From Polynucleobacter sp. MWH-UH2A (GTDB lineage: Bacteria > Pseudomonadota > Gammaproteobacteria > Burkholderiales > Burkholderiaceae), in NCBI RefSeq assembly GCF_018687195.1, contig NZ_CP061321.1, forward strand, positions 682,001 through 746,000: a stretch of DNA of 64,000 nt, in the 5' to 3' direction. Below, one piece after another: positions 1 through 64,000 of this stretch (position 1 is its first letter; the number at the start of each line of letters is the position of its first letter). The translations under genes were made by a program, and so were the position numbers. Under the pieces are notes generated by a model that was not told the origin of the DNA, did no database searches, and saw only the letters and a program-made list of their open reading frames with translations.

Positions 1-613
1 TTGTCGAAGAAAGATCAACTGCTAGTGTCTCATCTATATAGATAAGGCCAAATGCTTGGTTTTCAAGAGCACTCGTTTCCATTGTTTGATGGGCATCGAG
101 GAATTGCTTTACTGTGTGGTTTACTTCAGTATCACTATTTAACCCGAGATCGTGATGGGGTCTGCTGGCTACCGCAAAATTAACGTAATGAATGAGCTCT
201 TGCCAAGAGTTCCAGCTCGGAAGCGCATTTAATGAATCGGCACCCATTAACCAAATGAGGCTAGCCTCAGCACCAAATCGCTCACGTAATGCTTTGACAG
301 TGTCAATAGCGTAGCTTGGCCCCGCGCGATCAATTTCAATGCGGTCAATACCAATTTGAGTGGGGATCTTCAAATATAGAAATGCTCTGGCTAAATCAAT
401 ACCAGCAGCCTCTGTTAGTTGATAGCGGATTTCAGCGGGGGTGATACCGCTGCCTTTTTGCCAGGGTTCACCGCTTGGGATCAACAACACAGTGTCGAGA
501 TGCAAGAGTTTTGCAAAGTGGCTGGCAAGTTTTAAATGGCCTACATGGGGTGGGTCAAAGGTGCCACCCAAAATGCCTATACGTTTACGAGTGCTTGTGT
601 TTGTAGTGCTCAA
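1..613 (-). CDS. nadD: Nicotinate-nucleotide adenylyltransferase (3' end outside window)
   Basis: Adenylates nicotinate mononucleotide to deamido-NAD in cytosolic NAD biosynthesis. Translating the minus strand gives an N-terminus with [18 protein letters not shown], the nucleotidyltransferase GGTFDP-x-H-x-GH motif, near residues 9-26. Near the window edge it reads SRPHHDLG and then VDLSST, which fits the family's C-terminal ISST nucleotide-binding motif. About 204 codons are present of a usual 210-220, so only the tail is missing. The best start is a TTG at 611-613 that overlaps the hemF stop codon (TTGA), so translation is probably coupled to hemF. No ATG lies at a suitable place. The product is secure from the motifs; the exact start is an inference. 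Confidence 0.9.
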
Positions 614-1551
614 GCTAACCAATCACGCGGTTTGAGGTAATAGTCATAGAGCTTAGCCTCGGGTGTGCCAGGCTCCGGATGCCAGTTGTAGCGCCATTGC
701 ACCACAGGTGGCATTGACATCAAGATGGATTCGGTACGCCCGCCTGAGTGAAGGCCAAAGATGGTGCCGCGATCGAAGATGAGGTTGTATTCCACATAGC
801 GACCACGACGATATTCTTGGAATGACTTTTCTTCTGCCGTAAAGGAATCTTTGTAGCGCCTCTCCACAATGGGTAGATAGGCATTAATAAAGGCATCACC
901 TACGGCGCGCGTCATGGCAAAGCTTTTCTCAAACCCTAATTCATTAAAGTCATCAAAAAATACACCACCAATACCGCGAGGCTCTTCGCGATGCTTCAGA
1001 TAAAAGTACTCATCGCACCATTTCTTAAAGCGAGGGTAGAGTGAGTCGCCAAAGGGGTCTAGTGCGTCTTTAGCCGTTTGATGAAAGTGTTTGCAATCTT
1101 CATCTACGCCGTAGTAGGGTGTTAGGTCAAAGCCGCCACCAAACCACCACACTGGCTCCTTATCAGGCGCTTGCGCAATAAAACAGCGCACATTCATATG
1201 CGTAGTGGGTACTTTGGGATTATTCGGATGGAAGACCAAGGAGACCCCCATCGCCTCAAAGCTACGACCCGCTACCTCAGGGCGATGATGTGATGCCGAG
1301 GGTGGCATTTGATCACCGCGAACATGGGAGAAACCAACCCCACCTTTTTCTAAAATATTGCCGCCATCCAGGATGCAGGTGCGACCATATCCTTTGAGTT
1401 TGCTGTCCTCAGGCTTATGCCATTCATCGGCGACAAAGGCTTTGCCATCTAAAGCACTCATTGCGCTAGTGATGCGATCTTGCAGCCCAAGAAAATAATT
1501 CTTTAAGGCTGCTATATCGATTTGGGTCTGTTCAGCTGACAAAAGAGGCAA
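610..1551 (-). CDS. hemF: Oxygen-dependent coproporphyrinogen III oxidase
   Basis: Oxidatively decarboxylates coproporphyrinogen III to protoporphyrinogen IX in aerobic heme synthesis. At 313 residues it is full length for the family. Visible family blocks are [17 protein letters not shown] near residues 88-104, [13 protein letters not shown] near 135-147, and [14 protein letters not shown] and [12 protein letters not shown] near the C-terminus, where the conserved His, Asp and Arg of the active site lie. It sits between purD (16 bases upstream) and nadD (overlapping the stop), so purD-hemF-nadD reads as one minus-strand operon. Other heme genes, hemC and hemD, lie 36 kb away in this window. 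Confidence 0.97.
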
Positions 1552-1567
1552 TCTTTATTTTGAGTAT

Positions 1568-2845
1568 TTATTTAATAGCGCGGTAACCAATGTCTTTGCG
1601 ATATTGCATGCCGTCAAATTCGATTTTGCTAATTGCGTCATAAGCCTTTTGTTGGGCACCTTTTACAGTATCTGCTAAACCAACAACGCAGAGAACTCGC
1701 CCGCCAGAGGTCACAACTTTGCCATCTTGCAATTTGGTGCCCGCATGAAAGGTGATCTGATCATCCGTATCAGCTGGTATGCCAGTAATGACATCACCAT
1801 TGCGTGGAGTGTCTGGGTAATTGTGAGCAGCCAGTACTACGCCAAGCGCCGTACGACGATCCCATTCGAGTTCCACTTCATTGAGCTTGCCATCAACAGC
1901 GTGGTCAAGCGCATTTACGAGATCACTACGCAAGCGAGCCATGATCGGTTGGGTTTCTGGATCGCCCATGCGGCAATTGAACTCAAGGGTTTTGATTTTT
2001 CCATCAGGTGCGATCATAAGTCCTGCATACAAGAAGCCGGTATACGGCAAACCATCTGCTTCCATACCTTTAACGGTTGGCATGATGACTTCGCGTAAGG
2101 CGCGCGCATGAATTTCCGGTGTAACTACAGGAGCAGGGGAGTAAGCACCCATGCCGCCAGTATTAGGGCCTTGATCGGCATCTAATAAACGTTTGTGATC
2201 TTGGCTAGTAGCTAGGGCAAGCACATTTTTTCCATCAACCAGAACAATGAAGCTTGCTTCTTCACCAGTGAGGAACTCTTCAATCACCACACGTGCGCCA
2301 GCATTACCTAATTTGTTATCAGCCAGCATCATGTCTACTGCAGCATGCGCCTCATTCAGGCTCATGGCGACAACTACACCTTTGCCTGCAGCAAGACCAT
2401 CTGCCTTAATCACAATCGGCGCACCTTTGGCATCAATATAAGCATGCGCTTCTAATGCATTAGAAAATGTTTGGTAGTCAGCAGTAGGAATGCCGTGCCG
2501 TTTCATGAAGGCTTTAGAAAAGTCTTTTGAGGACTCCAGTTGGGCAGCCAATTGTGTTGGGCCAAAAATGCGTAAACCGTTATTTCGAAAGACATCCACA
2601 ATACCTGCTGCTAGTGGTGCCTCTGGACCCACTACAGTGAGGTGAATCTTTTCGCGTTTAGCAAAATCTGCCAATTCTTGAAGACCTGTAATCGGAAGAT
2701 TCTCAATCCCAGCCGCAGCTTGTTTGGCAGTAGCAGTGCCGCCATTACCTGGTGCTACATAAACAGTTTGAATTTGCGGGGACTGAGCCAGTTTCCAAGC
2801 TAGGGCATGTTCGCGTCCACCAGATCCAACGAGAAGAATTTTCAT
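1568..2845 (-). CDS. purD: Phosphoribosylamine--glycine ligase
   Basis: Second step of de novo purine synthesis: joins phosphoribosylamine and glycine using ATP. The 425 residues match the family length. The protein begins with KILLVGSGGREHALAWKL (N-terminal nucleotide-fold domain). It carries ATP-grasp elements KADGLAAGKGVVVA near residue 147 and NTGGMGAYSPAP near 222, and the metal/phosphate segment FNCRMGDPETQPIM near 287. It is followed closely by hemF on the same strand and preceded by yebC 47 bases upstream, so the three may share transcripts. Nothing looks damaged. Confidence 0.98.
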   Translation of the reverse strand: MKILLVGSGGREHALAWKLAQSPQIQTVYVAPGNGGTATAKQAAAGIENLPITGLQELADFAKREKIHLTVVGPEAPLAAGIVDVFRNNGLRIFGPTQLAAQLESSKDFSKAFMKRHGIPTADYQTFSNALEAHAYIDAKGAPIVIKADGLAAGKGVVVAMSLNEAHAAVDMMLADNKLGNAGARVVIEEFLTGEEASFIVLVDGKNVLALATSQDHKRLLDADQGPNTGGMGAYSPAPVVTPEIHARALREVIMPTVKGMEADGLPYTGFLYAGLMIAPDGKIKTLEFNCRMGDPETQPIMARLRSDLVNALDHAVDGKLNEVELEWDRRTALGVVLAAHNYPDTPRNGDVITGIPADTDDQITFHAGTKLQDGKVVTSGGRVLCVVGLADTVKGAQQKAYDAISKIEFDGMQYRKDIGYRAIK

Positions 2846-2892
2846 AATGGCAAATATCAGAAAGAATGAATAGGGTTATAAGGCGAATAGAG

Positions 2893-3612
2893 TTACAGGG
2901 CGGCGTTGGTAAATACTTCTTGTACATCATCCAGATTCTCAAGCGCATCGAGTAGCTTTTGCATGCTCTCGGCTTGTTCGCCTTCAAGCGAAATTTCGGT
3001 TTCAGGGCGCATGGCAATCGTAGCCAGCTCCGCTTTTAATCCCGCTTTGCTAATGGCATCTTGCACTTTTGGAAAATCAGGCACGGGTGTGAGTACTTCA
3101 AAAGATCCATCGTCATGACTAATCACGTCATCGGCACCAGCATCTAATGCTACTTCCATGAGTTGATCTTCATTGGTCCCTGGTGCAAATAACATTTGGC
3201 CACAATGCTTAAACAAGAAGGCAACGGATCCTTCGGTACCCATATTGCCGCCATTTTTATTGAAAGCATGACGCACTTCAGCAACGGTACGAGTCCGGTT
3301 GTCAGTTAAGCAATCCACGATGATGGCGGCGCCATTGATGCCATAGCCTTCATAACGGATCTCTTCATAGCTCACGCCCTCCAAAGTGCCGGTGCCACGC
3401 TGAATAGCCCTTTGCACGTTATCGTTCGGCATATTAGAGTCTTTGGCTTTATCAACAGCCAAGCGTAGACGGGGATTTGTAGCGAGATCGCCGCCACCTA
3501 GTTTGGCAGCAACGGTAATTTCTTTAATGAGTTTGGTCCAAATCTTGCCGCGTTTTTCGTCTTGACGTCCTTTGCGGTGCTGAATATTGGCCCATTTCGA
3601 GTGGCCGGCCAT
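2893..3612 (-). CDS. yebC: YebC/PmpR (TACO1) family protein
   Basis: A member of the YebC/TACO1 family, historically called a probable transcriptional regulator. More recent work on the family points to a role in translation at proline-rich stretches. The 239 residues match the usual length of about 240. The diagnostic N-terminus [18 protein letters not shown] is present, followed by the [12 protein letters not shown] helix and the [17 protein letters not shown] and [13 protein letters not shown] blocks. It begins directly after a short leader and is the first gene of the yebC-purD-hemF-nadD run. The molecular role in this organism cannot be read from sequence. Confidence 0.93.
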
Positions 3613-3696
3613 ACGGGTAAGTCCTTTACATTATTTGGCTATAAGACCCTATTTTAAGGGGTACTGAAAGCGAGGTAGGGGGCATAGAGGCAATTT

Positions 3697-3725
3697 TTGT
3701 TACACTCTCATGTCTTAGCTATAGC
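3697..3725 (+). promoter_or_regulatory. Probable promoter of tRNA-Leu
   Basis: TTGTTA at 3697-3702 and TATAGC at 3720-3725 are separated by 17 bases, a near-consensus sigma-70 arrangement. It would start transcription around 3732, some 30 bases before the tRNA. Called by eye only. Confidence 0.5.
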
Positions 3726-3764
3726 AATTTGGCTAATACAGCAGAATTTCCACTGCAAACACCT

Positions 3765-3849
3765 GCCTCGGTGATGGAATTGGTAGACGTGCCGGACTCA
3801 AAATCCGGTGCCGCAAGGCGTGGCGGTTCGAGTCCGCCCCGAGGCACCA
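3765..3849 (+). tRNA. tRNA-Leu (anticodon CAA)
   Basis: The 85-nt sequence folds as a class II tRNA with a long variable arm. The acceptor arm GCCTCGG pairs with CCGAGGC, the anticodon stem CCGGA/TCCGG encloses CTCAAAA giving anticodon CAA, and the T-arm is GGCGG-TTCGAGT-CCGCC. The CCA end is encoded. It decodes UUG. It is a single gene in the gap between yebC and cysB, preceded by its own promoter-like sequence. Confidence 0.97.
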
Positions 3850-3920
3850 TCAATTGAACTTGGTGAACCTAATTCAGCCCCATTCAGACCCACTTGAATC
3901 ATTCGCACCTAAGTCTGCGA

Positions 3921-4862
3921 TCAGATCTCGTATGTCTCTGCCTTCTCATTCATGGCCTGTTCAACTATTTTCTTGGTCAATGTTGGTGAGAACAGTTCAA
4001 TGAAGGTATACACGAATGAGCGAAGATAGGCGCCTTGCTTGACGCCGATGTGAGAAACGTTGTTTCCAAATAAATGTCCTACGTTAATCACTTTGAGATT
4101 GCGATCTCGATCAGGGTCGTATGCATGGCCTGCAACAATACCAATTCCCATGCCTGCTTCGACATAGGTCTTGATTACGTCAGCATCAATGGCTTCCAAA
4201 ATAATGTCAGGCTCGATGTTCCGTTGCGCAAAGGCTGCATCAATTTTGCTACGACCAGCAAACGCTTTGTCGTAAGTAATGATGGGGTACTTAGCGATTT
4301 CTTCTAAGGTAACGTTTGCTTGATTTAGCAAGGGGTGGCTGAGTGGAACCATAATCACGTGTTGCCATTGGTATCCCGGTAGAGCAAGAACCCCAGGCGT
4401 ATTCGCAATGCCCTCTGTCGCAATTGCGATATCTGCACGATCATGGATGAGGAGCTCAGCAATTTGTCCTGGGCTACCTTGTTGAATACTGACGCGTACC
4501 TTTGGAAAACGTTTCGTAAATTCAGTGAGCACTTTAGGCAATGCGTAGCGTGCTTGAGTGTGTGTGGTTGCAATAACGAAGTTGCCTTGGTCTTGACTCG
4601 CAAAATCTTTACCCACGCGCTTTAATGTTTCCACTTCATCCAAAATGCGCTCGATAGAAACCAAGATGCGTTTGCCGGGCTCTGTTAGCGAACGAATACG
4701 TTTGCCGTGCCTGCGGAAAATTTCTACACCGAGTTCATCTTCTAGCTCAATGATGGCTTTAGAAACGCCGGGCTGAGACGTAAAAAGGGCTTTTGCTGCA
4801 GCCGTCAAATTAAAGTTCTGCCGAACAGCTTCGCGGACAAAGCGAAATTGATGCAAATTCAT
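3921..4862 (-). CDS. cysB: CysB-family LysR-type transcriptional regulator
   Basis: LysR-type regulator of the CysB/Cbl branch, which controls sulfate assimilation in related bacteria with acetylserine or sulfur compounds as signals. The winged-helix domain occupies about residues 1-60 (MNLHQFRFVREAVRQNFNLT; TSQPGVSKAIIELEDELG). The Thr-rich segment FVIATTHTQARYALP near residue 95 is typical of CysB proteins and lines the sulfate-binding pocket. 313 residues is normal (E. coli CysB has 324). A 12-bp perfect palindrome lies 15 bases upstream of the start, suggesting autoregulation. No sulfur assimilation genes are adjacent. Cbl is the main alternative identity. Confidence 0.88.
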   Translation of the reverse strand: MNLHQFRFVREAVRQNFNLTAAAKALFTSQPGVSKAIIELEDELGVEIFRRHGKRIRSLTEPGKRILVSIERILDEVETLKRVGKDFASQDQGNFVIATTHTQARYALPKVLTEFTKRFPKVRVSIQQGSPGQIAELLIHDRADIAIATEGIANTPGVLALPGYQWQHVIMVPLSHPLLNQANVTLEEIAKYPIITYDKAFAGRSKIDAAFAQRNIEPDIILEAIDADVIKTYVEAGMGIGIVAGHAYDPDRDRNLKVINVGHLFGNNVSHIGVKQGAYLRSFVYTFIELFSPTLTKKIVEQAMNEKAETYEI

Positions 4863-4876
4863 GAAAAGGACTCCTA

Positions 4877-4902
4877 TCCATATATCTACATAGATATATG
4901 GA
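4877..4902. promoter_or_regulatory. Perfect palindrome upstream of cysB (candidate operator)
   Basis: TCCATATATCTA at 4877-4888 is repeated inverted as TAGATATATGGA at 4891-4902, leaving only a 2-base centre. It starts 15 bases upstream of the cysB start codon and also lies between cysB and the end of lptG. It is AT-rich and has no T-run, so it does not look like a terminator. A LysR-type autoregulatory site is the likeliest reading. Confidence 0.5.
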
Positions 4903-4927
4903 GTAGATTCTATATGAATTTTAGATA

Positions 4928-6082
4928 TTAGGCTTTAGAAACCCATCTCAGCGCAGCAAGGGCCAAGAGGAAGTAGAGCATCGGGGGAATCAGTGCTGTT
5001 AATAGCGCTGGCCATGCACTGAGTAAGCCCACGTTCGAGAATAAAGAATTAAAGAGTTGGAAGCTCATGCCCAGCATGATGCCGCCAAAAACTTTAATAC
5101 CGACGCTACCAGCGCGTACCTTTAAGTAAGCAAACGGAAGGGCTAAAGCAAGCATCACGAAAATCGTGAGGGGGTAGACCACTTTTTTCCAAAAGGCGAT
5201 TGCATGGCGCTTGGCATCCTGTTTATTTTCTTGAAGATGCGCAATAAAGCGAGCCAGACTCACAATCGACATTTTTTCCGGACTAATTAACAGCACATTC
5301 AGAATCTGTGGCGTTACTTCTGACTCCAGCGTCAAGATGGGGTGGGTTAAGGTTTGTGCGCTAAATACGGGATTGAGTGGATCCGATTGTTTAGTTTCTT
5401 TGAAGCGGGTCTCAGTTACATCGTTGAGAACCCAGATGCCGCTCTCATCAAAGTGACCAGAAGGTGCGCTACGAATGGATAGCAGGTTGTAGGTATCGTT
5501 AAATTCGTACATGCGGATATTGCGAATCTCATTGTCCTTATCGACATTGCCCACGTTCACATAACGAACTCCGGGCCGCACGGGGCCGCTACCATCTTCA
5601 TCACGCAGACGATCTTTCACCCAAACGCCAGTCTTAAATTGGGATGAGTAAGTGGCGCCCAACGCCTTCATGCGGATCTGCTCTGATTTGTTCTCGGCAT
5701 AAGGGCCGGCCCATTCGCTCATCACCAGCGTTAGCACGACCAGTGGTACGGATATCTTAGTCAGCGCAATCAGACCCCGTTTGACGTCGAGTCCAGCAAT
5801 TCTCAAGATGGTGAATTCAGATTGGCTGGCTAACATGGCAAATACATAAATACTGCCGATTAGACCTGCGATCGGAATAATCTCTGAAATACGACCAGGT
5901 GCTTTCAATAAGACATGCAAGAGCGCCAACGGAAGGGTATAGCTACCTTGTACTGATCCGAGTTCACTCAAGATATCAAAAAACAGAAACAGCGCTACCA
6001 AGGCAAACAAAATAAAGCCAAACGCAATATAAATTTGCTTGGCTAAATAGCGTTCGTAGATGTAGGGGAAGAGCAATTTCAT
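4928..6082 (-). CDS. lptG: LPS export system permease LptG
   Basis: Inner-membrane subunit of the LptB2FG complex that extracts lipopolysaccharide and passes it to LptC/LptA. The protein has the YjgP/YjgQ layout: membrane helices at both ends around a periplasmic beta-jellyroll region (about residues 130-275). I set the start at the ATG giving MKLLFPYIYERYLAKQ, the family's usual N-terminus, for 384 residues. Thirteen further codons upstream are open, but they lie inside lptF. With this start the ATG overlaps the lptF stop as ATGA, showing translational coupling. LptB is not in this window. Confidence 0.93.
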   Translation of the reverse strand: MKLLFPYIYERYLAKQIYIAFGFILFALVALFLFFDILSELGSVQGSYTLPLALLHVLLKAPGRISEIIPIAGLIGSIYVFAMLASQSEFTILRIAGLDVKRGLIALTKISVPLVVLTLVMSEWAGPYAENKSEQIRMKALGATYSSQFKTGVWVKDRLRDEDGSGPVRPGVRYVNVGNVDKDNEIRNIRMYEFNDTYNLLSIRSAPSGHFDESGIWVLNDVTETRFKETKQSDPLNPVFSAQTLTHPILTLESEVTPQILNVLLISPEKMSIVSLARFIAHLQENKQDAKRHAIAFWKKVVYPLTIFVMLALALPFAYLKVRAGSVGIKVFGGIMLGMSFQLFNSLFSNVGLLSAWPALLTALIPPMLYFLLALAALRWVSKA

Positions 6083-7194
6083 TTTTTGGCCAATGCAGCA
6101 GGCAACTGACGGCGCCACCACTTCACAGAAGGATTGATGCGATTACGAATCAACATGGTTGCAATCAGTAAGGCCAGTATGTGAATAGGCCAGATACCAA
6201 CAAACACACTGAACTTACCTTGAGCAACAAAATTTTGGGTCAGATTGAGTAGATTGCTATAAATCAAATAAATGAGAACCGCATAAAACATGGCGGTGTA
6301 GTTACCGAGGCGGGGGTTTACATAGGCAAGCGGTATAGCGATTAGCACCAAGCCCAATGCCATGAGTGGCAGGCCAATTCGCCAGAGTAGCTCTGCGCGG
6401 TTTGCGTTAATCGCATTCGGATTGCCATCGTTGAGTAACTCAGAAATCGTTTTTTCTCTATCGCGGGGTGCTGGAGCCAATGCTTCCTTACTCCGAATCT
6501 TTGTCGTGTAGTCATTAAATTCCAAGATTCGGAAATCGGGCTCTGTGGGATAGCCTTCATAGCGACGACCATTGCGCAGAACAATCGATTTTTCTCCGCC
6601 TTCCGAATTTTGAATAAATCCAGTAGATGCGACAGCAATGCTAAGACGCCCGTTCTTGTTATCCGCAACAAATATATTCTTCACTTCACTCTTATCGACA
6701 TCAAGCTCTTCAATGAAGAAAACGCGCTCCGCACGAGCGGACTCCTTGAATTGCCCTGCGCTTACCATTGAGACGTCATCTCGTTGTTGAAAGCGTTGGC
6801 TAATAAGTGTTGTTTCTCGATTAGCCCATGGCCAGACAAACAGCGCGAGGAGGGCGATCACAATGATGAGTGGCGTAGCAAATTGCAAGATCGGCCGTAT
6901 CAAATTACTAATGCTCAGACCGCTAGCAAACCAAACAATCATTTCGGAATCTTTGTACCAACGCACCAAGACGATGAGAGTGGCAACAAATAGTGAAACG
7001 GTCAATAAAACAGCAAGGTAGCCCAAGGTGGCTAAGGCGATTAGAACGATTGCGTCCTCTGGGTTGACGGTGCCGTTAGCTGCATAACCCAGGATTCGAA
7101 TCACCAAGGTTGTCACCATAATGGTTACCAGTACTAAAAAGACCCCACCAGTAGTAAAGCTAAGTTCGCGGCGTAGGGCACTTTTGAAGATCAT
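6079..7194 (-). CDS. lptF: LPS export system permease LptF
   Basis: Partner of LptG in the lipopolysaccharide-extracting ABC transporter. The 371 residues start with MIFKSALRRELSFTTGGVF, a short cytoplasmic N-terminus leading into the first helix, as in other LptF proteins. A periplasmic jellyroll follows at roughly residues 130-265, then three C-terminal helices (WRIGLPLMALGLVLIAIPLAY onward). It overlaps lptG by four bases. It is transcribed divergently from pepA across a 183-base gap that must hold both promoters, a common proteobacterial pepA/lptFG arrangement. Confidence 0.94.
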   Translation of the reverse strand: MIFKSALRRELSFTTGGVFLVLVTIMVTTLVIRILGYAANGTVNPEDAIVLIALATLGYLAVLLTVSLFVATLIVLVRWYKDSEMIVWFASGLSISNLIRPILQFATPLIIVIALLALFVWPWANRETTLISQRFQQRDDVSMVSAGQFKESARAERVFFIEELDVDKSEVKNIFVADNKNGRLSIAVASTGFIQNSEGGEKSIVLRNGRRYEGYPTEPDFRILEFNDYTTKIRSKEALAPAPRDREKTISELLNDGNPNAINANRAELLWRIGLPLMALGLVLIAIPLAYVNPRLGNYTAMFYAVLIYLIYSNLLNLTQNFVAQGKFSVFVGIWPIHILALLIATMLIRNRINPSVKWWRRQLPAALAKK

Positions 7195-7377
7195 GGGCGG
7201 GGTATTTGTCTGGGGCTAAATTCGGGCTAAGTTTTGGCTTTTGGGGCTTGATTGCTGATCAGTGGGCTTAGACAAATTAGGTTAATCTCATGTCGGAGGA
7301 TAATGGATAAACAACGTCAATTTGTAGCTTTAGCCCTTAATCGACCTAAAACACTGTAATAAATAACGCAATCCATC

Positions 7378-8988
7378 ATGACTATTCAATTTAGTACCAA
7401 GATTTTCTCTCAAGCAGACCTTCAAAGCGTCAAATCTCTTAAATCCAGCCTAAAGACCCTATTGGCTCAGGCGACAGATTGTTTGGTTTTAGCTTATGCC
7501 AAAACGGATTTGGATGGATTTGCTGGCGCAAAGGGTGCAAAAACAAAATCGGGCCTTTTGGCTGAGTTAGATACGTTGTTAGGCGGGGCTGTTGCTCACG
7601 CTAACGTATTGGGTGATCTAGATAGCAAACCAGCATCGGTTTGCGTATTAAGAGCGGACAAATCATGGTCTGCCAATGCTGTGAAAGCGAAACGGGTGCT
7701 ACTGATTTGCTTAGGTGATTTGCACTTAGCATCCGATCGCAGTCTTCGTGCCTACTCTAAAGTTGCTCGCGCAGGATTAAAAGCATTAAGTGGTGGCTCT
7801 ATCGAGAATGCAATTTGGTTTGCTCCAAGCTTTACGCATTCAAAGGCGACAGAAACAATTGGTCAAGAAGTGCGTCTGACAATTCAGTATGCAGGTGATC
7901 AGGCTTATCGTTTTGGCGTGCGCCAGCCCGCCATGAAATTTAAAGCCAAAGATAAGGCGGATACCTTCAAGCAATTGGTGTTTGCGGGTAATGATGCGTG
8001 TGCAAAAGAGTTGAAACTTGCTGTGGAGCAAGGTGGCGCGATGGTCGAGGGCATGAACCTAGCGAAGGATTTAGGTAACTTGCCGCCGAATGTTTGCACG
8101 CCTACTTATCTAGGAAAAACAGCGCAAGGCTTGGCCAAGAAGGCAGGGCTCAAAGTAGAAGTCCTTGGCCTCAAACAAATCCAGGCTTTGGGTATGGGGT
8201 CTTTCTTGTCTGTGGCTCAAGGGTCTGAAACGCCACCTCAATTTATCGTGATGCGTCATCAAGGTGGTAAGGCGGGTGAAGCGCCTATTGTGTTGGTGGG
8301 CAAAGGAATTACTTTTGATACGGGTGGGATTTCATTAAAGCCAGGTGAAGCCATGGATGAAATGAAATACGACATGTGCGGTGCTGCATCCGTGATCGGA
8401 ACAATGTATTCCACTGGGTTAATGAAGTTGAAGAAGAACGTCATTGGCGTCATCCCCACTTGTGAAAATATGCCATCAGGTAAGGCAACACGTCCTGGCG
8501 ATATTGTGAAGAGTATGTCAGGGCAAACGATTGAGATTCTGAATACTGATGCAGAAGGCCGTTTAATTTTGTGTGATGCGCTGACCTATGTTGAGCGCTT
8601 CAAGCCTAAGGCAGTGATTGATATTGCTACCCTGACAGGTGCCTGTGTGATTGCCTTGGGTCATGTTCATAGTGGCTTGTTCTCAGATGATGAGGATTTA
8701 GTTCATGCCATCACCAAAGCAGGTCAAGACTCTTTGGATACGGTATGGAGATTGCCATTGGATGCTGCCTATCATGAGCAGTTGAAGTCCAATTTCGCGG
8801 ATGTGGCCAATATTGGTGGTCGTCCTGCTGGCAGCGTTACTGCGGCATGCTTTCTCTCACGCTTTACCGAAAAATACAAATGGGCGCACTTGGATATCGC
8901 CGGCACTGCATGGAAGAGTGGGGCGGCTAAAGGGTCTACCGGACGCCCTGTACCTTTGTTGGTGAATTTCTTGCTTGAGCAAAAATAA
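7378..8988 (+). CDS. pepA: Leucyl aminopeptidase (cytosol aminopeptidase, M17)
   Basis: Dinuclear-metal exopeptidase that releases N-terminal residues, favouring leucine; in some bacteria it also binds DNA in site-specific recombination. The 536 residues contain an N-terminal macro-like domain and the catalytic domain. GKGITFDTGGISLKP near residue 307 holds the metal-binding Lys and Asp, and NTDAEGRLIL near 388-397 is the family signature with metal ligands and the catalytic Arg. It is followed by holC after 11 bases, the usual pepA-holC order. Transcription diverges from lptFG. Confidence 0.97.
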   Translation: MTIQFSTKIFSQADLQSVKSLKSSLKTLLAQATDCLVLAYAKTDLDGFAGAKGAKTKSGLLAELDTLLGGAVAHANVLGDLDSKPASVCVLRADKSWSANAVKAKRVLLICLGDLHLASDRSLRAYSKVARAGLKALSGGSIENAIWFAPSFTHSKATETIGQEVRLTIQYAGDQAYRFGVRQPAMKFKAKDKADTFKQLVFAGNDACAKELKLAVEQGGAMVEGMNLAKDLGNLPPNVCTPTYLGKTAQGLAKKAGLKVEVLGLKQIQALGMGSFLSVAQGSETPPQFIVMRHQGGKAGEAPIVLVGKGITFDTGGISLKPGEAMDEMKYDMCGAASVIGTMYSTGLMKLKKNVIGVIPTCENMPSGKATRPGDIVKSMSGQTIEILNTDAEGRLILCDALTYVERFKPKAVIDIATLTGACVIALGHVHSGLFSDDEDLVHAITKAGQDSLDTVWRLPLDAAYHEQLKSNFADVANIGGRPAGSVTAACFLSRFTEKYKWAHLDIAGTAWKSGAAKGSTGRPVPLLVNFLLEQK

Positions 8989-8999
8989 ATCTAGCAACT

Positions 9000-9464
9000 A
9001 TGGCAAGAATTGATTTTCACAGCAATGTAGCTGACAAATTGGAATATGCGTGTCGCTTGACGCGCAAAATTTGGAGTGCCACACCAGAAGGTCAGCCCGT
9101 TCGCAATATCGTGATTGTTGGTGAAAAGGCGGATTTAAAAAAACTCGACGAATTACTTTGGTCGTTTAGTCCTGTGGATTTTTTGCCGCACTGTTTCATT
9201 GACGATGAAGCTGCCGCTGAAAACCCAATTGTGCTCAGTGAGAGCTTTGCCTCACCTTCACTTGATTCCATTCCGCATGCCGATGTCATGATTCATCTGG
9301 GTGTGCGTATGCCTGCTGATGTGCCGGCGCTGGTAGCAAGGTTTCCACGTATTGTTGAGGTAGTTACGGTCAATGAGGCTGAGCGTTTAGCAGGGCGCGA
9401 GCGCTATAAAGCGTATCGCGAGCTTGGTCATGAACTGCATAACTTTGACCAATCTAAAAGCTAA
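9000..9464 (+). CDS. holC: DNA polymerase III subunit chi
   Basis: Chi is the clamp-loader accessory subunit that bridges psi and single-strand-binding protein at the replication fork. The 154-residue product starts ARIDFHSNVADKLEYACRLTRKIW, typical of HolC. The central block VIVGEKADLKKLDELLWSFSPVDFLPH fits the Rossmann-like fold. It lies 11 bases after pepA and 12 bases before lgt, so the three plus-strand genes are probably co-transcribed. No psi gene (holD) is visible, and many betaproteobacteria seem to lack a recognisable one. Confidence 0.88.
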   Translation: MARIDFHSNVADKLEYACRLTRKIWSATPEGQPVRNIVIVGEKADLKKLDELLWSFSPVDFLPHCFIDDEAAAENPIVLSESFASPSLDSIPHADVMIHLGVRMPADVPALVARFPRIVEVVTVNEAERLAGRERYKAYRELGHELHNFDQSKS

Positions 9465-9476
9465 TTTCGATTTTTC

Positions 9477-10268
9477 ATGTTGATTCATCCACAGTTTGAC
9501 CCTGCCGCAATCCGCATTGGTTCCTTTGCGATTCACTGGTATGGGTTGATGTATCTCATGGCATTTGCCCAATTCTTATTGCTAGGTCGTTTGCGTATTC
9601 GCGCGCCACGTTATCAAGCCTTGGGTTGGACCTATAAAGATTTAGAGGATTTACTGTTTGCTGGCGTCTTGGGCGTAGTGCTAGGAGGCCGCATTGGTTA
9701 CACCTTGTTCTATATGCCTGGGTTTTATTTTTCACACCCGCTGAATATATTGAAGATCTGGGAAGGCGGTATGTCTTTCCATGGCGGCCTCTTGGGAGTG
9801 TTAATTGCTTTGCTTTGGTTCGCAAAAAAGAAGGGTACGCAATTTTTTGTTGTGAGTGATTTGGTTGCTCCCTTAGTTCCGTTTGGATTGGCTTTCGGGC
9901 GCCTTGGTAACTTTATTAATGGTGAGCTTTGGGGCAGGCCAACAGATTTGCCTTGGGCGATGGTATTCCCTTTGGTAGATTCCGTGCCGCGTCACCCATC
10001 GCAAATTTATCAATTACTGGGTGAGGGTGTCTTACTTGGTTTAGTTTTATGGATCTACGCAAGCAAGCCTAGAAGAGTGGGGCAAATCTCAGGTCTGTTC
10101 TTGCTGGGCTATGGTTTGTGCCGCTTTTTGGCGGAATACGCTAGAGAGCCTGATGCTTTTCTAGGCCTCTTGGGTCTTGGCTTATCTATGGGTCAGTGGC
10201 TTTGCGTGCCGATGATCGTGTTTGGTATCTATCTAATACAACGCCGGTCGGCGTCTTTGGCTACATAA
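9477..10268 (+). CDS. lgt: Prolipoprotein diacylglyceryl transferase
   Basis: Transfers diacylglycerol from phosphatidylglycerol to the lipobox cysteine of prolipoproteins in the inner membrane. The 263 residues contain about seven membrane segments. Family motifs are [11 protein letters not shown] near residue 97, the Lgt signature [16 protein letters not shown] near 141-156 with its essential Arg and Asn, and HPSQIYQ near 171. It is the last gene of pepA-holC-lgt. A substrate candidate, the lipoprotein at 61223, is in this same window. Confidence 0.97.
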
Positions 10269-10327
10269 TTTAATAGAGTGCAGTACGATTCTGTTTAATC
10301 TTTGTAGGTTATTAGAGGGTTACTTAA

Positions 10328-11632
10328 ATGCTTGAAAAGCTAGCAAAAGCGCGATATTTCTCACGAGTCACTGGTGCGGTAAATCGTCTGATTTCCGAGC
10401 GAGGTGAGTCAAACGCCTTGAGCATGGCTGATGACGTCTTTAATAACTATCGCAAACTCACTAAAGATCAGCATCTTAAGTTTTTTACTTTCTTATTCGA
10501 GAAATTAAATCCAGACCCTGCTGCTGTAGTGGCAGCAGCGCAAAACTTTTCTAGTGAGGCTAGTGCGCGTAACTATATTAAGTTGCAACGCGTGACTGAG
10601 CCACCACGACAAGAATTATTTCGTCGCCTCAATCGTGCAACCAATGGAACTGCCGACTTAGTTGCAATGCGTCGTGATTTATTGCAACTCTTAGATAAGC
10701 AGCCTGAGTTGACTGCGGTGGATTTTGATTTGCGTCATCTCTTATCTTCTTGGTTTAACCCCGGCTTTCTGAAAATGCATCAGGTGGACTGGAAGTCCCC
10801 AGCAGAAGTCTTGGAAAAGTTGATTCAGCATGAGGCAGTTCATGCCATTGACGGTTGGGATGATCTGCGCAGGCGCCTGCAGCCTGACCGTCGTTGTTTT
10901 GCTTTCTTTCACCCACAGTTGCCCAATGAGCCATTGATCTTCGTTGAGGTCGCTCTGCTCCCTGAAATTCCTGCAGTCATTACCCCTTTGGTGGATAAAA
11001 AAGCGGAGACTGTGCACCAAACCTCTCAATACAAAGTTGCTGCCTTCTACTCCATTAGTAACTGCGAACCCGGTTTACGTGGCGTCTCGATGGGGAATTT
11101 CTTAATTAAGCGCGTCGCCGAGAAATTGCATGCCGAATTCCCTGGAATTAAAACCTTTGTAACACTTTCTCCTATTCCAGGATTTATGGACTGGGTTGCT
11201 GCGGGCGCTGATATTAGTGATGAGAAAACGGGCGTGCAATTAAAGCCAGCCGTTCGATTAGCTCGAGAGCAATCTTTGGAGGTGTTAGATCTTGCTAAGC
11301 GATCCTGGGCTGAGCGACTGAGTGCTGGATGGCATCCCGATTCCGCGACAGAAAAAGAAAAGTCCGCTTTGCTTTGTCTTGCCAGTATTTATTTGGCCTT
11401 GGGATCAGCTGGCAGAAACGGTAATCCAGTAGCTAAATTTCATTTGGGTAATGGCGCTAAATTGCATCAAATTAATTGGGCGGGGGATTTATCGCGCAAA
11501 GGCTTGCGCCAATCAGCCTCTTTGATGGTCAATTATTTATATGATCTCTCTTCTGTTGAAGAGAATCATGAGCGATTTACTCATGGAGAAATTGATTATT
11601 CACGTGCGGTAGGGCGTTTAATGCAGTTGTAA
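10328..11632 (+). CDS. mcd: Malonyl-CoA decarboxylase
   Basis: Decarboxylates malonyl-CoA to acetyl-CoA. The 434 residues start with the helical N-terminal domain (ISERGESNALSMADDVFNNYRKL near residues 21-43) and continue into a GNAT-like catalytic domain. TLSPIPGFMDW near residue 278 contains the catalytic Ser, and THGEIDYS near 417 contains the catalytic His of the MCD family. There is no targeting extension. With the binding protein and malonyl-CoA synthetase just downstream it forms a malonate route: malonate to malonyl-CoA to acetyl-CoA. This cluster lacks the usual adjacent GntR regulator (MatR). Confidence 0.94.
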   Translation: MLEKLAKARYFSRVTGAVNRLISERGESNALSMADDVFNNYRKLTKDQHLKFFTFLFEKLNPDPAAVVAAAQNFSSEASARNYIKLQRVTEPPRQELFRRLNRATNGTADLVAMRRDLLQLLDKQPELTAVDFDLRHLLSSWFNPGFLKMHQVDWKSPAEVLEKLIQHEAVHAIDGWDDLRRRLQPDRRCFAFFHPQLPNEPLIFVEVALLPEIPAVITPLVDKKAETVHQTSQYKVAAFYSISNCEPGLRGVSMGNFLIKRVAEKLHAEFPGIKTFVTLSPIPGFMDWVAAGADISDEKTGVQLKPAVRLAREQSLEVLDLAKRSWAERLSAGWHPDSATEKEKSALLCLASIYLALGSAGRNGNPVAKFHLGNGAKLHQINWAGDLSRKGLRQSASLMVNYLYDLSSVEENHERFTHGEIDYSRAVGRLMQL

Positions 11633-11779
11633 GCGTGAAATAGCGGGAGATGTTTCCAGAGGAAAATTTGAGGTATTCGTTCTAAAATGCCAAAAGCGCA
11701 GGAACGACATGTCCCAAAGCAGTATTGCGGTTGTATATAAAAAATATAAAGATCGATGTAGGCTACGGAGGAGTACAAA

Positions 11780-12763
11780 ATGATGAAGTATTTAACATTA
11801 ATGACCTGGTTTAAAAAGGTTCTGCTAATTGCGTGTTTGACCCCTATGGTCGCAATCGCGCAAGATTGGCCAAATAAGCCCATTACATTTATTGTTCCTT
11901 TCCCTGCTGGCGGGGGAACAGATGCTTTTGCAAGACCCTTAGCGGCGCAATTGACAAAACAGTTGGGCAAACAAATTGTGATTGATAACCGTGGTGGTGC
12001 CGGTGGCACATTGGGTGCCTCAATCGCAGCAAAAGCAGCGCCAGATGGTTATACATTCTTTATGGGCGCCGCTCACCATGCGATTGCTCCTGCTATGTAC
12101 CCCGCATTGGATTACGACATCGAAAAGAGTTTTGTTCCTGTGGCAATGGTTGCTAATCCACCGCAGGTAATCGTGGTGAATCCTAAGAATGTACAAGTCA
12201 GAAGCCTGAAAGAATTTATTGATCTGCTGAAAAAGAATCCAGGTAAATTTAATTACGCTAGTGCTGGAAATGGCTCCTCTCACCATTTGGCTGGGGAGCA
12301 ATTTAAGATGCTGACGAAAACTTTCATTACGCATATTCCTTACCGCGGCGCTGGGCCCGCAATGCAGGATCTGATTGCGGGGCAGGTTGATGTCGAGTTT
12401 GACGGACTAGGATCATCTGCAGCGCAGATTAAGAATGGCTCAATTGTTGCTTTAGCAGTTGCATCTCAAAAGCGTGCTCCTGGCTTTCCTTCAATTCCTA
12501 CTGCGGCTGAAGCGGGTTTAGTCGGTTATGAGGTTTCCACTTGGTATGGTCTATTTGCTCCAAAGGGAACACCACAGCCAATTATTGACAAAATGATTGT
12601 TGAAGTACAAAAAGCAATTAATACCCCTGACTTGAAAACAATCTGGACTAACAATGGCTCAGATACTCCGAATATGTCAGGCGATGCTTTTGGCAAATTT
12701 GTGGCAGCTGACATTAAACGTTGGGCGGCTGTAGCAAAAGCATCGGGTGCGAAATTAGATTAA
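11780..12763 (+). CDS. Bug/TctC-family periplasmic solute-binding protein
   Basis: Tripartite-tricarboxylate-type extracytoplasmic binding protein; this family binds carboxylates and related anions. A signal peptide covers about residues 1-28, ending at a likely AIA-Q cleavage site. The mature start WPNKPITFIVPFPAGGGTDAFARP is the family hallmark, and the second ligand-loop block HIPYRGAGPAMQDLIAGQVD appears near residue 178. A good GGAGG ribosome site precedes the ATG. No TctA or TctB membrane subunits are adjacent, as is usual for Bug proteins in Burkholderiales. Its place between mcd and matB suggests malonate or a related acid as ligand, which is an inference. Confidence 0.9.
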   Translation: MMKYLTLMTWFKKVLLIACLTPMVAIAQDWPNKPITFIVPFPAGGGTDAFARPLAAQLTKQLGKQIVIDNRGGAGGTLGASIAAKAAPDGYTFFMGAAHHAIAPAMYPALDYDIEKSFVPVAMVANPPQVIVVNPKNVQVRSLKEFIDLLKKNPGKFNYASAGNGSSHHLAGEQFKMLTKTFITHIPYRGAGPAMQDLIAGQVDVEFDGLGSSAAQIKNGSIVALAVASQKRAPGFPSIPTAAEAGLVGYEVSTWYGLFAPKGTPQPIIDKMIVEVQKAINTPDLKTIWTNNGSDTPNMSGDAFGKFVAADIKRWAAVAKASGAKLD

Positions 12764-12799
12764 TACTTCATTCTTAAAATTGTTTAATTAGAGGCTTCA

Positions 12800-14323
12800 A
12801 TGAATTTGTATTCAGTATTGGAAAAAGGCTTTCCAAAAGATAAATCAGCCTGCGCGATTGAAACCCATGATGGTTTGTATTACTCCTGGAGTGATTTAGA
12901 GCGTGCTACTGCCAAGCTGGCAAATTTATTAAAGAGCTTGAAGCTCCCGGCTGGTGCTCGAGTCGCAGTCCAGGTTGAGAAATCTCCGGAAGCTCTCTTC
13001 TTATATTTGGCAACCATCCGTGCTGGTTATGTTTATTTGCCGCTCAATACCGCTTATCAAGCAGCTGAGATGCAATATTTCATTGAGAATGCTGAGCCTG
13101 CATTAGTGGTGTGCAGTAGCAAGAACTATTCCTGGGTATCGAAAGTTGCTTCTAAAGCGGGAACCAAACATGTTCTCACCTTAGATGATGATCGTACGGG
13201 TAGCTTGCTCGAGCGTGCGGGTAAGTTGAGCGATGTATTTAAGACAGTTGCCACTAAAGATGATGATTTGGCTGCCATCCTGTATACCTCTGGTACTACA
13301 GGGCGTAGCAAAGGCGCGATGTTGACCCACAAGAACTTGTATAGCAATGCCCAGGTATTGCAAAAGTATTGGGGTTGGATAAAAGGCGATGTACTTTTGC
13401 ATGCTTTGCCTATTTTCCACGTACACGGTCTTTTTGTGGCGGCACATGGTGCATTGATCAACGGTAGCAAGATGATTTGGTTACCACGCTTAGACGTATC
13501 GCAGTTAATCCATCACATGCCAAAGTCCACTGTATTAATGGGTGTACCCACTTTCTATGTGCGCCTGTTGGCTGATAAAGGATTTACGAAGAAGGTAACC
13601 CGCAATATGCGCCTGTTTATTTCAGGATCTGCACCATTGCTGACTGAAACCTTTAATACCTTCAAAAAGGTGATTGGACAGCCGATATTGGAGCGCTACG
13701 GCATGAGTGAGACCGTGATGTTGGTTTCCAATCCATACAAAGGTGCACGTGTAGGCGGCTCTGTTGGTTTGCCATTGCCGGGCGTGAAGGTGCGTGTAGT
13801 CAATGAAAACAATAAGCCCTGTGGTGTAAATGAAATCGGCAGCATTCAGGTAAAAGGCCCAAATATATTTAAGGGCTACTGGCGTATGCCGGAAAAGACC
13901 GCAGAAGAATTTACTAAGGACGGTTGGTTTAAGACTGGTGACGTAGGTCGCTGGGGCGGAGAAGCAAATGGCGGCAAAGCTCCAAACGATTACTTATGCA
14001 TCGTTGGTCGTAGTAAAGACTTGATTATTTCTGGTGGATACAACGTATATCCAAAAGAAATTGAAGGCTTTATTGATGATATGGATGGCGTTGATGAGAG
14101 CGCCGTGATCGGTATTCCGCATCCTGATTTTGGTGAAGCAGTTATGGCAATCGTTGTGCCTAAGAAGGGCGCTAAATTAAATTCCGAAGCGATGATCGCC
14201 ACTCTAAAAACTCAGATTGCGAACTTTAAGATACCTAAGCGCTTGGAGATTGTTGCAGATTTACCTCGTAATGCGATGGGTAAAGTGCAGAAGAATATTC
14301 TGCGCCAGCAATACAGTAGTTAA
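12800..14323 (+). CDS. matB: Malonyl-CoA synthetase (acyl-CoA synthetase, MatB-like)
   Basis: ATP-dependent ligase of the ANL superfamily; context and size (507 residues) indicate malonate to malonyl-CoA. The AMP-binding loop AAILYTSGTTGRSKGAMLTH is near residues 162-181, ERYGMSET near 299, GWFKTGDVGRW near 374, and the C-terminal catalytic Lys in PRNAMGKVQKN near 493. It begins 36 bases after the binding-protein gene. The pairing with malonyl-CoA decarboxylase supports the malonate assignment. Methylmalonate or another short dicarboxylate cannot be excluded from sequence alone. Confidence 0.88.
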   Translation: MNLYSVLEKGFPKDKSACAIETHDGLYYSWSDLERATAKLANLLKSLKLPAGARVAVQVEKSPEALFLYLATIRAGYVYLPLNTAYQAAEMQYFIENAEPALVVCSSKNYSWVSKVASKAGTKHVLTLDDDRTGSLLERAGKLSDVFKTVATKDDDLAAILYTSGTTGRSKGAMLTHKNLYSNAQVLQKYWGWIKGDVLLHALPIFHVHGLFVAAHGALINGSKMIWLPRLDVSQLIHHMPKSTVLMGVPTFYVRLLADKGFTKKVTRNMRLFISGSAPLLTETFNTFKKVIGQPILERYGMSETVMLVSNPYKGARVGGSVGLPLPGVKVRVVNENNKPCGVNEIGSIQVKGPNIFKGYWRMPEKTAEEFTKDGWFKTGDVGRWGGEANGGKAPNDYLCIVGRSKDLIISGGYNVYPKEIEGFIDDMDGVDESAVIGIPHPDFGEAVMAIVVPKKGAKLNSEAMIATLKTQIANFKIPKRLEIVADLPRNAMGKVQKNILRQQYSS

Positions 14324-14337
14324 TAAACTAGAGCTGT

Positions 14338-15156
14338 TTAGAAACCAAATGCCTTGCGGCTTTCATTGAACATGAAGGCTGCAAGGAAAAACAGCATGAT
14401 GCCAAAGACGCGTTTGAGTTGAGCGACGTTCAGTTTCCTGGCCATCTTGGCACCAAAGGGGGCTGTAAAGATACTTACGATCACAATGCAGGCTACTGCA
14501 GGTAAATAAACAAATCCCATTGAGCCTTCTGGAAGATTGGGGTTGCCCCAGCTGCCATACATATAACCAAGAGTTGCAGCCATTGCGACTGGAAGTCCCA
14601 GGCCTGAAGAGGTTGCCATTGCTGTGTGGGGCTTTACATTGCACCAAAGCATAAATGGCACGGTAATAAAGGCGCCACCTGCGCCAACCAAGCTAGCTAA
14701 AGCGCCGGCGAAGGCACCAAAGGAGAAAAGACCAATAACGCCAGGTAGATCTCTGCCTGCGGTAGGTTTTTTATTCAACAGCATCTGAATCGATGTGTAG
14801 ACAATGAAGATGGCAAAGAATAATGAAAGCCAAGAAGTCTTAAGTGCTTCAAATAATTCACTGCCACCAATGAGGCCACCAAAAACCATTCCGGGGCTAA
14901 GTGCGGCAACGAGCTTCCAATCAATTGAGCCATGTTTATGGTGAGCCCAAATTGCTGAAGAGGTAGTAAACAAAATCGTAGCCATGCCTGTAGCAATAGC
15001 CATGTGCACAATCACCTCTTGATTAAAGCCGAGGTGATTAAAAACAAGGATCATGAACGGCACCAAGATCATGCCGCCACCAATGCCCAGAAGTCCCGCT
15101 AAAAATCCAGAGATGCTTCCGCAAAGCATCAGCATCAAGATATCGCTTAGTAACAT
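14338..15156 (-). CDS. TauE/SafE-family membrane permease
   Basis: Eight-helix membrane protein of the family that includes sulfite, sulfonate and sulfoacetate exporters. The 272 residues contain the two repeated halves typical of the family: GFLAGLLGIGGGMILVPF near residue 17 and GALASLVGAGGAFITVPF near 155. It faces matB tail to tail with a 14-base gap and lies directly downstream of the 6S RNA on the minus strand. The substrate cannot be assigned. Organosulfonates are typical, but small organic anions are also possible for this family. Confidence 0.88.
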   Translation of the reverse strand: MLLSDILMLMLCGSISGFLAGLLGIGGGMILVPFMILVFNHLGFNQEVIVHMAIATGMATILFTTSSAIWAHHKHGSIDWKLVAALSPGMVFGGLIGGSELFEALKTSWLSLFFAIFIVYTSIQMLLNKKPTAGRDLPGVIGLFSFGAFAGALASLVGAGGAFITVPFMLWCNVKPHTAMATSSGLGLPVAMAATLGYMYGSWGNPNLPEGSMGFVYLPAVACIVIVSIFTAPFGAKMARKLNVAQLKRVFGIMLFFLAAFMFNESRKAFGF

Positions 15157-15161
15157 GAATT

Positions 15162-15372
15162 CCCCGCCTTAGCCGCTAGGCCGTCATCCTGAACCCAAAG
15201 GTTCAAGGTGGAACGGCTACTTTGTTTCGGGTGCATTAAGGAACTCAGGGAGTAACCAAGTCTAAGTTGGTACTGTGAACTCGCAAAACGCTCACGCCCA
15301 CAAGGTAAAGATCGTTCCGGATGCTTGCGCATCGGTTCAAGGAACTATTGGCCTTGGCGAACCAGGCAGGGA
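15162..15372 (-). ncRNA. ssrS: 6S RNA
   Basis: Regulatory RNA that binds sigma-70 RNA polymerase as an open-promoter mimic. Reading the minus strand, the 3' part holds CACCTTGAACC and GGGTTCA followed by a GGCC-rich strand, matching the conserved E. coli 3' hairpin as I remember it. The 5' part has GTTCGCCAAGG and AGTTCCTTGAACCGAT, which lines up with the E. coli 5' region. The terminal stem pairs 15350-15371 with 15162-15182. Position beside zapA is conserved in proteobacteria. The ends are estimated from this pairing. The length of about 210 nt is slightly long, and the 5' arm overlaps the zapA coding end. Confidence 0.85.
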
Positions 15373-15690
15373 AAGGGTTTGCATCAAAGTGTCTACCTGC
15401 TCCTCAAGACCGCGAATCTCTGCTTGAAGACGAGTAACTTCATCGGAGCTCACATTCGAAGAAGGACTTTGTTGCGTTTGATTATTTTGTAACTTAATTA
15501 GATCGCCAGCAATTTTGAGAGCGGCCATCATGCTAGCGCGCTCAATACTGCGATTGCCACCGCTAATCGCCAGTTGAATTTGTTCATCAACCAATACACA
15601 GGCTGCACGAAGCAGTGGTTCATGTTCTGCGCTGGTGGCTAGAGTGATCTTCTGACCGGCAAGAGTTACTTCAATGCGTTGTTGGCTCAC
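15337..15690 (-). CDS. zapA: Cell division protein ZapA
   Basis: Z-ring accessory protein that bundles FtsZ. The recognisable domain starts SQQRIEVTLAGQKITLAT and continues with EPLLRAACVLVDEQI and the helix SIERASMMAALKIAGDLIKLQ, then a C-terminal coiled coil near residues 75-110. I choose the GTG at 15688-15690 because the protein family starts here and GAGG lies about seven bases upstream. An upstream ATG at 15750 would place 20 unrelated residues inside the preceding gene. With the GTG start it overlaps the coiled-coil gene by 20 bases and ends inside the 6S RNA. Confidence 0.9.
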   Translation of the reverse strand: MSQQRIEVTLAGQKITLATSAEHEPLLRAACVLVDEQIQLAISGGNRSIERASMMAALKIAGDLIKLQNNQTQQSPSSNVSSDEVTRLQAEIRGLEEQVDTLMQTLSLPGSPRPIVP

Positions 15691-15943
15691 TGTCGTCCTC
15701 TGGATTGGTTGTTGGAATTGTTTCGCCAAGTAAATTGAGTTGGCGTCCATCGTTTTGCTCAGGCAAACGACTCAAGATACGTTGTACTCGCTTTTGAGCA
15801 TCCTCAATCTTGCCCTCAAGTTGCACACGACTCTGTGTCAGATTACGCACAGCATCTTGAATGAGAGAAATCTTTTCAGACAAACGCTGAAGTGACGTAC
15901 TCAGGTCATCAAGACTGGGAGGTAGGGAGGTTGGCTCGCTCAT
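15671..15943 (-). CDS. Small coiled-coil protein upstream of zapA
   Basis: A 90-residue hydrophilic protein. Residues about 8-62 form a strong coiled coil (LDDLSTSLQRLSEKISLIQDA onward, heptad Leu/Ile spacing); the C-terminus is acidic. It is translated into zapA with overlap, and small coiled-coil proteins in this place are common in proteobacteria. A ZapB-like role at the division septum is plausible from context, but I see no specific family motif. Confidence 0.75.
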   Translation of the reverse strand: MSEPTSLPPSLDDLSTSLQRLSEKISLIQDAVRNLTQSRVQLEGKIEDAQKRVQRILSRLPEQNDGRQLNLLGETIPTTNPEDDSEPTTH

Positions 15944-16034
15944 ATGGGCATTGTAGCCTTAGGCGCAGACGAATGGCGTGATCTCAGTTTGGAGGCTAAA
16001 GGAGCAGTCCAAACCGAGTCTATCGCTGAATTGA

Positions 16035-18152
16035 TTAATTAAAGCTGTATTTTAATGTTGCGTAAATTGATCTAGGTTCGCTAGGGTAGTAAGAGTACTT
16101 ACTTGAGACATTACTCGGTGCAGTTCCGTAGGTAGAGTATTGTGCGTTACCCACATTCTTGATAGTAAAACGGGCTTCTAAAGCCTGAAATTTATAGGAT
16201 GTAAAAATATCTCCTACAACATATGAAGGCATTACAGGAGAGGCGCTGTAATAACTTGGGCCAGTATCGTAGTGTTGATTGCTTACGTAGTTTACAACTC
16301 CACCCAGAGTCCAATTGCTTGTAATCATATAGTTTGCTCTAGCGTTGAGAAGTGTGTCTGGAACTATAGGAATTGCATTTCCCGAATATGGGCCGTTGGC
16401 ATAATATGATTTTTGATACTTTCCACCAGCTCCAATATTCCATGAGGTTCCTAGGTTAGATGCTATATCGAATAAAACGCCAGTGCGGTTAGTTTGGTAT
16501 GGAGAATTGTAGTTATAACCAGTTGCTGGGTTATAACTAATTTCATTTTGCGTCATTGATTTAAAAAGCGACGAAGTTAGTCGAGAGCCCAACATCGTCC
16601 AGTTGCCACCAATTTCATAGGTTTGGGTAGTTTGTGGTTGTAGGATTCCGCTAAAAACCATAGTGGTTGTGTAATTGGGAGGTGGTCCATATGAAAATCC
16701 CCAGTACTCATCAATGTTTGGAAATCTAAACGATTGATTCCATTTGATGTACGCCCTTTGGCCAGGGAGGTAATTGGCATTTAATGCAACATCTCCAGCA
16801 TTGGCGGAATATTGTTGATTATTGGTTACAGTGCCATTCGCCGCAGAAATTGATGTGCTCGATGTTGAGGCTTGTTGTACTTGTCTTCGAAATCCACCGC
16901 TTGCTTCGAATATCTTATTGAAAGGTACTTTTTGGATTATGTAGACTGAATTATTGATTTGAGTTGCGCTTTGTGAGTCACTAATTAAGTTGTTGTAGTA
17001 AGTACCTCCGTTATCTGCTTGGTTTGCAAGAATAGTTGATTGAGATTGTGGGCTGTAACTATTGCTTCCGGCTTGATTTGCTTTTGAGAAATCGTAGCCA
17101 ACTATAGTGGTGCCTATATTGGAAATATTTGCTTTAATTCGGGGTGACACTGCAAGTTGCCAGCCTTGAAGTTTATTGTTCATTGCTGAGCCCGCGGTAT
17201 ATGCGTCAGCAAAGTAATCTGCTTGGGGTGTGTAAGCGAATGTAGTTTTTTTGTTGTATGAAGTATCAAGCTCTGCAACAAAATTCTCATCTATTGTTTT
17301 CGTAAGCCCCTGTCTAAATCCTGAATTATTTGTAGTCAAATTATTTCCAGCATTTTGTGGTCGGACTGATAGTGGGTTGCCAGACCCAACAAGTCCAACC
17401 ACTGGACTTGCTAGTTGTGAGTTTGTATAGGCGTAATAAACATCGAAAAATAATCGATCCCCATTTCCTAGGTTCTGCGAAATTTTTCCATCTATCGAAT
17501 ATGCGTTTGCGGCGGTGTTGGGTCTCCATCCATTTGTATTTGATGTATTTGCACTGAGCTGATAAGTCGTCTCACCAACGGCATTTTTAAAAACAGCATT
17601 ATTGATGGAGGTTCCCCAACTGCCATAAGTGGTGGATGCCTGATTAATGCTTTTTTTGCCGCCATTAGTGATGATATTTATAACGCCACCGACAGCGCCG
17701 TTACCGTACTGCACACTGGCGCCCCCTTGAAGTATTTCGATGCGTTCAATGGAGTCGATTGGAATGGATTCCCAATCGATGTTTCCTGAGTCAATAGGAT
17801 TTATGCGAATGCCATCCACCAAAACGGCGGTCGTACTGTTGCCTGTAGGGCCAAATCCACCCATATCAACCGAGGCATCTAAATTTAATGAGCTTGAATT
17901 TAATCCTGAAACGCGTAGACCACCAATTTGTGAGAGTACTTGAGGGATTGTGTTCGAGCTTGAATTTTCAATTTCCTCGCGGGTGATGATATTTACATTT
18001 GCCGGCACCTCATTTAAGTTTTCTGCAAAACGTGATCCAGTGACTATGACTGTTGACTGAGAGTTTTGTGCGAATGTATTGCTGGGGCTTATGAGTGAAT
18101 ATGCAATGCCACAAAGCAAGGCAATTTTCTTCTTACTGAACTGCTGTTTCAT
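16035..18152 (-). CDS. btuB: TonB-dependent receptor, BtuB-like (cobalamin uptake)
   Basis: Outer-membrane beta-barrel receptor. I start at the ATG giving MKQQFSKKKIALLCG, which begins a proper signal peptide of about 28 residues; a longer GTG start at 18185 would add 11 residues before it. The TonB-box/plug entry is QSTVIVTGSRF near residue 32, then the plug (VLVDGIRINP; ERIEILQGGASVQYGNGAVGGVINI), then about 22 strands rich in Asn, Ser and Tyr, ending in aromatic YSFN. The upstream cobalamin riboswitch makes vitamin B12 or another corrinoid the likely ligand. No BtuCDF genes are adjacent. Confidence 0.9.
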   Translation of the reverse strand: MKQQFSKKKIALLCGIAYSLISPSNTFAQNSQSTVIVTGSRFAENLNEVPANVNIITREEIENSSSNTIPQVLSQIGGLRVSGLNSSSLNLDASVDMGGFGPTGNSTTAVLVDGIRINPIDSGNIDWESIPIDSIERIEILQGGASVQYGNGAVGGVINIITNGGKKSINQASTTYGSWGTSINNAVFKNAVGETTYQLSANTSNTNGWRPNTAANAYSIDGKISQNLGNGDRLFFDVYYAYTNSQLASPVVGLVGSGNPLSVRPQNAGNNLTTNNSGFRQGLTKTIDENFVAELDTSYNKKTTFAYTPQADYFADAYTAGSAMNNKLQGWQLAVSPRIKANISNIGTTIVGYDFSKANQAGSNSYSPQSQSTILANQADNGGTYYNNLISDSQSATQINNSVYIIQKVPFNKIFEASGGFRRQVQQASTSSTSISAANGTVTNNQQYSANAGDVALNANYLPGQRAYIKWNQSFRFPNIDEYWGFSYGPPPNYTTTMVFSGILQPQTTQTYEIGGNWTMLGSRLTSSLFKSMTQNEISYNPATGYNYNSPYQTNRTGVLFDIASNLGTSWNIGAGGKYQKSYYANGPYSGNAIPIVPDTLLNARANYMITSNWTLGGVVNYVSNQHYDTGPSYYSASPVMPSYVVGDIFTSYKFQALEARFTIKNVGNAQYSTYGTAPSNVSSKYSYYPSEPRSIYATLKYSFN

Positions 18153-18299
18153 TTTTAACTTTCTGTTGTCGAATACCTGGCTCACTTCCCCGTAAGCTGG
18201 GTCGAACAGAATTTCTTGTGCAGGAGATTGGCGTCAATTGGGCGTCAGATCGCAAGATAGGGCGCTGTCATCGGCGCGCGAAGTTCCCCGTCCGCAAAA

Positions 18300-18495
18300 T
18301 TCCACCTGTCTTGGCCGGTATCCGGGCTAGTAAATCTCAGAACCTGGCCTTCCCATGCGATTGACGCGCACAGTGGCGTTTTCAGATTCCTGACCTCTTC
18401 AAGTGTTTATAAAAGAGGCATTTACTTACCGTTGCGGGGGCAGCACACGTTTAGTGTTTCCCGTTTAACCCTATTGCATTGCAATATGGCACCAC
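18300..18495 (-). promoter_or_regulatory. Cobalamin riboswitch
   Basis: On the minus strand the leader contains, in order, GGTGCC, GGGTTAAACGGGAA, GTGCTGCCCCCGCAACGGTAA, CGCCACTGTGCG, ATGGGAAGGCC and AGCCCGGATACCGGCC. These are the conserved cobalamin-aptamer core blocks and B12 box. It ends about 150 bases before the btuB-like start, leaving room for an expression platform. Binding adenosyl- or other cobalamin would shut down receptor synthesis. Ends are approximate. Confidence 0.95.
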
Positions 18496-18593
18496 GACCC
18501 CGCAATTCTAGCCTATCTTGCTGGGGTTTTAGGCTGAAATGCCCGCTTTTTGTGCCAAAAAAGCCTACAATATGGGTCTAGGATGAAGGATTC

Positions 18594-19211
18594 ATGACCG
18601 CATTAGATAAGCACCCCGAAAAAAACCTGATTCGCCTTCAGTTGAGTCAAAACTGTGTACTCAATAGCTTAGATGCGGCTGCAATGGCGGAATTAGAGCG
18701 CCATTTAGAGATTTCAGATCTCAAAAAGTCCGAGATCTTGTTGCACCAGGGTGATCATCAGATGGAGCAGTACTTTGTGCTGGATGGAATCCTCAAGCGT
18801 ATCGTTTCTAGCGCTGATGCCAAAGAGATGATCTTGCGTTTTGCCATTGAAAAAGACATTGAGACTAGCTATGCCGCTTGGCGCCTGAAGACCGCGGCCC
18901 CATATAGCATTGCCAGCGTTACCAAAGCCCGTGTGGCTCGCATGCCCCTCAAAAAATGGGCAGAGTTTCTGGAAGAGCACAAGTCGCTAAAGGAAAGCTT
19001 CGAGTTTGAAGTGATGCGCCTGATGAGTGAGATCATGGCTCATACGATTACTTTACATATGCTTGATGCACCAGGTCGGGTAGAGCGCTTTTTACGTAAG
19101 TACGAGGACCTCTTTGAGCTCCTCCCTAAGAAAGAGCTGGCTGCTTATTTAAACCTCTCCCCAGAGACCTTGAGCCGCCTCAAAACCAAGCATAAAGAGC
19201 TCTTCATTTAA
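18594..19211 (+). CDS. Crp/Fnr-family transcriptional regulator, candidate oxalate-region regulator
   Basis: A 205-residue protein with an N-terminal cyclic-nucleotide-like sensing domain (LLHQGDHQMEQYFVLDGILKR, residues about 49-69), a long dimer helix near 120-150, and a C-terminal helix-turn-helix LPKKELAAYLNLSPETLSRLK. The recognition helix has E-x-x-S-R, the FNR-type reading of TTGA half-sites. The protein ends nine residues after that Arg, so the usual beta-wing is very short. It has one cysteine, so it cannot hold an FNR-type iron-sulfur cluster; the signal is unknown. Its place just upstream of oxc, and the matching operators at 19261 and 62334, make it the likely regulator of those genes. 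Confidence 0.87.
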   Translation: MTALDKHPEKNLIRLQLSQNCVLNSLDAAAMAELERHLEISDLKKSEILLHQGDHQMEQYFVLDGILKRIVSSADAKEMILRFAIEKDIETSYAAWRLKTAAPYSIASVTKARVARMPLKKWAEFLEEHKSLKESFEFEVMRLMSEIMAHTITLHMLDAPGRVERFLRKYEDLFELLPKKELAAYLNLSPETLSRLKTKHKELFI

Positions 19212-19260
19212 GCCTTTTGGAAGTCGACAACCCCCTTTAGGATCAAGGATTTGAGGGAAA

Positions 19261-19302
19261 TTGACCGAAGTCAATGATGATCTAGACCCTCAAGCCTAAT
19301 AT
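19261..19302 (+). promoter_or_regulatory. FNR-like operator and -10 element of oxc
   Basis: TTGAC-CGAA-GTCAA at 19261-19274 is a perfect 5-4-5 palindrome of the Crp/Fnr class. TAATAT at 19297-19302 is a good -10 hexamer. If transcription starts near 19309, the palindrome centre is at -41.5, the class II activator position. The same layout recurs before the OxlT-type gene. The resulting leader to the oxc ATG is about 117 bases and contains a small hairpin (CGGGT/ACCCG, 19317-19332). Confidence 0.65.
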
Positions 19303-19425
19303 TCACCTCAGCCTAAGCGGGTCCCAAAACCCGTTGTGCGATTAATAACTTTATTGGAGACGGTAGCGCAAGCTAAATTGCCTTGACGAATGTTGGGGCT
19401 ATACCTGCAATTCACATACACAACT

Positions 19426-21135
19426 ATGACAACAGATAATCAAAACACCCAGTTAACAGATGGCTTTCACCTCGTTATCGATGCCTTGAAAGCAAACGAC
19501 CTAAATACTATTTTCGGTCTTGTTGGTATTCCAATTACTGACCTTTGCCGTTTGGCTCAGGCAGAAGGTTTGCGCTTCATTGGTTTCCGTCACGAGCAAC
19601 ACGCAGGTAATGCTGCAGCGATTGCTGGTTACATGACACAAAAGCCTGGTATTTGCATGACTGTTTCTGCGCCAGGTTTCTTGAATGGTTTGACTGCACT
19701 AGCAAACGCTACTGTGAACTGCTTCCCAATGATTTTGATTTCTGGTTCAAGCGAACGCGAGATCGTTGACTTGCAGCAGGGTGACTACGAAGAGATGGAT
19801 CAGCTCAATGCTGCTAAGCCATACTGTAAAGCTGCTTATCGTATTAATCACATCGAAGATATCGGCATTGGTTTTGCTCGTGCGATTCGTGCAGCCGTTT
19901 CTGGTCGTCCAGGCGGTGTGTATTTGGACTTGCCAGCACAGTTGCTTTCTCAAACTATGCCTGTTGAAGAAGCTAAGAAGTCTATCTTCAAGGTAATCGA
20001 TCCAGTTCCACGTCAAATCCCAGCTGCTGATGCAGTTGCTCGTGCATTAGATGTGCTCAAAGGTGCTAAGCGCCCATTGATTCTCTTGGGCAAAGGTGCT
20101 GCTTATGCACAAGCTGATAAAGAAATTCGTGATTTGATCGAAAAATCTGGCATTCCTTATTTACCAATGTCTATGGCAAAAGGTTTGTTGCCAGATAACC
20201 ATCCACAGTCTGCTTCTGCAGCACGTTCATTCGTATTGGCCGAGGCTGATGCGGTGATGTTGGTTGGTGCTCGTTTGAACTGGTTGCTTGCGCACGGTAA
20301 AGGCAAGACATGGGGTAAAGATCCTAAGAAATTTATCCAAATCGATATTCAAGCAAACGAAGTCGATAGCAACGTGCAAATCGCTGCACCATTGATTGGT
20401 GATATCGGTTCATGCGTTGGTGAACTCTTGAAGGGTATTTCTGCTGTTCCAAAGCCAAGCGCTGAATGGATTGCTGCAATTACCGAGAAGAAAGAGAAGA
20501 ACACAGCGAAGATGGCTGAGACATTGGCTAAAGAAGCTAATCCAATGAACTTCCACGGCGCATTACGCGTAATTCGTGATGTGATCAAGAAGAACCCAGA
20601 TGTGAACTTGGTAAACGAAGGCGCTAATACTTTGGATTACTGCCGCGCTATCGTGGATATGTACAAGCCACGTAAGCGTTTTGACTCTGGTACTTGGGGC
20701 ATTATGGGTATCGGTATGGGCTACGCTATCGGCGCAGCCGTTACCAGCGGCTTGCCAACAGTGGCAGTTGAGGGTGACAGCGCTTTCGGTTTCAGCGGTA
20801 TGGAATTAGAAACTGTTTGCCGTTACAAGCTCCCAATCACAACCGTTGTGTTTAACAACAATGGTGTGTATCGCGGCACAGATCAAAACCCAACTGGTGG
20901 TGCGGATGTTGCGCCAACCGTGTTCGTTAAAGATGCGCGTTACGACAAGATGATTGAAGCATTTGGTGGTGTTGGCTACTATGTAACTACTCCAGCAGAA
21001 TTAGAAGCAGCATTAACAGAAGCAATTGCTGCCGGTAAACCAGCTCTTATCAATGCTGTTATTGATGAGACCGCAGGTACTGAAAGTGGACGTTTAACAA
21101 ACTTAAACCCATCTACAGCAGCTGCTAAGAAGTAA
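19426..21135 (+). CDS. oxc: Oxalyl-CoA decarboxylase
   Basis: Thiamine-diphosphate enzyme converting oxalyl-CoA to formyl-CoA and CO2. The 569 residues align through their length, as far as I recall, with Oxalobacter Oxc and E. coli YfdU. Key parts are [16 protein letters not shown] near residue 30, GFRHEQHAG with the catalytic Glu near 55, [13 protein letters not shown] near 162, and the ThDP/Mg block [14 protein letters not shown]...NNNG near 450-480. I use the ATG at 19426, which gives the usual family N-terminus; an ATG at 19390 is in frame. No clear ribosome site precedes either. Codon use is strongly biased to GGT/GCT/CGT, suggesting high expression. frc follows after 47 bases. Confidence 0.96.
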
Positions 21136-21182
21136 TTTAATTAATTTAGAAGCAAACAAGAAATACTTAAGGAGAAACAAGC

Positions 21183-22433
21183 ATGACTAAACCATTAGAT
21201 GGTATTCGCATTATTGACTTCACACACGTACAAGCAGGTCCTGCATGTACTCAGTTGTTGGCTTGGTACGGTGCAGACGTGATCAAAGTAGAGCGTCCAG
21301 GTGCTGGCGACGTTACTCGTAGCCAATTGCGCGATATTCCAGGCGCTGATGCTTTGTATTTCACAATGCTCAACGGTAACAAGCGCTCATTGACATTGGA
21401 TACTAAGACTGCAGAAGGTAAAGAAGTTTTAGAGAAGATGATCAAGACTTCTGACGTAATGGTTGAGAACTTCGGTCCTGGTGCTTTGGATCGTATGGGT
21501 TTCTCTTGGAAGCGTATCCAAGAATTGAATCCAAAAATGATCATGGCTTCTGTAAAAGGCTTTAGCGATGGCCACTCATACGAAGATTTGAAAGTGTATG
21601 AGAACGTAGCTCAGTGTGCTGGTGGTGCTGCTTCTACAACTGGTTTCTGGGATGGTCCTCCTACTGTTTCTGCTGCTGCTTTGGGCGACTCTAATACTGG
21701 TATGCACTTGGCAATTGGTATTTTGACTGCATTGATGCAACGTGAAAAAACTGGCCGTGGCCAAAAAGTATCTTGCTCAATGCAGGACGCTGTATTGAAC
21801 TTGTGCCGCGTGAAGTTGCGCGATCAACAACGTTTGGACAAAGTTGGCTACTTGGAAGAGTATCCACAGTATCCACACGGCTCATTCTCTGATGTCGTTC
21901 CACGTGGCGGTAACGCTGGTGGTGGCGGTCAGCCAGGTTGGGTGTTGAAGTGTAAAGGTTGGGAAACTGATCCAAACGCATACATCTACTTCACTATTCA
22001 AGGTCACGCTTGGGAGCCAATTACTAAGGCTTTGGGCAAACCAGAGTGGGCAACAGATCCTAAATACATGACTGCTGAAGCTCGTCAAGATAAGATTTTT
22101 GACATCTTCGCAACTATTGAAGATTGGCTCAAAGATAAGACTAAATACGAAGCTGTGGACATTCTCCGCAAGTTCGATATTCCATGCGCTCCAGTTCTCT
22201 CTATGAAAGAATTGGCTGCATCACCAGACTTGCGTAAGAGTGGTTCGATTGTTGAAGTTGACCACAAAGTTCGTGGTAAGTACTTGACTATTGGTAGCCC
22301 AATCAAGTTCTCTGATTTGCAAATCGATGTGAAGCCATCTCCTGTATTGGGTGAGCACACTGATGAAGTGTTGTCTGACCTTGGTTACAGCGCTGATGAC
22401 ATCGCTAAATTGCACGCAGCAAAAGCAGTTTAA
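21183..22433 (+). CDS. frc: Formyl-CoA:oxalate CoA-transferase
   Basis: Class III CoA-transferase that moves CoA from formyl-CoA to oxalate, making oxalyl-CoA for Oxc. The 416 residues contain Gln17 (THVQAGP), Tyr59, catalytic Asp169 in [12 protein letters not shown], and the tetraglycine loop GGGGQ near 246-250; Gln17, Tyr59 and Asp169 have the numbering of the Oxalobacter enzyme. Residue 48 is Gln where Oxalobacter has Trp. A strong AAGGAGA ribosome site precedes the ATG. It shares the biased codon use of oxc and is followed by a good terminator, so oxc-frc is one transcript. Confidence 0.94.
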
Positions 22434-22462
22434 TAAGAACCATCTGTAATTGCAGTATCTCT

Positions 22463-22489
22463 AAGGCGCTCCTCGTGAGCGCCTTTTTT
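22463..22489 (+). terminator. Rho-independent terminator after frc
   Basis: AAGGCGCTC at 22463-22471 pairs with GAGCGCCTT at 22477-22485 around a 5-base loop and runs into six or more T residues. It ends the oxc-frc transcript 30 bases after the frc stop. Confidence 0.92.
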
Positions 22490-22553
22490 ATTACTTATTA
22501 ATCTCAGAAGAAATACTTCTGCAGATATTGGCAAATCGTTTTAGACTGAGAAT

Positions 22554-22982
22554 ATGAAAACCAGTATTGATTTACACCAGTTGGTAGAGTGTGTTGGTGA
22601 TGCGATTATCGTGTCAGACGCCAATGAAAAAATTGTCTTGTGGAATCCATCTGCCACTCGCATCTTTGGTTACACCGAAGAAGAGGCTTTAGGCCAGACT
22701 TTGGACTTGATTGTTCCTGAACGTCAGCGTCAACGACATAGCGAAGGCTATAGCAAATCAATGCAGACAGGCACAACTCGTTATGGCACTTCTTTGCTGA
22801 AGGTTCCTGCTAAGCATAAGGATGGCAACACACTCTCGATCGCATTTACTGTTGGAATGCTATTTGATGCGAATCACCAGGCGAATGGCGTCGTGGCAAT
22901 TATTCGGGATGAGACTGCTCGGTTTGCCGAGGAAAGAGCTCTGAAAAAGCGCATTGCGGACCTAGAGAATCCAACAACTTAG
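22554..22982 (+). CDS. Stand-alone PAS-domain sensor protein
   Basis: A 142-residue protein consisting of one PAS domain (about residues 8-125: VGDAIIVSDANEKIVLWNPSATRIFGYTEEEALG) and a short C-terminal helix, with no kinase, cyclase or DNA-binding output domain. The segment PERQRQRHSEGY places His62 where FixL-type PAS domains bind heme, by alignment from memory. It sits between frc and the second CoA-transferase and has its own start after the frc terminator. It may sense oxygen, redox state or a small ligand and act through a partner; the nearby Crp/Fnr protein is one candidate. Function unproven. Confidence 0.85.
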   Translation: MKTSIDLHQLVECVGDAIIVSDANEKIVLWNPSATRIFGYTEEEALGQTLDLIVPERQRQRHSEGYSKSMQTGTTRYGTSLLKVPAKHKDGNTLSIAFTVGMLFDANHQANGVVAIIRDETARFAEERALKKRIADLENPTT

Positions 22983-23110
22983 TTGTATGCAGTTCCTGTA
23001 GGCTTTGACTGTAGAGTGTGCTTAAAAATTAAGCACATGCCGTTTCCCAGTAGCCCCCGCTGGTAAAATCGTCCTAATTCAAAATTTTCATTCTTATTAG
23101 GACTTAAACC

Positions 23111-24358
23111 ATGGCAAAAGCACTAGAAGGGGTCAAAATCCTCGACTTTACGCACGTTCAATCAGGGCCAACTTGTACGCAGTTGTTGGCCTGGTTTGGC
23201 GCAGATGTAATTAAGGTAGAAAAATCAGGGGAAGGGGATGCGACACGCGGACAGCTGCGTGATATTCCTGATGCTGATAGCTTGTATTTCACGATGTTGA
23301 ACCACAACAAGCGCTCCATCACAGTAAATACGAAGACTCAAAAAGGTAAAGAAATTCTGGAGCGTCTCATTAAGGAGTGTGATGTTCTTGTTGAGAACTT
23401 TGCTCCAGGCGCACTCGATCGCATGGGTTTTTCTTGGGAACGTATTCAAGAGTTGAACCCCATGATGATCATGGCATCTGTAAAAGGTTTTGGTCCTGGT
23501 CCATACGAAGATTGCAAGGTGTATGAGAACGTCGCACAGTGTGCTGGTGGCTCTGCTTCTACAACCGGTTTTGATGATGGTCCTCCCATGGTTACGGGCG
23601 CGCAAATTGGCGATAGCGGCACTGGCTTGCATTTGGCCTTGGGCATCGTGACTGCCTTGTATCAGCGTACCCATTCAGGTCGTGGCCAAAAGGTATTGGC
23701 GGCGATGCAAGATGCGGTGTTGAACTTGTGCCGCGTAAAGTTGCGTGATCAGCAGCGCCTAGAACGCAATGGATTGATGCAAGAGTACCCACAGTTCCCT
23801 AACGGCGAGTTTGGTGACTCTGTACCCCGCGCTGGTAATGCCTCTGGCGGTGGTCAACCTGGTTGGATTGTGAAATGTAAGGGCTGGGAAAAAGATCCTA
23901 ATGCCTATATGTATGTGATTGTTCAAGCTCCGGTATGGGAAGCAGTTTGTAAAGTGATTGGTCGTGAAGATTGGATTACTGATGTTCGCTTCGCCTCACC
24001 GATGGCACGCTTGCCACACTTAATGGAAATCTTCGCTGAGATTGAGAAGTGGACCATGACCATGACGAAGTTTGAAGTTATGGATATCTTGAACAAGTAT
24101 GACATTCCGTGCGGCCCCATTTTGTCGATGAAAGAAATCGCAGAAGAGCCAGCATTACGCGCTACAGGAACAGTAGTGGAAGTGGATCATCCGATTCGTG
24201 GAAAGTATTTGACCGTTGGCAATCCAATTAAGATGTCAGATAGCCCAACAGAAGTGACACGCTCACCATTACTCGGTGAACATACTGATGAGATTCTGAG
24301 CGAGCTTGGATACTCTACAGATGATCTTATCGAACTTCGTCACAGTAAGGTGATCTAA
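23111..24358 (+). CDS. CaiB/BaiF CoA-transferase, second formyl-CoA transferase-like protein
   Basis: Paralogue of the Frc encoded 0.7 kb upstream, 415 residues, closely similar throughout. It keeps Gln17, Tyr59 and the catalytic Asp (residue 168, in [12 protein letters not shown]). The glycine loop is SGGGQ instead of GGGGQ, and it uses GGG and other less favoured codons more freely than frc, suggesting lower expression and independent evolution. Only one base separates its stop from the following formyltransferase-like gene, so the two are coupled. It may be a second formyl-CoA transferase with another acceptor acid, or a less active isoenzyme. Confidence 0.88.
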
Positions 24359-24359
24359 G

Positions 24360-25292
24360 ATGCGGGTTGCTTTGATTGGGAGTGCGGATTTCGGTAAAGC
24401 GGCTTTAGAGGCGTTTTTGGATCGCGGCGATGAAGTGGTTGCCGTCTTCTGCCCACCCGATAATCCCAAATCAAGCAAGCCAGAAGTTTTAAAAGAAGCT
24501 GCAATTGCAAGGGGGCTTCATCCCTTGCAATTTGCTTCGCTCAAAAGTCCTGAGGCGGCTCAGGCAATGATTGATAGCCAGGCGGATATTTGCGTCATGG
24601 CTTATGTGTTGCAGTTTGTTCCGCAAGAGCTTTGCAAAATTCCAAAGCACGGCACAATTCAGTACCACCCATCTTTATTGCCAAAGTATCGTGGCCCAAG
24701 CGCCATCAACTGGGCAATTGCATTGGGAGAGGAAAAAACGGGTCTGACTATTTTCCGCCCATCCGATGGCTTGGATGAAGGCGAAGTGATTTTGCAAAAA
24801 GAAGTGGCCATCGGACCGGATGACACTCTTGGAAAAATTTACTTTGATCATTTATTTCCGATTGGTGTCAAAGCCCTGTTGGAAGCCGCTGATCTCGTGG
24901 TGGCAGGTAAGCATCAAGAAATCGTGCAAGATGAGTCACAAGCAAATTACGAAGGTTGGTTTGATGCCAATGCCGCTCAGATTCATTGGGCATCGCACAT
25001 TAGCCAAATCTATAACTTGATTCGCGCATGCAACCCTGCGCCGGGTGCATGGACCAAGTTTGGTGAGCAAAAAGTACAAATCTACGATTGTCATAAGCAT
25101 ATTGCAGCAACTTTCGGTGCCGTTAAGGGCAAGCCAGGTGAGGTAACTCAAATCACTTTGGATTCATTCTTTGTGACCTGTCATGGTGGGCAGATCGAAG
25201 TACTCAAAGCAAAAGGTGCGGCTGGCAAGGTGAATGGCGCAGAGTTGGCTAAAGAGTTGAGTCTACAAGTAGGGCAGTTCTTCGCCCTGTAA
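24360..25292 (+). CDS. Formyltetrahydrofolate hydrolase/formyltransferase-fold protein (ALDH1L1 N-terminal-like)
   Basis: A 310-residue two-domain protein of the methionyl-tRNA formyltransferase fold. It resembles the N-terminal 10-formyl-THF hydrolase domain of ALDH1L1 more than Fmt: HGTIQYHPSLLPKYRGPSAINW carries the catalytic His near residue 103 in the PSLLP context, and SDGLDEGEVILQKE carries the catalytic Asp near 139. A C-terminal FMT_C-like domain (WASHISQIYNLIRACNPAPGAWT onward) follows from about 215. It is translationally tied to the second CoA-transferase. The likely role is exchange of formyl groups between folate and other carriers, or release of formate; the substrate is not certain. 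Confidence 0.8.
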   Translation: MRVALIGSADFGKAALEAFLDRGDEVVAVFCPPDNPKSSKPEVLKEAAIARGLHPLQFASLKSPEAAQAMIDSQADICVMAYVLQFVPQELCKIPKHGTIQYHPSLLPKYRGPSAINWAIALGEEKTGLTIFRPSDGLDEGEVILQKEVAIGPDDTLGKIYFDHLFPIGVKALLEAADLVVAGKHQEIVQDESQANYEGWFDANAAQIHWASHISQIYNLIRACNPAPGAWTKFGEQKVQIYDCHKHIAATFGAVKGKPGEVTQITLDSFFVTCHGGQIEVLKAKGAAGKVNGAELAKELSLQVGQFFAL

Positions 25293-25308
25293 GCTGATGC
25301 CTAGAGAA

Positions 25309-27012
<1,704 letters not shown>

Positions 27013-27020
<8 letters not shown>

Positions 27021-27201
27021 TCGAGTAAACGTAGGCGCGTTGTTTGAGTTTGGCTGCTTTGGCGCGACGTTGGTCTTCGACAGTCAGAGGCTCCTTGTCC
27101 CATAGTAGGGCGCGACCAGCTTGTTGGTCAGCCTCCAGATGTGGTTTTTGGGTCTTCAGTTCATTTAAGAACTGGGTGAATTCGGATTGGTATCTTGCCA
27201 T
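27013..27201 (-). CDS. DUF3460 family small protein
   Basis: A 62-residue protein, MARYQSEFTQFLNELKTQKPH onward, with the DUF3460 pattern (QQAGRALLWDKEPLTVEDQRRAKAAKLKQRAYVY). It is found beside scpA/panC in Burkholderiales; the function is unknown. I use the ATG at 27199-27201, which has AGGAAA seven bases upstream. A longer reading from 27231 adds ten residues without support. It overlaps scpA by 8 bases. Confidence 0.85.
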
Positions 27202-27264
27202 GACGTTTCCTAAAATACTCAATAAATTCAATAACTTATAAAGTTAAAGGCTAATGCACATTGA

Positions 27265-27299
27265 GGTCTATGAGCACCATTATAGGTGCTTTTTAGACC
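27265..27299. other. Nested hairpin between metG and the DUF3460 gene
   Basis: GGTCTA (27265-27270) pairs with TAGACC (27294-27299), enclosing AGCACC (27273-27278) paired with GGTGCT (27285-27290). The T-run lies on the plus-strand side (27290-27294), so as an intrinsic terminator it would act on antisense transcripts. On the metG sense strand it is a hairpin without a U-tract. It may stabilise the metG 3' end. Confidence 0.5.
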
Positions 27300-27304
27300 G
27301 ATTT

Positions 27305-28975
27305 TTACAAGTTTGCAGCCAGTAAAGCCTCTATTTGTGGGGCTTCAACCCGGGTCATGAGGTGCTTGTAGGGCTTGATTGGGTTTTTGCTTGAGAGCGG
27401 TGTGGCGATGTCAGACCAAGACTGGGGTTTCAATGACAAAAATTCTTCAACACCGGCAGCCACATTCGGGATGATTGGCTTTAAATAAAGGCTGAGCATT
27501 CTGAATGCTTCTAGGGTCACGCTACAGACTTTTTGTAGGTCAGCTTCACGGGCTGGATCCTTAGCGATTTCCCAAGGCTTGTTTTCATCAACAAAGCCGT
27601 TTACCTTATCTGCAAGCTCCATGATCGAACGCAAGGCTTTGGCAAACTCTCTTCCCTCGTAGAGTGCCGCAATTTTTTCGCTGGCGTCTGCAATTTCTTT
27701 TAACAAGGGGTGACCCATTGCTTCATCAGAAACAACGCCGCCAAAACGCTTCACCAAGAAACCGGCACTACGGCTTGCAATATTGATGTACTTACCTAAC
27801 AGATCACTATTCACACGCGCAACAAAGTCTTGAAGATTTAAATCTAAATCTTCCATGCTGTCATTAAGCTTAGTAGCAAAGTAATAGCGGAACCATTCAG
27901 GATTAAAGCCGCACTCAATCACGCTGTTTGCAGAAATGAGCGTACCACGTGACTTACTCATCTTCTCGCCGTCAACGGTTAAGAATCCATGAGCGAATAC
28001 ATTGGTTGGCGTGCGGTAGCCTGCAAATTGCAAAGTGGCTGGCCAGAACAGGGTATGGAAATACAGAATGTCTTTACCAATGAAATGGTATTGCTCTGTA
28101 GTGGTGTCAGGCTTGACCCACTCATCAAAATTCAGGCCTTTGGCTTGGCAGTAATTGAGGAAGCTGGCGTAGTAGCCAATTGGCGCGTCCAGCCAGACAT
28201 AGAAGTATTTACCAGGTGCATCGGGGATTTCAAAGCCGAAATAGGGGGCATCACGAGAAATATCCCAGTCGCCTAATTTGCTATCGCCAGGCTCACCAAC
28301 CCATTCTTTCATCTTATTACGGGCTTCGGATTGCAGCGGTGTTTTTACTTGTGTCCACTCACGTAAAAAAGCTTCGCAACGTGGATCGGATAATTTAAAG
28401 AAATAGTGATCAGAGACTTTCTTGATTGGAGTTGCACCACTCACTACTGAAAACGGGTTCTTTAAATCCGTTGGGGAATAAGTAGCACCACATTTTTCGC
28501 AATTGTCGCCGTACTGATCTTTTGCGCCACACTTCGGGCATTCACCTTTAATGAAACGATCTGGTAAGAACATCTCTTTGACTGGATCGTATGCCTGTTC
28601 AATAGCACGCTTCTCAATCAACCCTGCATCGCGTAGCTTGAGGTAGATGCTTTGTGAGAGTGTTTCATTCTCAGGACTATCAGTGGTGTAGTAGTTATCA
28701 AATGAAATCAGAAAATTGTCGAAGTCGCGTTTATGTTCTTTCCAAACATTCGCGATTAATTCTTTAGGAGTCAACCCTTCTTTCTCGGCGCGCAGCATGA
28801 TGGGTGTGCCATGGGTGTCGTCGGCGCCAACATAATGAACCTCATGGCCGCGCATGCGCTGGAAGCGAACCCAAATATCAGTTTGGATGTATTCCACCAA
28901 GTGGCCAATATGGATCTGACCATTGGCATACGGCAGGGCGGAGGTAACGAGAAGGCGGCGCTGTGAGCTACTCAT
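27305..28975 (-). CDS. metG: Methionyl-tRNA synthetase
   Basis: Charges tRNA-Met. HIGH motif in [19 protein letters not shown] near residues 15-33, zinc-binding [18 protein letters not shown] near 142-159, and the KMSKS loop [10 protein letters not shown] near 330. The anticodon-binding helical domain follows. The protein stops at 556 residues, just after that domain, so it lacks the C-terminal tRNA-binding dimerisation domain found in the roughly 680-residue E. coli enzyme. The reading frame ends cleanly, so this looks like a natural short form. Confidence 0.97.
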
Positions 28976-29119
28976 GTAAAGCGGATGATTGAAGAAAGGT
29001 TAAATTGGGGCTTAATCCAACATTATGATGGCTTGAGCAGTGATTTTAGTCTGCGGTTAAAGTAAAGATCCGTTTAGTGTCGATAAAATAGTGCTCACCC
29101 CCGATTTAGAAGGTAGTTC

Positions 29120-29971
29120 ATGTCCGTAGAGGCTGCAAAACCCACCATTCAAATGTCCAGCGCTTCAGTGCCCTTGGTGCACGAGGTCGAGGTTTTGGAT
29201 GAGGCAGGGCGTCGCAAGTTAACTCATATTCCTGGGGAACGTCCACTGACGATTTATCTGGACAAGCGTGAGGTGGTGACCTTGATGACCTTGGGAGGTG
29301 CTCCCGAAGCTTTGGTCTTGGGCTACCTGCGCAATCAACGCTTGGTGGAATCGCCGGATGATATTGAAAGTATTCAGGTGGACTGGGAAACCGATTCGGC
29401 GGCGGTGAAGACTCGGCGCAGTACGGTGGATATCGACGCCTTAACGAGCAAGCGCGTTGTCACTACCGGTTGTGGTCAGGGCACGATGTTTGGTGGCCTC
29501 ATGGAGGAGATGGCAGAGATTCGCTTGCCAGACGGCCCCAAGCTCACCCAAGAGGCCATCATTGCCCTAGTTGAGAACATTCGGGTTCATGACACGATTT
29601 ACAAAAAGTCCGGATCAGTTCATGCCTGCGCCGTATTTGAGCGCGAGGGTGAGCATGGTGTGCGTCTATTGCACCTGATTGAAGATGTAGGGCGTCACAA
29701 TGCGGTGGACTCGATTTCAGGCTTGATGTGGCTGGCGAATAAACCTGGCAGAGATTTGGTCTTCTTTACCACAGGGCGCCTTACCTCGGAGATGGTGATC
29801 AAGGGCGCCCAGATGGGCATCCCATTCTTGCTAACCCGCTCAGGGGTCACTCTGATGGGCTTAGAGCTGGCGCGTAAGACAAACCTCAGCATCCTGTCCC
29901 GTTGTTCGGGCAAACACTTTGAGATCTACAACGCCCCAGAGCGGGTGGTTTTTAGTCCAAAAACCCCATAA
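29120..29971 (+). CDS. fdhD: Formate dehydrogenase accessory sulfurtransferase FdhD
   Basis: Passes sulfur from IscS to the molybdenum/tungsten bis-MGD cofactor, needed for active formate dehydrogenase. The 283 residues contain [11 protein letters not shown] with the functional Cys near residue 118, then [17 protein letters not shown] near 157, [12 protein letters not shown] near 189 and [13 protein letters not shown] near 215. Only one Cys is present where E. coli FdhD has a C-x-x-C. A formate dehydrogenase must exist elsewhere in the genome. This fits an organism that makes formate from oxalate. Confidence 0.96.
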
Positions 29972-30011
29972 TTTCATGGGCAGTAGGGGTCGAAGGTTTT
30001 ACAATTCGCCC

Positions 30012-30578
30012 ATGACTATTAAATCTGACCACTGGATCCGCCGCATGGGCGAGCAAGGCATGATCAGCCCATTTGAACCTGGGCAAATTCGCCAAGACGC
30101 CTCAGGCAACAAAATCGTAAGTTATGGCACATCAAGTTATGGCTATGACATTCGTTGCGCAGACGAATTTAAGATCTTTACCAATATCAACAGCACAATT
30201 GTTGACCCTAAAAACTTTGATGAGCAATCCTTTGTGGATTTCAAGGGTGATGTTTGCATCATTCCTCCAAACTCATTTGCCTTAGCAAGAACCGTTGAGT
30301 ATTTCAAGATTCCTCGTAGCGTCTTAACTGTATGCGTTGGTAAAAGCACATATGCACGCTGCGGCATTATTGTGAACGTAACCCCATTCGAACCAGAGTG
30401 GGAAGGTTATGTCACCTTAGAGTTTTCTAACACCACACCATTGCCCGCCAAAATTTATGCGGGTGAGGGTTGCGCGCAAGTACTCTTCTTCGAGAGTGAC
30501 GAAGTTTGTGGCACATCCTATAAAGATCGTGGTGGTAAATATCAAGGTCAGCGGGGCGTAACCCTGCCTAAGACCTAA
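30012..30578 (+). CDS. dcd: dCTP deaminase
   Basis: Deaminates dCTP to dUTP, feeding dTMP synthesis. I start at the ATG at 30012 giving [18 protein letters not shown], the standard family N-terminus and 188 residues (E. coli has 193). An open stretch back to 29919 lies inside fdhD and is not used. Family blocks: [17 protein letters not shown] near residue 37, [25 protein letters not shown] near 109 with the catalytic Glu, and the C-terminal [15 protein letters not shown]. Confidence 0.96.
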
Positions 30579-30591
30579 TTCATTCACGGTA

Positions 30592-31506
30592 GTGGAAAAA
30601 TTTCACCTGGGTCGCCGCCCCGAGCGGATCAACCTCGATGAATACCGCGCCACGCTGACGCGTTCGGCCGTAGCGCGTCCAGAAAACAATTTCTATCATT
30701 GGTTGTTAGGCACAAGCTGGAGCAAGTTTTTGCTCTTAGTGATTTGTGTCTACTTGGGTACCAATTTCTTATTTGCATTGGCCTACTTAGCCTGTGGACC
30801 AGGCGCGATCACCAATACAACCCCAGGCTCATTGATTGATGTATTTTTCTTTAGCGTACAAACTATGGCAACCATTGGTTATGGTCAGATGACGCCAGTA
30901 GGGCATTGGCCAAACTCAATCGTGACATTCGAGGCATTCTTTGGAATTGTGTACTCAGCTTTAACAACGGGTTTAGCGTTCGCTCGATTTACACGACCAA
31001 CGGCTGGTGTGCGATTCACGAAAGTAGCGGTAGTGGGTAATCATGATGGCATCAAAACCTTAAAGTTTCGCGTTGCCAATGATCGTAGCTCGCATATTGT
31101 GGAGGCTCAACTTCGCCTATGGTTAATTGCTGAGAGCATGACAGCAGAGGGCGAGCGCTATCGGAGATCAGTTGAGTTGCCACTCCATCGTTCAGAGAGT
31201 CCAGTCTTCTCTTTGACGTGGACTGCAATGCATAGCCTGGATGAATCTAGTGCCTTAAATGAGTTCTTAGGTAATAGCGCGCTCAATGGCCATTGGCACC
31301 TCTTAATTACCTTTACGGGCTATCACGAGAGCCTCGCCAACCAAGTTTATGCCCGACATGTTTACTTGCCTCGGGATGTGCAGCAAAATGCGTCATTTAT
31401 CGATATAGTCACGGTTTTGCCAGATGGTGGGCGGGTCATTGATCTAGCCAATTTTGAGAAGTGGGTTCCGAACACATCGGACAAAACAGCAGGGGAGTAT
31501 TTATGA
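30592..31506 (+). CDS. Inward-rectifier (KirBac-type) potassium channel
   Basis: A 304-residue channel subunit. It has a short cytoplasmic N-terminus with slide helix (FYHWLLGTSWSKFLL near residues 35-49), outer helix LLVICVYLGTNFLFALAYL, pore helix and filter TMATIGYGQM near 99-108, inner helix near 120-145, and a C-terminal Kir immunoglobulin-like domain (VRFTKVAVVGNHDGIKTLKFRVAND onward). The start is GTG at 30592. The stop overlaps the start of the downstream decarboxylase (ATGA), so the two are translated together. Members of this family are often pH- and lipid-gated. Confidence 0.92.
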   Translation: MEKFHLGRRPERINLDEYRATLTRSAVARPENNFYHWLLGTSWSKFLLLVICVYLGTNFLFALAYLACGPGAITNTTPGSLIDVFFFSVQTMATIGYGQMTPVGHWPNSIVTFEAFFGIVYSALTTGLAFARFTRPTAGVRFTKVAVVGNHDGIKTLKFRVANDRSSHIVEAQLRLWLIAESMTAEGERYRRSVELPLHRSESPVFSLTWTAMHSLDESSALNEFLGNSALNGHWHLLITFTGYHESLANQVYARHVYLPRDVQQNASFIDIVTVLPDGGRVIDLANFEKWVPNTSDKTAGEYL

Positions 31507-33770
31507 AATTTCGTTTCCCAATCATCATTATTGATGAAGACTTTCGCTCAGAGAATATTTCGGGTTCGGGTATTCGCGACCTCGCCGAGGCGATTGAGAA
31601 CGAAGGTATGGAGGTCATTGGCTTAACTAGCTATGGCGACTTGACCTCATTTGCCCAACAAGCATCCCGTGCTTCTTCATTTATCGTATCTATTGATGAT
31701 GAAGAGTTTGTTTCAGATTCTGAGGATCATGATCTTCCTGCATTGAATAACTTGCGTGCGTTTATTACTGAGGTGCGCAAGCGCAATGAAGATATTCCCA
31801 TCTTCTTGTATGGTGAGACCCGTACCTCGCGCCACATGCCTAACGATATTTTGCGCGAATTACATGGCTTCATTCACATGAATGAAGATACTCCTGAGTT
31901 TGTTGCGCGCCACATTATTCGTGAAGCCAAAGTGTATTTGGATTCATTGGCGCCACCATTCTTCCGTGCCTTAACCAATTACGCATCTGAAGGCTCTTAC
32001 TCTTGGCATTGCCCTGGCCATTCAGGGGGCGTTGCATTTCTAAAGAGTCCTGTAGGACGCATGTTTCATCAGTTTTTTGGTGAGAATATGCTCCGCGCTG
32101 ACGTATGTAATGCGGTGGAGGAGTTGGGTCAACTCCTGGACCATACTGGACCAGTCCTCCAGAGCGAGCGCAATGCAGCCCGCATCTTTAATTCAGATCA
32201 TTTGTTCTTTGTAACCAATGGAACATCGACTTCAAACAAAATTGTTTGGCATTCCACCGTTGCCCCTGGTGACGTTGTCTTGGTTGATCGTAATTGCCAT
32301 AAGTCAGTGATTCATTCGATCACGATGATGGGCGCAATCCCGATTTTCTTAATGCCAACCCGTAATCACCTTGGCATTATTGGTCCAATTCCAAAAGAGG
32401 AATTTGAGTGGGCCAACATCAAAAAGAAAATTGATGCCAACCCGTTCATCAAGAACAAGAACGTTGTTCCACGTGTGATGACGCTGACGCAAAGCACCTA
32501 CGACGGTATCGTTTACAACGTGGAGATGATCAAAGAGATGCTGGATGGCAAGGTTGATTCTTTGCATTTTGACGAAGCTTGGTTGCCACATGCTGCATTT
32601 CATCCGTTCTATAAAGATATGCATGCGATTGGCGCTGACCGTAAGCGGACCAAGAAGAGCTTGATGTTCGCTACCCAGTCAACCCACAAGCTCTTGGCAG
32701 GTTTATCTCAGGCCTCACAAGTGTTGGTACAGGATGCTGAAGAGCACAAGCTGGATAAGGATTGTTTTAATGAGGCTTATCTGATGCATACCTCAACCAG
32801 CCCTCAGTACGCCATCATTGCGTCTTGCGACGTATCTGCAGCGATGATGGAATCTCCTGGCGGGACTACCTTGGTTGAAGAATCTATTGCTGAAGCAATG
32901 GATTTCCGTCGCGCCATGCGTGAAGTAGATGATAAGTTTGGCGCAGATTGGTGGTTTAAGGTTTGGGGCCCAGATCATTTGGCCGAAGAGGGTATTGGCG
33001 AGCGCTCTGATTGGGTGTTGGAGCCGAATGCAAGTTGGCATGACTTTGGCAAACTTGCCAAGGGCTTCAATATGCTTGATCCGATTAAGGCTACAGTAGT
33101 CACCCCCGGTCTTGATATTGAAGGTAATTTTGGCTCGATGGGTATTCCAGCAAGTATCGTGACTAAGTATCTTGCTGAGCATGGTGTGATCGTGGAGAAG
33201 TGCGGCTTATATTCTTTCTTCATTATGTTCACCATCGGCATCACCAAAGGTCGTTGGAATACTCTGGTAACGGAGTTGCAACAATTTAAAGATCACTTTG
33301 ATAAAAATGCACCGCTGTGGAAAGTCTTGCCAGAGTTCGTGGCGAAGCACCCACGTTATGAGCGCGTTGGTCTGAAAGACATTTGCCAGCAAATCCATGA
33401 GTTCTATAAGAGCCGTAATGTGGCTCGTATGACTACTGAGATGTACACATCGGATATGGAGCCAGCCATGATGCCTTCAGAGGCTTGGGCAAAAATGGCG
33501 CACAAAGAAGTCGATCGCGTTCCATTGGATCAATTGGACGGTCGCGTGACCGCCATGTTGGTTACACCTTATCCTCCTGGTATTCCACTTCTCATTCCAG
33601 GTGAGCGCTTTAACAAACGCATCGTGGATTATCTCTATTTTGCGAGGGACTTTAATGAGAAGTTCCCTGGCTTTGAGACCGATATTCATGGCTTGGTTAA
33701 AGCGGATGTGGATGGACGTAGTGAGTACTATGTCGACTGCGTGCGACAGCAGCCGGATATCACCCTATAA
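31503..33770 (+). CDS. Orn/Lys/Arg decarboxylase, large acid-resistance type
   Basis: PLP-dependent fold-type I decarboxylase, 755 residues from the ATG at 31503 (MKFRFPIIIIDEDFRSENIS). It has an N-terminal receiver-like wing domain (1-130), the PLP core with HCPGHSGGVAFLKSPVG near 178 (here WHCPGHSG), LHFDEAWLPHAAFHPFY near 356 and the PLP-binding Lys in STHKLLAGLSQ near 394, and a C-terminal domain. The size matches AdiA/CadA-type enzymes; arginine is my favoured substrate but lysine or ornithine is possible. Coupling to a potassium channel suggests a pH or osmotic stress unit. No antiporter is adjacent. Confidence 0.92.
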   Translation: MKFRFPIIIIDEDFRSENISGSGIRDLAEAIENEGMEVIGLTSYGDLTSFAQQASRASSFIVSIDDEEFVSDSEDHDLPALNNLRAFITEVRKRNEDIPIFLYGETRTSRHMPNDILRELHGFIHMNEDTPEFVARHIIREAKVYLDSLAPPFFRALTNYASEGSYSWHCPGHSGGVAFLKSPVGRMFHQFFGENMLRADVCNAVEELGQLLDHTGPVLQSERNAARIFNSDHLFFVTNGTSTSNKIVWHSTVAPGDVVLVDRNCHKSVIHSITMMGAIPIFLMPTRNHLGIIGPIPKEEFEWANIKKKIDANPFIKNKNVVPRVMTLTQSTYDGIVYNVEMIKEMLDGKVDSLHFDEAWLPHAAFHPFYKDMHAIGADRKRTKKSLMFATQSTHKLLAGLSQASQVLVQDAEEHKLDKDCFNEAYLMHTSTSPQYAIIASCDVSAAMMESPGGTTLVEESIAEAMDFRRAMREVDDKFGADWWFKVWGPDHLAEEGIGERSDWVLEPNASWHDFGKLAKGFNMLDPIKATVVTPGLDIEGNFGSMGIPASIVTKYLAEHGVIVEKCGLYSFFIMFTIGITKGRWNTLVTELQQFKDHFDKNAPLWKVLPEFVAKHPRYERVGLKDICQQIHEFYKSRNVARMTTEMYTSDMEPAMMPSEAWAKMAHKEVDRVPLDQLDGRVTAMLVTPYPPGIPLLIPGERFNKRIVDYLYFARDFNEKFPGFETDIHGLVKADVDGRSEYYVDCVRQQPDITL

Positions 33771-33792
33771 AAGGAATTCTGACTCTTGATAT

Positions 33793-33818
33793 AAAAACCC
33801 CGCAGATGCGGGGTTTTT
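33793..33818 (+). terminator. Rho-independent terminator after the decarboxylase
   Basis: AAAAACCCCGCA (33793-33804) pairs with TGCGGGGTTTTT (33807-33818): a 12-bp stem with a very tight loop and a T-run, 23 bases after the decarboxylase stop. Its symmetry would allow it to work in both directions. Confidence 0.93.
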
Positions 33819-33880
33819 GTTTGCAAATCTAAATGAAGCTATGTATCTTTGCTGATTTCTATTTACAAGGAAATTATGCG

Positions 33881-34087
33881 GTGAAGAAGACAAGAACAAA
33901 AAATATTCCACCTATCGCCTCAGCATTTCCTGATAGTTCGCCAGGCGAAACTAATGACACTTTATATCTTTTGCAATCGCCGACCAATGCAATACACCTT
34001 AGTGCATCGATGCTGGAATATTCTCGGGGTAAAAAACAACGATCTAAGGCTGGAATTATTTACCAGGCCTATCTAATTGAAAAGTAA
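33881..34087 (+). pseudogene. Antitoxin-like (Phd/YefM C-terminal) fragment
   Basis: A 68-codon frame from a GTG at 33881 with AAGG ten bases upstream. The second half, NDTLYLLQSPTNAIHLSASM then LEYSRGKKQR, resembles the C-terminal toxin-binding part of YefM/Phd antitoxins (ETLYLL-S-P-N--L--SI----GK). The N-terminal DNA-binding half is missing and no toxin gene follows; instead the frame runs 32 bases into the end of the opposing TRAP gene. It is AT-rich compared with its neighbours. Most likely a decayed remnant; a spurious frame is the main alternative. Confidence 0.35.
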
Positions 34088-35585
34088 CTGGAGCATCTTC
34101 ATCCACTTTATTGGATTGCTCTGGTTTATTTTCGTCGGATTCTGTGAAATTAAATTCCTGACTTTGCACTACCGCTGCAGGTTTATCTAGGAAAGTGGTC
34201 ACCATTGCTGGAAAAGCCATAACCAGTACCACCATGACAAGTTGTAAGGCTACCCAAGGTAATGCGCCCCAATAGATATCGCTACTCTTTACCTCTTTGG
34301 GGGCAACACCCCTGAGATAAAACAAGGCAAAACCAAAAGGTGGGTGCATAAATGAGGTTTGCATGTTGACGCACAACATCACCCCAAACCAAACAAGAGC
34401 TGCGCTTGCTGCTGACTGGGGATTGCCATTCATAGACTCGAGCAATACGGGTGAGAGCAATTTAACGGCCACCGGTGCCAGCATGGGCACCACAATAAAT
34501 GCAATCTCAAAGAAGTCCAAGAAGAACGCCAAGAAGAAGACAAAGAGGTTAACGACAATCAAGAAGCCAACCCAGCCACCAGGTAAATTCGAGAACAGTT
34601 CCTCCACCCAGCGACCACCATCAACACCTTGGAAGACAACCGAGAAGCAAGTTGAGCCAATCAAAATAAACACGACCATGGCAGTGATGCGCATGGTGTT
34701 TTGATAGGACTCTTTAATAAGCCCTGAGAGATTGGGAATGCTTGCGCGACGTAGCCAAGCGAGCAAAAGGGCACCCATCGCACCCATCGCACCAGATTCG
34801 GTTGGGGTGGCAATACCAGTCATGATGGTACCGAGTACCAAGAAGATGAGGACTGCGGATGGGATGATGCCCATCAAACATTTTTTCCATAAAGCCCAGC
34901 CTTTAAGGGTGAGATCGCTTTCCGGAACAGGTGGCAAATAATCTGGACGAATGCGTGAGAGGAAGAAGGTGTAAAGCGCAAACAAAGCAATTTGCAAAAG
35001 GGACGGGCCCCATGCACCAAGATACATGCTGCCAACATCTGCGCTGCCGCTTTGGGTTTTTAGCTGGTCCGCTAGAACGATGAGCACTAATGATGGAGGT
35101 ACTAACTGTGTAATGGTTCCTGAAGCTGCTAGAACGCCTGTAGCGTAGCGCATGTTATAGCCATAGCGCATCATTACTGGAAGCGAGATCATCGCCATAG
35201 CAATCACTTGGGCGGCTACCGTACCTGTAATGGCGCCAAGAATAAAGCCAACAATAATGACGGAGTAACCAAGGCCGCCTCGCACTCGGCCAAAGAGCTG
35301 ACCCATTGAGTCCAGCATCTCTTCTGCGAGACCACAACGCTCCAGAATCGCTCCCATAAAGGTAAAGAAGGGAATGGCGAGCAGCAAATCATTCGCTAGA
35401 ACGCTGCCAAAGATTCGTTGTGGAATGGCTTGTAAAAAAGCAACCCCAAAAAATCCTTCGCTCATCGCAATAATGGAGAAGAATAATCCTGCAGCCATTA
35501 ATGAAAATGCAACCGGAAAGCCGATCAGCATAAAGATGATCAATCCGCCGAACATGAGAGGGGGCATCCACTCCAATGGAATCAT
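34056..35585 (-). CDS. dctM: TRAP transporter large permease subunit (DctM)
   Basis: Twelve-helix membrane subunit of a tripartite ATP-independent periplasmic transporter, driving sodium-coupled uptake of an organic acid or similar anion. The 509 residues include typical blocks PLMFGGLIIFMLIGFPVAFSL at the N-terminus, AIPFFTFMGAILERCGLAEEML near 69, and MQTSFMHPPFGFALFYLRGVAPKEV near 400, plus an extended hydrophilic C-terminus of about 45 residues. It overlaps dctQ by four bases. No DctP binding protein is encoded beside it. The size and MPPFGF-like C-terminal block resemble DctM proteins of the dicarboxylate/keto-acid type. Confidence 0.93.
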   Translation of the reverse strand: MIPLEWMPPLMFGGLIIFMLIGFPVAFSLMAAGLFFSIIAMSEGFFGVAFLQAIPQRIFGSVLANDLLLAIPFFTFMGAILERCGLAEEMLDSMGQLFGRVRGGLGYSVIIVGFILGAITGTVAAQVIAMAMISLPVMMRYGYNMRYATGVLAASGTITQLVPPSLVLIVLADQLKTQSGSADVGSMYLGAWGPSLLQIALFALYTFFLSRIRPDYLPPVPESDLTLKGWALWKKCLMGIIPSAVLIFLVLGTIMTGIATPTESGAMGAMGALLLAWLRRASIPNLSGLIKESYQNTMRITAMVVFILIGSTCFSVVFQGVDGGRWVEELFSNLPGGWVGFLIVVNLFVFFLAFFLDFFEIAFIVVPMLAPVAVKLLSPVLLESMNGNPQSAASAALVWFGVMLCVNMQTSFMHPPFGFALFYLRGVAPKEVKSSDIYWGALPWVALQLVMVVLVMAFPAMVTTFLDKPAAVVQSQEFNFTESDENKPEQSNKVDEDAPVTFQLDRPGK

Positions 35586-36133
35586 TGCATGGGCTTTTCG
35601 TAATGAAGATCTTCAGCGGACAAGGTGTATTCACCTTTGAGTGCGCCAATGCGTTTGATGATTTCAGATAAGCCTTGCAGGCTCAGCATGAAGAAACCAA
35701 ATGGCACGATGAACTTAATGGGATAGCGAGCCAGACCCCCAGAATTTAAAGAGCCTTCAGAGATGAGCCAAGAGGGGTAAAACAGGCTGGTCCACGAGAG
35801 CCAGGTAAAGAGTAGGCAAGCGGGCATCAAGAAGCAAATAAAACCAAATAAGTCTAGCCAAATACGACCACGATCGGAGAGTTGCGAGTAGATGAGATCA
35901 ACTCGTACGTGCTCATTTCGTTTGAGTGTGTAAGAGGCGCCGAGCATGACAGCTGCGCTAAATAAATACCACTGCAATTCCAGCGGCCAGTTATTGCTGA
36001 TATCTAAACCATAGCGTAGTAATGCGTTCGCAGCGGAAACGACGCAAGAGAGCAAAATCATGATGCTGGCTGCACCGCCAAGCAATTGATTGATACGATC
36101 AATTGCTTGGGAGATTTTGTTCCAAAACCCCAT
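35582..36133 (-). CDS. dctQ: TRAP transporter small permease subunit (DctQ)
   Basis: Four-helix membrane subunit that pairs with DctM, 183 residues. The helices lie near residues 18-38, 52-70, 92-114 and 143-163, with the conserved segment LEWQW-like WPLELQWYLFSAAVMLGASYTLKRNEHVRVDLIY. It overlaps dctM (ATGA) and starts five bases upstream of the argH end. A 13-bp perfect inverted repeat covers codons about 8-19 (36078-36110). Confidence 0.9.
   Translation of the reverse strand: MGFWNKISQAIDRINQLLGGAASIMILLSCVVSAANALLRYGLDISNNWPLELQWYLFSAAVMLGASYTLKRNEHVRVDLIYSQLSDRGRIWLDLFGFICFLMPACLLFTWLSWTSLFYPSWLISEGSLNSGGLARYPIKFIVPFGFFMLSLQGLSEIIKRIGALKGEYTLSAEDLHYEKPMQ
36078..36110. repeat. 13-bp perfect inverted repeat in the 5' end of dctQ
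   Basis: CCAAGCAATTGAT (36078-36090) and ATCAATTGCTTGG (36098-36110), spacer 7 bases. In the dctQ mRNA this forms a stable hairpin about 25 bases after the start codon. The codons still read QAIDRINQLLGG, so the coding sequence is intact. Confidence 0.85.
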
Positions 36134-36138
36134 GCTGA

Positions 36139-37557
36139 TTAGAGGTCTGCGCGACCCCGCTTGATAGCGGCGAGTACTTGGGCTGGGGCTGTGCCACCAG
36201 CATGCTGGCGGGATTGCACAGAACCTTCTACCGTGAGTAATTTAAATACGTCATCACCGATAAGTTCAGGGCGACTATCTAAGCCACATGCAAAGCGTAA
36301 CTCTGACAGACTTAAGTCGGTCAACATGCAGTTTCTGCCAACGCAGGCTTTAACTGCATGGGCTACCGCCTCATGCGCATCTCGGAAGGCCAAGCCTTTT
36401 TTAACCAGGTAGTCAGCTAGGTCGGTGGCGGTTGCAAAGCCTTCTTCAGCAGCCGCTTTCATGACATCTGCTTTTACTTCAATATGCGGCACCATATCGG
36501 CGAAGATACGCAGGGTATCTTGCACAGTATCGACTGCATCAAATAAAGGTTCTTTATCCTCTTGGTTATCTTTGTTGTAAGCCAGAGGTTGACCCTTCAT
36601 CAGGGTTAGCAAAGAAATTAAATCACCATAGACGCGCCCAGTCTTGCCGCGCGCCAATTCTGGAACATCAGGATTCTTCTTCTGGGGCATGATGGAGCTG
36701 CCAGTGCAGAAGCGATCTGGTAAATCAATAAAGCCAAAGCGAGGGCTTAACCAGAGGATTAGCTCTTCAGAAAGACGTGAAACGTGCATCATCAAAATAG
36801 AGGCGAAGGCGCAGAATTCAATCGCAAAATCACGATCTGACACAGCATCTAAAGAATTGTTGCAGATGCCATCAAAGCCTAGTGTCTTAGCCACTTGCTC
36901 GCGATCGATGGGGTAGGTGGTGCCTGCCAGTGCAGCTGCACCCAAAGGCAAGCGGTTAAAGCGTGCGCGCAGATCAGCAAGACGACTTGCGTCGCGGCTG
37001 AACATTTCAAAGTAGGCCATCAAGTGATGACCAAAGGTAATAGGTTGCGCAACTTGTAAGTGCGTGTGACCAGGCATGATCGTAGCAGCATGCTTTTCTG
37101 CTAAATCCAATAAAGCGGTACGTAGTACTTTTAAGCTCGTCGCAATTTCATCTACGCTGCCTCTTAACCACAAACGTAAATCGGTGGCGACTTGATCGTT
37201 ACGTGAACGACCGGTATGCAAGCGTTTGCCTGCATCGCCCACTAGTTCTGTGAGGCGTGCTTCGATATTGAGATGGACATCCTCCAGAGCGAGCTGCCAG
37301 TTAAATTTGCCTGCTTCAATTTCACTCTTGATTTGAGCCATGCCACGCTCAATATCAGCCAGATCTTGGGCGCTGATAATCTTTTGAGTAGCCAACATCT
37401 GGGCGTGAGCCAAAGATCCAGCAATATCGACTAGCGCAAAACGTTGATCAAAACCAATAGAGGCTGTATAACGCTGAACGAGTTCGTCAACCGGTTCGGT
37501 AAAACGGGCCGACCAGGCTTGGGCTTTATTGGCAAGGGAATTTTTGGATGAGCTCAT
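36139..37557 (-). CDS. argH: Argininosuccinate lyase
   Basis: Last step of arginine synthesis: argininosuccinate to arginine and fumarate. The family signature [12 protein letters not shown] lies near residue 285 and the tetramer active-site block [13 protein letters not shown] near 113-125; TGHTHLQ-type sequence [12 protein letters not shown] is near 160. I start at the ATG at 37555-37557 (MSSSKNS), 472 residues; a GTG two codons upstream is also open. Transcribed divergently from hemC. Arginine made here is a substrate for the cyanophycin synthetases and possibly the decarboxylase in this window. Confidence 0.96.
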
Positions 37558-37600
37558 AAACACAGTATATTGGTGTAGGTCTTTGATTATTTTAAATGTT

Positions 37601-38578
37601 ATGTCTGATTCCCTGAATTCTTCGCCCCTAGTAGCCGCTCAGTTAGCCCCTGAGCGCCTAGTCATTGCTTCCCGTGAGAGCCGATTGGCCATGTGGCAGG
37701 CTGAACACGTGCGCGATTGCCTAAAAAAGCTCTATCCAGCATGCGATGTTCAGATTTTGGGAATGACAACCCGTGGCGACCAAATTTTGGATCGAGCCCT
37801 TTCCAAGGTGGGGGGTAAAGGTCTTTTTGTAAAAGAATTAGAAACTGCGCTAGAGGATGGTCGTGCTGACCTAGCGGTTCACTCTCTTAAAGATGTCCCT
37901 ATGGTGATGCCTGAGGGATTTGAGCTTGCTTGCGTTATGGCAAGGGAGGATGCCAGGGATGCATTCGTGTCAAATGATTACGCTAGTTTAGATGCGCTTC
38001 CAAAAGGTGCAATTGTGGGCACGTCCAGTTTGCGTCGAGAATCTGTATTGCGCGCAAAATTTCCCCATCTAGAAATTGTTCCTCTGCGGGGCAACTTAGA
38101 TACGCGAATGAGTAAGTTGGATCGTGGTGAGTATCAAGCCATTATTTTGGCGGCGGCTGGTTTGAAACGATTGGGATTAGAGAGTCGTATTCGAGATTAC
38201 CTTCCGTATGATCCGTACACACCAGCAGCGGGCCAAGGCGCTTTGGGTATCGAAACGCTCAGTAAACATCCCAATATCAAGCAATGGTTGGCGCCATTAA
38301 ATGATCTTGCAACTTTATATGCCGTATCTGCTGAGCGTATGGTGTCTCGTCAGTTAGGCGGTTCCTGTGAAGTGCCTTTGGCAGCTTACGCTCAGTGGAA
38401 TGATCAACAGATGGATATTCGTTCTTTTGTTGCGAGTACCGATGGCAAGACTTTCTGCTTGGCTACTGGCAATGCAAAGGTTAATAGCGTTGCCGATGCT
38501 GAAGCACTTGGTTTAACAGTGGCTCAAGATCTAATTGCGCAGGGCGCTGCAGACTTGATCCCCAAAATTGCAAAATAG
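37601..38578 (+). CDS. hemC: Hydroxymethylbilane synthase (porphobilinogen deaminase)
   Basis: Polymerises four porphobilinogens to hydroxymethylbilane. I start at the ATG at 37601, giving 326 residues; the open frame back to 37529 overlaps argH and is not used. Family elements: [19 protein letters not shown] near residue 20, [11 protein letters not shown] near 76, HSLKDVPM near 96 and the dipyrromethane-cofactor Cys in [12 protein letters not shown] near 256. hemD follows after 18 bases. Confidence 0.97.
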
Positions 38579-38596
38579 AAACTCGAATTCATAGCC

Positions 38597-39427
38597 ATGG
38601 CCATCATGAGCTCTAAATCTATTGTGATTACCAGGCCGAGTGGTCAAGCGCGGCAGCAAGTGGAATTGCTGCATAAAGCGATTGAACAAAGCGGTATCAA
38701 CTCATCATCGGTCAATATTATTTCTTTACCTTTGTTAACAATTGTTCCAAAAGACAATGAACAGTTAGCTGACCATATTGCTAGCGCACTAAAGGATGCG
38801 GATTTGGCTATCTTTGTTAGTCCAAATGCGATTGAAAGTGTGATGCGCTTACTTGAGCGTAACTGGCAAGATTTTTCTAAGAAGATCATTCCCATAGGGG
38901 TCATGGGTGGAAGTAGTCGCTTAGCATTAAATAATCATGGAATTGGTCTTGAGAAATCTCCCACTCCAGTGCTAATGCCACAAGATAATGGGCAATGGGA
39001 TTCTGAAGGCTTGTGGCAAGAATTGCAAAAGCTTGATTGGGATTGGACTACCAAAAAAATTATTCTCTTTAAAGGCGATGGTGGCCGTGAGTGGCTCGCC
39101 GATACCCTTAAAAAGGCTGGAGCTACAGTAGAAGCCATTTCCACCTATTCTCGTATTCCTTTAGATCTTGATAATCCTGCGTGGCAGTCCATTAGAGCAA
39201 TGGACTTTTCAACATCGCTGTGGATATTGACCTCTTCAGAAGCGGTGCGATATTTGGGGGTCGTTGCAAAAGATCAGCTTGCACAAAATCTAAGCCATGC
39301 ATCGGCAATATGCCCGCATGACAATATTACAGATGCAGCTGAAGCGATTGGTTTTGGTGAAGTCTTCACAACGGAACCGGGCGATGAAGCCATGATGAAA
39401 GCCGCAGTAACTTGGCTCTCGATGTAG
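38597..39427 (+). CDS. hemD: Uroporphyrinogen-III synthase
   Basis: Closes and inverts ring D of hydroxymethylbilane to make uroporphyrinogen III. The 276 residues start SKSIVITRPSGQARQQVELL, the usual HemD opening, with two Rossmann-like lobes; AIFVSPNAIESVMRLL is near residue 74, and TSSEAVRYLG near 213 matches the conserved TS-S motif. HemD is a weakly conserved family, so the call also rests on the position right after hemC. An internal ATG at 38606 is an equally good start. No HemX/HemY-like genes follow, since ubiC converges from the other strand. Confidence 0.9.
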   Translation: MAIMSSKSIVITRPSGQARQQVELLHKAIEQSGINSSSVNIISLPLLTIVPKDNEQLADHIASALKDADLAIFVSPNAIESVMRLLERNWQDFSKKIIPIGVMGGSSRLALNNHGIGLEKSPTPVLMPQDNGQWDSEGLWQELQKLDWDWTTKKIILFKGDGGREWLADTLKKAGATVEAISTYSRIPLDLDNPAWQSIRAMDFSTSLWILTSSEAVRYLGVVAKDQLAQNLSHASAICPHDNITDAAEAIGFGEVFTTEPGDEAMMKAAVTWLSM

Positions 39428-39453
39428 GCGTTTTGCATCCTACTTGTACGCAA

Positions 39454-40026
39454 TCAAGATGCGCTGTATTCGAGTAGGGCCGGAAGAAAAACTTCGTTGA
39501 CCAAAATTGGATGGCCCTTTAAGCGATATAGGGTGCGGCGCGCCCAAAGAGGCGAGGGCAATGTGATGCCACTCTTGTTAAATCCCTTCCATAGCGGGCT
39601 ACCCTGATCGATGCGCGCAATGTCACGCAAAGGCCTAGCCTTTGAATGCATCCGAGTTTTGCTAAACAGAACCGCCCCAAGAGGCCTTGTGCCTAAGCGC
39701 AAAATCGAATGATTGCTACCACTTGAACTCAAGGTAGGAATGATGCTGCGGGCGATGACGAGTGGTGTTTCATTGGCACAGAGCAATACCTCTCTCACTC
39801 GGCAACGTTTAATTCTGTTCCGAAATGAAAGGAGTTCATCATCATGCAAAGATTGAGGGCGATCTCGTAAAACCTTAACGGTTAACTTTTGGCCAATCGC
39901 TTTCTCAATCTTTTGCGTAAGTGACCCGGTGTCGCTTAACCATGGCTGCCACTGAAGTGGCGCCCGATGAATTTCACCGGAATCGACTCGATTCCATGCA
40001 GAACGGAGACGATTACGGTGAGACAT
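39454..40026 (-). CDS. ubiC: Chorismate--pyruvate lyase
   Basis: Splits chorismate into 4-hydroxybenzoate and pyruvate, the entry to ubiquinone synthesis. 190 residues. The family pattern is visible as WLSDTGSLTQKIE near residue 29 and, further on, VREVLLCANETPLVIARSIIP near 77-97, LGTRPLGAVLF near 111 and WARRTLYRLKGHPILVNEVFLP near 161-182. It begins two bases after the helicase stop on the same strand, so it may be expressed with rhlE. Confidence 0.92.
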   Translation of the reverse strand: MSHRNRLRSAWNRVDSGEIHRAPLQWQPWLSDTGSLTQKIEKAIGQKLTVKVLRDRPQSLHDDELLSFRNRIKRCRVREVLLCANETPLVIARSIIPTLSSSGSNHSILRLGTRPLGAVLFSKTRMHSKARPLRDIARIDQGSPLWKGFNKSGITLPSPLWARRTLYRLKGHPILVNEVFLPALLEYSAS

Positions 40027-40028
40027 AT

Positions 40029-41525
40029 TTAGCTACCGCTAAAGTTACGACGTTGGCTGCCAGACTTGGGTTTCGCAAAGCGAGGACCCGCTGGACGACT
40101 TGGACGAGAGTCTGCAGAGCGTGCAGGACGTGAATCGGCTGAGCGGCTTGGACGGGAGTCACCAAAACGGTTTCCACCATCTTTATTTCCGCCAAAACGG
40201 GATTCAGATCGTGCGCCAGAGCCATAACGACCACCACCGCTACCACCGCCACCGCCGGAGCGATTGCCACCAAAGCCACCACCGGAGCGATTACCAGAAC
40301 GGCCGCCACCAGAGCGATTGCCACCACCAAAACTGGGTTTAGCTTGTGGCTCCAGTCCTGCGATTACAGAAGCAACGATGTCTTGCTGGGTGAAGCGTTC
40401 AATATTGCGAATCTTCGCGCGATCACGATGCTCAACCAAGGTAATGGCAACCCCATTGCGACCTGCACGACCAGTACGACCAATGCGGTGTGTGTAGTCT
40501 TCCGGTTTCATGGGTAGACCAAAGTTAATCACGTGGCTAATGCGTGGTACGTCAATACCTCGAGCAGCAACATCGGTTGCGACCAAAATCTTGGTGTGAC
40601 CTTTACGCAAGGACTCTAGACGACGCATGCGAACTGCTTGGGGCATTGCGCCATGGAGTGCAGTTGCCTCATAGCCATTAGAGCGCAATGTATCAGCAAT
40701 CTTTTCGCTTTCTACTTGCGTGCTTGCAAACACCACAGCCTGATCCAAAGAGGCATCGGCCAGAATGTGCTCTAGCAACTTGTGCTTGTGAGACATGCTG
40801 TCAGCCCAGTGCAATTTCTGTTCAATATTGGCGTGCTTTTCACCAGCATGTGCAAGCTCAATGCGTTTTGCATCCGTAGTCAACTCATTTGCCAAAGACA
40901 TGATCTTGGGTGCAAAGGTTGCAGAGAACATTAAGGTTTGCTTGCGACCTGCGCAGCGTTGATCAATCGCTTCTAGATCTTCAGCAAATCCCATGTCGAG
41001 CATGCGATCTGCTTCGTCGATTACTAGTTGCTGTACATCATCTAAGCGAATTGCTTTGCTATCACATAGATCCAGCAATCGACCTGGGGTAGCAACTACC
41101 AGTAAAGCACCTTTAAGGGCTTGAATTTGTTTGCCATAAGGCATACCGCCCATGATTGTGGCAATGCGAATACCTTTCATGCCACGCACGAAATTTACCG
41201 CATCAGCAGCAACTTGTTGTGCTAACTCACGAGTAGGGCAGAGCACAAGAATCTTAGGTTGTGCGCGACCTGGAACTGGTGAGTTTTTAGGGTTGTCTTC
41301 AATGAGTTGATGAATGATTGGCAATAAAAAGGCTGCGGTTTTCCCGCTACCAGTTTGGCTGCTAACCAATAAATCTCCACCTTCTAAAGCCGCAGGAATA
41401 ACCTGTGCTTGAACAGGAGTGGCTTGAGTAAAGCCGAGCTCTGCAATGTTTTTAAGTAGTGGCGCCGCTAAGGCGAAATTCTGGAATTCAGATCCAGTCT
41501 GTTTAGTTTCTTTAGAAAAAGTCAT
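40029..41525 (-). CDS. rhlE: DEAD-box ATP-dependent RNA helicase, RhlE type
   Basis: ATP-dependent RNA unwinding, probably in ribosome assembly or RNA decay. I start at the ATG at 41523-41525 (MTFSKETKQTGSEFQNFALA), which has AAGGAG upstream and gives 498 residues; 69 further codons are open upstream but do not look like helicase. Motifs: Q-motif GFTQATPVQAQVIP, Walker A SQTGSGKTAAF, PTRELAQQ, DEAD box VIDEADRMLDMGF, SAT (FSATF), and HRIGRTGRAGRNG. The last 110 residues are a Gly/Arg/Ser-rich tail (repeated NRSGGG, then RPSRSADSRPAR), an unstructured RNA-binding region. A hairpin covers its ribosome-binding site. Confidence 0.95.
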   Translation of the reverse strand: MTFSKETKQTGSEFQNFALAAPLLKNIAELGFTQATPVQAQVIPAALEGGDLLVSSQTGSGKTAAFLLPIIHQLIEDNPKNSPVPGRAQPKILVLCPTRELAQQVAADAVNFVRGMKGIRIATIMGGMPYGKQIQALKGALLVVATPGRLLDLCDSKAIRLDDVQQLVIDEADRMLDMGFAEDLEAIDQRCAGRKQTLMFSATFAPKIMSLANELTTDAKRIELAHAGEKHANIEQKLHWADSMSHKHKLLEHILADASLDQAVVFASTQVESEKIADTLRSNGYEATALHGAMPQAVRMRRLESLRKGHTKILVATDVAARGIDVPRISHVINFGLPMKPEDYTHRIGRTGRAGRNGVAITLVEHRDRAKIRNIERFTQQDIVASVIAGLEPQAKPSFGGGNRSGGGRSGNRSGGGFGGNRSGGGGGSGGGRYGSGARSESRFGGNKDGGNRFGDSRPSRSADSRPARSADSRPSRPAGPRFAKPKSGSQRRNFSGS

Positions 41526-41533
41526 GCTATTAC

Positions 41534-41554
41534 ACATCTCCTTTTGAGAGATGT
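41534..41554 (-). promoter_or_regulatory. Hairpin covering the rhlE ribosome-binding site
   Basis: In the mRNA, ACATCTC pairs with GAGATGT around a 7-base TCAAAAG loop, so the AAAAGGAG Shine-Dalgarno is split between loop and stem. It ends nine bases before the chosen ATG. The start of rhlE translation could therefore respond to RNA structure, for example with temperature or helicase level. Confidence 0.5.
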
Positions 41555-41789
41555 CTCCGTATGTTGCACTTATGTTTTTTGAAGTGCGATGGTCAAGGGC
41601 ATCGACCATCAGACAGGCGGCAGCGCGATTTTGTTTCCGGTTGTCCCGGGGTTTAGGGCTTATAGCTTCTAAACGGTGCGCTGAAATATAGCTGGGGGGC
41701 GATGAATCATATTGCTTAAAAAAGCCTCTCATTATGACACTCTGAGTGCGTAATTACAAGGGTTTTCCCGAATTAATTATGATGTGGGG

Positions 41790-42467
41790 ATGGAATGGAG
41801 TGCATTTACCCTTTTATCGCCAGCAAATGCCGGAATAGCGGATTTCTCAAGCTATTTGCTGGGAACCTTGCTCATTATTTTGTTGCCAGGCCCAAACTCG
41901 CTTTATGTGCTGACGATTTCTACACAAAAGGGATGGCGCCATGGTGCTTGGGGCGCGATTGGTATTTTTATCGGCGACTCTATTCTGATGATCGCTATTG
42001 CTTTGGGTGCGGCATCAATGTTGATGTCATCCCCAGTGCTTTTTCAGTCGGTGCGGATTGCTGGCGCCTTGTACTTAGGGTGGATGGGTCTCGGATTATT
42101 GCGTAGTGGGCAACAACGTTGGATCTCTTCTGCAAAAACGGGCGCTTATGAAATTCAAGCGCGCCTGATGCAATTGCATCCATTGGTCGCGGCTTTATCA
42201 CTCTCATTAACCAATCCCAAGGCGATCTTTTTCTTTATTGCATTCTTCTCGCAATTTATTCGCCCAGACTTTGCTTATCCTGCATATACCTTTATGTATC
42301 TTGCAGTTGTTCTGCAAATGATGAGTATGGCCTACCTAACAGGCTTAATTTTTGCGGGCCAATATTTCTCGAGCTATTTCCAAAGCCGTCAGCGTTTGGC
42401 GGCAGCCCTGTGGCTTATTACCGGAATTCTATTTATCAGTTTTGCCATTCGATTGGCATTGGCCTGA
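41790..42467 (+). CDS. LysE/RhtB-family amino-acid exporter (LeuE-like)
   Basis: Six-helix membrane protein of the LysE superfamily, about 225 residues from the ATG at 41790; a GTG two codons upstream is also open. The signature LLPGPNSLYVLTISTQKGWRHGAWGAIGIFIGD (near residues 34-66) is the conserved GPN-containing helix pair, and LSLTNPKAIFFFIAFFSQF near 138 is the second repeat. The sequence leans to the LeuE leucine-export branch, but the substrate is uncertain. Divergent from rhlE. Confidence 0.88.
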   Translation: MEWSAFTLLSPANAGIADFSSYLLGTLLIILLPGPNSLYVLTISTQKGWRHGAWGAIGIFIGDSILMIAIALGAASMLMSSPVLFQSVRIAGALYLGWMGLGLLRSGQQRWISSAKTGAYEIQARLMQLHPLVAALSLSLTNPKAIFFFIAFFSQFIRPDFAYPAYTFMYLAVVLQMMSMAYLTGLIFAGQYFSSYFQSRQRLAAALWLITGILFISFAIRLALA

Positions 42468-42485
42468 TCGAAGCAGTCGATCAAC

Positions 42486-43883
42486 TCACTGCAAACGTTT
42501 TAATAATCGCGCTGTCTTGTTCCCATAGGGTGGGCGAGCGGGTTTAGTGCCCTTGAAGAGCCCAGTTCCTAAGAAGCCCCGAACATCTAGTATGGATTTT
42601 TGGTGACTAAAGGTATCAAATCCAGCTTTCCCGTGATAGCTGCCCATGCCGCTGGCGCCTGCTCCACCGAACGGTAGGTTCTCAATGGCGGCATGCAAGA
42701 AGACATCATTAATTGTTACGCCACCAGAGCGAGTTTCTTGTAACACTTGCTCTAATTGCTTTTTGTTTTTGCCAAACCAATAAAGGGCTAATGGGTTTGG
42801 CCTTTGATTGATGTAAGTAATTGCCGCGCTTGTGTTTTCAATAACAACAATTGGCAAGATTGGCCCAAAAATTTCCTCATGCAATACCCTCGCATCTGCT
42901 GGAGTATGAATGAGAGCAACTGGTTCAAAGCGACGTGCGCCAGCTCCAGGATTTTGAAGAAGTGCAATGGGCTTGGCGCCACGATCAATCGCATCACTTA
43001 ATAAATGCTGCCAATTCTGCAATTGAATATCATCGATTGGTCCAGTTAATTCTTCAGGATTGCTAGATTGTGTTTGTGCTGCAATCTGTAATTCTTTAAC
43101 TAAAGCCTCAAGTTGATGAGCTTCTACTAATACATAATCTGGTGCAACACAGGTCTGACCATTGTTGAGTAATTTGCCATACACAATAGCCTCGGCCGCA
43201 TCTTTAAGCTTGGCAGAAGGGTCAACTATTGCTGGAGTTTTACCGCCAAGCTCCAGAGTAACGGGTGTAAGGCTTTCAGAGGCAGCCCGCATTACTTTCT
43301 TAGCAATGGCTTCAGAGCCCGTGAAGAAAAGATGGGCAAAGGGTAGGGCGGCAAATTGCTCGGCTACCTCAGCACTACCAGTGCTCACACAAAATTCAGT
43401 TGGGTGAAAGTATTCCTGGATAAGGCTAGCCAGGAACCCTGAGGTGCGAGAGCTGCGCTCTGATGGCTTGAGCCAAACACGATTACCTGCTGCAAAAGCG
43501 GAGATGGCTGGCAGAAGTGCTAGCTGTACTGGATAGTTCCATGGACTGATAATGCCAACGACACCGATCGATTGACTTTCAATCCATGCTTGAGAGGATC
43601 CTAAATGCGATGGCGTTTCCATTTGCACCGGCTTCATCCAATCCTTTAAATGCTTGCGTACAAACTTGCAGGCTTGATACACCATCTGAAATTCAGCAAG
43701 TCGCGTTTCCATAGGGTGGCGTACGCCAAAATCCGCGGTGAGCGCTTTGCATAGCTTTTCTTCATTAGCTTTAATCATTTTTTCAATTCGCCCAATACGC
43801 TCGAGTCGAACTTCGATGCTGGGATTGGGTTCAGCCGCATAGGCTGCTTTGATTTCATCAAGCTGAATGGTGAAGCGATTCAT
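42486..43883 (-). CDS. Aldehyde dehydrogenase, coniferyl-aldehyde-dehydrogenase-like
   Basis: NAD(P)-dependent aldehyde oxidation, 465 residues. It carries GIISPWNYPVQLALLP near 110 (cofactor cleft), VTLELGGKTPAIV near 206 with the general-base Glu, NNGQTCVAPDYVL near 238 with the catalytic Cys, and EIFGPILPIV near 338. The C-terminus PFGGAGASGMGSYHGKAGFDTFSHQKS is typical of the short class 3-like group that includes coniferyl aldehyde dehydrogenase. An aromatic (lignin-derived) or fatty aldehyde substrate is likely. No lignin catabolic genes are adjacent, so the substrate stays open. Confidence 0.9.
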   Translation of the reverse strand: MNRFTIQLDEIKAAYAAEPNPSIEVRLERIGRIEKMIKANEEKLCKALTADFGVRHPMETRLAEFQMVYQACKFVRKHLKDWMKPVQMETPSHLGSSQAWIESQSIGVVGIISPWNYPVQLALLPAISAFAAGNRVWLKPSERSSRTSGFLASLIQEYFHPTEFCVSTGSAEVAEQFAALPFAHLFFTGSEAIAKKVMRAASESLTPVTLELGGKTPAIVDPSAKLKDAAEAIVYGKLLNNGQTCVAPDYVLVEAHQLEALVKELQIAAQTQSSNPEELTGPIDDIQLQNWQHLLSDAIDRGAKPIALLQNPGAGARRFEPVALIHTPADARVLHEEIFGPILPIVVIENTSAAITYINQRPNPLALYWFGKNKKQLEQVLQETRSGGVTINDVFLHAAIENLPFGGAGASGMGSYHGKAGFDTFSHQKSILDVRGFLGTGLFKGTKPARPPYGNKTARLLKRLQ

Positions 43884-43959
43884 GGCGTATTAATTAATGG
43901 ATAAATAAGGTGATGATTTAGGTTTGGCAGGGATTTCAATAAGGCATTAGGATAAAGCT

Positions 43960-44532
43960 ATGAATGAATCTTTCGATAAAAACCCATCCCATCTTGAGCG
44001 AGCCACCTTGGGCGGCGGTTGCTTTTGGTGTCTTGAGGCTGTTTACCAGCAAATACAGGGGGTTAAAACGGTGGTTTCTGGCTACGCTGGCGGGGCGTTA
44101 CCAAGTCCCTCTTATGAGGCGGTATGTACAGGCACCACAGGCCATGCAGAAATCGTGGATATCGAGTTTGATCCTCAAGTAATTACCTATCGAGATCTTT
44201 TGGAGATTTTCTTTGTGATTCATGATCCCACTACTTTGAACTATCAAGGCAATGATCATGGTACGCAATACCGCTCAGTAATTTTTACCCATAGCGATGA
44301 GCAACTTAACATTGCTCAAGAGGTAGTTCGTGAGCTGGAAGCTTCAAGGATTTATCGCAATCCAGTGGTTACGCAAATTGAATCTGCGCCAATCATTTAT
44401 CCAGCGGAAGACTATCACCAGAATTATTTTCAGCAACACCCTAACCAGGGATATTGCGCATTTGTGGTTGCGCCTAAGCTAGAAAAATTCAGGACGAAAT
44501 TTCAATCTCTAATCGCCCCGAAATATCAGTAA
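43960..44532 (+). CDS. msrA: Peptide methionine (S)-S-oxide reductase
   Basis: Repairs methionine-S-sulfoxide in proteins. 190 residues with the active site GGGCFWCLEAVYQ (catalytic Cys21, second Cys24), YAGGALPSPSYEAVCTGTTGHAE near 45-67, and FFVIHDPTTLNYQGNDHGTQYRS near 88. There is no fused MsrB domain and no signal peptide, so it acts in the cytoplasm. It converges with pdxH. Confidence 0.97.
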   Translation: MNESFDKNPSHLERATLGGGCFWCLEAVYQQIQGVKTVVSGYAGGALPSPSYEAVCTGTTGHAEIVDIEFDPQVITYRDLLEIFFVIHDPTTLNYQGNDHGTQYRSVIFTHSDEQLNIAQEVVRELEASRIYRNPVVTQIESAPIIYPAEDYHQNYFQQHPNQGYCAFVVAPKLEKFRTKFQSLIAPKYQ

Positions 44533-44550
44533 GCTAAGTGCCAACAGGAC

Positions 44551-45210
44551 TTAGGGTGCAAGTCGATTGATTTCCCACTTGTCGCCGCTGAGTTCGTCCC
44601 GAGGTTCGCCCCTGAGTTGGTAGTGGATGCGATCATGTAATCGAGAAGGGCGACCTTGCCAAAACTCAATCTCAGTAGGTCGCAAACGGTAACCGCCCCA
44701 GTGTTCTGGTCGAGGTGGGTTTTGACCAAACTCAGCTTTGAATTTTTTCTCCGCGGCCTCAAGGAATTCTCGATTGGGGATGGCTGCGCTCTGGGGTGAA
44801 GCCCAGGCGCCGATCCGTGATGCGGCTGGCCGCGAATGAAAGTATTGGTCACTTTCAGAAGCGGCAACTTTTTCAACAATGCCTTTAATGCGCACTTGTC
44901 GCTCCAGTTCATGCCAATGAAAGAGTAGCGCTGCCTGTGGGCGAGAGGCTAATTCTTTGCCTTTTTGGCTCTCGTAGTTGGTAAAAAACGTAAAGCCATT
45001 TTCGTCAGCGCCTTTTAGTAAGACAATACGGGCTGATGGATTTCCTGCTTGATCGGCAGTGGCCAGCGTCATTGAGTTGGGTTCTGGACACTCCGCTTTG
45101 ATTGCTTGGTCAAACCACAGTTGAAAGAGGGGTAGTGGTTGATGGGGTACTTCGGTTTCCGAAAGCTGTCCAAGGGTATAGTTTTTGCGAAGCTGGGCAA
45201 TGGAGTTCAT
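44551..45210 (-). CDS. pdxH: Pyridoxamine 5'-phosphate oxidase
   Basis: FMN enzyme that oxidises pyridoxine or pyridoxamine phosphate to pyridoxal phosphate, the cofactor of enzymes such as the decarboxylase at 31503. The 219 residues contain [40 protein letters not shown] (41-80), [17 protein letters not shown], and the C-terminal signature [26 protein letters not shown] with conserved Arg and His. Divergent from tcdA, 20 bases apart. Confidence 0.97.
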
Positions 45211-45230
45211 TTATTCAGTATAAAGAGGCT

Positions 45231-45998
45231 ATGGCAGAAAACAAGACAGAAATGAAGGCAGAAAGCAGCATTGAAGATCGCCGTTTTGGGGGCGTATCTA
45301 GACTCTATGGATCCGATCTGCGCCTGAAGTTCCAAAATGCCACGGTAGTGGTAGCTGGACTTGGCGGGGTTGGTTCATGGGCTGCCGAGTCGCTTGCTCG
45401 TACAGGAATTGGCCATCTCGTTTTAGTAGATTTAGATCACATTGCAGAGAGTAATACCAATCGCCAATTGCATGCCATAGAAGGGCAGTATGGCAAAGCG
45501 AAAGTGCAAGCGATGGCTGAACGCATTTTGCAGATCAACCCCGATATTCATTTAACGGTGTGCGATGAATTCTTAGAGTCAGATAATTTAGATCGCATCA
45601 TCCCAGCAAATGCCTATGTCTTAGATGCAACGGATTCCGTGCAAACCAAGATTGCATTATCCGTTTGGGCTCGAGCGCATAACCGTGCTTTAGTCATGTG
45701 TGGCGCTGCAGGGGGAAAGACCCAACCTACAGCAGTGCGTTGTGATGATCTATCGCGAACTGAGCAAGACGCATTGTTAGCAAAAGTACGCCAAGGTCTG
45801 CGACAAGATCATGGATTCTCAAGAAATTTAAAGCACAAGATTGGTATTCGGGCGATTTACTCTCACGAGCCAAGATCAGGCGCTTCTACCGGTGGGTTAG
45901 CCTGCTCAGGCTATGGTTCTACGGTTATGGTGACTGCGGCTTGTGGCTTAGCTGCTGCAGCAGAGATTCTGAATTTAATTGGCAATGATCAGCAATAG
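45231..45998 (+). CDS. tcdA: tRNA threonylcarbamoyladenosine dehydratase
   Basis: E1-like (ThiF/MoeB fold) enzyme that cyclises t6A37 to ct6A in ANN-decoding tRNAs. I start at the ATG at 45231 (AAAGAGG just upstream), 255 residues; the 43 codons upstream lie in pdxH. RRFGGVSRLYG near residue 18, the ATP loop VVAGLGGVGSWAAESLARTGIG near 40-61, and VLDATDSVQTK near 127 match the family, and ACSGYGSTVMVTAACGLAAAAE closes it. No CsdA or CsdE partner is nearby. Confidence 0.93.
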   Translation: MAENKTEMKAESSIEDRRFGGVSRLYGSDLRLKFQNATVVVAGLGGVGSWAAESLARTGIGHLVLVDLDHIAESNTNRQLHAIEGQYGKAKVQAMAERILQINPDIHLTVCDEFLESDNLDRIIPANAYVLDATDSVQTKIALSVWARAHNRALVMCGAAGGKTQPTAVRCDDLSRTEQDALLAKVRQGLRQDHGFSRNLKHKIGIRAIYSHEPRSGASTGGLACSGYGSTVMVTAACGLAAAAEILNLIGNDQQ

Positions 45999-46255
45999 CT
46001 CGCTGGTGATCTGGCATCTTGAATTGAGCAGAAATTCCTAAGGGGATTCCCTGTAGGAAATTACTGATTCTTTTGCAGGCATAAATAAATTCCTGATAGA
46101 GCGCAATTGTTTTTAAAGACAATTTTCATTTTCTAAATTCATATTTCTCTTTTTAATCACTTTAGGAACTTTCTCCCTCTAGTGAATAGCAAAACTCCTC
46201 CCTAGACTTTGCTTCGTTGGTAAACCGCCAACAGTAAATCGAAAGGAGGTCTCTT

Positions 46256-47641
46256 TTGCAGACTGAACAAACTGGCTTGAAACGCCACCTCAAAGTACGA
46301 CACATTCGTTTGATGGCTTTAGGATCGACGATTGGCGTCGGTTTATTTTTAGGATCCGCTAGCGCTATTCAAATCGCAGGCCCATCCATTCTCTTGGGAT
46401 ACTTGCTTGCAGGAATCGTTGCCTTCATTGTGTTGCGCACCTTGGGTGAAATGGCTGTGCACGAACCCGTAGCGGGGTCTTTCGCTGCTTATGCCAATAG
46501 CTATGTTGGACCGCTCGCAGGTTATATGGTGGGTTGGGGCTATTGGACCTATTGGATTGTGGTGGGTATTGCCGAGGTGACCGCTGTCGGTATTTATATG
46601 GGCATTTGGTTTCCTGAAGTACCGCAATGGATTTGGGCCTTGTCTTCGATTGTGTTGATGGGTTTAATCAATCTCATCGCCGTGAAAGTATTTGGCGAGT
46701 TTGAGTTTTGGTTTGCGCTGATCAAGGTTGTTGCAATCGTTGCCATGATTGCATTGGGTGGTTCTGTCATTCTCTTTGGTTTTACGAATAATTGGCAGCC
46801 AATTGGCTTAAGCAATCTTTGGCAGCATGGTGGCTTTTTCCCGAATGGTGTTGAGGGAATGTTGTTTTCCTTGCAAATGGTTTTATTTGCCTACGTTGGT
46901 ATTGAGATGATCGGTCTTTCTGCTGGCGAAGCTGAAAATCCAAAGAAAACCATTCCAATGGCAATTGATTCATTGGCATGGCGAATCTTGATTTTCTACA
47001 TGGGTGCGATCTTGGTGATCTTGGCCATCTTCCCATGGAATGAAGTGGGTCAGCAGGGCAGCCCTTTCGTGGTGATGTTCGAGCGCATTGGTTTGCGTGA
47101 AGCAGCTGGGCTCATCAACTTCGTAGTGATTACCGCGGCACTTTCATCTTGTAATGCTGGAATCTTTAGTGGCGGTCGATTGTTGTATTCCTTATCTACT
47201 AATGGGTATGCGCCCGCATCATTTGCCAAGCTCTCAAGGTACGGAGTTCCGCATCGCGCCGTGATGGCCACCGTGGCGGTTTGTATGTCGGGCGTGGTCT
47301 TGAACTACTTTGTACCCGATAAGGCCTTTCAGTACATTATGGCCGCCGTGACTTTTGTAGGTCTGATGGTATGGATTGCCATTCTGTTTACCCAAATGAA
47401 ATTCCGTCGCTCTTTAACAAAAGAGCAAGTGGCTGAGCTCGGTTATCGCGCTCCGTGGTGGCCTTATTCCTCGTGGTTTGCTTTGGCATTCATCTGTTTG
47501 GTTGTAGTGCTGATGGGCTTTCATGAGGATGCGCGGATAGCTTTGATATTGGGTCCGTGCTTACTGGGCGTGTATCTCGCAATGTTCTACATCGTGGGCT
47601 TACATCGCAAAACAAAAACGCAACGTGCATTTAAATCATAG
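46256..47641 (+). CDS. APC-family amino-acid permease (probable alanine/D-serine/glycine type)
   Basis: Twelve-helix proton-coupled amino-acid importer, 461 residues. The N-terminus LKRHLKVRHIRLMALGSTIGVGLFLGSASAIQIAGPSI is the hallmark of the CycA/ProY/LysP group, and the second helix block LGEMAVHEPVAGSFAAYANSYVGP near 63-86 is typical. The start is a TTG with a near-perfect AAAGGAGG ribosome site eight bases upstream. Alanine dehydrogenase follows after nine bases, which favours L- or D-alanine as substrate; D-serine, glycine or proline are alternatives. Confidence 0.9.
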   Translation: MQTEQTGLKRHLKVRHIRLMALGSTIGVGLFLGSASAIQIAGPSILLGYLLAGIVAFIVLRTLGEMAVHEPVAGSFAAYANSYVGPLAGYMVGWGYWTYWIVVGIAEVTAVGIYMGIWFPEVPQWIWALSSIVLMGLINLIAVKVFGEFEFWFALIKVVAIVAMIALGGSVILFGFTNNWQPIGLSNLWQHGGFFPNGVEGMLFSLQMVLFAYVGIEMIGLSAGEAENPKKTIPMAIDSLAWRILIFYMGAILVILAIFPWNEVGQQGSPFVVMFERIGLREAAGLINFVVITAALSSCNAGIFSGGRLLYSLSTNGYAPASFAKLSRYGVPHRAVMATVAVCMSGVVLNYFVPDKAFQYIMAAVTFVGLMVWIAILFTQMKFRRSLTKEQVAELGYRAPWWPYSSWFALAFICLVVVLMGFHEDARIALILGPCLLGVYLAMFYIVGLHRKTKTQRAFKS

Positions 47642-47650
47642 GAGATCAAC

Positions 47651-48769
47651 ATGATTATTGGTGTTCCACAAGAAGTAAAAAACAATGAGTTTCGGGTTGG
47701 GTTAACGCCTGGCAATGTCAGCGGGCTATGTAAACAGGGGCATTCGGTTTTAATTCAACGTGGCGCAGGTGAGCAAATTGGCCTGAGCGATGAGTCATAC
47801 CGGATTGCTGGCGCCACGCTCATCAATAGCGCTGCCGAAGTATTCAAGAAGGCAGAGATGATTGTGAAAGTAAAAGAGCCTCAGCCACAAGAGTGCGCGA
47901 TGTTGCGTGAAGATCAAATTTTATTTACCTATCTTCATCTTGCACCGGATCCGATTCAAACCAAAGCACTGATTCAATCGGGCGCTAGCTGTATCGCCTA
48001 TGAAACTGTGACTGCATTCAATGGTGCTTTGCCACTATTGGCACCTATGAGTGAGGTAGCAGGACGCATGTCGATTCAGGCTGCTGCTGCCCATTTGGAA
48101 AAGACGCATGGAGGCTTGGGTGTTTTAATGGCTGGCGTGCCGGGTGTGTCACCAGCAAAAGTCGTCATTCTGGGTGCGGGGGTAGTGGGGCGTAATGCCT
48201 TGCAAATTGCCGTTGGTATGGGGGCGGATGTTTGCATCTTTGATCGCGATATAGATCGGTTGCGGCAAATCGATCAGTTTTATGGAAATCGGGTTCGCAC
48301 CTTCTACTCGGATAACTTGCTAATTGAGCAGGAAGTGGGCGAGGCTGATGTGGTTATCGGTGCGGTTTTGTTGCCAGGAGGCGCTGCTCCTAAGCTGGTG
48401 AGTCGAGAGATGATTAAAAAGATGAAGTCGGGCGCAGTCGTTGTAGACGTTGCAATTGATCAAGGTGGTTGTTTTGAGACTTCAAAGCCAACGACACATG
48501 CTGACCCCACATTTATAGTGGATGGGGTTTTGCATTACTGTGTTGCGAACATGCCAGGTGCCGTTGCTAGAACATCTACCTTTGCCTTAACCAATGCTAC
48601 TTATCCTTATGTAGAGGCGTTAGCAAATCGCGGTGTTATCAAAGCGTTGTCGATTGATCATCATTTGCGCAATGGCTTAAGCGTTCATAAAGGGATCCTA
48701 ACTTCGAAGCCTGTAGCTCAGGCGCAAGGGTTAGGCTTTGCCTTGGCTGAGGAGTTATTGGCAGCCTAA
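47651..48769 (+). CDS. ald: Alanine dehydrogenase
   Basis: NAD-dependent oxidative deamination of L-alanine to pyruvate and ammonium. 372 residues: MIIGVPQEVKNNEFRVGLTPGNV opening, catalytic Lys in VKVKEPQPQE near 74 and His in FTYLHLAPDP near 96, the NAD fold VVILGAGVVGRNALQIAVGMGADV near 170-193, and YCVANMPGAVARTSTFALTNATYPY near 297-321. It is coupled to the upstream permease, forming an alanine uptake and catabolism pair. Confidence 0.97.
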   Translation: MIIGVPQEVKNNEFRVGLTPGNVSGLCKQGHSVLIQRGAGEQIGLSDESYRIAGATLINSAAEVFKKAEMIVKVKEPQPQECAMLREDQILFTYLHLAPDPIQTKALIQSGASCIAYETVTAFNGALPLLAPMSEVAGRMSIQAAAAHLEKTHGGLGVLMAGVPGVSPAKVVILGAGVVGRNALQIAVGMGADVCIFDRDIDRLRQIDQFYGNRVRTFYSDNLLIEQEVGEADVVIGAVLLPGGAAPKLVSREMIKKMKSGAVVVDVAIDQGGCFETSKPTTHADPTFIVDGVLHYCVANMPGAVARTSTFALTNATYPYVEALANRGVIKALSIDHHLRNGLSVHKGILTSKPVAQAQGLGFALAEELLAA

Positions 48770-48867
48770 AGCATTGATCCATGGGTGAGTGGGTAAGCAA
48801 AATCATCGAATAGTCATCAAAGGCATTTAAACTGACTACATTCTGATGAAATTAACCGACTAAGCTC

Positions 48868-49443
48868 ATGGATCTTTCTGCTGTAACCCTTTCTGCTGGC
48901 GTAGTTGCGCTAGCAGAGATGGGTGATAAAACCCAATTACTTTCATTAATGTTGGCGGCTCGCTATCCCAAGCAAGCTCTAGCCATTATTGCTGGCATCT
49001 TGATTGCAACGATTGCTAATCATGCCTGTGCTGCTCTATTGGGCCATTGGCTCATGACTTTGGTTTCGCCAGATGTCATGCGATGGATTTTGGGCTTAAG
49101 CTTCTTAGGTATCGGTCTTTGGTTATTGGTGCCCGATCATATTGATGATGCGGCTGATTCAAAAGTAGTGGATCGAGCTCTTCAGGTCTTTGTGCTCACC
49201 GTGGTGCTCTTCTTCCTAGCGGAAATGGGTGACAAAACCCAAATCGCCACTATTGCCCTAGGCGCAAAATATGAAGATGTGGTGGCTGTAACGATTGGTA
49301 CTACTCTTGGAATGATGTTGGCTAATGCGCCAGCAGTTTGGCTAGGTCAAAAATTTACCAAGCGGATGCCAATTAAGTGGGTGCATGGCGTTGCTGCACT
49401 CACCTTTATCTCGATTGGGGCAGTGACTTTGCTGTGGAATTAG
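48868..49443 (+). CDS. TMEM165/GDT1 family cation transporter
   Basis: Small membrane protein with two homologous halves, each holding the family E-x-G-D-K-(T/S) motif: LAEMGDKTQLLSLML near residues 14-28 and LAEMGDKTQIATIAL near 118-132. Bacterial relatives export manganese and yeast Gdt1 moves Ca/Mn, so divalent-cation export is the likely role. 191 residues, six predicted helices. There is no yybP-ykoY manganese riboswitch in its 98-base upstream gap. Confidence 0.92.
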   Translation: MDLSAVTLSAGVVALAEMGDKTQLLSLMLAARYPKQALAIIAGILIATIANHACAALLGHWLMTLVSPDVMRWILGLSFLGIGLWLLVPDHIDDAADSKVVDRALQVFVLTVVLFFLAEMGDKTQIATIALGAKYEDVVAVTIGTTLGMMLANAPAVWLGQKFTKRMPIKWVHGVAALTFISIGAVTLLWN

Positions 49444-49490
49444 GAAGCTAGTCTTCTGCATTGGATTGGCCTAGGACTTAAAATAGGCCC

Positions 49491-52100
49491 ATGAAAACTG
49501 ATTTAGCACAGAGCTTTCGTCGGCTCGAATACCGTCCTCCCGTTTACACCTTTGATCAGGTGGAATTAGATATTGCGCTGGATCCTGCGCGCACGATTGT
49601 TAAGAGCAAGATTGAAGTTTTGCCAGGCAAAAGCTTTGAACCAGGCGCGCCATTGGTATTGCTTGGTCAAGAATTAGAGTTTGTGAGCCTACGAATTAAT
49701 GGCGATGCGCATCGACATTTCGAACTCACACCCGAAACCTTAACGATTCACTCCTTACCTCATGATGGCAAGGAGAAATTTACCCTTGAAATCATTTCGA
49801 TTTGTGTGCCGGAGAAAAATACCAGCCTGATGGGTCTGTATGTTTCCAATGGAAATTTCTTTACCCAATGTGAAGCAGAGGGCTTTAGGAAAATTACTTA
49901 TTTCTTGGATCGTCCAGATGTCATGGCGCGTTATCGAGTGACCTTGCAGGCGCCTGAGGCGCAGTACCCCGTATTGTTATCAAACGGTAATTTGCTTAAA
50001 GAAGAAAAATTACCAAACGGATGGCATAGCGCCACATGGGAAGATCCATTTCCAAAGCCATCGTATCTATTTGCTTTGGTAGCCGGGAAGCTCGAATGCA
50101 TCGAAGAAACGATTACTACTAGCAGTGGGGCAAAAAAATTACTGCAAATCTGGGTTGAACCCCATGATTTACAAAAGACCCGTCACGCGATGGATTCTTT
50201 GATTGCATCAATACATTGGGACGAGAGACGTTTTGGTCTTGAGCTAGATCTGGAGCGCTTCATGATCGTTGCCGTTGGTGATTTCAATATGGGCGCAATG
50301 GAAAACAAGGGATTGAATATATTCAATACCAAGTTTGTTTTAGCGCAGCCTGAAACTGCTACGGATGCAGACTTTGCCAATATTGAGAGTGTCGTTGCCC
50401 ATGAGTATTTCCATAACTGGACGGGTAATCGCGTCACTTGCCAAGATTGGTTTCAGCTATCCCTGAAGGAGGGCTTAACGGTATTTCGGGATCAAGAGTT
50501 TTCCGCGGATCAAATGGGTAGCGATTCTGGTAAAGCGGTCAAGCGTATTGAAGATGTCCGTTTGTTGCGCCAATTACAGTTCCCAGAAGATGCGGGTCCC
50601 ATGGCACATCCCATTCGTCCCGATGAGTATCAAGAAATCAATAACTTTTACACGGTGACTGTGTATGAGAAGGGGTCTGAAGTTGTACGGATGTATCAGA
50701 CCTTACTAGGAAGAGATGGCTTCCGTAAAGGGATGGACTTGTATTTTCAGCGTCATGATGGTCAGGCGGTAACGTGCGACGATTTCTTGGCGGCGATGGC
50801 CGATGCAAATGGCAGAGACCTAACACAGTTCAAGAATTGGTATAGCCAGGCAGGTACGCCTCGCGTAAAAGTCCAAGAACAATACGATGCCGCAAAAAAA
50901 CAATATCGCCTTACATTAAGTCAGAGTTGTGCGCCCACTCCTAGTCAAGTAGAGAAGAAGCCATTTCATATTCCGCTGAAAGTACGCCTAATTACTGCTA
51001 GCAATGATCAAGTGGAGCAACTGCTAGAGCTCACGGAGCCAACACAAACATGGACCTTTGATCTGATTGAAGATCGACCAGTTTTATCAATCAATCGAAA
51101 CTTCTCCGCACCAGTCAATATTGATTTTGAGCAATCCGAGGAAGATTTGTTGACGCTACTTTCTAGTGATGACGATTCATTTAATCGATGGGAGGCGGGT
51201 CAAAAGCTAGCCATGCAAATGATTTTGAATAATCGCTTGCCAGATTCAGCACTCGTTGATGCCTATCGTGAAATCTTGTTAGATCCCGCTCTTGATCCAG
51301 CCTTCAAGGATCTCGTAATGACCTTGCCTGCGGAGTCTTATTTATATGAACAGTGTGAAAGCGTTGATCCGCAGAAGATATTTACCGCGCGCCGCGCCTT
51401 CCGTAAAGCACTTGCCAAGCAGTTGCAATTAGAGTGGGCGGCACTCTATCAGCAGAATCAAACTCCAGGACCCTTTAAGTCAGATGCCGTCAATTCTGGT
51501 AAGCGGGCTCTTAAGAATCTGGCCTTAAATATGTTGTTAGAAGCGGATCCAAACATTTGGGCGCCGATGGCACGCAATCAATATCAGATTGCCGACAACA
51601 TGACCGATCGTTATGCTGCGCTCTCTGCTTTGGTTATGCATGGTTCAAAAGGTGCCACTGAGTGTCTAGGAGATTTTTTCAATCGTTTTACCAATGATGC
51701 GCTCGTAATTGATAAGTGGTTTGCATTGCAGTCGAGTCGCCCACCAGTGGAAGGTCTTGAGTCTACGTTGAGCGAGGTAAAGCGCTTGCGCGAACACCCA
51801 GCCTTCAAGTTAAATAACCCTAATCGAGCTCGTAGCGTGATTCATGTGTTTTGCGCTAACAACCCGGCAAGCTTTCATCAGGTAGATGGTAGTGGTTATG
51901 CTTTCTGGGCGGAGAGCGTTTTGGCTCTGGATCCAATCAACCCTCAGGTTGCGGCTCGCCTTGCTAGAGCACTTGATCGCTGGCGTTTATTTGCCCAACC
52001 CTATCAGGACAAAATGAAAGCCGCTCTAGAGAAGGTTGCTGCTTGTCAGACCCTCTCCCCAGATGTGAAAGAGGTCGTTGGCAAGGCCTTGGGCGCTTAA
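49491..52100 (+). CDS. pepN: Aminopeptidase N (M1 family)
   Basis: Zinc exopeptidase of general peptide turnover. 869 residues, as in E. coli PepN (870). Substrate-recognition motif GAMENKG near 268, zinc site VVAHEYFHNWTGN (HEXXH) near 302-314, and the second Glu ligand in LKEGLTVFRDQEF near 325. The C-terminal helical domains characteristic of PepN follow (DRYAALSALV; NNPNRARSVIHVFCANNPASFH). Cytosolic, no signal peptide. It is preceded by the GDT1 gene and followed by fbp after an 82-base gap. Confidence 0.97.
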   Translation: MKTDLAQSFRRLEYRPPVYTFDQVELDIALDPARTIVKSKIEVLPGKSFEPGAPLVLLGQELEFVSLRINGDAHRHFELTPETLTIHSLPHDGKEKFTLEIISICVPEKNTSLMGLYVSNGNFFTQCEAEGFRKITYFLDRPDVMARYRVTLQAPEAQYPVLLSNGNLLKEEKLPNGWHSATWEDPFPKPSYLFALVAGKLECIEETITTSSGAKKLLQIWVEPHDLQKTRHAMDSLIASIHWDERRFGLELDLERFMIVAVGDFNMGAMENKGLNIFNTKFVLAQPETATDADFANIESVVAHEYFHNWTGNRVTCQDWFQLSLKEGLTVFRDQEFSADQMGSDSGKAVKRIEDVRLLRQLQFPEDAGPMAHPIRPDEYQEINNFYTVTVYEKGSEVVRMYQTLLGRDGFRKGMDLYFQRHDGQAVTCDDFLAAMADANGRDLTQFKNWYSQAGTPRVKVQEQYDAAKKQYRLTLSQSCAPTPSQVEKKPFHIPLKVRLITASNDQVEQLLELTEPTQTWTFDLIEDRPVLSINRNFSAPVNIDFEQSEEDLLTLLSSDDDSFNRWEAGQKLAMQMILNNRLPDSALVDAYREILLDPALDPAFKDLVMTLPAESYLYEQCESVDPQKIFTARRAFRKALAKQLQLEWAALYQQNQTPGPFKSDAVNSGKRALKNLALNMLLEADPNIWAPMARNQYQIADNMTDRYAALSALVMHGSKGATECLGDFFNRFTNDALVIDKWFALQSSRPPVEGLESTLSEVKRLREHPAFKLNNPNRARSVIHVFCANNPASFHQVDGSGYAFWAESVLALDPINPQVAARLARALDRWRLFAQPYQDKMKAALEKVAACQTLSPDVKEVVGKALGA

Positions 52101-52182
52101 TTTTGTGGAGTTTTTAGATAACAGGGCAAAATAGAGGCTATTAGCATCTTGCGCCCCAGTAGATATCTTCGGAGAAATCGTT

Positions 52183-53178
52183 TTGTCTTCTACCCATACC
52201 AATTTCAAGCAGTATTTAGCAGCAACTAAGCCAAAAGGGGCTGCAGTGCCAGCTGGCCTCCAGGATTTATTGGCCGCGGTTGTAAATACTTGCTCAACCC
52301 TCAGTCATGAAGTTGCTCAAGGGGCATTAATTGGCTTACTAGGTTCTGCTGGTACTGGGAATGTGCAGGGTGAAGTTCAGCAAAAACTCGACATCATTGC
52401 GAATGATTTATTGATTGAAGGCGTCAAGGGTTGCCAATCATTGGCTGGTTTGGCATCTGAAGAAATGGAATTGCCAGTTCCTGTTCAGGGTACAGGTGAC
52501 TATTTATTGTTATTTGATCCACTCGATGGCTCATCCAATATTGATGTCAATGTCTCCATCGGGACGATTTTCTCGATTCTCAAAAAGCGGGATCCACAAG
52601 CGCCACTGCAAACCTCTGACTTTTTATTATCTGGTCGTCATCAAGTAGCTGCTGGATATGTTGTGTATGGACCCCAAACTACGATGGCCTTAACACTGGG
52701 CGATGGCGTAGTGATGTTTACGCTAAATAAAGTAACAGGTGAGTTCTTACTCATTAAAGATGCTGTGACGATTGCCCATTCAACCAAGGAATTTGCTATC
52801 AATATGTCCAATATGCGTCATTGGGCTGATCCAGTGCGTCGCTACGTTGAAGAGTGCCTTGCTGGAGTTGGTGGCGCACGAGAAAAAGATTTCAATATGC
52901 GTTGGATTGCATCAATGGTGGCAGATGTACATCGTGTACTTTCTCGTGGTGGTGTGTTTATGTACCCATGGGACAAGCGCGAGCCAAATAAACCAGGTAA
53001 ATTGCGCCTGATGTACGAAGCTAACCCAATGAGCTTTCTTGTAGAGCAGGCTGGTGGTGCCTCTACAAATGGTAAGGATTTGATTATGGATTTGCAGCCT
53101 ACTGATCTACATGAACGTGTCTCAGTAATACTTGGGTCTAAGGAAGAGGTTGATCTTTTGCGTCATTACCATGCATGA
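52183..53178 (+). CDS. fbp: Fructose-1,6-bisphosphatase class 1
   Basis: Gluconeogenic phosphatase making fructose 6-phosphate, needed by a cell growing on organic acids. 331 residues. Metal-binding [24 protein letters not shown] near 109-132, SEEMELP near 89, and the substrate site [32 protein letters not shown] near 263-294. Start is a TTG ([11 protein letters not shown]) with CGGAGA upstream. A strong terminator follows. Confidence 0.97.
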
Positions 53179-53211
53179 GTAATATTTTCGGATTAAATTC
53201 CGAGATCAAAT

Positions 53212-53241
53212 AAAAAACCCAATCATCTGATTGGGTTTTTT
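53212..53241. terminator. Bidirectional rho-independent terminator between fbp and cphA
   Basis: AAAAAACCCAATCA (53212-53225) pairs with TGATTGGGTTTTTT (53228-53241), a 14-bp stem with T-runs on both strands. It lies between convergent fbp and cphA, 33 and 29 bases from their stops, and can end both transcripts. Confidence 0.95.
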
Positions 53242-53270
53242 ATTAAGTGAAGCTTGATCAATTTAGTCTG

Positions 53271-55841
53271 CTAGGGTTGAACCTTCTCTTTGAGGTAAGC
53301 CAGCGACTCTTCAACCTGATCAATCAGAATTAGGCAAATATCACCCTCAGAAACTTCATTTAAGGCCGCATCAATAGCCAAAAATTCCCCATGAATTTCT
53401 GTGACTTGTTTTGCTCTAGTTGCATCAACCAGGCCTTCTCGCAAAAGTTTTAACACTTCGCCATCTTCACGGCCGCGTTGACACGCGTCTTGATAGAGGA
53501 TCACATTATCAAATGCGTTACCAAGAATGCGGGTGAGATCGCGGATATCTTCATCGCGCCGATCGCCTGCACCACTAATAACCACATGACTCTTTTTGGG
53601 TTTCATCGCTTCAATTGCGCTGGTTAGGGCACGCATGGCATCGGGATTATGGCCATAGTCAGCAATGACGGTGGCGCCTTTATGTTTGAATTGATTAAAG
53701 CGACCAGGTACGGAGTTTGCTGTGCTTTCAAAGCTATTTAATCCGTGCGCAATTTTTTCTGCATCCAGACCAAGCGCCCATGCAGCGCCAATTGCAGCCA
53801 TCGCATTTTCAACCTGGAAACCAAGAACACCATTTTGTGTCAATGGGATTTCGCTAACAGGGAAGCGATACATTACACGCGAACCCTTTGAGGCAACAAT
53901 ATAAGTGCCGTCAAAGAAAATGACTTTTTTGTTTTTAGCGCGATGTGCGGTAATAACGGGGTGATATTGGTTCTGAGCAAAGAAAATGACACGACCAGAG
54001 CACTTGTCTCCCATCTTGGCAACCATGGGGTCTGCAGCATTAAGTACAGCAGCACCAGTAGGGGCAACGTTTTGCACAATCACGCGTTTGAGAATCGCCA
54101 AATCCTCAACACTGGTAATGTAGTTCAAGCCTAAATGGTCACCTTCACCAATATTGGTCACTACGGCTACTTCACAGCGATCAAAACCTAGACCTTCACG
54201 CAATAAACCGCCACGAGCAGTCTCTAGGACGGCAGCGTCTACGTCAGGGTGCATTAATACATTACGAGCACTCTTTGGGCCGCTGCAATCGCCGGTGTCA
54301 ATCAGGCGATGATTGATATACACGCCATCGGTACCGGTCATGCCAACTCGCAAACCGGTTTCACTTAGGAGATGAGAAATTAAACGAACAGTAGTGGTCT
54401 TGCCGTTAGTACCGGTCACCGCCACTACTGGAATACGGCCATCTTCACCAGGAGGGAACATCATGTTGATGATGTCTTCGCCAACAGGTCGACCTTTTCC
54501 GTAGGAGGGCTTAAGGTGCATGCGCAATCCAGGTGCTGCATTGACTTCAACAATGCCGCCGCCTTGTTGTTCTAATGGCTTGTAGATTGACTCACACAGA
54601 ATATCGACACCAGCAATATCAAGGCCAATCATTTGCGCTGCTGCAACCGCACTCGCAGCAACATCAGGGTGCACATCATCGGTTACATCGGTAGCAGTTC
54701 CGCCAGTACTGAGGTTGGCGTTATTACGCAGCAATACGCGCTCACCAGTTTTGGGAATATATTGTGGCGATAATCCATTACTTGCCAAGTGGGCTAGTGC
54801 AATGTCGTCAAAACGAATCTTGGTAAGGGCGGTAGCATGGCCATCACCACGCAAAGGATTTTGGTTTTCTTTTTCAACTAGCTCAGCAACTGTATGTTTG
54901 CCATCGCCTACCACTTGAGCGGGTTCACGACGAGCGGCTGCTGATAAGCGATTACCCACAACAAGAAGACGGTAGTCTGCGCCTGGAAGGTAACGCTCAA
55001 CAATGGTTTCACGACCAAAAGCTTGCGTCACTTCAAAGCCAGCGCGTACTTCTTCTTCGGCTTGAATATTAGCTACAACCCCTTTGCCCTGATTGCCATC
55101 TTTTGGCTTAAGCACAATAGGACCACCAATTTTTTGGGCTGCACGCCAGGCTTCATCGGCTGTGGTAACTACCTCACCAATAGGAACGGATACGCCTGCA
55201 GCTGCTAATAAGTTCTTGGTTAACTCTTTATCCTGTGCAATGGCTTCTGCAATCGCACTGGTATCGCTGGTTTCTGCAGCTTGAATCCGTTTTTGCTTGC
55301 TGCCCCAACCAAATTGCACCATGCTGCCTTCGGTCATGCGGCGGTAAGGGATATTTCTTTGGACGGCGGCATCCACAATGGAGCCAGTGCTTGGTCCTAA
55401 TCGGACATCTTCATAAAGTGCTTCTAATTCTGATAGGGCAGCTGCCAAGTCAAAAGGAGCGTCATTCAGAGTAGCCTGAATCAGCGCGAAGGCAAAATCA
55501 AATGCCATCCGGCCGACTACTTCTTCAATGTATTCCACAACAACTTGATACACGCCTTCATCAATAGTTTGTACAGTGCGACTAAATGTCACGGGACAAC
55601 CTGCTTGGGCTTGCAAACCCAGAGCGGCATGCTCTAGGGCGTTGGCAAGTGAGAGCGGGTCGGTTAGTCCACCACGACGCATACTACCGAGTTGCGGAAA
55701 GCGTTCGCGAATTTTGGTTTCAAACTGAGGGATAGCATCGATTGAGCGCTCGTTCACATCACAAGTGACAATGGCTTCTAATGCAGTGTGGCGACTCCAT
55801 AAATTTGGGCCGCGCAACATGCGAATGCGGGTGATTTCCAA
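53271..55841 (-). CDS. cphA: Cyanophycin synthetase
   Basis: Makes the storage polymer cyanophycin (poly-Asp backbone with Arg side chains) from Asp, Arg and ATP. The 856 residues have all three parts: N-terminal primer-binding domain (IRMLRGPNLWSRH), ATP-grasp domain (GGPIVLKPKDGNQGKGVV near 240; EVNAAPGLRMHLKPSYGKGRPVG near 435), and a complete Mur-ligase domain with P-loop TGTNGKTTTVRL near 475, followed by VPGRFNQF and the ligase C-terminal VISGAGDRRDEDI. It starts with TTG directly after the stop of cphA', so the two are co-translated. Confidence 0.95.
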   Translation of the reverse strand: MEITRIRMLRGPNLWSRHTALEAIVTCDVNERSIDAIPQFETKIRERFPQLGSMRRGGLTDPLSLANALEHAALGLQAQAGCPVTFSRTVQTIDEGVYQVVVEYIEEVVGRMAFDFAFALIQATLNDAPFDLAAALSELEALYEDVRLGPSTGSIVDAAVQRNIPYRRMTEGSMVQFGWGSKQKRIQAAETSDTSAIAEAIAQDKELTKNLLAAAGVSVPIGEVVTTADEAWRAAQKIGGPIVLKPKDGNQGKGVVANIQAEEEVRAGFEVTQAFGRETIVERYLPGADYRLLVVGNRLSAAARREPAQVVGDGKHTVAELVEKENQNPLRGDGHATALTKIRFDDIALAHLASNGLSPQYIPKTGERVLLRNNANLSTGGTATDVTDDVHPDVAASAVAAAQMIGLDIAGVDILCESIYKPLEQQGGGIVEVNAAPGLRMHLKPSYGKGRPVGEDIINMMFPPGEDGRIPVVAVTGTNGKTTTVRLISHLLSETGLRVGMTGTDGVYINHRLIDTGDCSGPKSARNVLMHPDVDAAVLETARGGLLREGLGFDRCEVAVVTNIGEGDHLGLNYITSVEDLAILKRVIVQNVAPTGAAVLNAADPMVAKMGDKCSGRVIFFAQNQYHPVITAHRAKNKKVIFFDGTYIVASKGSRVMYRFPVSEIPLTQNGVLGFQVENAMAAIGAAWALGLDAEKIAHGLNSFESTANSVPGRFNQFKHKGATVIADYGHNPDAMRALTSAIEAMKPKKSHVVISGAGDRRDEDIRDLTRILGNAFDNVILYQDACQRGREDGEVLKLLREGLVDATRAKQVTEIHGEFLAIDAALNEVSEGDICLILIDQVEESLAYLKEKVQP

Positions 55842-58034
55842 TTAAGCCCCTGTTATTGTTGTTGCGTCTGGCACAAAGGTTTGTGCGCCAGCTTCAATCA
55901 CGTTAAACGGAATATCCAAGGCCCAGGCGGCTGCAATGGCAGCGCCCAGATTCATGGTCTTCCAAGGTGTAGTGGTATTTGATTCAGAATGTCTTGGTAC
56001 TGGAATTGATTTTTGATCCAGCTTGCCAGATTTCAGGGTAATTTGTTGTTTACCTACGAGCACGGCGCGACCACCATTTTGTATATGGGTTTTAACTGCC
56101 TCAGAGTCTGGATTCTCGCTAAAGAAAATCACTTCACCATCACAAAGCTCAGCCATTTGGACGCACATTGCGTCATCTGCATTAAGCACACCAACACCAG
56201 TTGGAAGCACCACATCAATCTGCGTACGCACAATGCTAAAGACTTGGTCTTCATCATAGATTGCGTATTGAGGGAAGTTGGCTTTTGGATCAACATTTAG
56301 AACAACGCCAACTTGGCAGCGATCGTAAGCTAAGCCCTCGATCAACATAGATAGGTGATTGTTTTCAATCACCGCAGCCTCAACTGCTCGGTTCAATAAA
56401 GTACGACGCGCATTTTCCCAATTGGATCCATTGGTATTCGGAATAGCGCGATTGCCAAAGAACAAGCCCTTGCTACAAGATAAGCCGACATAGACGTTGG
56501 TAAGGCGTAAAAAGTGAGCCACCATTTCAGCAACAGGCGTCTTGCCGCTTTGACCGCAAATGCCAACTAAAGGAACCCTGAAGTCAACACTAGGAGGGAA
56601 GAGGTGATTTGCAATCTCTTTTCCAACGGGCTGTGGTTTTCCACTGGCAGGCTTTAAGTGCATTAATAAGCCTGGACCAGCATTGACCTCAACGATCGCT
56701 GCATTTTGTTCTGCTAGTGGACGACTAATGTCTTGTGCTACAAGGTCAACACCGGCAATTTCTAAGCCAACAACACGGGCTGCTAGGGCAACCTGACTAG
56801 CAACATCAGGGTGAACTAAATCAGTGACATCAAATGCCACGTTGCCATTACTTTGAATAAGTACTTTGTGATCTAAAGCGGGTACGCTATCACCAGTGAG
56901 TTTTTGACGAGCTAGCTCTAATTCAACGGCAGAATCAATTCTGACGGGATTTAAAGGATGTTCTTCGGCAGTGCCACGGCGAGGATCGGAATTAATCTGA
57001 ATCTGGATGAGTTCGCGAACGGTATGTTTGCCATCACCGGTTACCCAAACGGTTTCACCTTTTGCGGCGGCAACTACTTTGTTGCCCACAACGAGTAAGC
57101 GGTGCTCGTCACCAACAATATGACGCTCAACTAAAACTTCGCTACCTTCATCAATTGCTACAGCATAGGCTGCTTCAATCTCTTGCTGCGTATATAAATT
57201 GATAAATACGCCACGACCGTGATTGCCGTCGATTGGCTTGACCACTACTGGCAGGCCAATGTCTTGTGCTGCTTCCCATGCATCATCAGGGCTGGTAACG
57301 GTTCTACCTTCAGGGGTTGGAACACCTGCGCTACGCAACAAGCTTTTGGTTAAATCTTTATCGCGAGAAATCGTTTCTGCGATGGCGCTAGTTTGATCTG
57401 TCTCAGCAGTCCAAATGCGCCGTTGTTTTGCACCATAACCCAATTGAACCAAATTACCTTCAGAAAGACGGATCGATGGAATGCCACGCTCTTCAGCGGC
57501 ATTCACAATACATGCGGTACTGGGGCCAAGTAATAAGTCATCGCCAATATCGCGTAACTTTTCAATAATGTCTTCGACTAACGCCAAGCAGTCTTGATTA
57601 TCTTGGGCGAGTGCCAAATAAAGATCGCGGGCGTACTTTAGTGCGGTAAGAGTCACTTCTTCATTAATGGCGCTCACCATAACTTTGTAAACGCCGCGAC
57701 GATCACCATCGCGAGCCTTACCAAATCCACCAGGTATCCCCGCGAGATTTTGTAATTCCAGCGTAAGGTGCTCCATGATGTGAGCTGGCCAAGTGCCTTC
57801 TTCAACCCGTTTAAGAAAGCCGCCAGTTTCACCATAACTGCAACGGTGCTCAACTAGGCTTGGGAGTGCCTTTACTAGGCGGTCATAAAAGCCTGGGATG
57901 AGGTTTGAAGGGTAGTCTTCAAGATCGCCAATATCGATCCACACCTCAATGACGGGGTGGTAGGTCCACATATTGGGACCACGAAGATGCTTGACGCTTA
58001 GGATTTCAATGGATTTATCTAATAACTGGGGCAT
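55842..58034 (-). CDS. cphA': Second cyanophycin synthetase-like protein CphA'
   Basis: Paralogue of CphA, 730 residues. The N-terminal domain (VKHLRGPNMWTYHPVIEVWID) and ATP-grasp domain (LPVVVKPIDGNHGRGVF near 252; EVNAGPGLLMHLKPASGKPQPVG near 447) look intact. The Mur-ligase centre has P-loop GICGQSGKTPVAEMV near 485, with Pro where CphA has Thr after GKT. The protein ends at IEAGAQTFVPDATT, so the Mur ligase C-terminal domain of about 130 residues is missing. Paired cphA/cphA' genes are known in Burkholderiales. It may help prime or extend the polymer or act on Asp-Arg units; the role is uncertain. Confidence 0.9.
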   Translation of the reverse strand: MPQLLDKSIEILSVKHLRGPNMWTYHPVIEVWIDIGDLEDYPSNLIPGFYDRLVKALPSLVEHRCSYGETGGFLKRVEEGTWPAHIMEHLTLELQNLAGIPGGFGKARDGDRRGVYKVMVSAINEEVTLTALKYARDLYLALAQDNQDCLALVEDIIEKLRDIGDDLLLGPSTACIVNAAEERGIPSIRLSEGNLVQLGYGAKQRRIWTAETDQTSAIAETISRDKDLTKSLLRSAGVPTPEGRTVTSPDDAWEAAQDIGLPVVVKPIDGNHGRGVFINLYTQQEIEAAYAVAIDEGSEVLVERHIVGDEHRLLVVGNKVVAAAKGETVWVTGDGKHTVRELIQIQINSDPRRGTAEEHPLNPVRIDSAVELELARQKLTGDSVPALDHKVLIQSNGNVAFDVTDLVHPDVASQVALAARVVGLEIAGVDLVAQDISRPLAEQNAAIVEVNAGPGLLMHLKPASGKPQPVGKEIANHLFPPSVDFRVPLVGICGQSGKTPVAEMVAHFLRLTNVYVGLSCSKGLFFGNRAIPNTNGSNWENARRTLLNRAVEAAVIENNHLSMLIEGLAYDRCQVGVVLNVDPKANFPQYAIYDEDQVFSIVRTQIDVVLPTGVGVLNADDAMCVQMAELCDGEVIFFSENPDSEAVKTHIQNGGRAVLVGKQQITLKSGKLDQKSIPVPRHSESNTTTPWKTMNLGAAIAAAWALDIPFNVIEAGAQTFVPDATTITGA

Positions 58035-58237
58035 TTATGGTGTAGCGAGGGATCCATGCCAAGGTAAGAGGCTTGGGAGGAGCAGGCTGTCTCTGAGTTC
58101 TAGTTTTATTGAAAATCCACAAAAATGGCAAAAATACACAAAAAAGCTGAATACACTAATTTAACGGTTTTCTACCCCCTAAAGTTGACAGAGACAATAA
58201 ATCTAAAAAATTGCGCTCCACTATACTTTTGAGCTTA

Positions 58238-60595
58238 ATGAAGCCAGAAATCCTACCTTTTGCTCCTGCTTTGCCAAGCCACTGGCAAGCCATTTTGAGG
58301 GGTGAAAAATCGCCTATTCGGTCCGAAGAAGCCTTGTTGGCATGGGTTGAACTCGATTTAGATGCGGATCTGCGTTTTAACAAAAGCCTGTTGGTGCTGA
58401 CAGATCGGCTTTTAATTTGGACTGATGGGCAGCATTTTGAGTCTTGGGCGGTTGATGCAGAAGAGCGCTTACTTCATGGCGATCATGCAGGCGTAGGTCA
58501 TTTAAGGCTCGAGTTAGCCGATAGTTTGAAAAGGATTTGGTATTTCACACTAGCAGTGAATCCACAAGTGTTGCGTCTTCAATCTGCTTTCAGAAAGTTG
58601 ACTCAAGGTAGTCAGCAAAGTGAGGGTGAGCTAAGCGAGTATGACAAGCAAGTTTGTCCGGCTTGTTTAAGTCCCAAACCTGCAAACTCCGATGTTTGTC
58701 CTACCTGCGATCCAGAAGACGATAAACCTCCTTCAACTTGGACCTTATTTAAGCTCTGGCGTTTTGCTAAGCCTTATAAAAATCAGTTGTTACTGGGGTT
58801 TGTATTAACGCTGCTCTCTACTGGTGCAACTTTAATACCGCCGTATCTCACAATGCCATTGATGGATCACGTATTGATTCCATATGAGAAGGGCAATCCA
58901 ATTGATTTTCATTTGGCAAGCATGTATTTGTTGGCCCTATTTGGTGCTGCAATAGTTGCTTGGGGTCTGGGTTGGTGGAAGACTTACTTACTTGCATTGG
59001 TTAGTGAACGTATTGGCGCAGACCTTCGCAATACTACTTTTGAACACTTGCTAAAACTCTCGCTTGAGTACTTTGGAGGCAAGCGTACTGGCGACTTAAT
59101 TGCCCGCATTGGCGCTGAAACAGATCGCATCTGCGTCTTCCTTTCCCTTTACGCGCTTGACTTTGCGACCGATGTACTCATGATCACGATGACCGCAGCG
59201 ATCTTGGTCTCAATTGATCCTTTGCTGGCATTGGTTACTCTAGCGCCGCTGCCATTTATTGTTTGGATGATTCATGTGGTGCGCGACAAGTTGCGTTTTG
59301 GTTTCGAAAAGATCGATCGTATTTGGTCTGAAGTCACCAATATTTTGGCTGACACAATTCCAGGAATTCGCGTGGTCAAAGCGTTTGCGCAAGAAGATCG
59401 TGAACTCAAACGTTTCGTAGATTCCAATAAGCACAATTTACAAATCAATGATCGCGTCAATCGCGTTTGGGGTTTGTTTTCTCCTACGGTGACGTTGTTG
59501 ACTGAAACGGGTTTATTGGTCGTATGGGGCTTTGGTATTTGGCAAGTAGCACATCAAAAAGTGACAGTGGGTGTCTTGATTGCCTTCCTTGCGTACATTG
59601 GCCGTTTCTATGTACGTTTGGATTCTATGAGCCGCATTGTTTCCCATACCCAAAAAGCGGCTGCTGGTGCAAAGCGTATCTTTGACATTCTGGATCATGT
59701 ATCAAGCGTTCCCGAGCCGATCAATCCTGCGCCTTTAGGTCCTGTTCAAGGCCGAATCACGATGCGTGGAGTGGGCTTCCGGTATGGCAACCGTGCCGTA
59801 TCGAAAGGAATTGATCTGGAGATTGCTCCTGGCGAGATGGTCGGCTTGGTGGGCCATAGCGGTTCAGGTAAGAGCACCTTGGTGAACTTGATCTGTCGTT
59901 TTTATGACGTTAGCTCTGGCTCTATCGCATTAGATGGGCGCGATATTCGCAGTATTGGTATTGCTGACTATCGCAAGCGTATTGGTCTCGTGTTGCAAGA
60001 GCCATTTTTATTCTTTGGAACAATTGCAGAGAACATTGCATACGGCAAGCCTGATGCAACTCGACAAGAAATTATTGAAGCTGCTCGCGCTGCACATGCC
60101 CACGAATTTATTCTACGTCTGCCACTTGGCTATGACTCACTAGTAGGCGAACGCGGTCAGTCGCTTTCCGGTGGTGAGCGCCAACGTATTTCAATCGCCA
60201 GGGCATTACTGATTAATCCAAGCATCTTGATCTTGGATGAAGCTACCTCATCAGTTGACACCACTACCGAAAAAGAAATTCAGCGGGCCTTGGATAACCT
60301 AGTTAAGGGACGCACAACCATCGCCATTGCGCACCGTCTATCTACCTTGAGAAAGGCTGATCGCCTGGTGGTGCTTGATAAAGGCGAGATTGTGGAGATT
60401 GGCTCTCACGAGCAGTTGATGGAGGCGCAAGGCGCTTATTACACCTTGTACCAAGCACAGTTGCGCCATGCTGCAGAGTTGGTTGAGGGCGGTGCAATCG
60501 GTGAAAGTTTGGAAGAGACTGCAGAAGAAAAACAAGCAGAAAGACAAGAAGAATCCTTGCAAGTCATCGCGAAAAATATTGGGGGAGGGGTATGA
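58238..60595 (+). CDS. Cyanophycin-associated ABC transporter (fused permease-ATPase)
   Basis: A half-size ABC exporter with an extra N-terminal region, about 785 residues from the ATG at 58238 (a TTG at 58211 is also open). Residues 1-130 form a beta-rich domain (LLVLTDRLLIW...WYFTLAVNPQVLRLQ) resembling a bacterial PH domain, followed by a zinc-ribbon-like CPACLSPKPANSDVCPTC near 140-157. Then come six helices and the ATPase: Walker A VGHSGSGKSTLV, signature LSGGERQRIS, Walker B ILILDEATSSVD. It is divergent from cphA'-cphA and coupled to the DUF1854 gene. I recall the pair as cyanophycin-associated; the cargo is unknown. Confidence 0.9.
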   Translation: MKPEILPFAPALPSHWQAILRGEKSPIRSEEALLAWVELDLDADLRFNKSLLVLTDRLLIWTDGQHFESWAVDAEERLLHGDHAGVGHLRLELADSLKRIWYFTLAVNPQVLRLQSAFRKLTQGSQQSEGELSEYDKQVCPACLSPKPANSDVCPTCDPEDDKPPSTWTLFKLWRFAKPYKNQLLLGFVLTLLSTGATLIPPYLTMPLMDHVLIPYEKGNPIDFHLASMYLLALFGAAIVAWGLGWWKTYLLALVSERIGADLRNTTFEHLLKLSLEYFGGKRTGDLIARIGAETDRICVFLSLYALDFATDVLMITMTAAILVSIDPLLALVTLAPLPFIVWMIHVVRDKLRFGFEKIDRIWSEVTNILADTIPGIRVVKAFAQEDRELKRFVDSNKHNLQINDRVNRVWGLFSPTVTLLTETGLLVVWGFGIWQVAHQKVTVGVLIAFLAYIGRFYVRLDSMSRIVSHTQKAAAGAKRIFDILDHVSSVPEPINPAPLGPVQGRITMRGVGFRYGNRAVSKGIDLEIAPGEMVGLVGHSGSGKSTLVNLICRFYDVSSGSIALDGRDIRSIGIADYRKRIGLVLQEPFLFFGTIAENIAYGKPDATRQEIIEAARAAHAHEFILRLPLGYDSLVGERGQSLSGGERQRISIARALLINPSILILDEATSSVDTTTEKEIQRALDNLVKGRTTIAIAHRLSTLRKADRLVVLDKGEIVEIGSHEQLMEAQGAYYTLYQAQLRHAAELVEGGAIGESLEETAEEKQAERQEESLQVIAKNIGGGV

Positions 60596-61071
60596 CGCAA
60601 CATCATCAATCCGCCAATGCATTGCATCGTGATTCGCTGGGGCGTTTAGTCTTTGTTGATGCAAAAGGGACGTCGCATATTGGCGTTCATCCAGTCAGAG
60701 CGTTTCCAATCACTGCAGCCAGTGTTGGTATTGGAATCATGAACCAATCAGGCAAAGAAGTCTGTTGGTATCCAAGCGTGACCGATATTCCAAAAGCAGA
60801 GCTAGCGCTTATTGAGGAAGAATTAGCCGCACGTGAATTTATGCCGGTGATTGAAAAAATCACCAGAGTCTCTACCTTTGCTACCCCTAGTATTTGGGAT
60901 ATTGAAACTGATCGTGGACCAACACGGATTCGATTAAAAGGCGAGGAAGATATTCGTAGAATCGCTGGAAATACACTGCTGATTGCCGATTCAAACGGCT
61001 TGCAGTTCCTAATTAAAGACTCCACCCAGCTAGACAAGACCAGCAAGAAGTTTTTAGACCGTTTCCGCTAG
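60592..61071 (+). CDS. DUF1854 protein, cyanophycin-associated
   Basis: A 159-residue protein of unknown function with the DUF1854 pattern: LGRLVFVDAKGTSHIGVHPVRAFPIT near residues 16-41, WDIETDRGPTRIRLKGEEDIRR near 102-123 and DSNGLQFLIKDSTQLDKTSKKFLDRF at the end. It is soluble, with no signal peptide. Its start overlaps the ABC transporter stop (ATGA) with a strong GGGGGAGGGG ribosome site, so the two proteins are probably made together and may interact. The motif is about translating a beta-rich fold; no catalytic residues are obvious. Confidence 0.88.
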   Translation: MTQHHQSANALHRDSLGRLVFVDAKGTSHIGVHPVRAFPITAASVGIGIMNQSGKEVCWYPSVTDIPKAELALIEEELAAREFMPVIEKITRVSTFATPSIWDIETDRGPTRIRLKGEEDIRRIAGNTLLIADSNGLQFLIKDSTQLDKTSKKFLDRFR

Positions 61072-61086
61072 AATTTATCCAATTCA

Positions 61087-61162
61087 GCCGCTTTAGCTCA
61101 GTTGGTAGAGCAGTTCATTCGTAATGAAAAGGTCGCCAGTTCGATTCCGGCAAGCGGCACCA
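61087..61162 (+). tRNA. tRNA-Thr (anticodon CGT)
   Basis: 76-nt class I cloverleaf: acceptor GCCGCTT/AAGCGGC, D-arm GCTC-AGTTGGTAGA-GC, anticodon loop TTCGTAA giving CGT, T-loop TTCGATT, CCA encoded. It decodes ACG. Two stem positions are mismatched (G27-A43 and A52-C62), but the fold is otherwise normal. It starts 15 bases after the DUF1854 gene. Confidence 0.95.
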
Positions 61163-61222
61163 TTGGTCTTCCTGAAGGAACTCAGTTTGAAGTTTTGCCG
61201 AGGCCTTTAATCTTTTGGTCGC

Positions 61223-61819
61223 TTAAAGATTCTTCAATATTTCAGTTTTCTTGGCGTCATACTCCTCTTGAGTAATCAAGTTTTTCTTGAGCATGGTATT
61301 TAGGTCCTCCAGCTTTTTAGCGGGGTTAGGGACATCACTTGCAGCCATTGGCTTGGCTCCTGGTGTAATTGCGGCTCTAGCTGGCGATGGCTTCTCGGGA
61401 GTTGTTGTTCTCACAACTGGCAATCCATCTTTTACATCTTCTTGGGCAACAACTGGGGTAGCAGGGCACTTCTTATCAATTTGCATTTGCTCTAAGCGTT
61501 CATAGCGAGCTCTTGCGGCTTTTTGTTCTGCTGTAGCAGCACCGCCAAGATCCATGAAAAACCATGGGATGCCTAACAAAAAGATACCAGTTACACCAAG
61601 CGCAGCATTGGTTCCAATCTGAGTGTTTTTGTCTCCAGCGGCGGTCTCCTGGGCTGTAACCATTTTTTGCATTTCATTGGCTATCGCATCACAAGTCTTT
61701 GTTTCATCGCCAACCTGAGCTACTGGCACTGGATTGGCAACTGAACTTGCACAACCAGTTACAAGGATCGACATCGACAGGAGAGAGATGGAGGTGATTA
61801 GCGCAATTAGTTTTTTCAT
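61223..61819 (-). CDS. SHOCT-domain lipoprotein
   Basis: About 198 residues from the ATG at 61817-61819. A lipoprotein signal peptide MKKLIALITSISLLSMSILV ends in the lipobox VTGC with Cys23. A hydrophobic segment (GVTGIFLLGIPWFFMDLGG, near 74-92) follows, then a charged region, a Pro-rich linker, and at the C-terminus a SHOCT motif (KKLEDLNTMLKKNLITQEEY, then DAKKTEIL). An in-frame stretch upstream to 61897 is not needed. Function unknown; SHOCT motifs often aid oligomerisation. It lies tail to tail with tRNA-Thr. Confidence 0.85.
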   Translation of the reverse strand: MKKLIALITSISLLSMSILVTGCASSVANPVPVAQVGDETKTCDAIANEMQKMVTAQETAAGDKNTQIGTNAALGVTGIFLLGIPWFFMDLGGAATAEQKAARARYERLEQMQIDKKCPATPVVAQEDVKDGLPVVRTTTPEKPSPARAAITPGAKPMAASDVPNPAKKLEDLNTMLKKNLITQEEYDAKKTEILKNL

Positions 61820-62010
61820 TTCAAGCTTTTTTCTTATGGATCTTAGAATTATTCTAGCCTTCGGAATTGGATAAAAATTACCCAAGCAGTAGAGCAAAAC
61901 CCTGTTAGCCTCTTTTCATTAAATGATATGAGCTAAAAAATACAATAAAAACAGATACTTATCGTGTTTTCTAGGCCTTTAGCCCCCATTCTTGAGTTCC
62001 TGCCTGTTTG

Positions 62011-62039
62011 TTGCATCGCAATAATATTAGGGTTATACT
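62011..62039 (+). promoter_or_regulatory. Sigma-70-type promoter of the 35-residue gene
   Basis: TTGCAT (62011-62016), 17-base spacer, TATACT (62034-62039). A 7-bp inverted repeat AGGGTTA/TAACCCT (62029-62035 and 62048-62054) overlaps the -10 element and the presumed start site, a possible operator. Confidence 0.7.
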
Positions 62040-62067
62040 CTAGGTACTAACCCTTAAGGAGATTCAA

Positions 62068-62175
62068 ATGACTGTACTGTTGAATATGATTAACCAGCTT
62101 TTTACAGAAAGCACAACTAGCCAAGAGCAGGCTCCTCGTCACTATGATTTTGACGGCGCTTATCGCGGCATGTAA
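62068..62175 (+). CDS. Small protein of 35 residues, unknown function
   Basis: Starts at an ATG with TTAAGGAG eight bases upstream and encodes MTVLLNMINQLFTESTTS followed by QEQAPRHYDFDGAYRGM. It has a short amphipathic N-terminal half and a C-terminal half ending in Tyr-Arg-Gly-Met. It has its own strong promoter and a good terminator 19 bases after the stop, which argues that it is a real, well-expressed monocistronic gene. I do not recognise the family. There is no signal peptide or membrane helix of normal length. It sits immediately upstream of the OxlT-type gene, but has a separate transcript. Confidence 0.75.
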   Translation: MTVLLNMINQLFTESTTSQEQAPRHYDFDGAYRGM

Positions 62176-62193
62176 TTTAAAAATTACGCAATT

Positions 62194-62222
62194 AAAAAGG
62201 CCACCTTCGGGTGGCTTTTTTA
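62194..62222 (+). terminator. Rho-independent terminator after the 35-residue gene
   Basis: AAAAAGGCCACC and GGTGGCTTTTTT enclose a stable TTCG tetraloop, with a T-run at the end (one G is bulged). It separates the small gene from the oxlT promoter. Confidence 0.93.
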
Positions 62223-62333
62223 TTGAAAATTTCCACCCGCATCCTTAGGTTAAATCGGCAAACTAACCCCTAATACCCCTTATTTTTAAAAGGATTTAAG
62301 GAGGGTAATCACTAGTGGGGTTTTGGGGGAATC

Positions 62334-62375
62334 TTGATTAACGTCAAGATTAACTTTAACCAAATGCTTAAAAAT
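62334..62375 (+). promoter_or_regulatory. FNR-like operator and -10-like element of the OxlT gene
   Basis: TTGAT-TAAC-GTCAA at 62334-62347 matches the operator before oxc at nine of ten half-site positions. A weaker -10-like AAAAAT lies at 62370-62375, the same distance (29.5 bases from the palindrome centre) as in the oxc promoter. A start near 62382 would put the operator at -41.5 and give a 58-base leader. Confidence 0.6.
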
Positions 62376-62439
62376 CACGTAACCCTTTTATTTAGGGTGA
62401 TTTTTTAAGAATTTACAAAAGCATAAATAGGAGATTTAG

Positions 62440-63702
62440 ATGAGCGGTACGCAAACTACTGGGCCAATTGGAGGCCGTTGGTTTCAGCTACTAATCGGCA
62501 TTATTTGTATGTCGATGATTGCAAACTTGCAGTACGGTTGGACCTTGTTTGTAAACCCAATTGATGCCAAATTTGGCTGGGGTCGTGCAGCGATTCAAGT
62601 TGCGTTTACGATTTTCGTATTGACTGAAACTTGGTTGGTGCCTATCGAAGGTTACCTCGTTGATAAATTTGGCCCACGTCCAGTAGTGTTTGGCGGCGGC
62701 ATCTTGTGCGGTCTTGGCTGGATGATGAATGCTCATGCTGAGACATTAACAATGCTCTACACAGCAGCTGCTGTGAGCGGTGTTGGTGCTGGTGCTGTTT
62801 ATGGCACATGCGTTGGTAATGCATTGAAATGGTTCCCAGATCGTCGTGGTTTGGCTGCTGGCATGACTGCAGCAGGCTTTGGTGCTGGTTCTGCATTGAC
62901 TGTGATTCCAATTGCAAACATGATTGCAAACCAAGGCTACCAAGATGCGTTCTGGTATTTCGGTATTGGTCAGGGTGTGATCGTAGTAGTTCTTAGCTTG
63001 TTGCTCTCTAAGCCAATTAAGAGCGCTATTACTAGTGCAAAAGCAGCGGTTGTACAGACACGCAAAGACTTCCGTCCAATGGAAATGGTGAAGCAGCCAG
63101 TGTTCTGGATCATGTACATCATGTTTGTGATGGTTGCCGCTGGTGGCTTGATGGCTACTGCACAGTTGGGTCCAATTGCTAAAGACTTCCAAATCGCTGG
63201 CGTAACTGTGAGCTTGATGGGTCTGGCATTGCCTGCTTTGACATTCGCTTTGACAGTTGACCGTGTATTGAACGGCTTAACTCGTCCTTTCTTTGGTTGG
63301 GTATCTGACAAGATTGGTCGCGAGCAAACCATGACTCTGTGCTTCACATTTGAGTGCTTGGGTATTCTTGGCTTGTACTACCTCGGTCGTGATCCAGTCA
63401 TGTTTGTTCTGTTGACTGGTTTAGTGTTCTTTGCATGGGGCGAGATCTATAGCTTGTTCCCATCAACCAACGCAGACACATTCGGTTCAACCTACGCTGC
63501 TGGTAACGCAGGATTACTTTACACAGCAAAAGGAACTGCATCTTTGCTCGTTCCATTGTCTAGCGTACTGGTAACTGCTACTGGTGGTTGGGAAGCGGTT
63601 TTCTGGGTTGCTAGTTTCTTGAACGGAACTGCTGCAATCTTGGCTTGGTTTGTATTGCGCCCAATGCGTCGCAAGCTCATCGAGCGTTCAGCTAATATGT
63701 AA
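62440..63702 (+). CDS. oxlT: MFS transporter, oxalate/formate antiporter type
   Basis: Major-facilitator protein of 420 residues and twelve helices, matching the OxlT/OFA family: NLQYGWTLFVNPIDAKFGWGRAAIQVAFTIFVLTETWLVP near 28-67, GLGWMMNAHAETLTMLY, YGTCVGNALKWFPDRRGLAAGMTAAGFGAGSAL near 120-152 and GWVSDKIGREQTM near 285. It would exchange oxalate for formate, which both feeds Frc/Oxc and generates proton-motive force. A TAGGAGA ribosome site precedes the ATG. It shares the biased GGT/GCT/CGT codon use of oxc and frc and the FNR-like operator. Other organic-anion substrates are possible for the family. Confidence 0.85.
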   Translation: MSGTQTTGPIGGRWFQLLIGIICMSMIANLQYGWTLFVNPIDAKFGWGRAAIQVAFTIFVLTETWLVPIEGYLVDKFGPRPVVFGGGILCGLGWMMNAHAETLTMLYTAAAVSGVGAGAVYGTCVGNALKWFPDRRGLAAGMTAAGFGAGSALTVIPIANMIANQGYQDAFWYFGIGQGVIVVVLSLLLSKPIKSAITSAKAAVVQTRKDFRPMEMVKQPVFWIMYIMFVMVAAGGLMATAQLGPIAKDFQIAGVTVSLMGLALPALTFALTVDRVLNGLTRPFFGWVSDKIGREQTMTLCFTFECLGILGLYYLGRDPVMFVLLTGLVFFAWGEIYSLFPSTNADTFGSTYAAGNAGLLYTAKGTASLLVPLSSVLVTATGGWEAVFWVASFLNGTAAILAWFVLRPMRRKLIERSANM

Positions 63703-63722
63703 TTTGGTTCATATACCAACAG

Positions 63723-63746
63723 AAAGGGGTCTTCGGACCCCTTTTT
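63723..63746 (+). terminator. Rho-independent terminator after oxlT
   Basis: AAAGGGGTC (63723-63731), TTCG loop, GACCCCTTT (63736-63744) followed by T residues; 20 bases after the stop. Confidence 0.94.
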
Positions 63747-63828
63747 ATTTGTCCAAAATATGAGATAAGAGTTAGAGAAGGGGGGCAAGTGCTTGTTGGT
63801 TGCTTGGATCAGATAAAATCCTTCCATC

Positions 63829-64000
63829 ATGAATTTCCATAAAAACCGCCTCATTCACTGGATTGCCGCTTTGGCAATTGCAATGAGCGCGCTTGCACCA
63901 GCGGTTTCGCAAGCGGTGTCACTTGCAAAGGGTGGTCATGGTTTTGCTATGGAGATTTGTTCGGTTGATGGTAGCAAGATGCAAGTTGACGTTCAGCTGG
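63829..64000 (+). CDS. DUF2946-family secreted or membrane-anchored protein (partial)
   Basis: The window ends after 57 codons. The N-terminus MNFHKNRLIHWIAALAIAMS followed by ALAPAVSQA is a signal peptide or membrane helix. It is followed by KGGHGFAMEICSVDGSKMQV, the Cys-containing opening of DUF2946 proteins. Some of these lie in copper-handling gene clusters. The rest of the gene, and any partners, are outside the window. Confidence 0.7.
   Translation, partial: MNFHKNRLIHWIAALAIAMSALAPAVSQAVSLAKGGHGFAMEICSVDGSKMQVDVQL

Follow-up and report, generated by a model that had tools for sequence, protein, structure and literature searches.

Results

An oxalate gene cluster with an adjoining Crp/Fnr-type gene

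In the 64-kb stretch of the Polynucleobacter sp. MWH-UH2A genome that we analyzed (the window), a gene encoding a protein of the Crp/Fnr superfamily lies directly upstream of a cluster for oxalate breakdown (Table 1). The cluster consists of oxc, which encodes oxalyl-CoA decarboxylase, two copies of the formyl-CoA transferase gene frc, a gene for a small PAS-domain protein between these copies and, as the last gene, one for a formyltransferase-like protein. The start codon of oxc was chosen by conservation. The PAS-domain protein adjoins frc in two further loci (L307 and L308), and the formyltransferase-like gene neighbors frc in other families. Elsewhere in the window is a gene for an OxlT-type transporter, which resembles oxalate/formate antiporters and whose substrate is putative.

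Table 1. Coordinates of the oxalate genes, their regulator and the predicted control sites in the window
Feature	Position	Strand	Basis or remark
Regulator, Crp/Fnr superfamily, 205 aa	18594..19211	+	PF00027 above cut-off
Extended operator form ATTGAC-N4-GTCAAT	19260-19275	+	
oxc operator palindrome TTGACCGAAGTCAA, TTGAC-CGAA-GTCAA (predicted)	19261..19274	+	Center 19267.5
oxc promoter −10 element TAATAT	19297..19302	+	Conserved spacing to operator
oxc, oxalyl-CoA decarboxylase	19426..21135	+	TIGR03254 and NF006721 over cut-off; start ATG 19426
frc, formyl-CoA transferase, first copy	21183..22433	+	TIGR03253 over cut-off
Small PAS-domain protein inside cluster	22554..22982	+	PF00989 and others
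frc, formyl-CoA transferase, second copy	23111..24358	+	TIGR03253 over cut-off
Formyltransferase-like protein, last gene of cluster	24360..25292	+	PF00551 and PF02911; under NCBIfam cut-offs
Probable second operator TTGATTAACGTCAA	62334..62347	+	Before OxlT-type gene
OxlT-type transporter (oxalate/formate antiporter-like, putative substrate)	62440..63702	+	Probable regulon member

Two RNA features of this region were also noted. The predicted 5′ leader of oxc (19345-19415) carries a conserved GGAGAC-NN-UAGC-GNAA-GCUA-AAUUGC...GCAAUU, located between a GGAGA that resembles a ribosome site and the start codon. Its small hairpin could pair fully in 66 of 77 leaders, and an exact second helix of at least 5 bp occurs in 40 of the 77, versus 16% in shuffles; altered forms of this helix that still pair are also found (AACTGT, AATTACA). 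The whole conserved stretch is absent from some genomes, and comparison of the leader with Rfam gave no match. On the minus strand, a cobalamin riboswitch (RF00174, 77 bits, 18296-18511) precedes a TonB-receptor-like gene (16035-18185).

A conserved palindrome at class II spacing precedes oxc

Between the regulator gene and oxc lies a perfect palindrome with the arms TTGAC and GTCAA. As stated in the initial annotation, its center is 29.5 bp from the first base of a TAATAT hexamer; the transcription start would then fall near 19309. We considered TTGACC as a −35 box and rejected it, since the gap to the −10 element is 30 bp. The exact palindrome occurs once in the window, whereas the half-site pair TTGAY-N4-RTCAA has two matches, this one and another upstream of the OxlT-type gene, in agreement with what had been seen by eye. 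By count alone this pair is weakly unusual, as at least two matches were obtained in 6 of 100 shuffles of the window.

A genome-wide scan, which had been suggested with the initial annotation, gave different answers for the two forms of the motif. The degenerate TTGAY-N4-RTCAA occurs 32 times in 2.02 Mb and 19 of the other matches fall within open frames that are 188 amino acids or longer, so this pattern alone defines no regulon. The extended form ATTGAC-N4-GTCAAT is found about once per genome. Of the 24 genomes scanned, 19 carry the regulator, and in 17 of these it is the oxc site that matches; four matches lie elsewhere over the full set. Other positions of TTGAC-N4-GTCAA in relatives (L379-L383) are within genes or precede unrelated genes. 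A reversed-pattern control (32 matches versus 10) hinted at a large FNR regulon, an idea that we rejected because genomes that lack FNR show an equal excess (25 versus 6 in G016); the excess over the reversed pattern thus reflects composition. It is conservation, not count, that raises the oxc site above chance.

The regulator is present in 119 of 151 sampled Polynucleobacter genomes, and the regulator-oxc intergenic region was examined in 101 of these. Both arms are exact in 99 of the 101 loci and TTGAY-N4-RTCAA is found in 100; one arm is altered in L134. Across these loci the spacer takes eight forms with constant arms, and the 5+4+5 placement at 19261 is the most conserved in the alignment (0.998, against a mean of 0.64 for the other columns). 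A hexamer resembling TAATAT or TAAGAT lies 29.5 or 30.5 bp from the operator center in 98 of 100 loci. It had been foreseen that a motif not conserved before oxc in related genomes would speak against the proposal; the motif is kept in 100 of the 101 Polynucleobacter loci and, shortly before oxc/frc, in 36 of the 40 loci that we inspected elsewhere (see below).

Thirteen Polynucleobacter genomes that lack the regulator were also tested. Ten are without oxc, their best matches being other TPP enzymes with 24-29% identity, and the remaining three carry a divergent oxc (74-77% identity; L159, L160 and L161), upstream of which the palindrome was not found. In G105, G017 and G023 (L156, L157 and L158) both the regulator and oxc have decayed, and in G105 and G023 the operator is still readable despite the broken genes. 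The regulator, the site and the oxalate genes are inherited together.

The regulator ends shortly after its recognition helix

The sensor domain of the regulator scores 31.6 bits with PF00027 (cut-off 27.5), and the protein is under the NCBIfam equivalog cut-offs for both CRP (29.2 of 266 bits) and Fnr (22.5 of 228). Although a Pfam search with the single protein gave no helix-turn-helix hit and left the DNA-binding part unrecognized, a profile of orthologs (alignment A2) matches both CRP and DNR in an alignment that runs through the recognition helix (CRP residues 180-186). By profile, both the sensor and the DNA-binding fold resemble CRP and DNR structures (E 1.9e-9 to 1.5e-7), with SPETLSRL of the regulator aligned with SRETVGRI of CRP. 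The E-x-x-S-R helix ascribed to this protein in the initial annotation is present in its C terminus, NLSPETLSRLK, and E-T-L-S-R is invariant in 26 aligned orthologs, down to 52% identity.

The protein stops about 10 residues past this helix, and since every ortholog ends some 5-20 residues beyond ETLSR, these proteins differ from both CRP and FNR in having no C-terminal wing. At the specificity position the regulator has S where CRP has G and, as judged by eye, it has no CRP-type cAMP-pocket motif. An FNR-type N-terminal cysteine cluster was not found in it; C21, the sole cysteine in the N-terminal region, is not conserved. The closest solved structure is 3dn7, a cyclic nucleotide binding regulatory protein (E 4.7e-14), to which the similarity is remote and extends over about the full length. 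It is equal in length to the regulator and also stops early past the recognition helix; its entry gives no function or target. An AlphaFold model of the regulator was set aside (mean pLDDT 53.6), and a plasmid search found no relatives of the protein.

The regulator and the palindrome occur in other families of the order

A family-level search (E 1e-25) returned the regulator from Polynucleobacter only, one of 25 genera. The view that it is specific to this genus was overturned by a search of the order with a regulator profile, which identified orthologs in 29 of 158 genera (counting Polynucleobacter) and in 13 further families. In a contig scan, the best 80 matches all came from Polynucleobacter or from beta-proteobacterial bins.

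We examined 40 loci around orthologs in the 13 other families. Most of them have the regulator gene either adjacent to oxc/frc and a formyltransferase-like gene or divergently oriented to these. In 33 of these loci, 36 palindromes lie within the 10,055 bp of intergenic DNA shared by the regulator and oxc/frc, where 0.68 would be expected from the palindrome frequency in the other 400 kb of these loci. Equal frequency before unrelated genes would have told against the initial annotation; the degenerate motif is common over the genome, but in the regulator-oxc/frc DNA it is about 50-fold enriched relative to the rest of these loci. The site precedes oxc or frc in a different gene arrangement in three loci (L336, L340 and L341) and lies 0.5-0.8 kb before frc in two (L318 and L320); none was found in L330 or in the truncated locus L338. 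On the oxc/frc side, all 36 sites from outside Polynucleobacter have TANNNT at class II spacing, at 29.5 bp in 14 and at 30.5 bp in 22. Together with the spacing within Polynucleobacter, this bears out the class II Crp/Fnr geometry first read from the window.

Some loci carry extra palindromes. These precede OxlT-type genes (two in L345), substrate-binding proteins resembling those of tripartite tricarboxylate transporters (L308, L314 and L323) and a PanE/ApbA-like protein (L321). In other families the regulon may thus be wider, with transporters as probable targets. In Cupriavidus necator, a protein of the PanE/ApbA kind near frc-oxc is a CoA-acylating glyoxylate dehydrogenase (PMC7486775).

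Two further observations concern genes near such sites. In L307, L309, L310 and L316, the regulator adjoins a gene for a TPP enzyme that is only 25-28% identical to oxc, and both the palindrome and the −10 spacing are still present; this enzyme may either be an oxalyl-CoA decarboxylase as well or catalyze a different reaction. In the MWH-UH2A genome, a perfect TTGACTATAGTCAA at position 1414511 (L378:5512-5525) precedes a small twin-arginine-type gene, which is followed by a gene resembling that of the formate dehydrogenase large subunit. Formate is a product of oxalate breakdown.

A looser copy of the site precedes the OxlT-type gene

TTGAY-N4-RTCAA is found upstream of 29 of 29 OxlT-type genes (57-100% identical) from genomes with an intact or decayed regulator, starting 77-119 bp before the gene, and was not found upstream of the OxlT-type gene of the one genome that lacks the regulator (L090). 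The form of this site differs from that before oxc, being mostly CTTGATTN-GTGTCAAG, a looser match. It has neither TANNNT at the class II position nor a clean TATAAT, and its best-scoring hexamer lies at 29.5 bp. We regard oxlT as a probable second target of the oxalate regulator. Most relatives also conserve a separate element, GGGTAATCACTAGTG (62303-62317), which lies some 17-20 bp before the probable oxlT operator and includes the palindrome CACTAGTG; a different regulator may bind there.

Discussion

From the sequence comparisons, we consider it very probable that the protein encoded directly upstream of oxc is a dedicated class II activator of oxc-frc from the Crp/Fnr superfamily, with the palindrome as its predicted operator. 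We infer binding, activation rather than repression, the dimeric state and the effector. The regulator would bind as a dimer in which the E-T-L-S-R helix of each subunit reads one TTGAC half-site. Positioned at about −41.5 of a predicted oxc promoter that has a fair −10 but lacks a good −35, it would recruit RNA polymerase as a class II activator, turning on oxc-frc-PAS-frc-formyltransferase and probably, via the looser copy of the site, oxlT. The trigger would be an encounter of the sensor domain with its signal; as a guess, this is most likely oxalate or a CoA thioester derived from it.

Could the protein instead act at this site as a repressor, or control its own expression? In the majority of the other families, the site is flanked by divergent regulator and oxc/frc genes and is often less than 100 bp from the regulator, an arrangement that favors such a role. 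However, the fixed −41.5-like spacing to a −10 element exists on the oxc/frc side only, as the regulator side of the 36 sites outside the genus has no −10 spacing peak. In addition, the site in the window is downstream of the regulator gene, and three loci (L317, L324 and L329) contain two sites, one per oxalate gene. We therefore regard repression or autoregulation as unlikely.

Another possibility is that the site is an ordinary FNR/ANR box, through which the global oxygen-sensing FNR or a second FNR-like protein controls oxc, and that the neighboring regulator acts elsewhere. TTGAY-N4-RTCAA is a known FNR-type box, and a similar one, TTGATCTATGTCAA, precedes a ccoN-like gene (L371). Moreover, besides the oxalate regulator the MWH-UH2A genome encodes four further short Crp/Fnr-type proteins, two of which have an E-x-x-S-R helix: L002, a cysteine-bearing FNR, and L001. 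Yet L002-type FNR is absent from 25 of the 151 Polynucleobacter genomes and the L001 type from 105, and the oxc site is kept despite such absences (e.g., in G010, G016, G018, G047, G062, G068, G108 and G110). In three of these, the complete genomes G016, G018 and G110, the oxalate regulator is the only PF00027 protein detected, and the palindrome is retained before both oxc (L136, L101 and L135) and the OxlT-type gene (L091, L070 and L084). As the site is kept in such genomes, the global FNR is not what conserves it; conversely, the site is missing where oxc occurs without the regulator. Control of oxc by FNR in place of its neighbor is thus highly unlikely, although FNR, which most genomes carry, may also read the oxc site where it is present. 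The dedicated regulator of the initial annotation is supported by co-occurrence, joint decay and the genomes with no other detected Crp/Fnr-type protein; what needs revision is the group concerned, which is far wider than the genus.

Finally, the palindrome could have arisen by chance, or it could form an RNA hairpin or terminator where the regulator gene ends; both readings can be all but dismissed. The degenerate motif does recur some 32 times in a genome, and a stem of 5 bp closing a 4-nt loop forms easily, but the arms are invariant while the loop varies, there are no compensatory arm changes and no T run after the palindrome, and elsewhere the site lies between divergent genes with the −10 spacing kept.

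In FNR/ANR/FixK-type class II promoters, an FNR box, TTGAT-N4-ATCAA, is centered near −41.5. The predicted activator of oxc shares with these systems the TTGAY half-site, the N4 spacer, the E-x-x-S-R helix and a center about 29.5 bp before the −10 element. It differs in that its operator has C/G at the fifth base, in that the protein is linked to oxalate genes, is without the FNR cysteine cluster and ends just past the recognition helix, and in that one regulator would serve one small pathway rather than a respiratory regulon. Control of an oxc-frc operon has been described for E. coli, where EvgA acts on yfdXWUVE through inverted repeats (PMC3720670). Unlike the oxalate regulator, EvgA is the response regulator of a two-component system that serves acid resistance, and it belongs to another protein family and uses another site. 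In the open-access literature, to which the search was confined, control of oxc-frc was found only for this acid response and no Crp/Fnr-type oxalate regulator was found, in keeping with the initial impression that none had been described. The regulon would thus be new, and the kind of regulation is known.

A bolder reading, which we offer tentatively as less likely than not, is that an order-wide family of wingless Crp/Fnr proteins directly senses oxalate, oxalyl-CoA or formyl-CoA, with a regulon made up of oxc, frc, a PanE2-like glyoxylate/oxalyl-CoA enzyme, OxlT or tripartite tricarboxylate transporters and, in some cases, formate dehydrogenase. If true, it would add a new ligand class to the superfamily and provide a ready oxalate sensor. 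How a Crp/Fnr protein that ends straight after its recognition helix grips DNA is a structural puzzle.

Since a planktonic Polynucleobacter strain was reported not to assimilate oxalate (PMC3308952), the role of the oxalate operon may lie in gaining energy and not in supplying carbon. Oxalate breakdown is relevant to carbon turnover in soil and freshwater and to kidney stones. The operator can serve as a DNA signature for predicting more oxalate genes, and the promoter is a candidate oxalate-responsive promoter. A regulator and an operator kept over 14 families amount to a testable rule for when these bacteria use oxalate.
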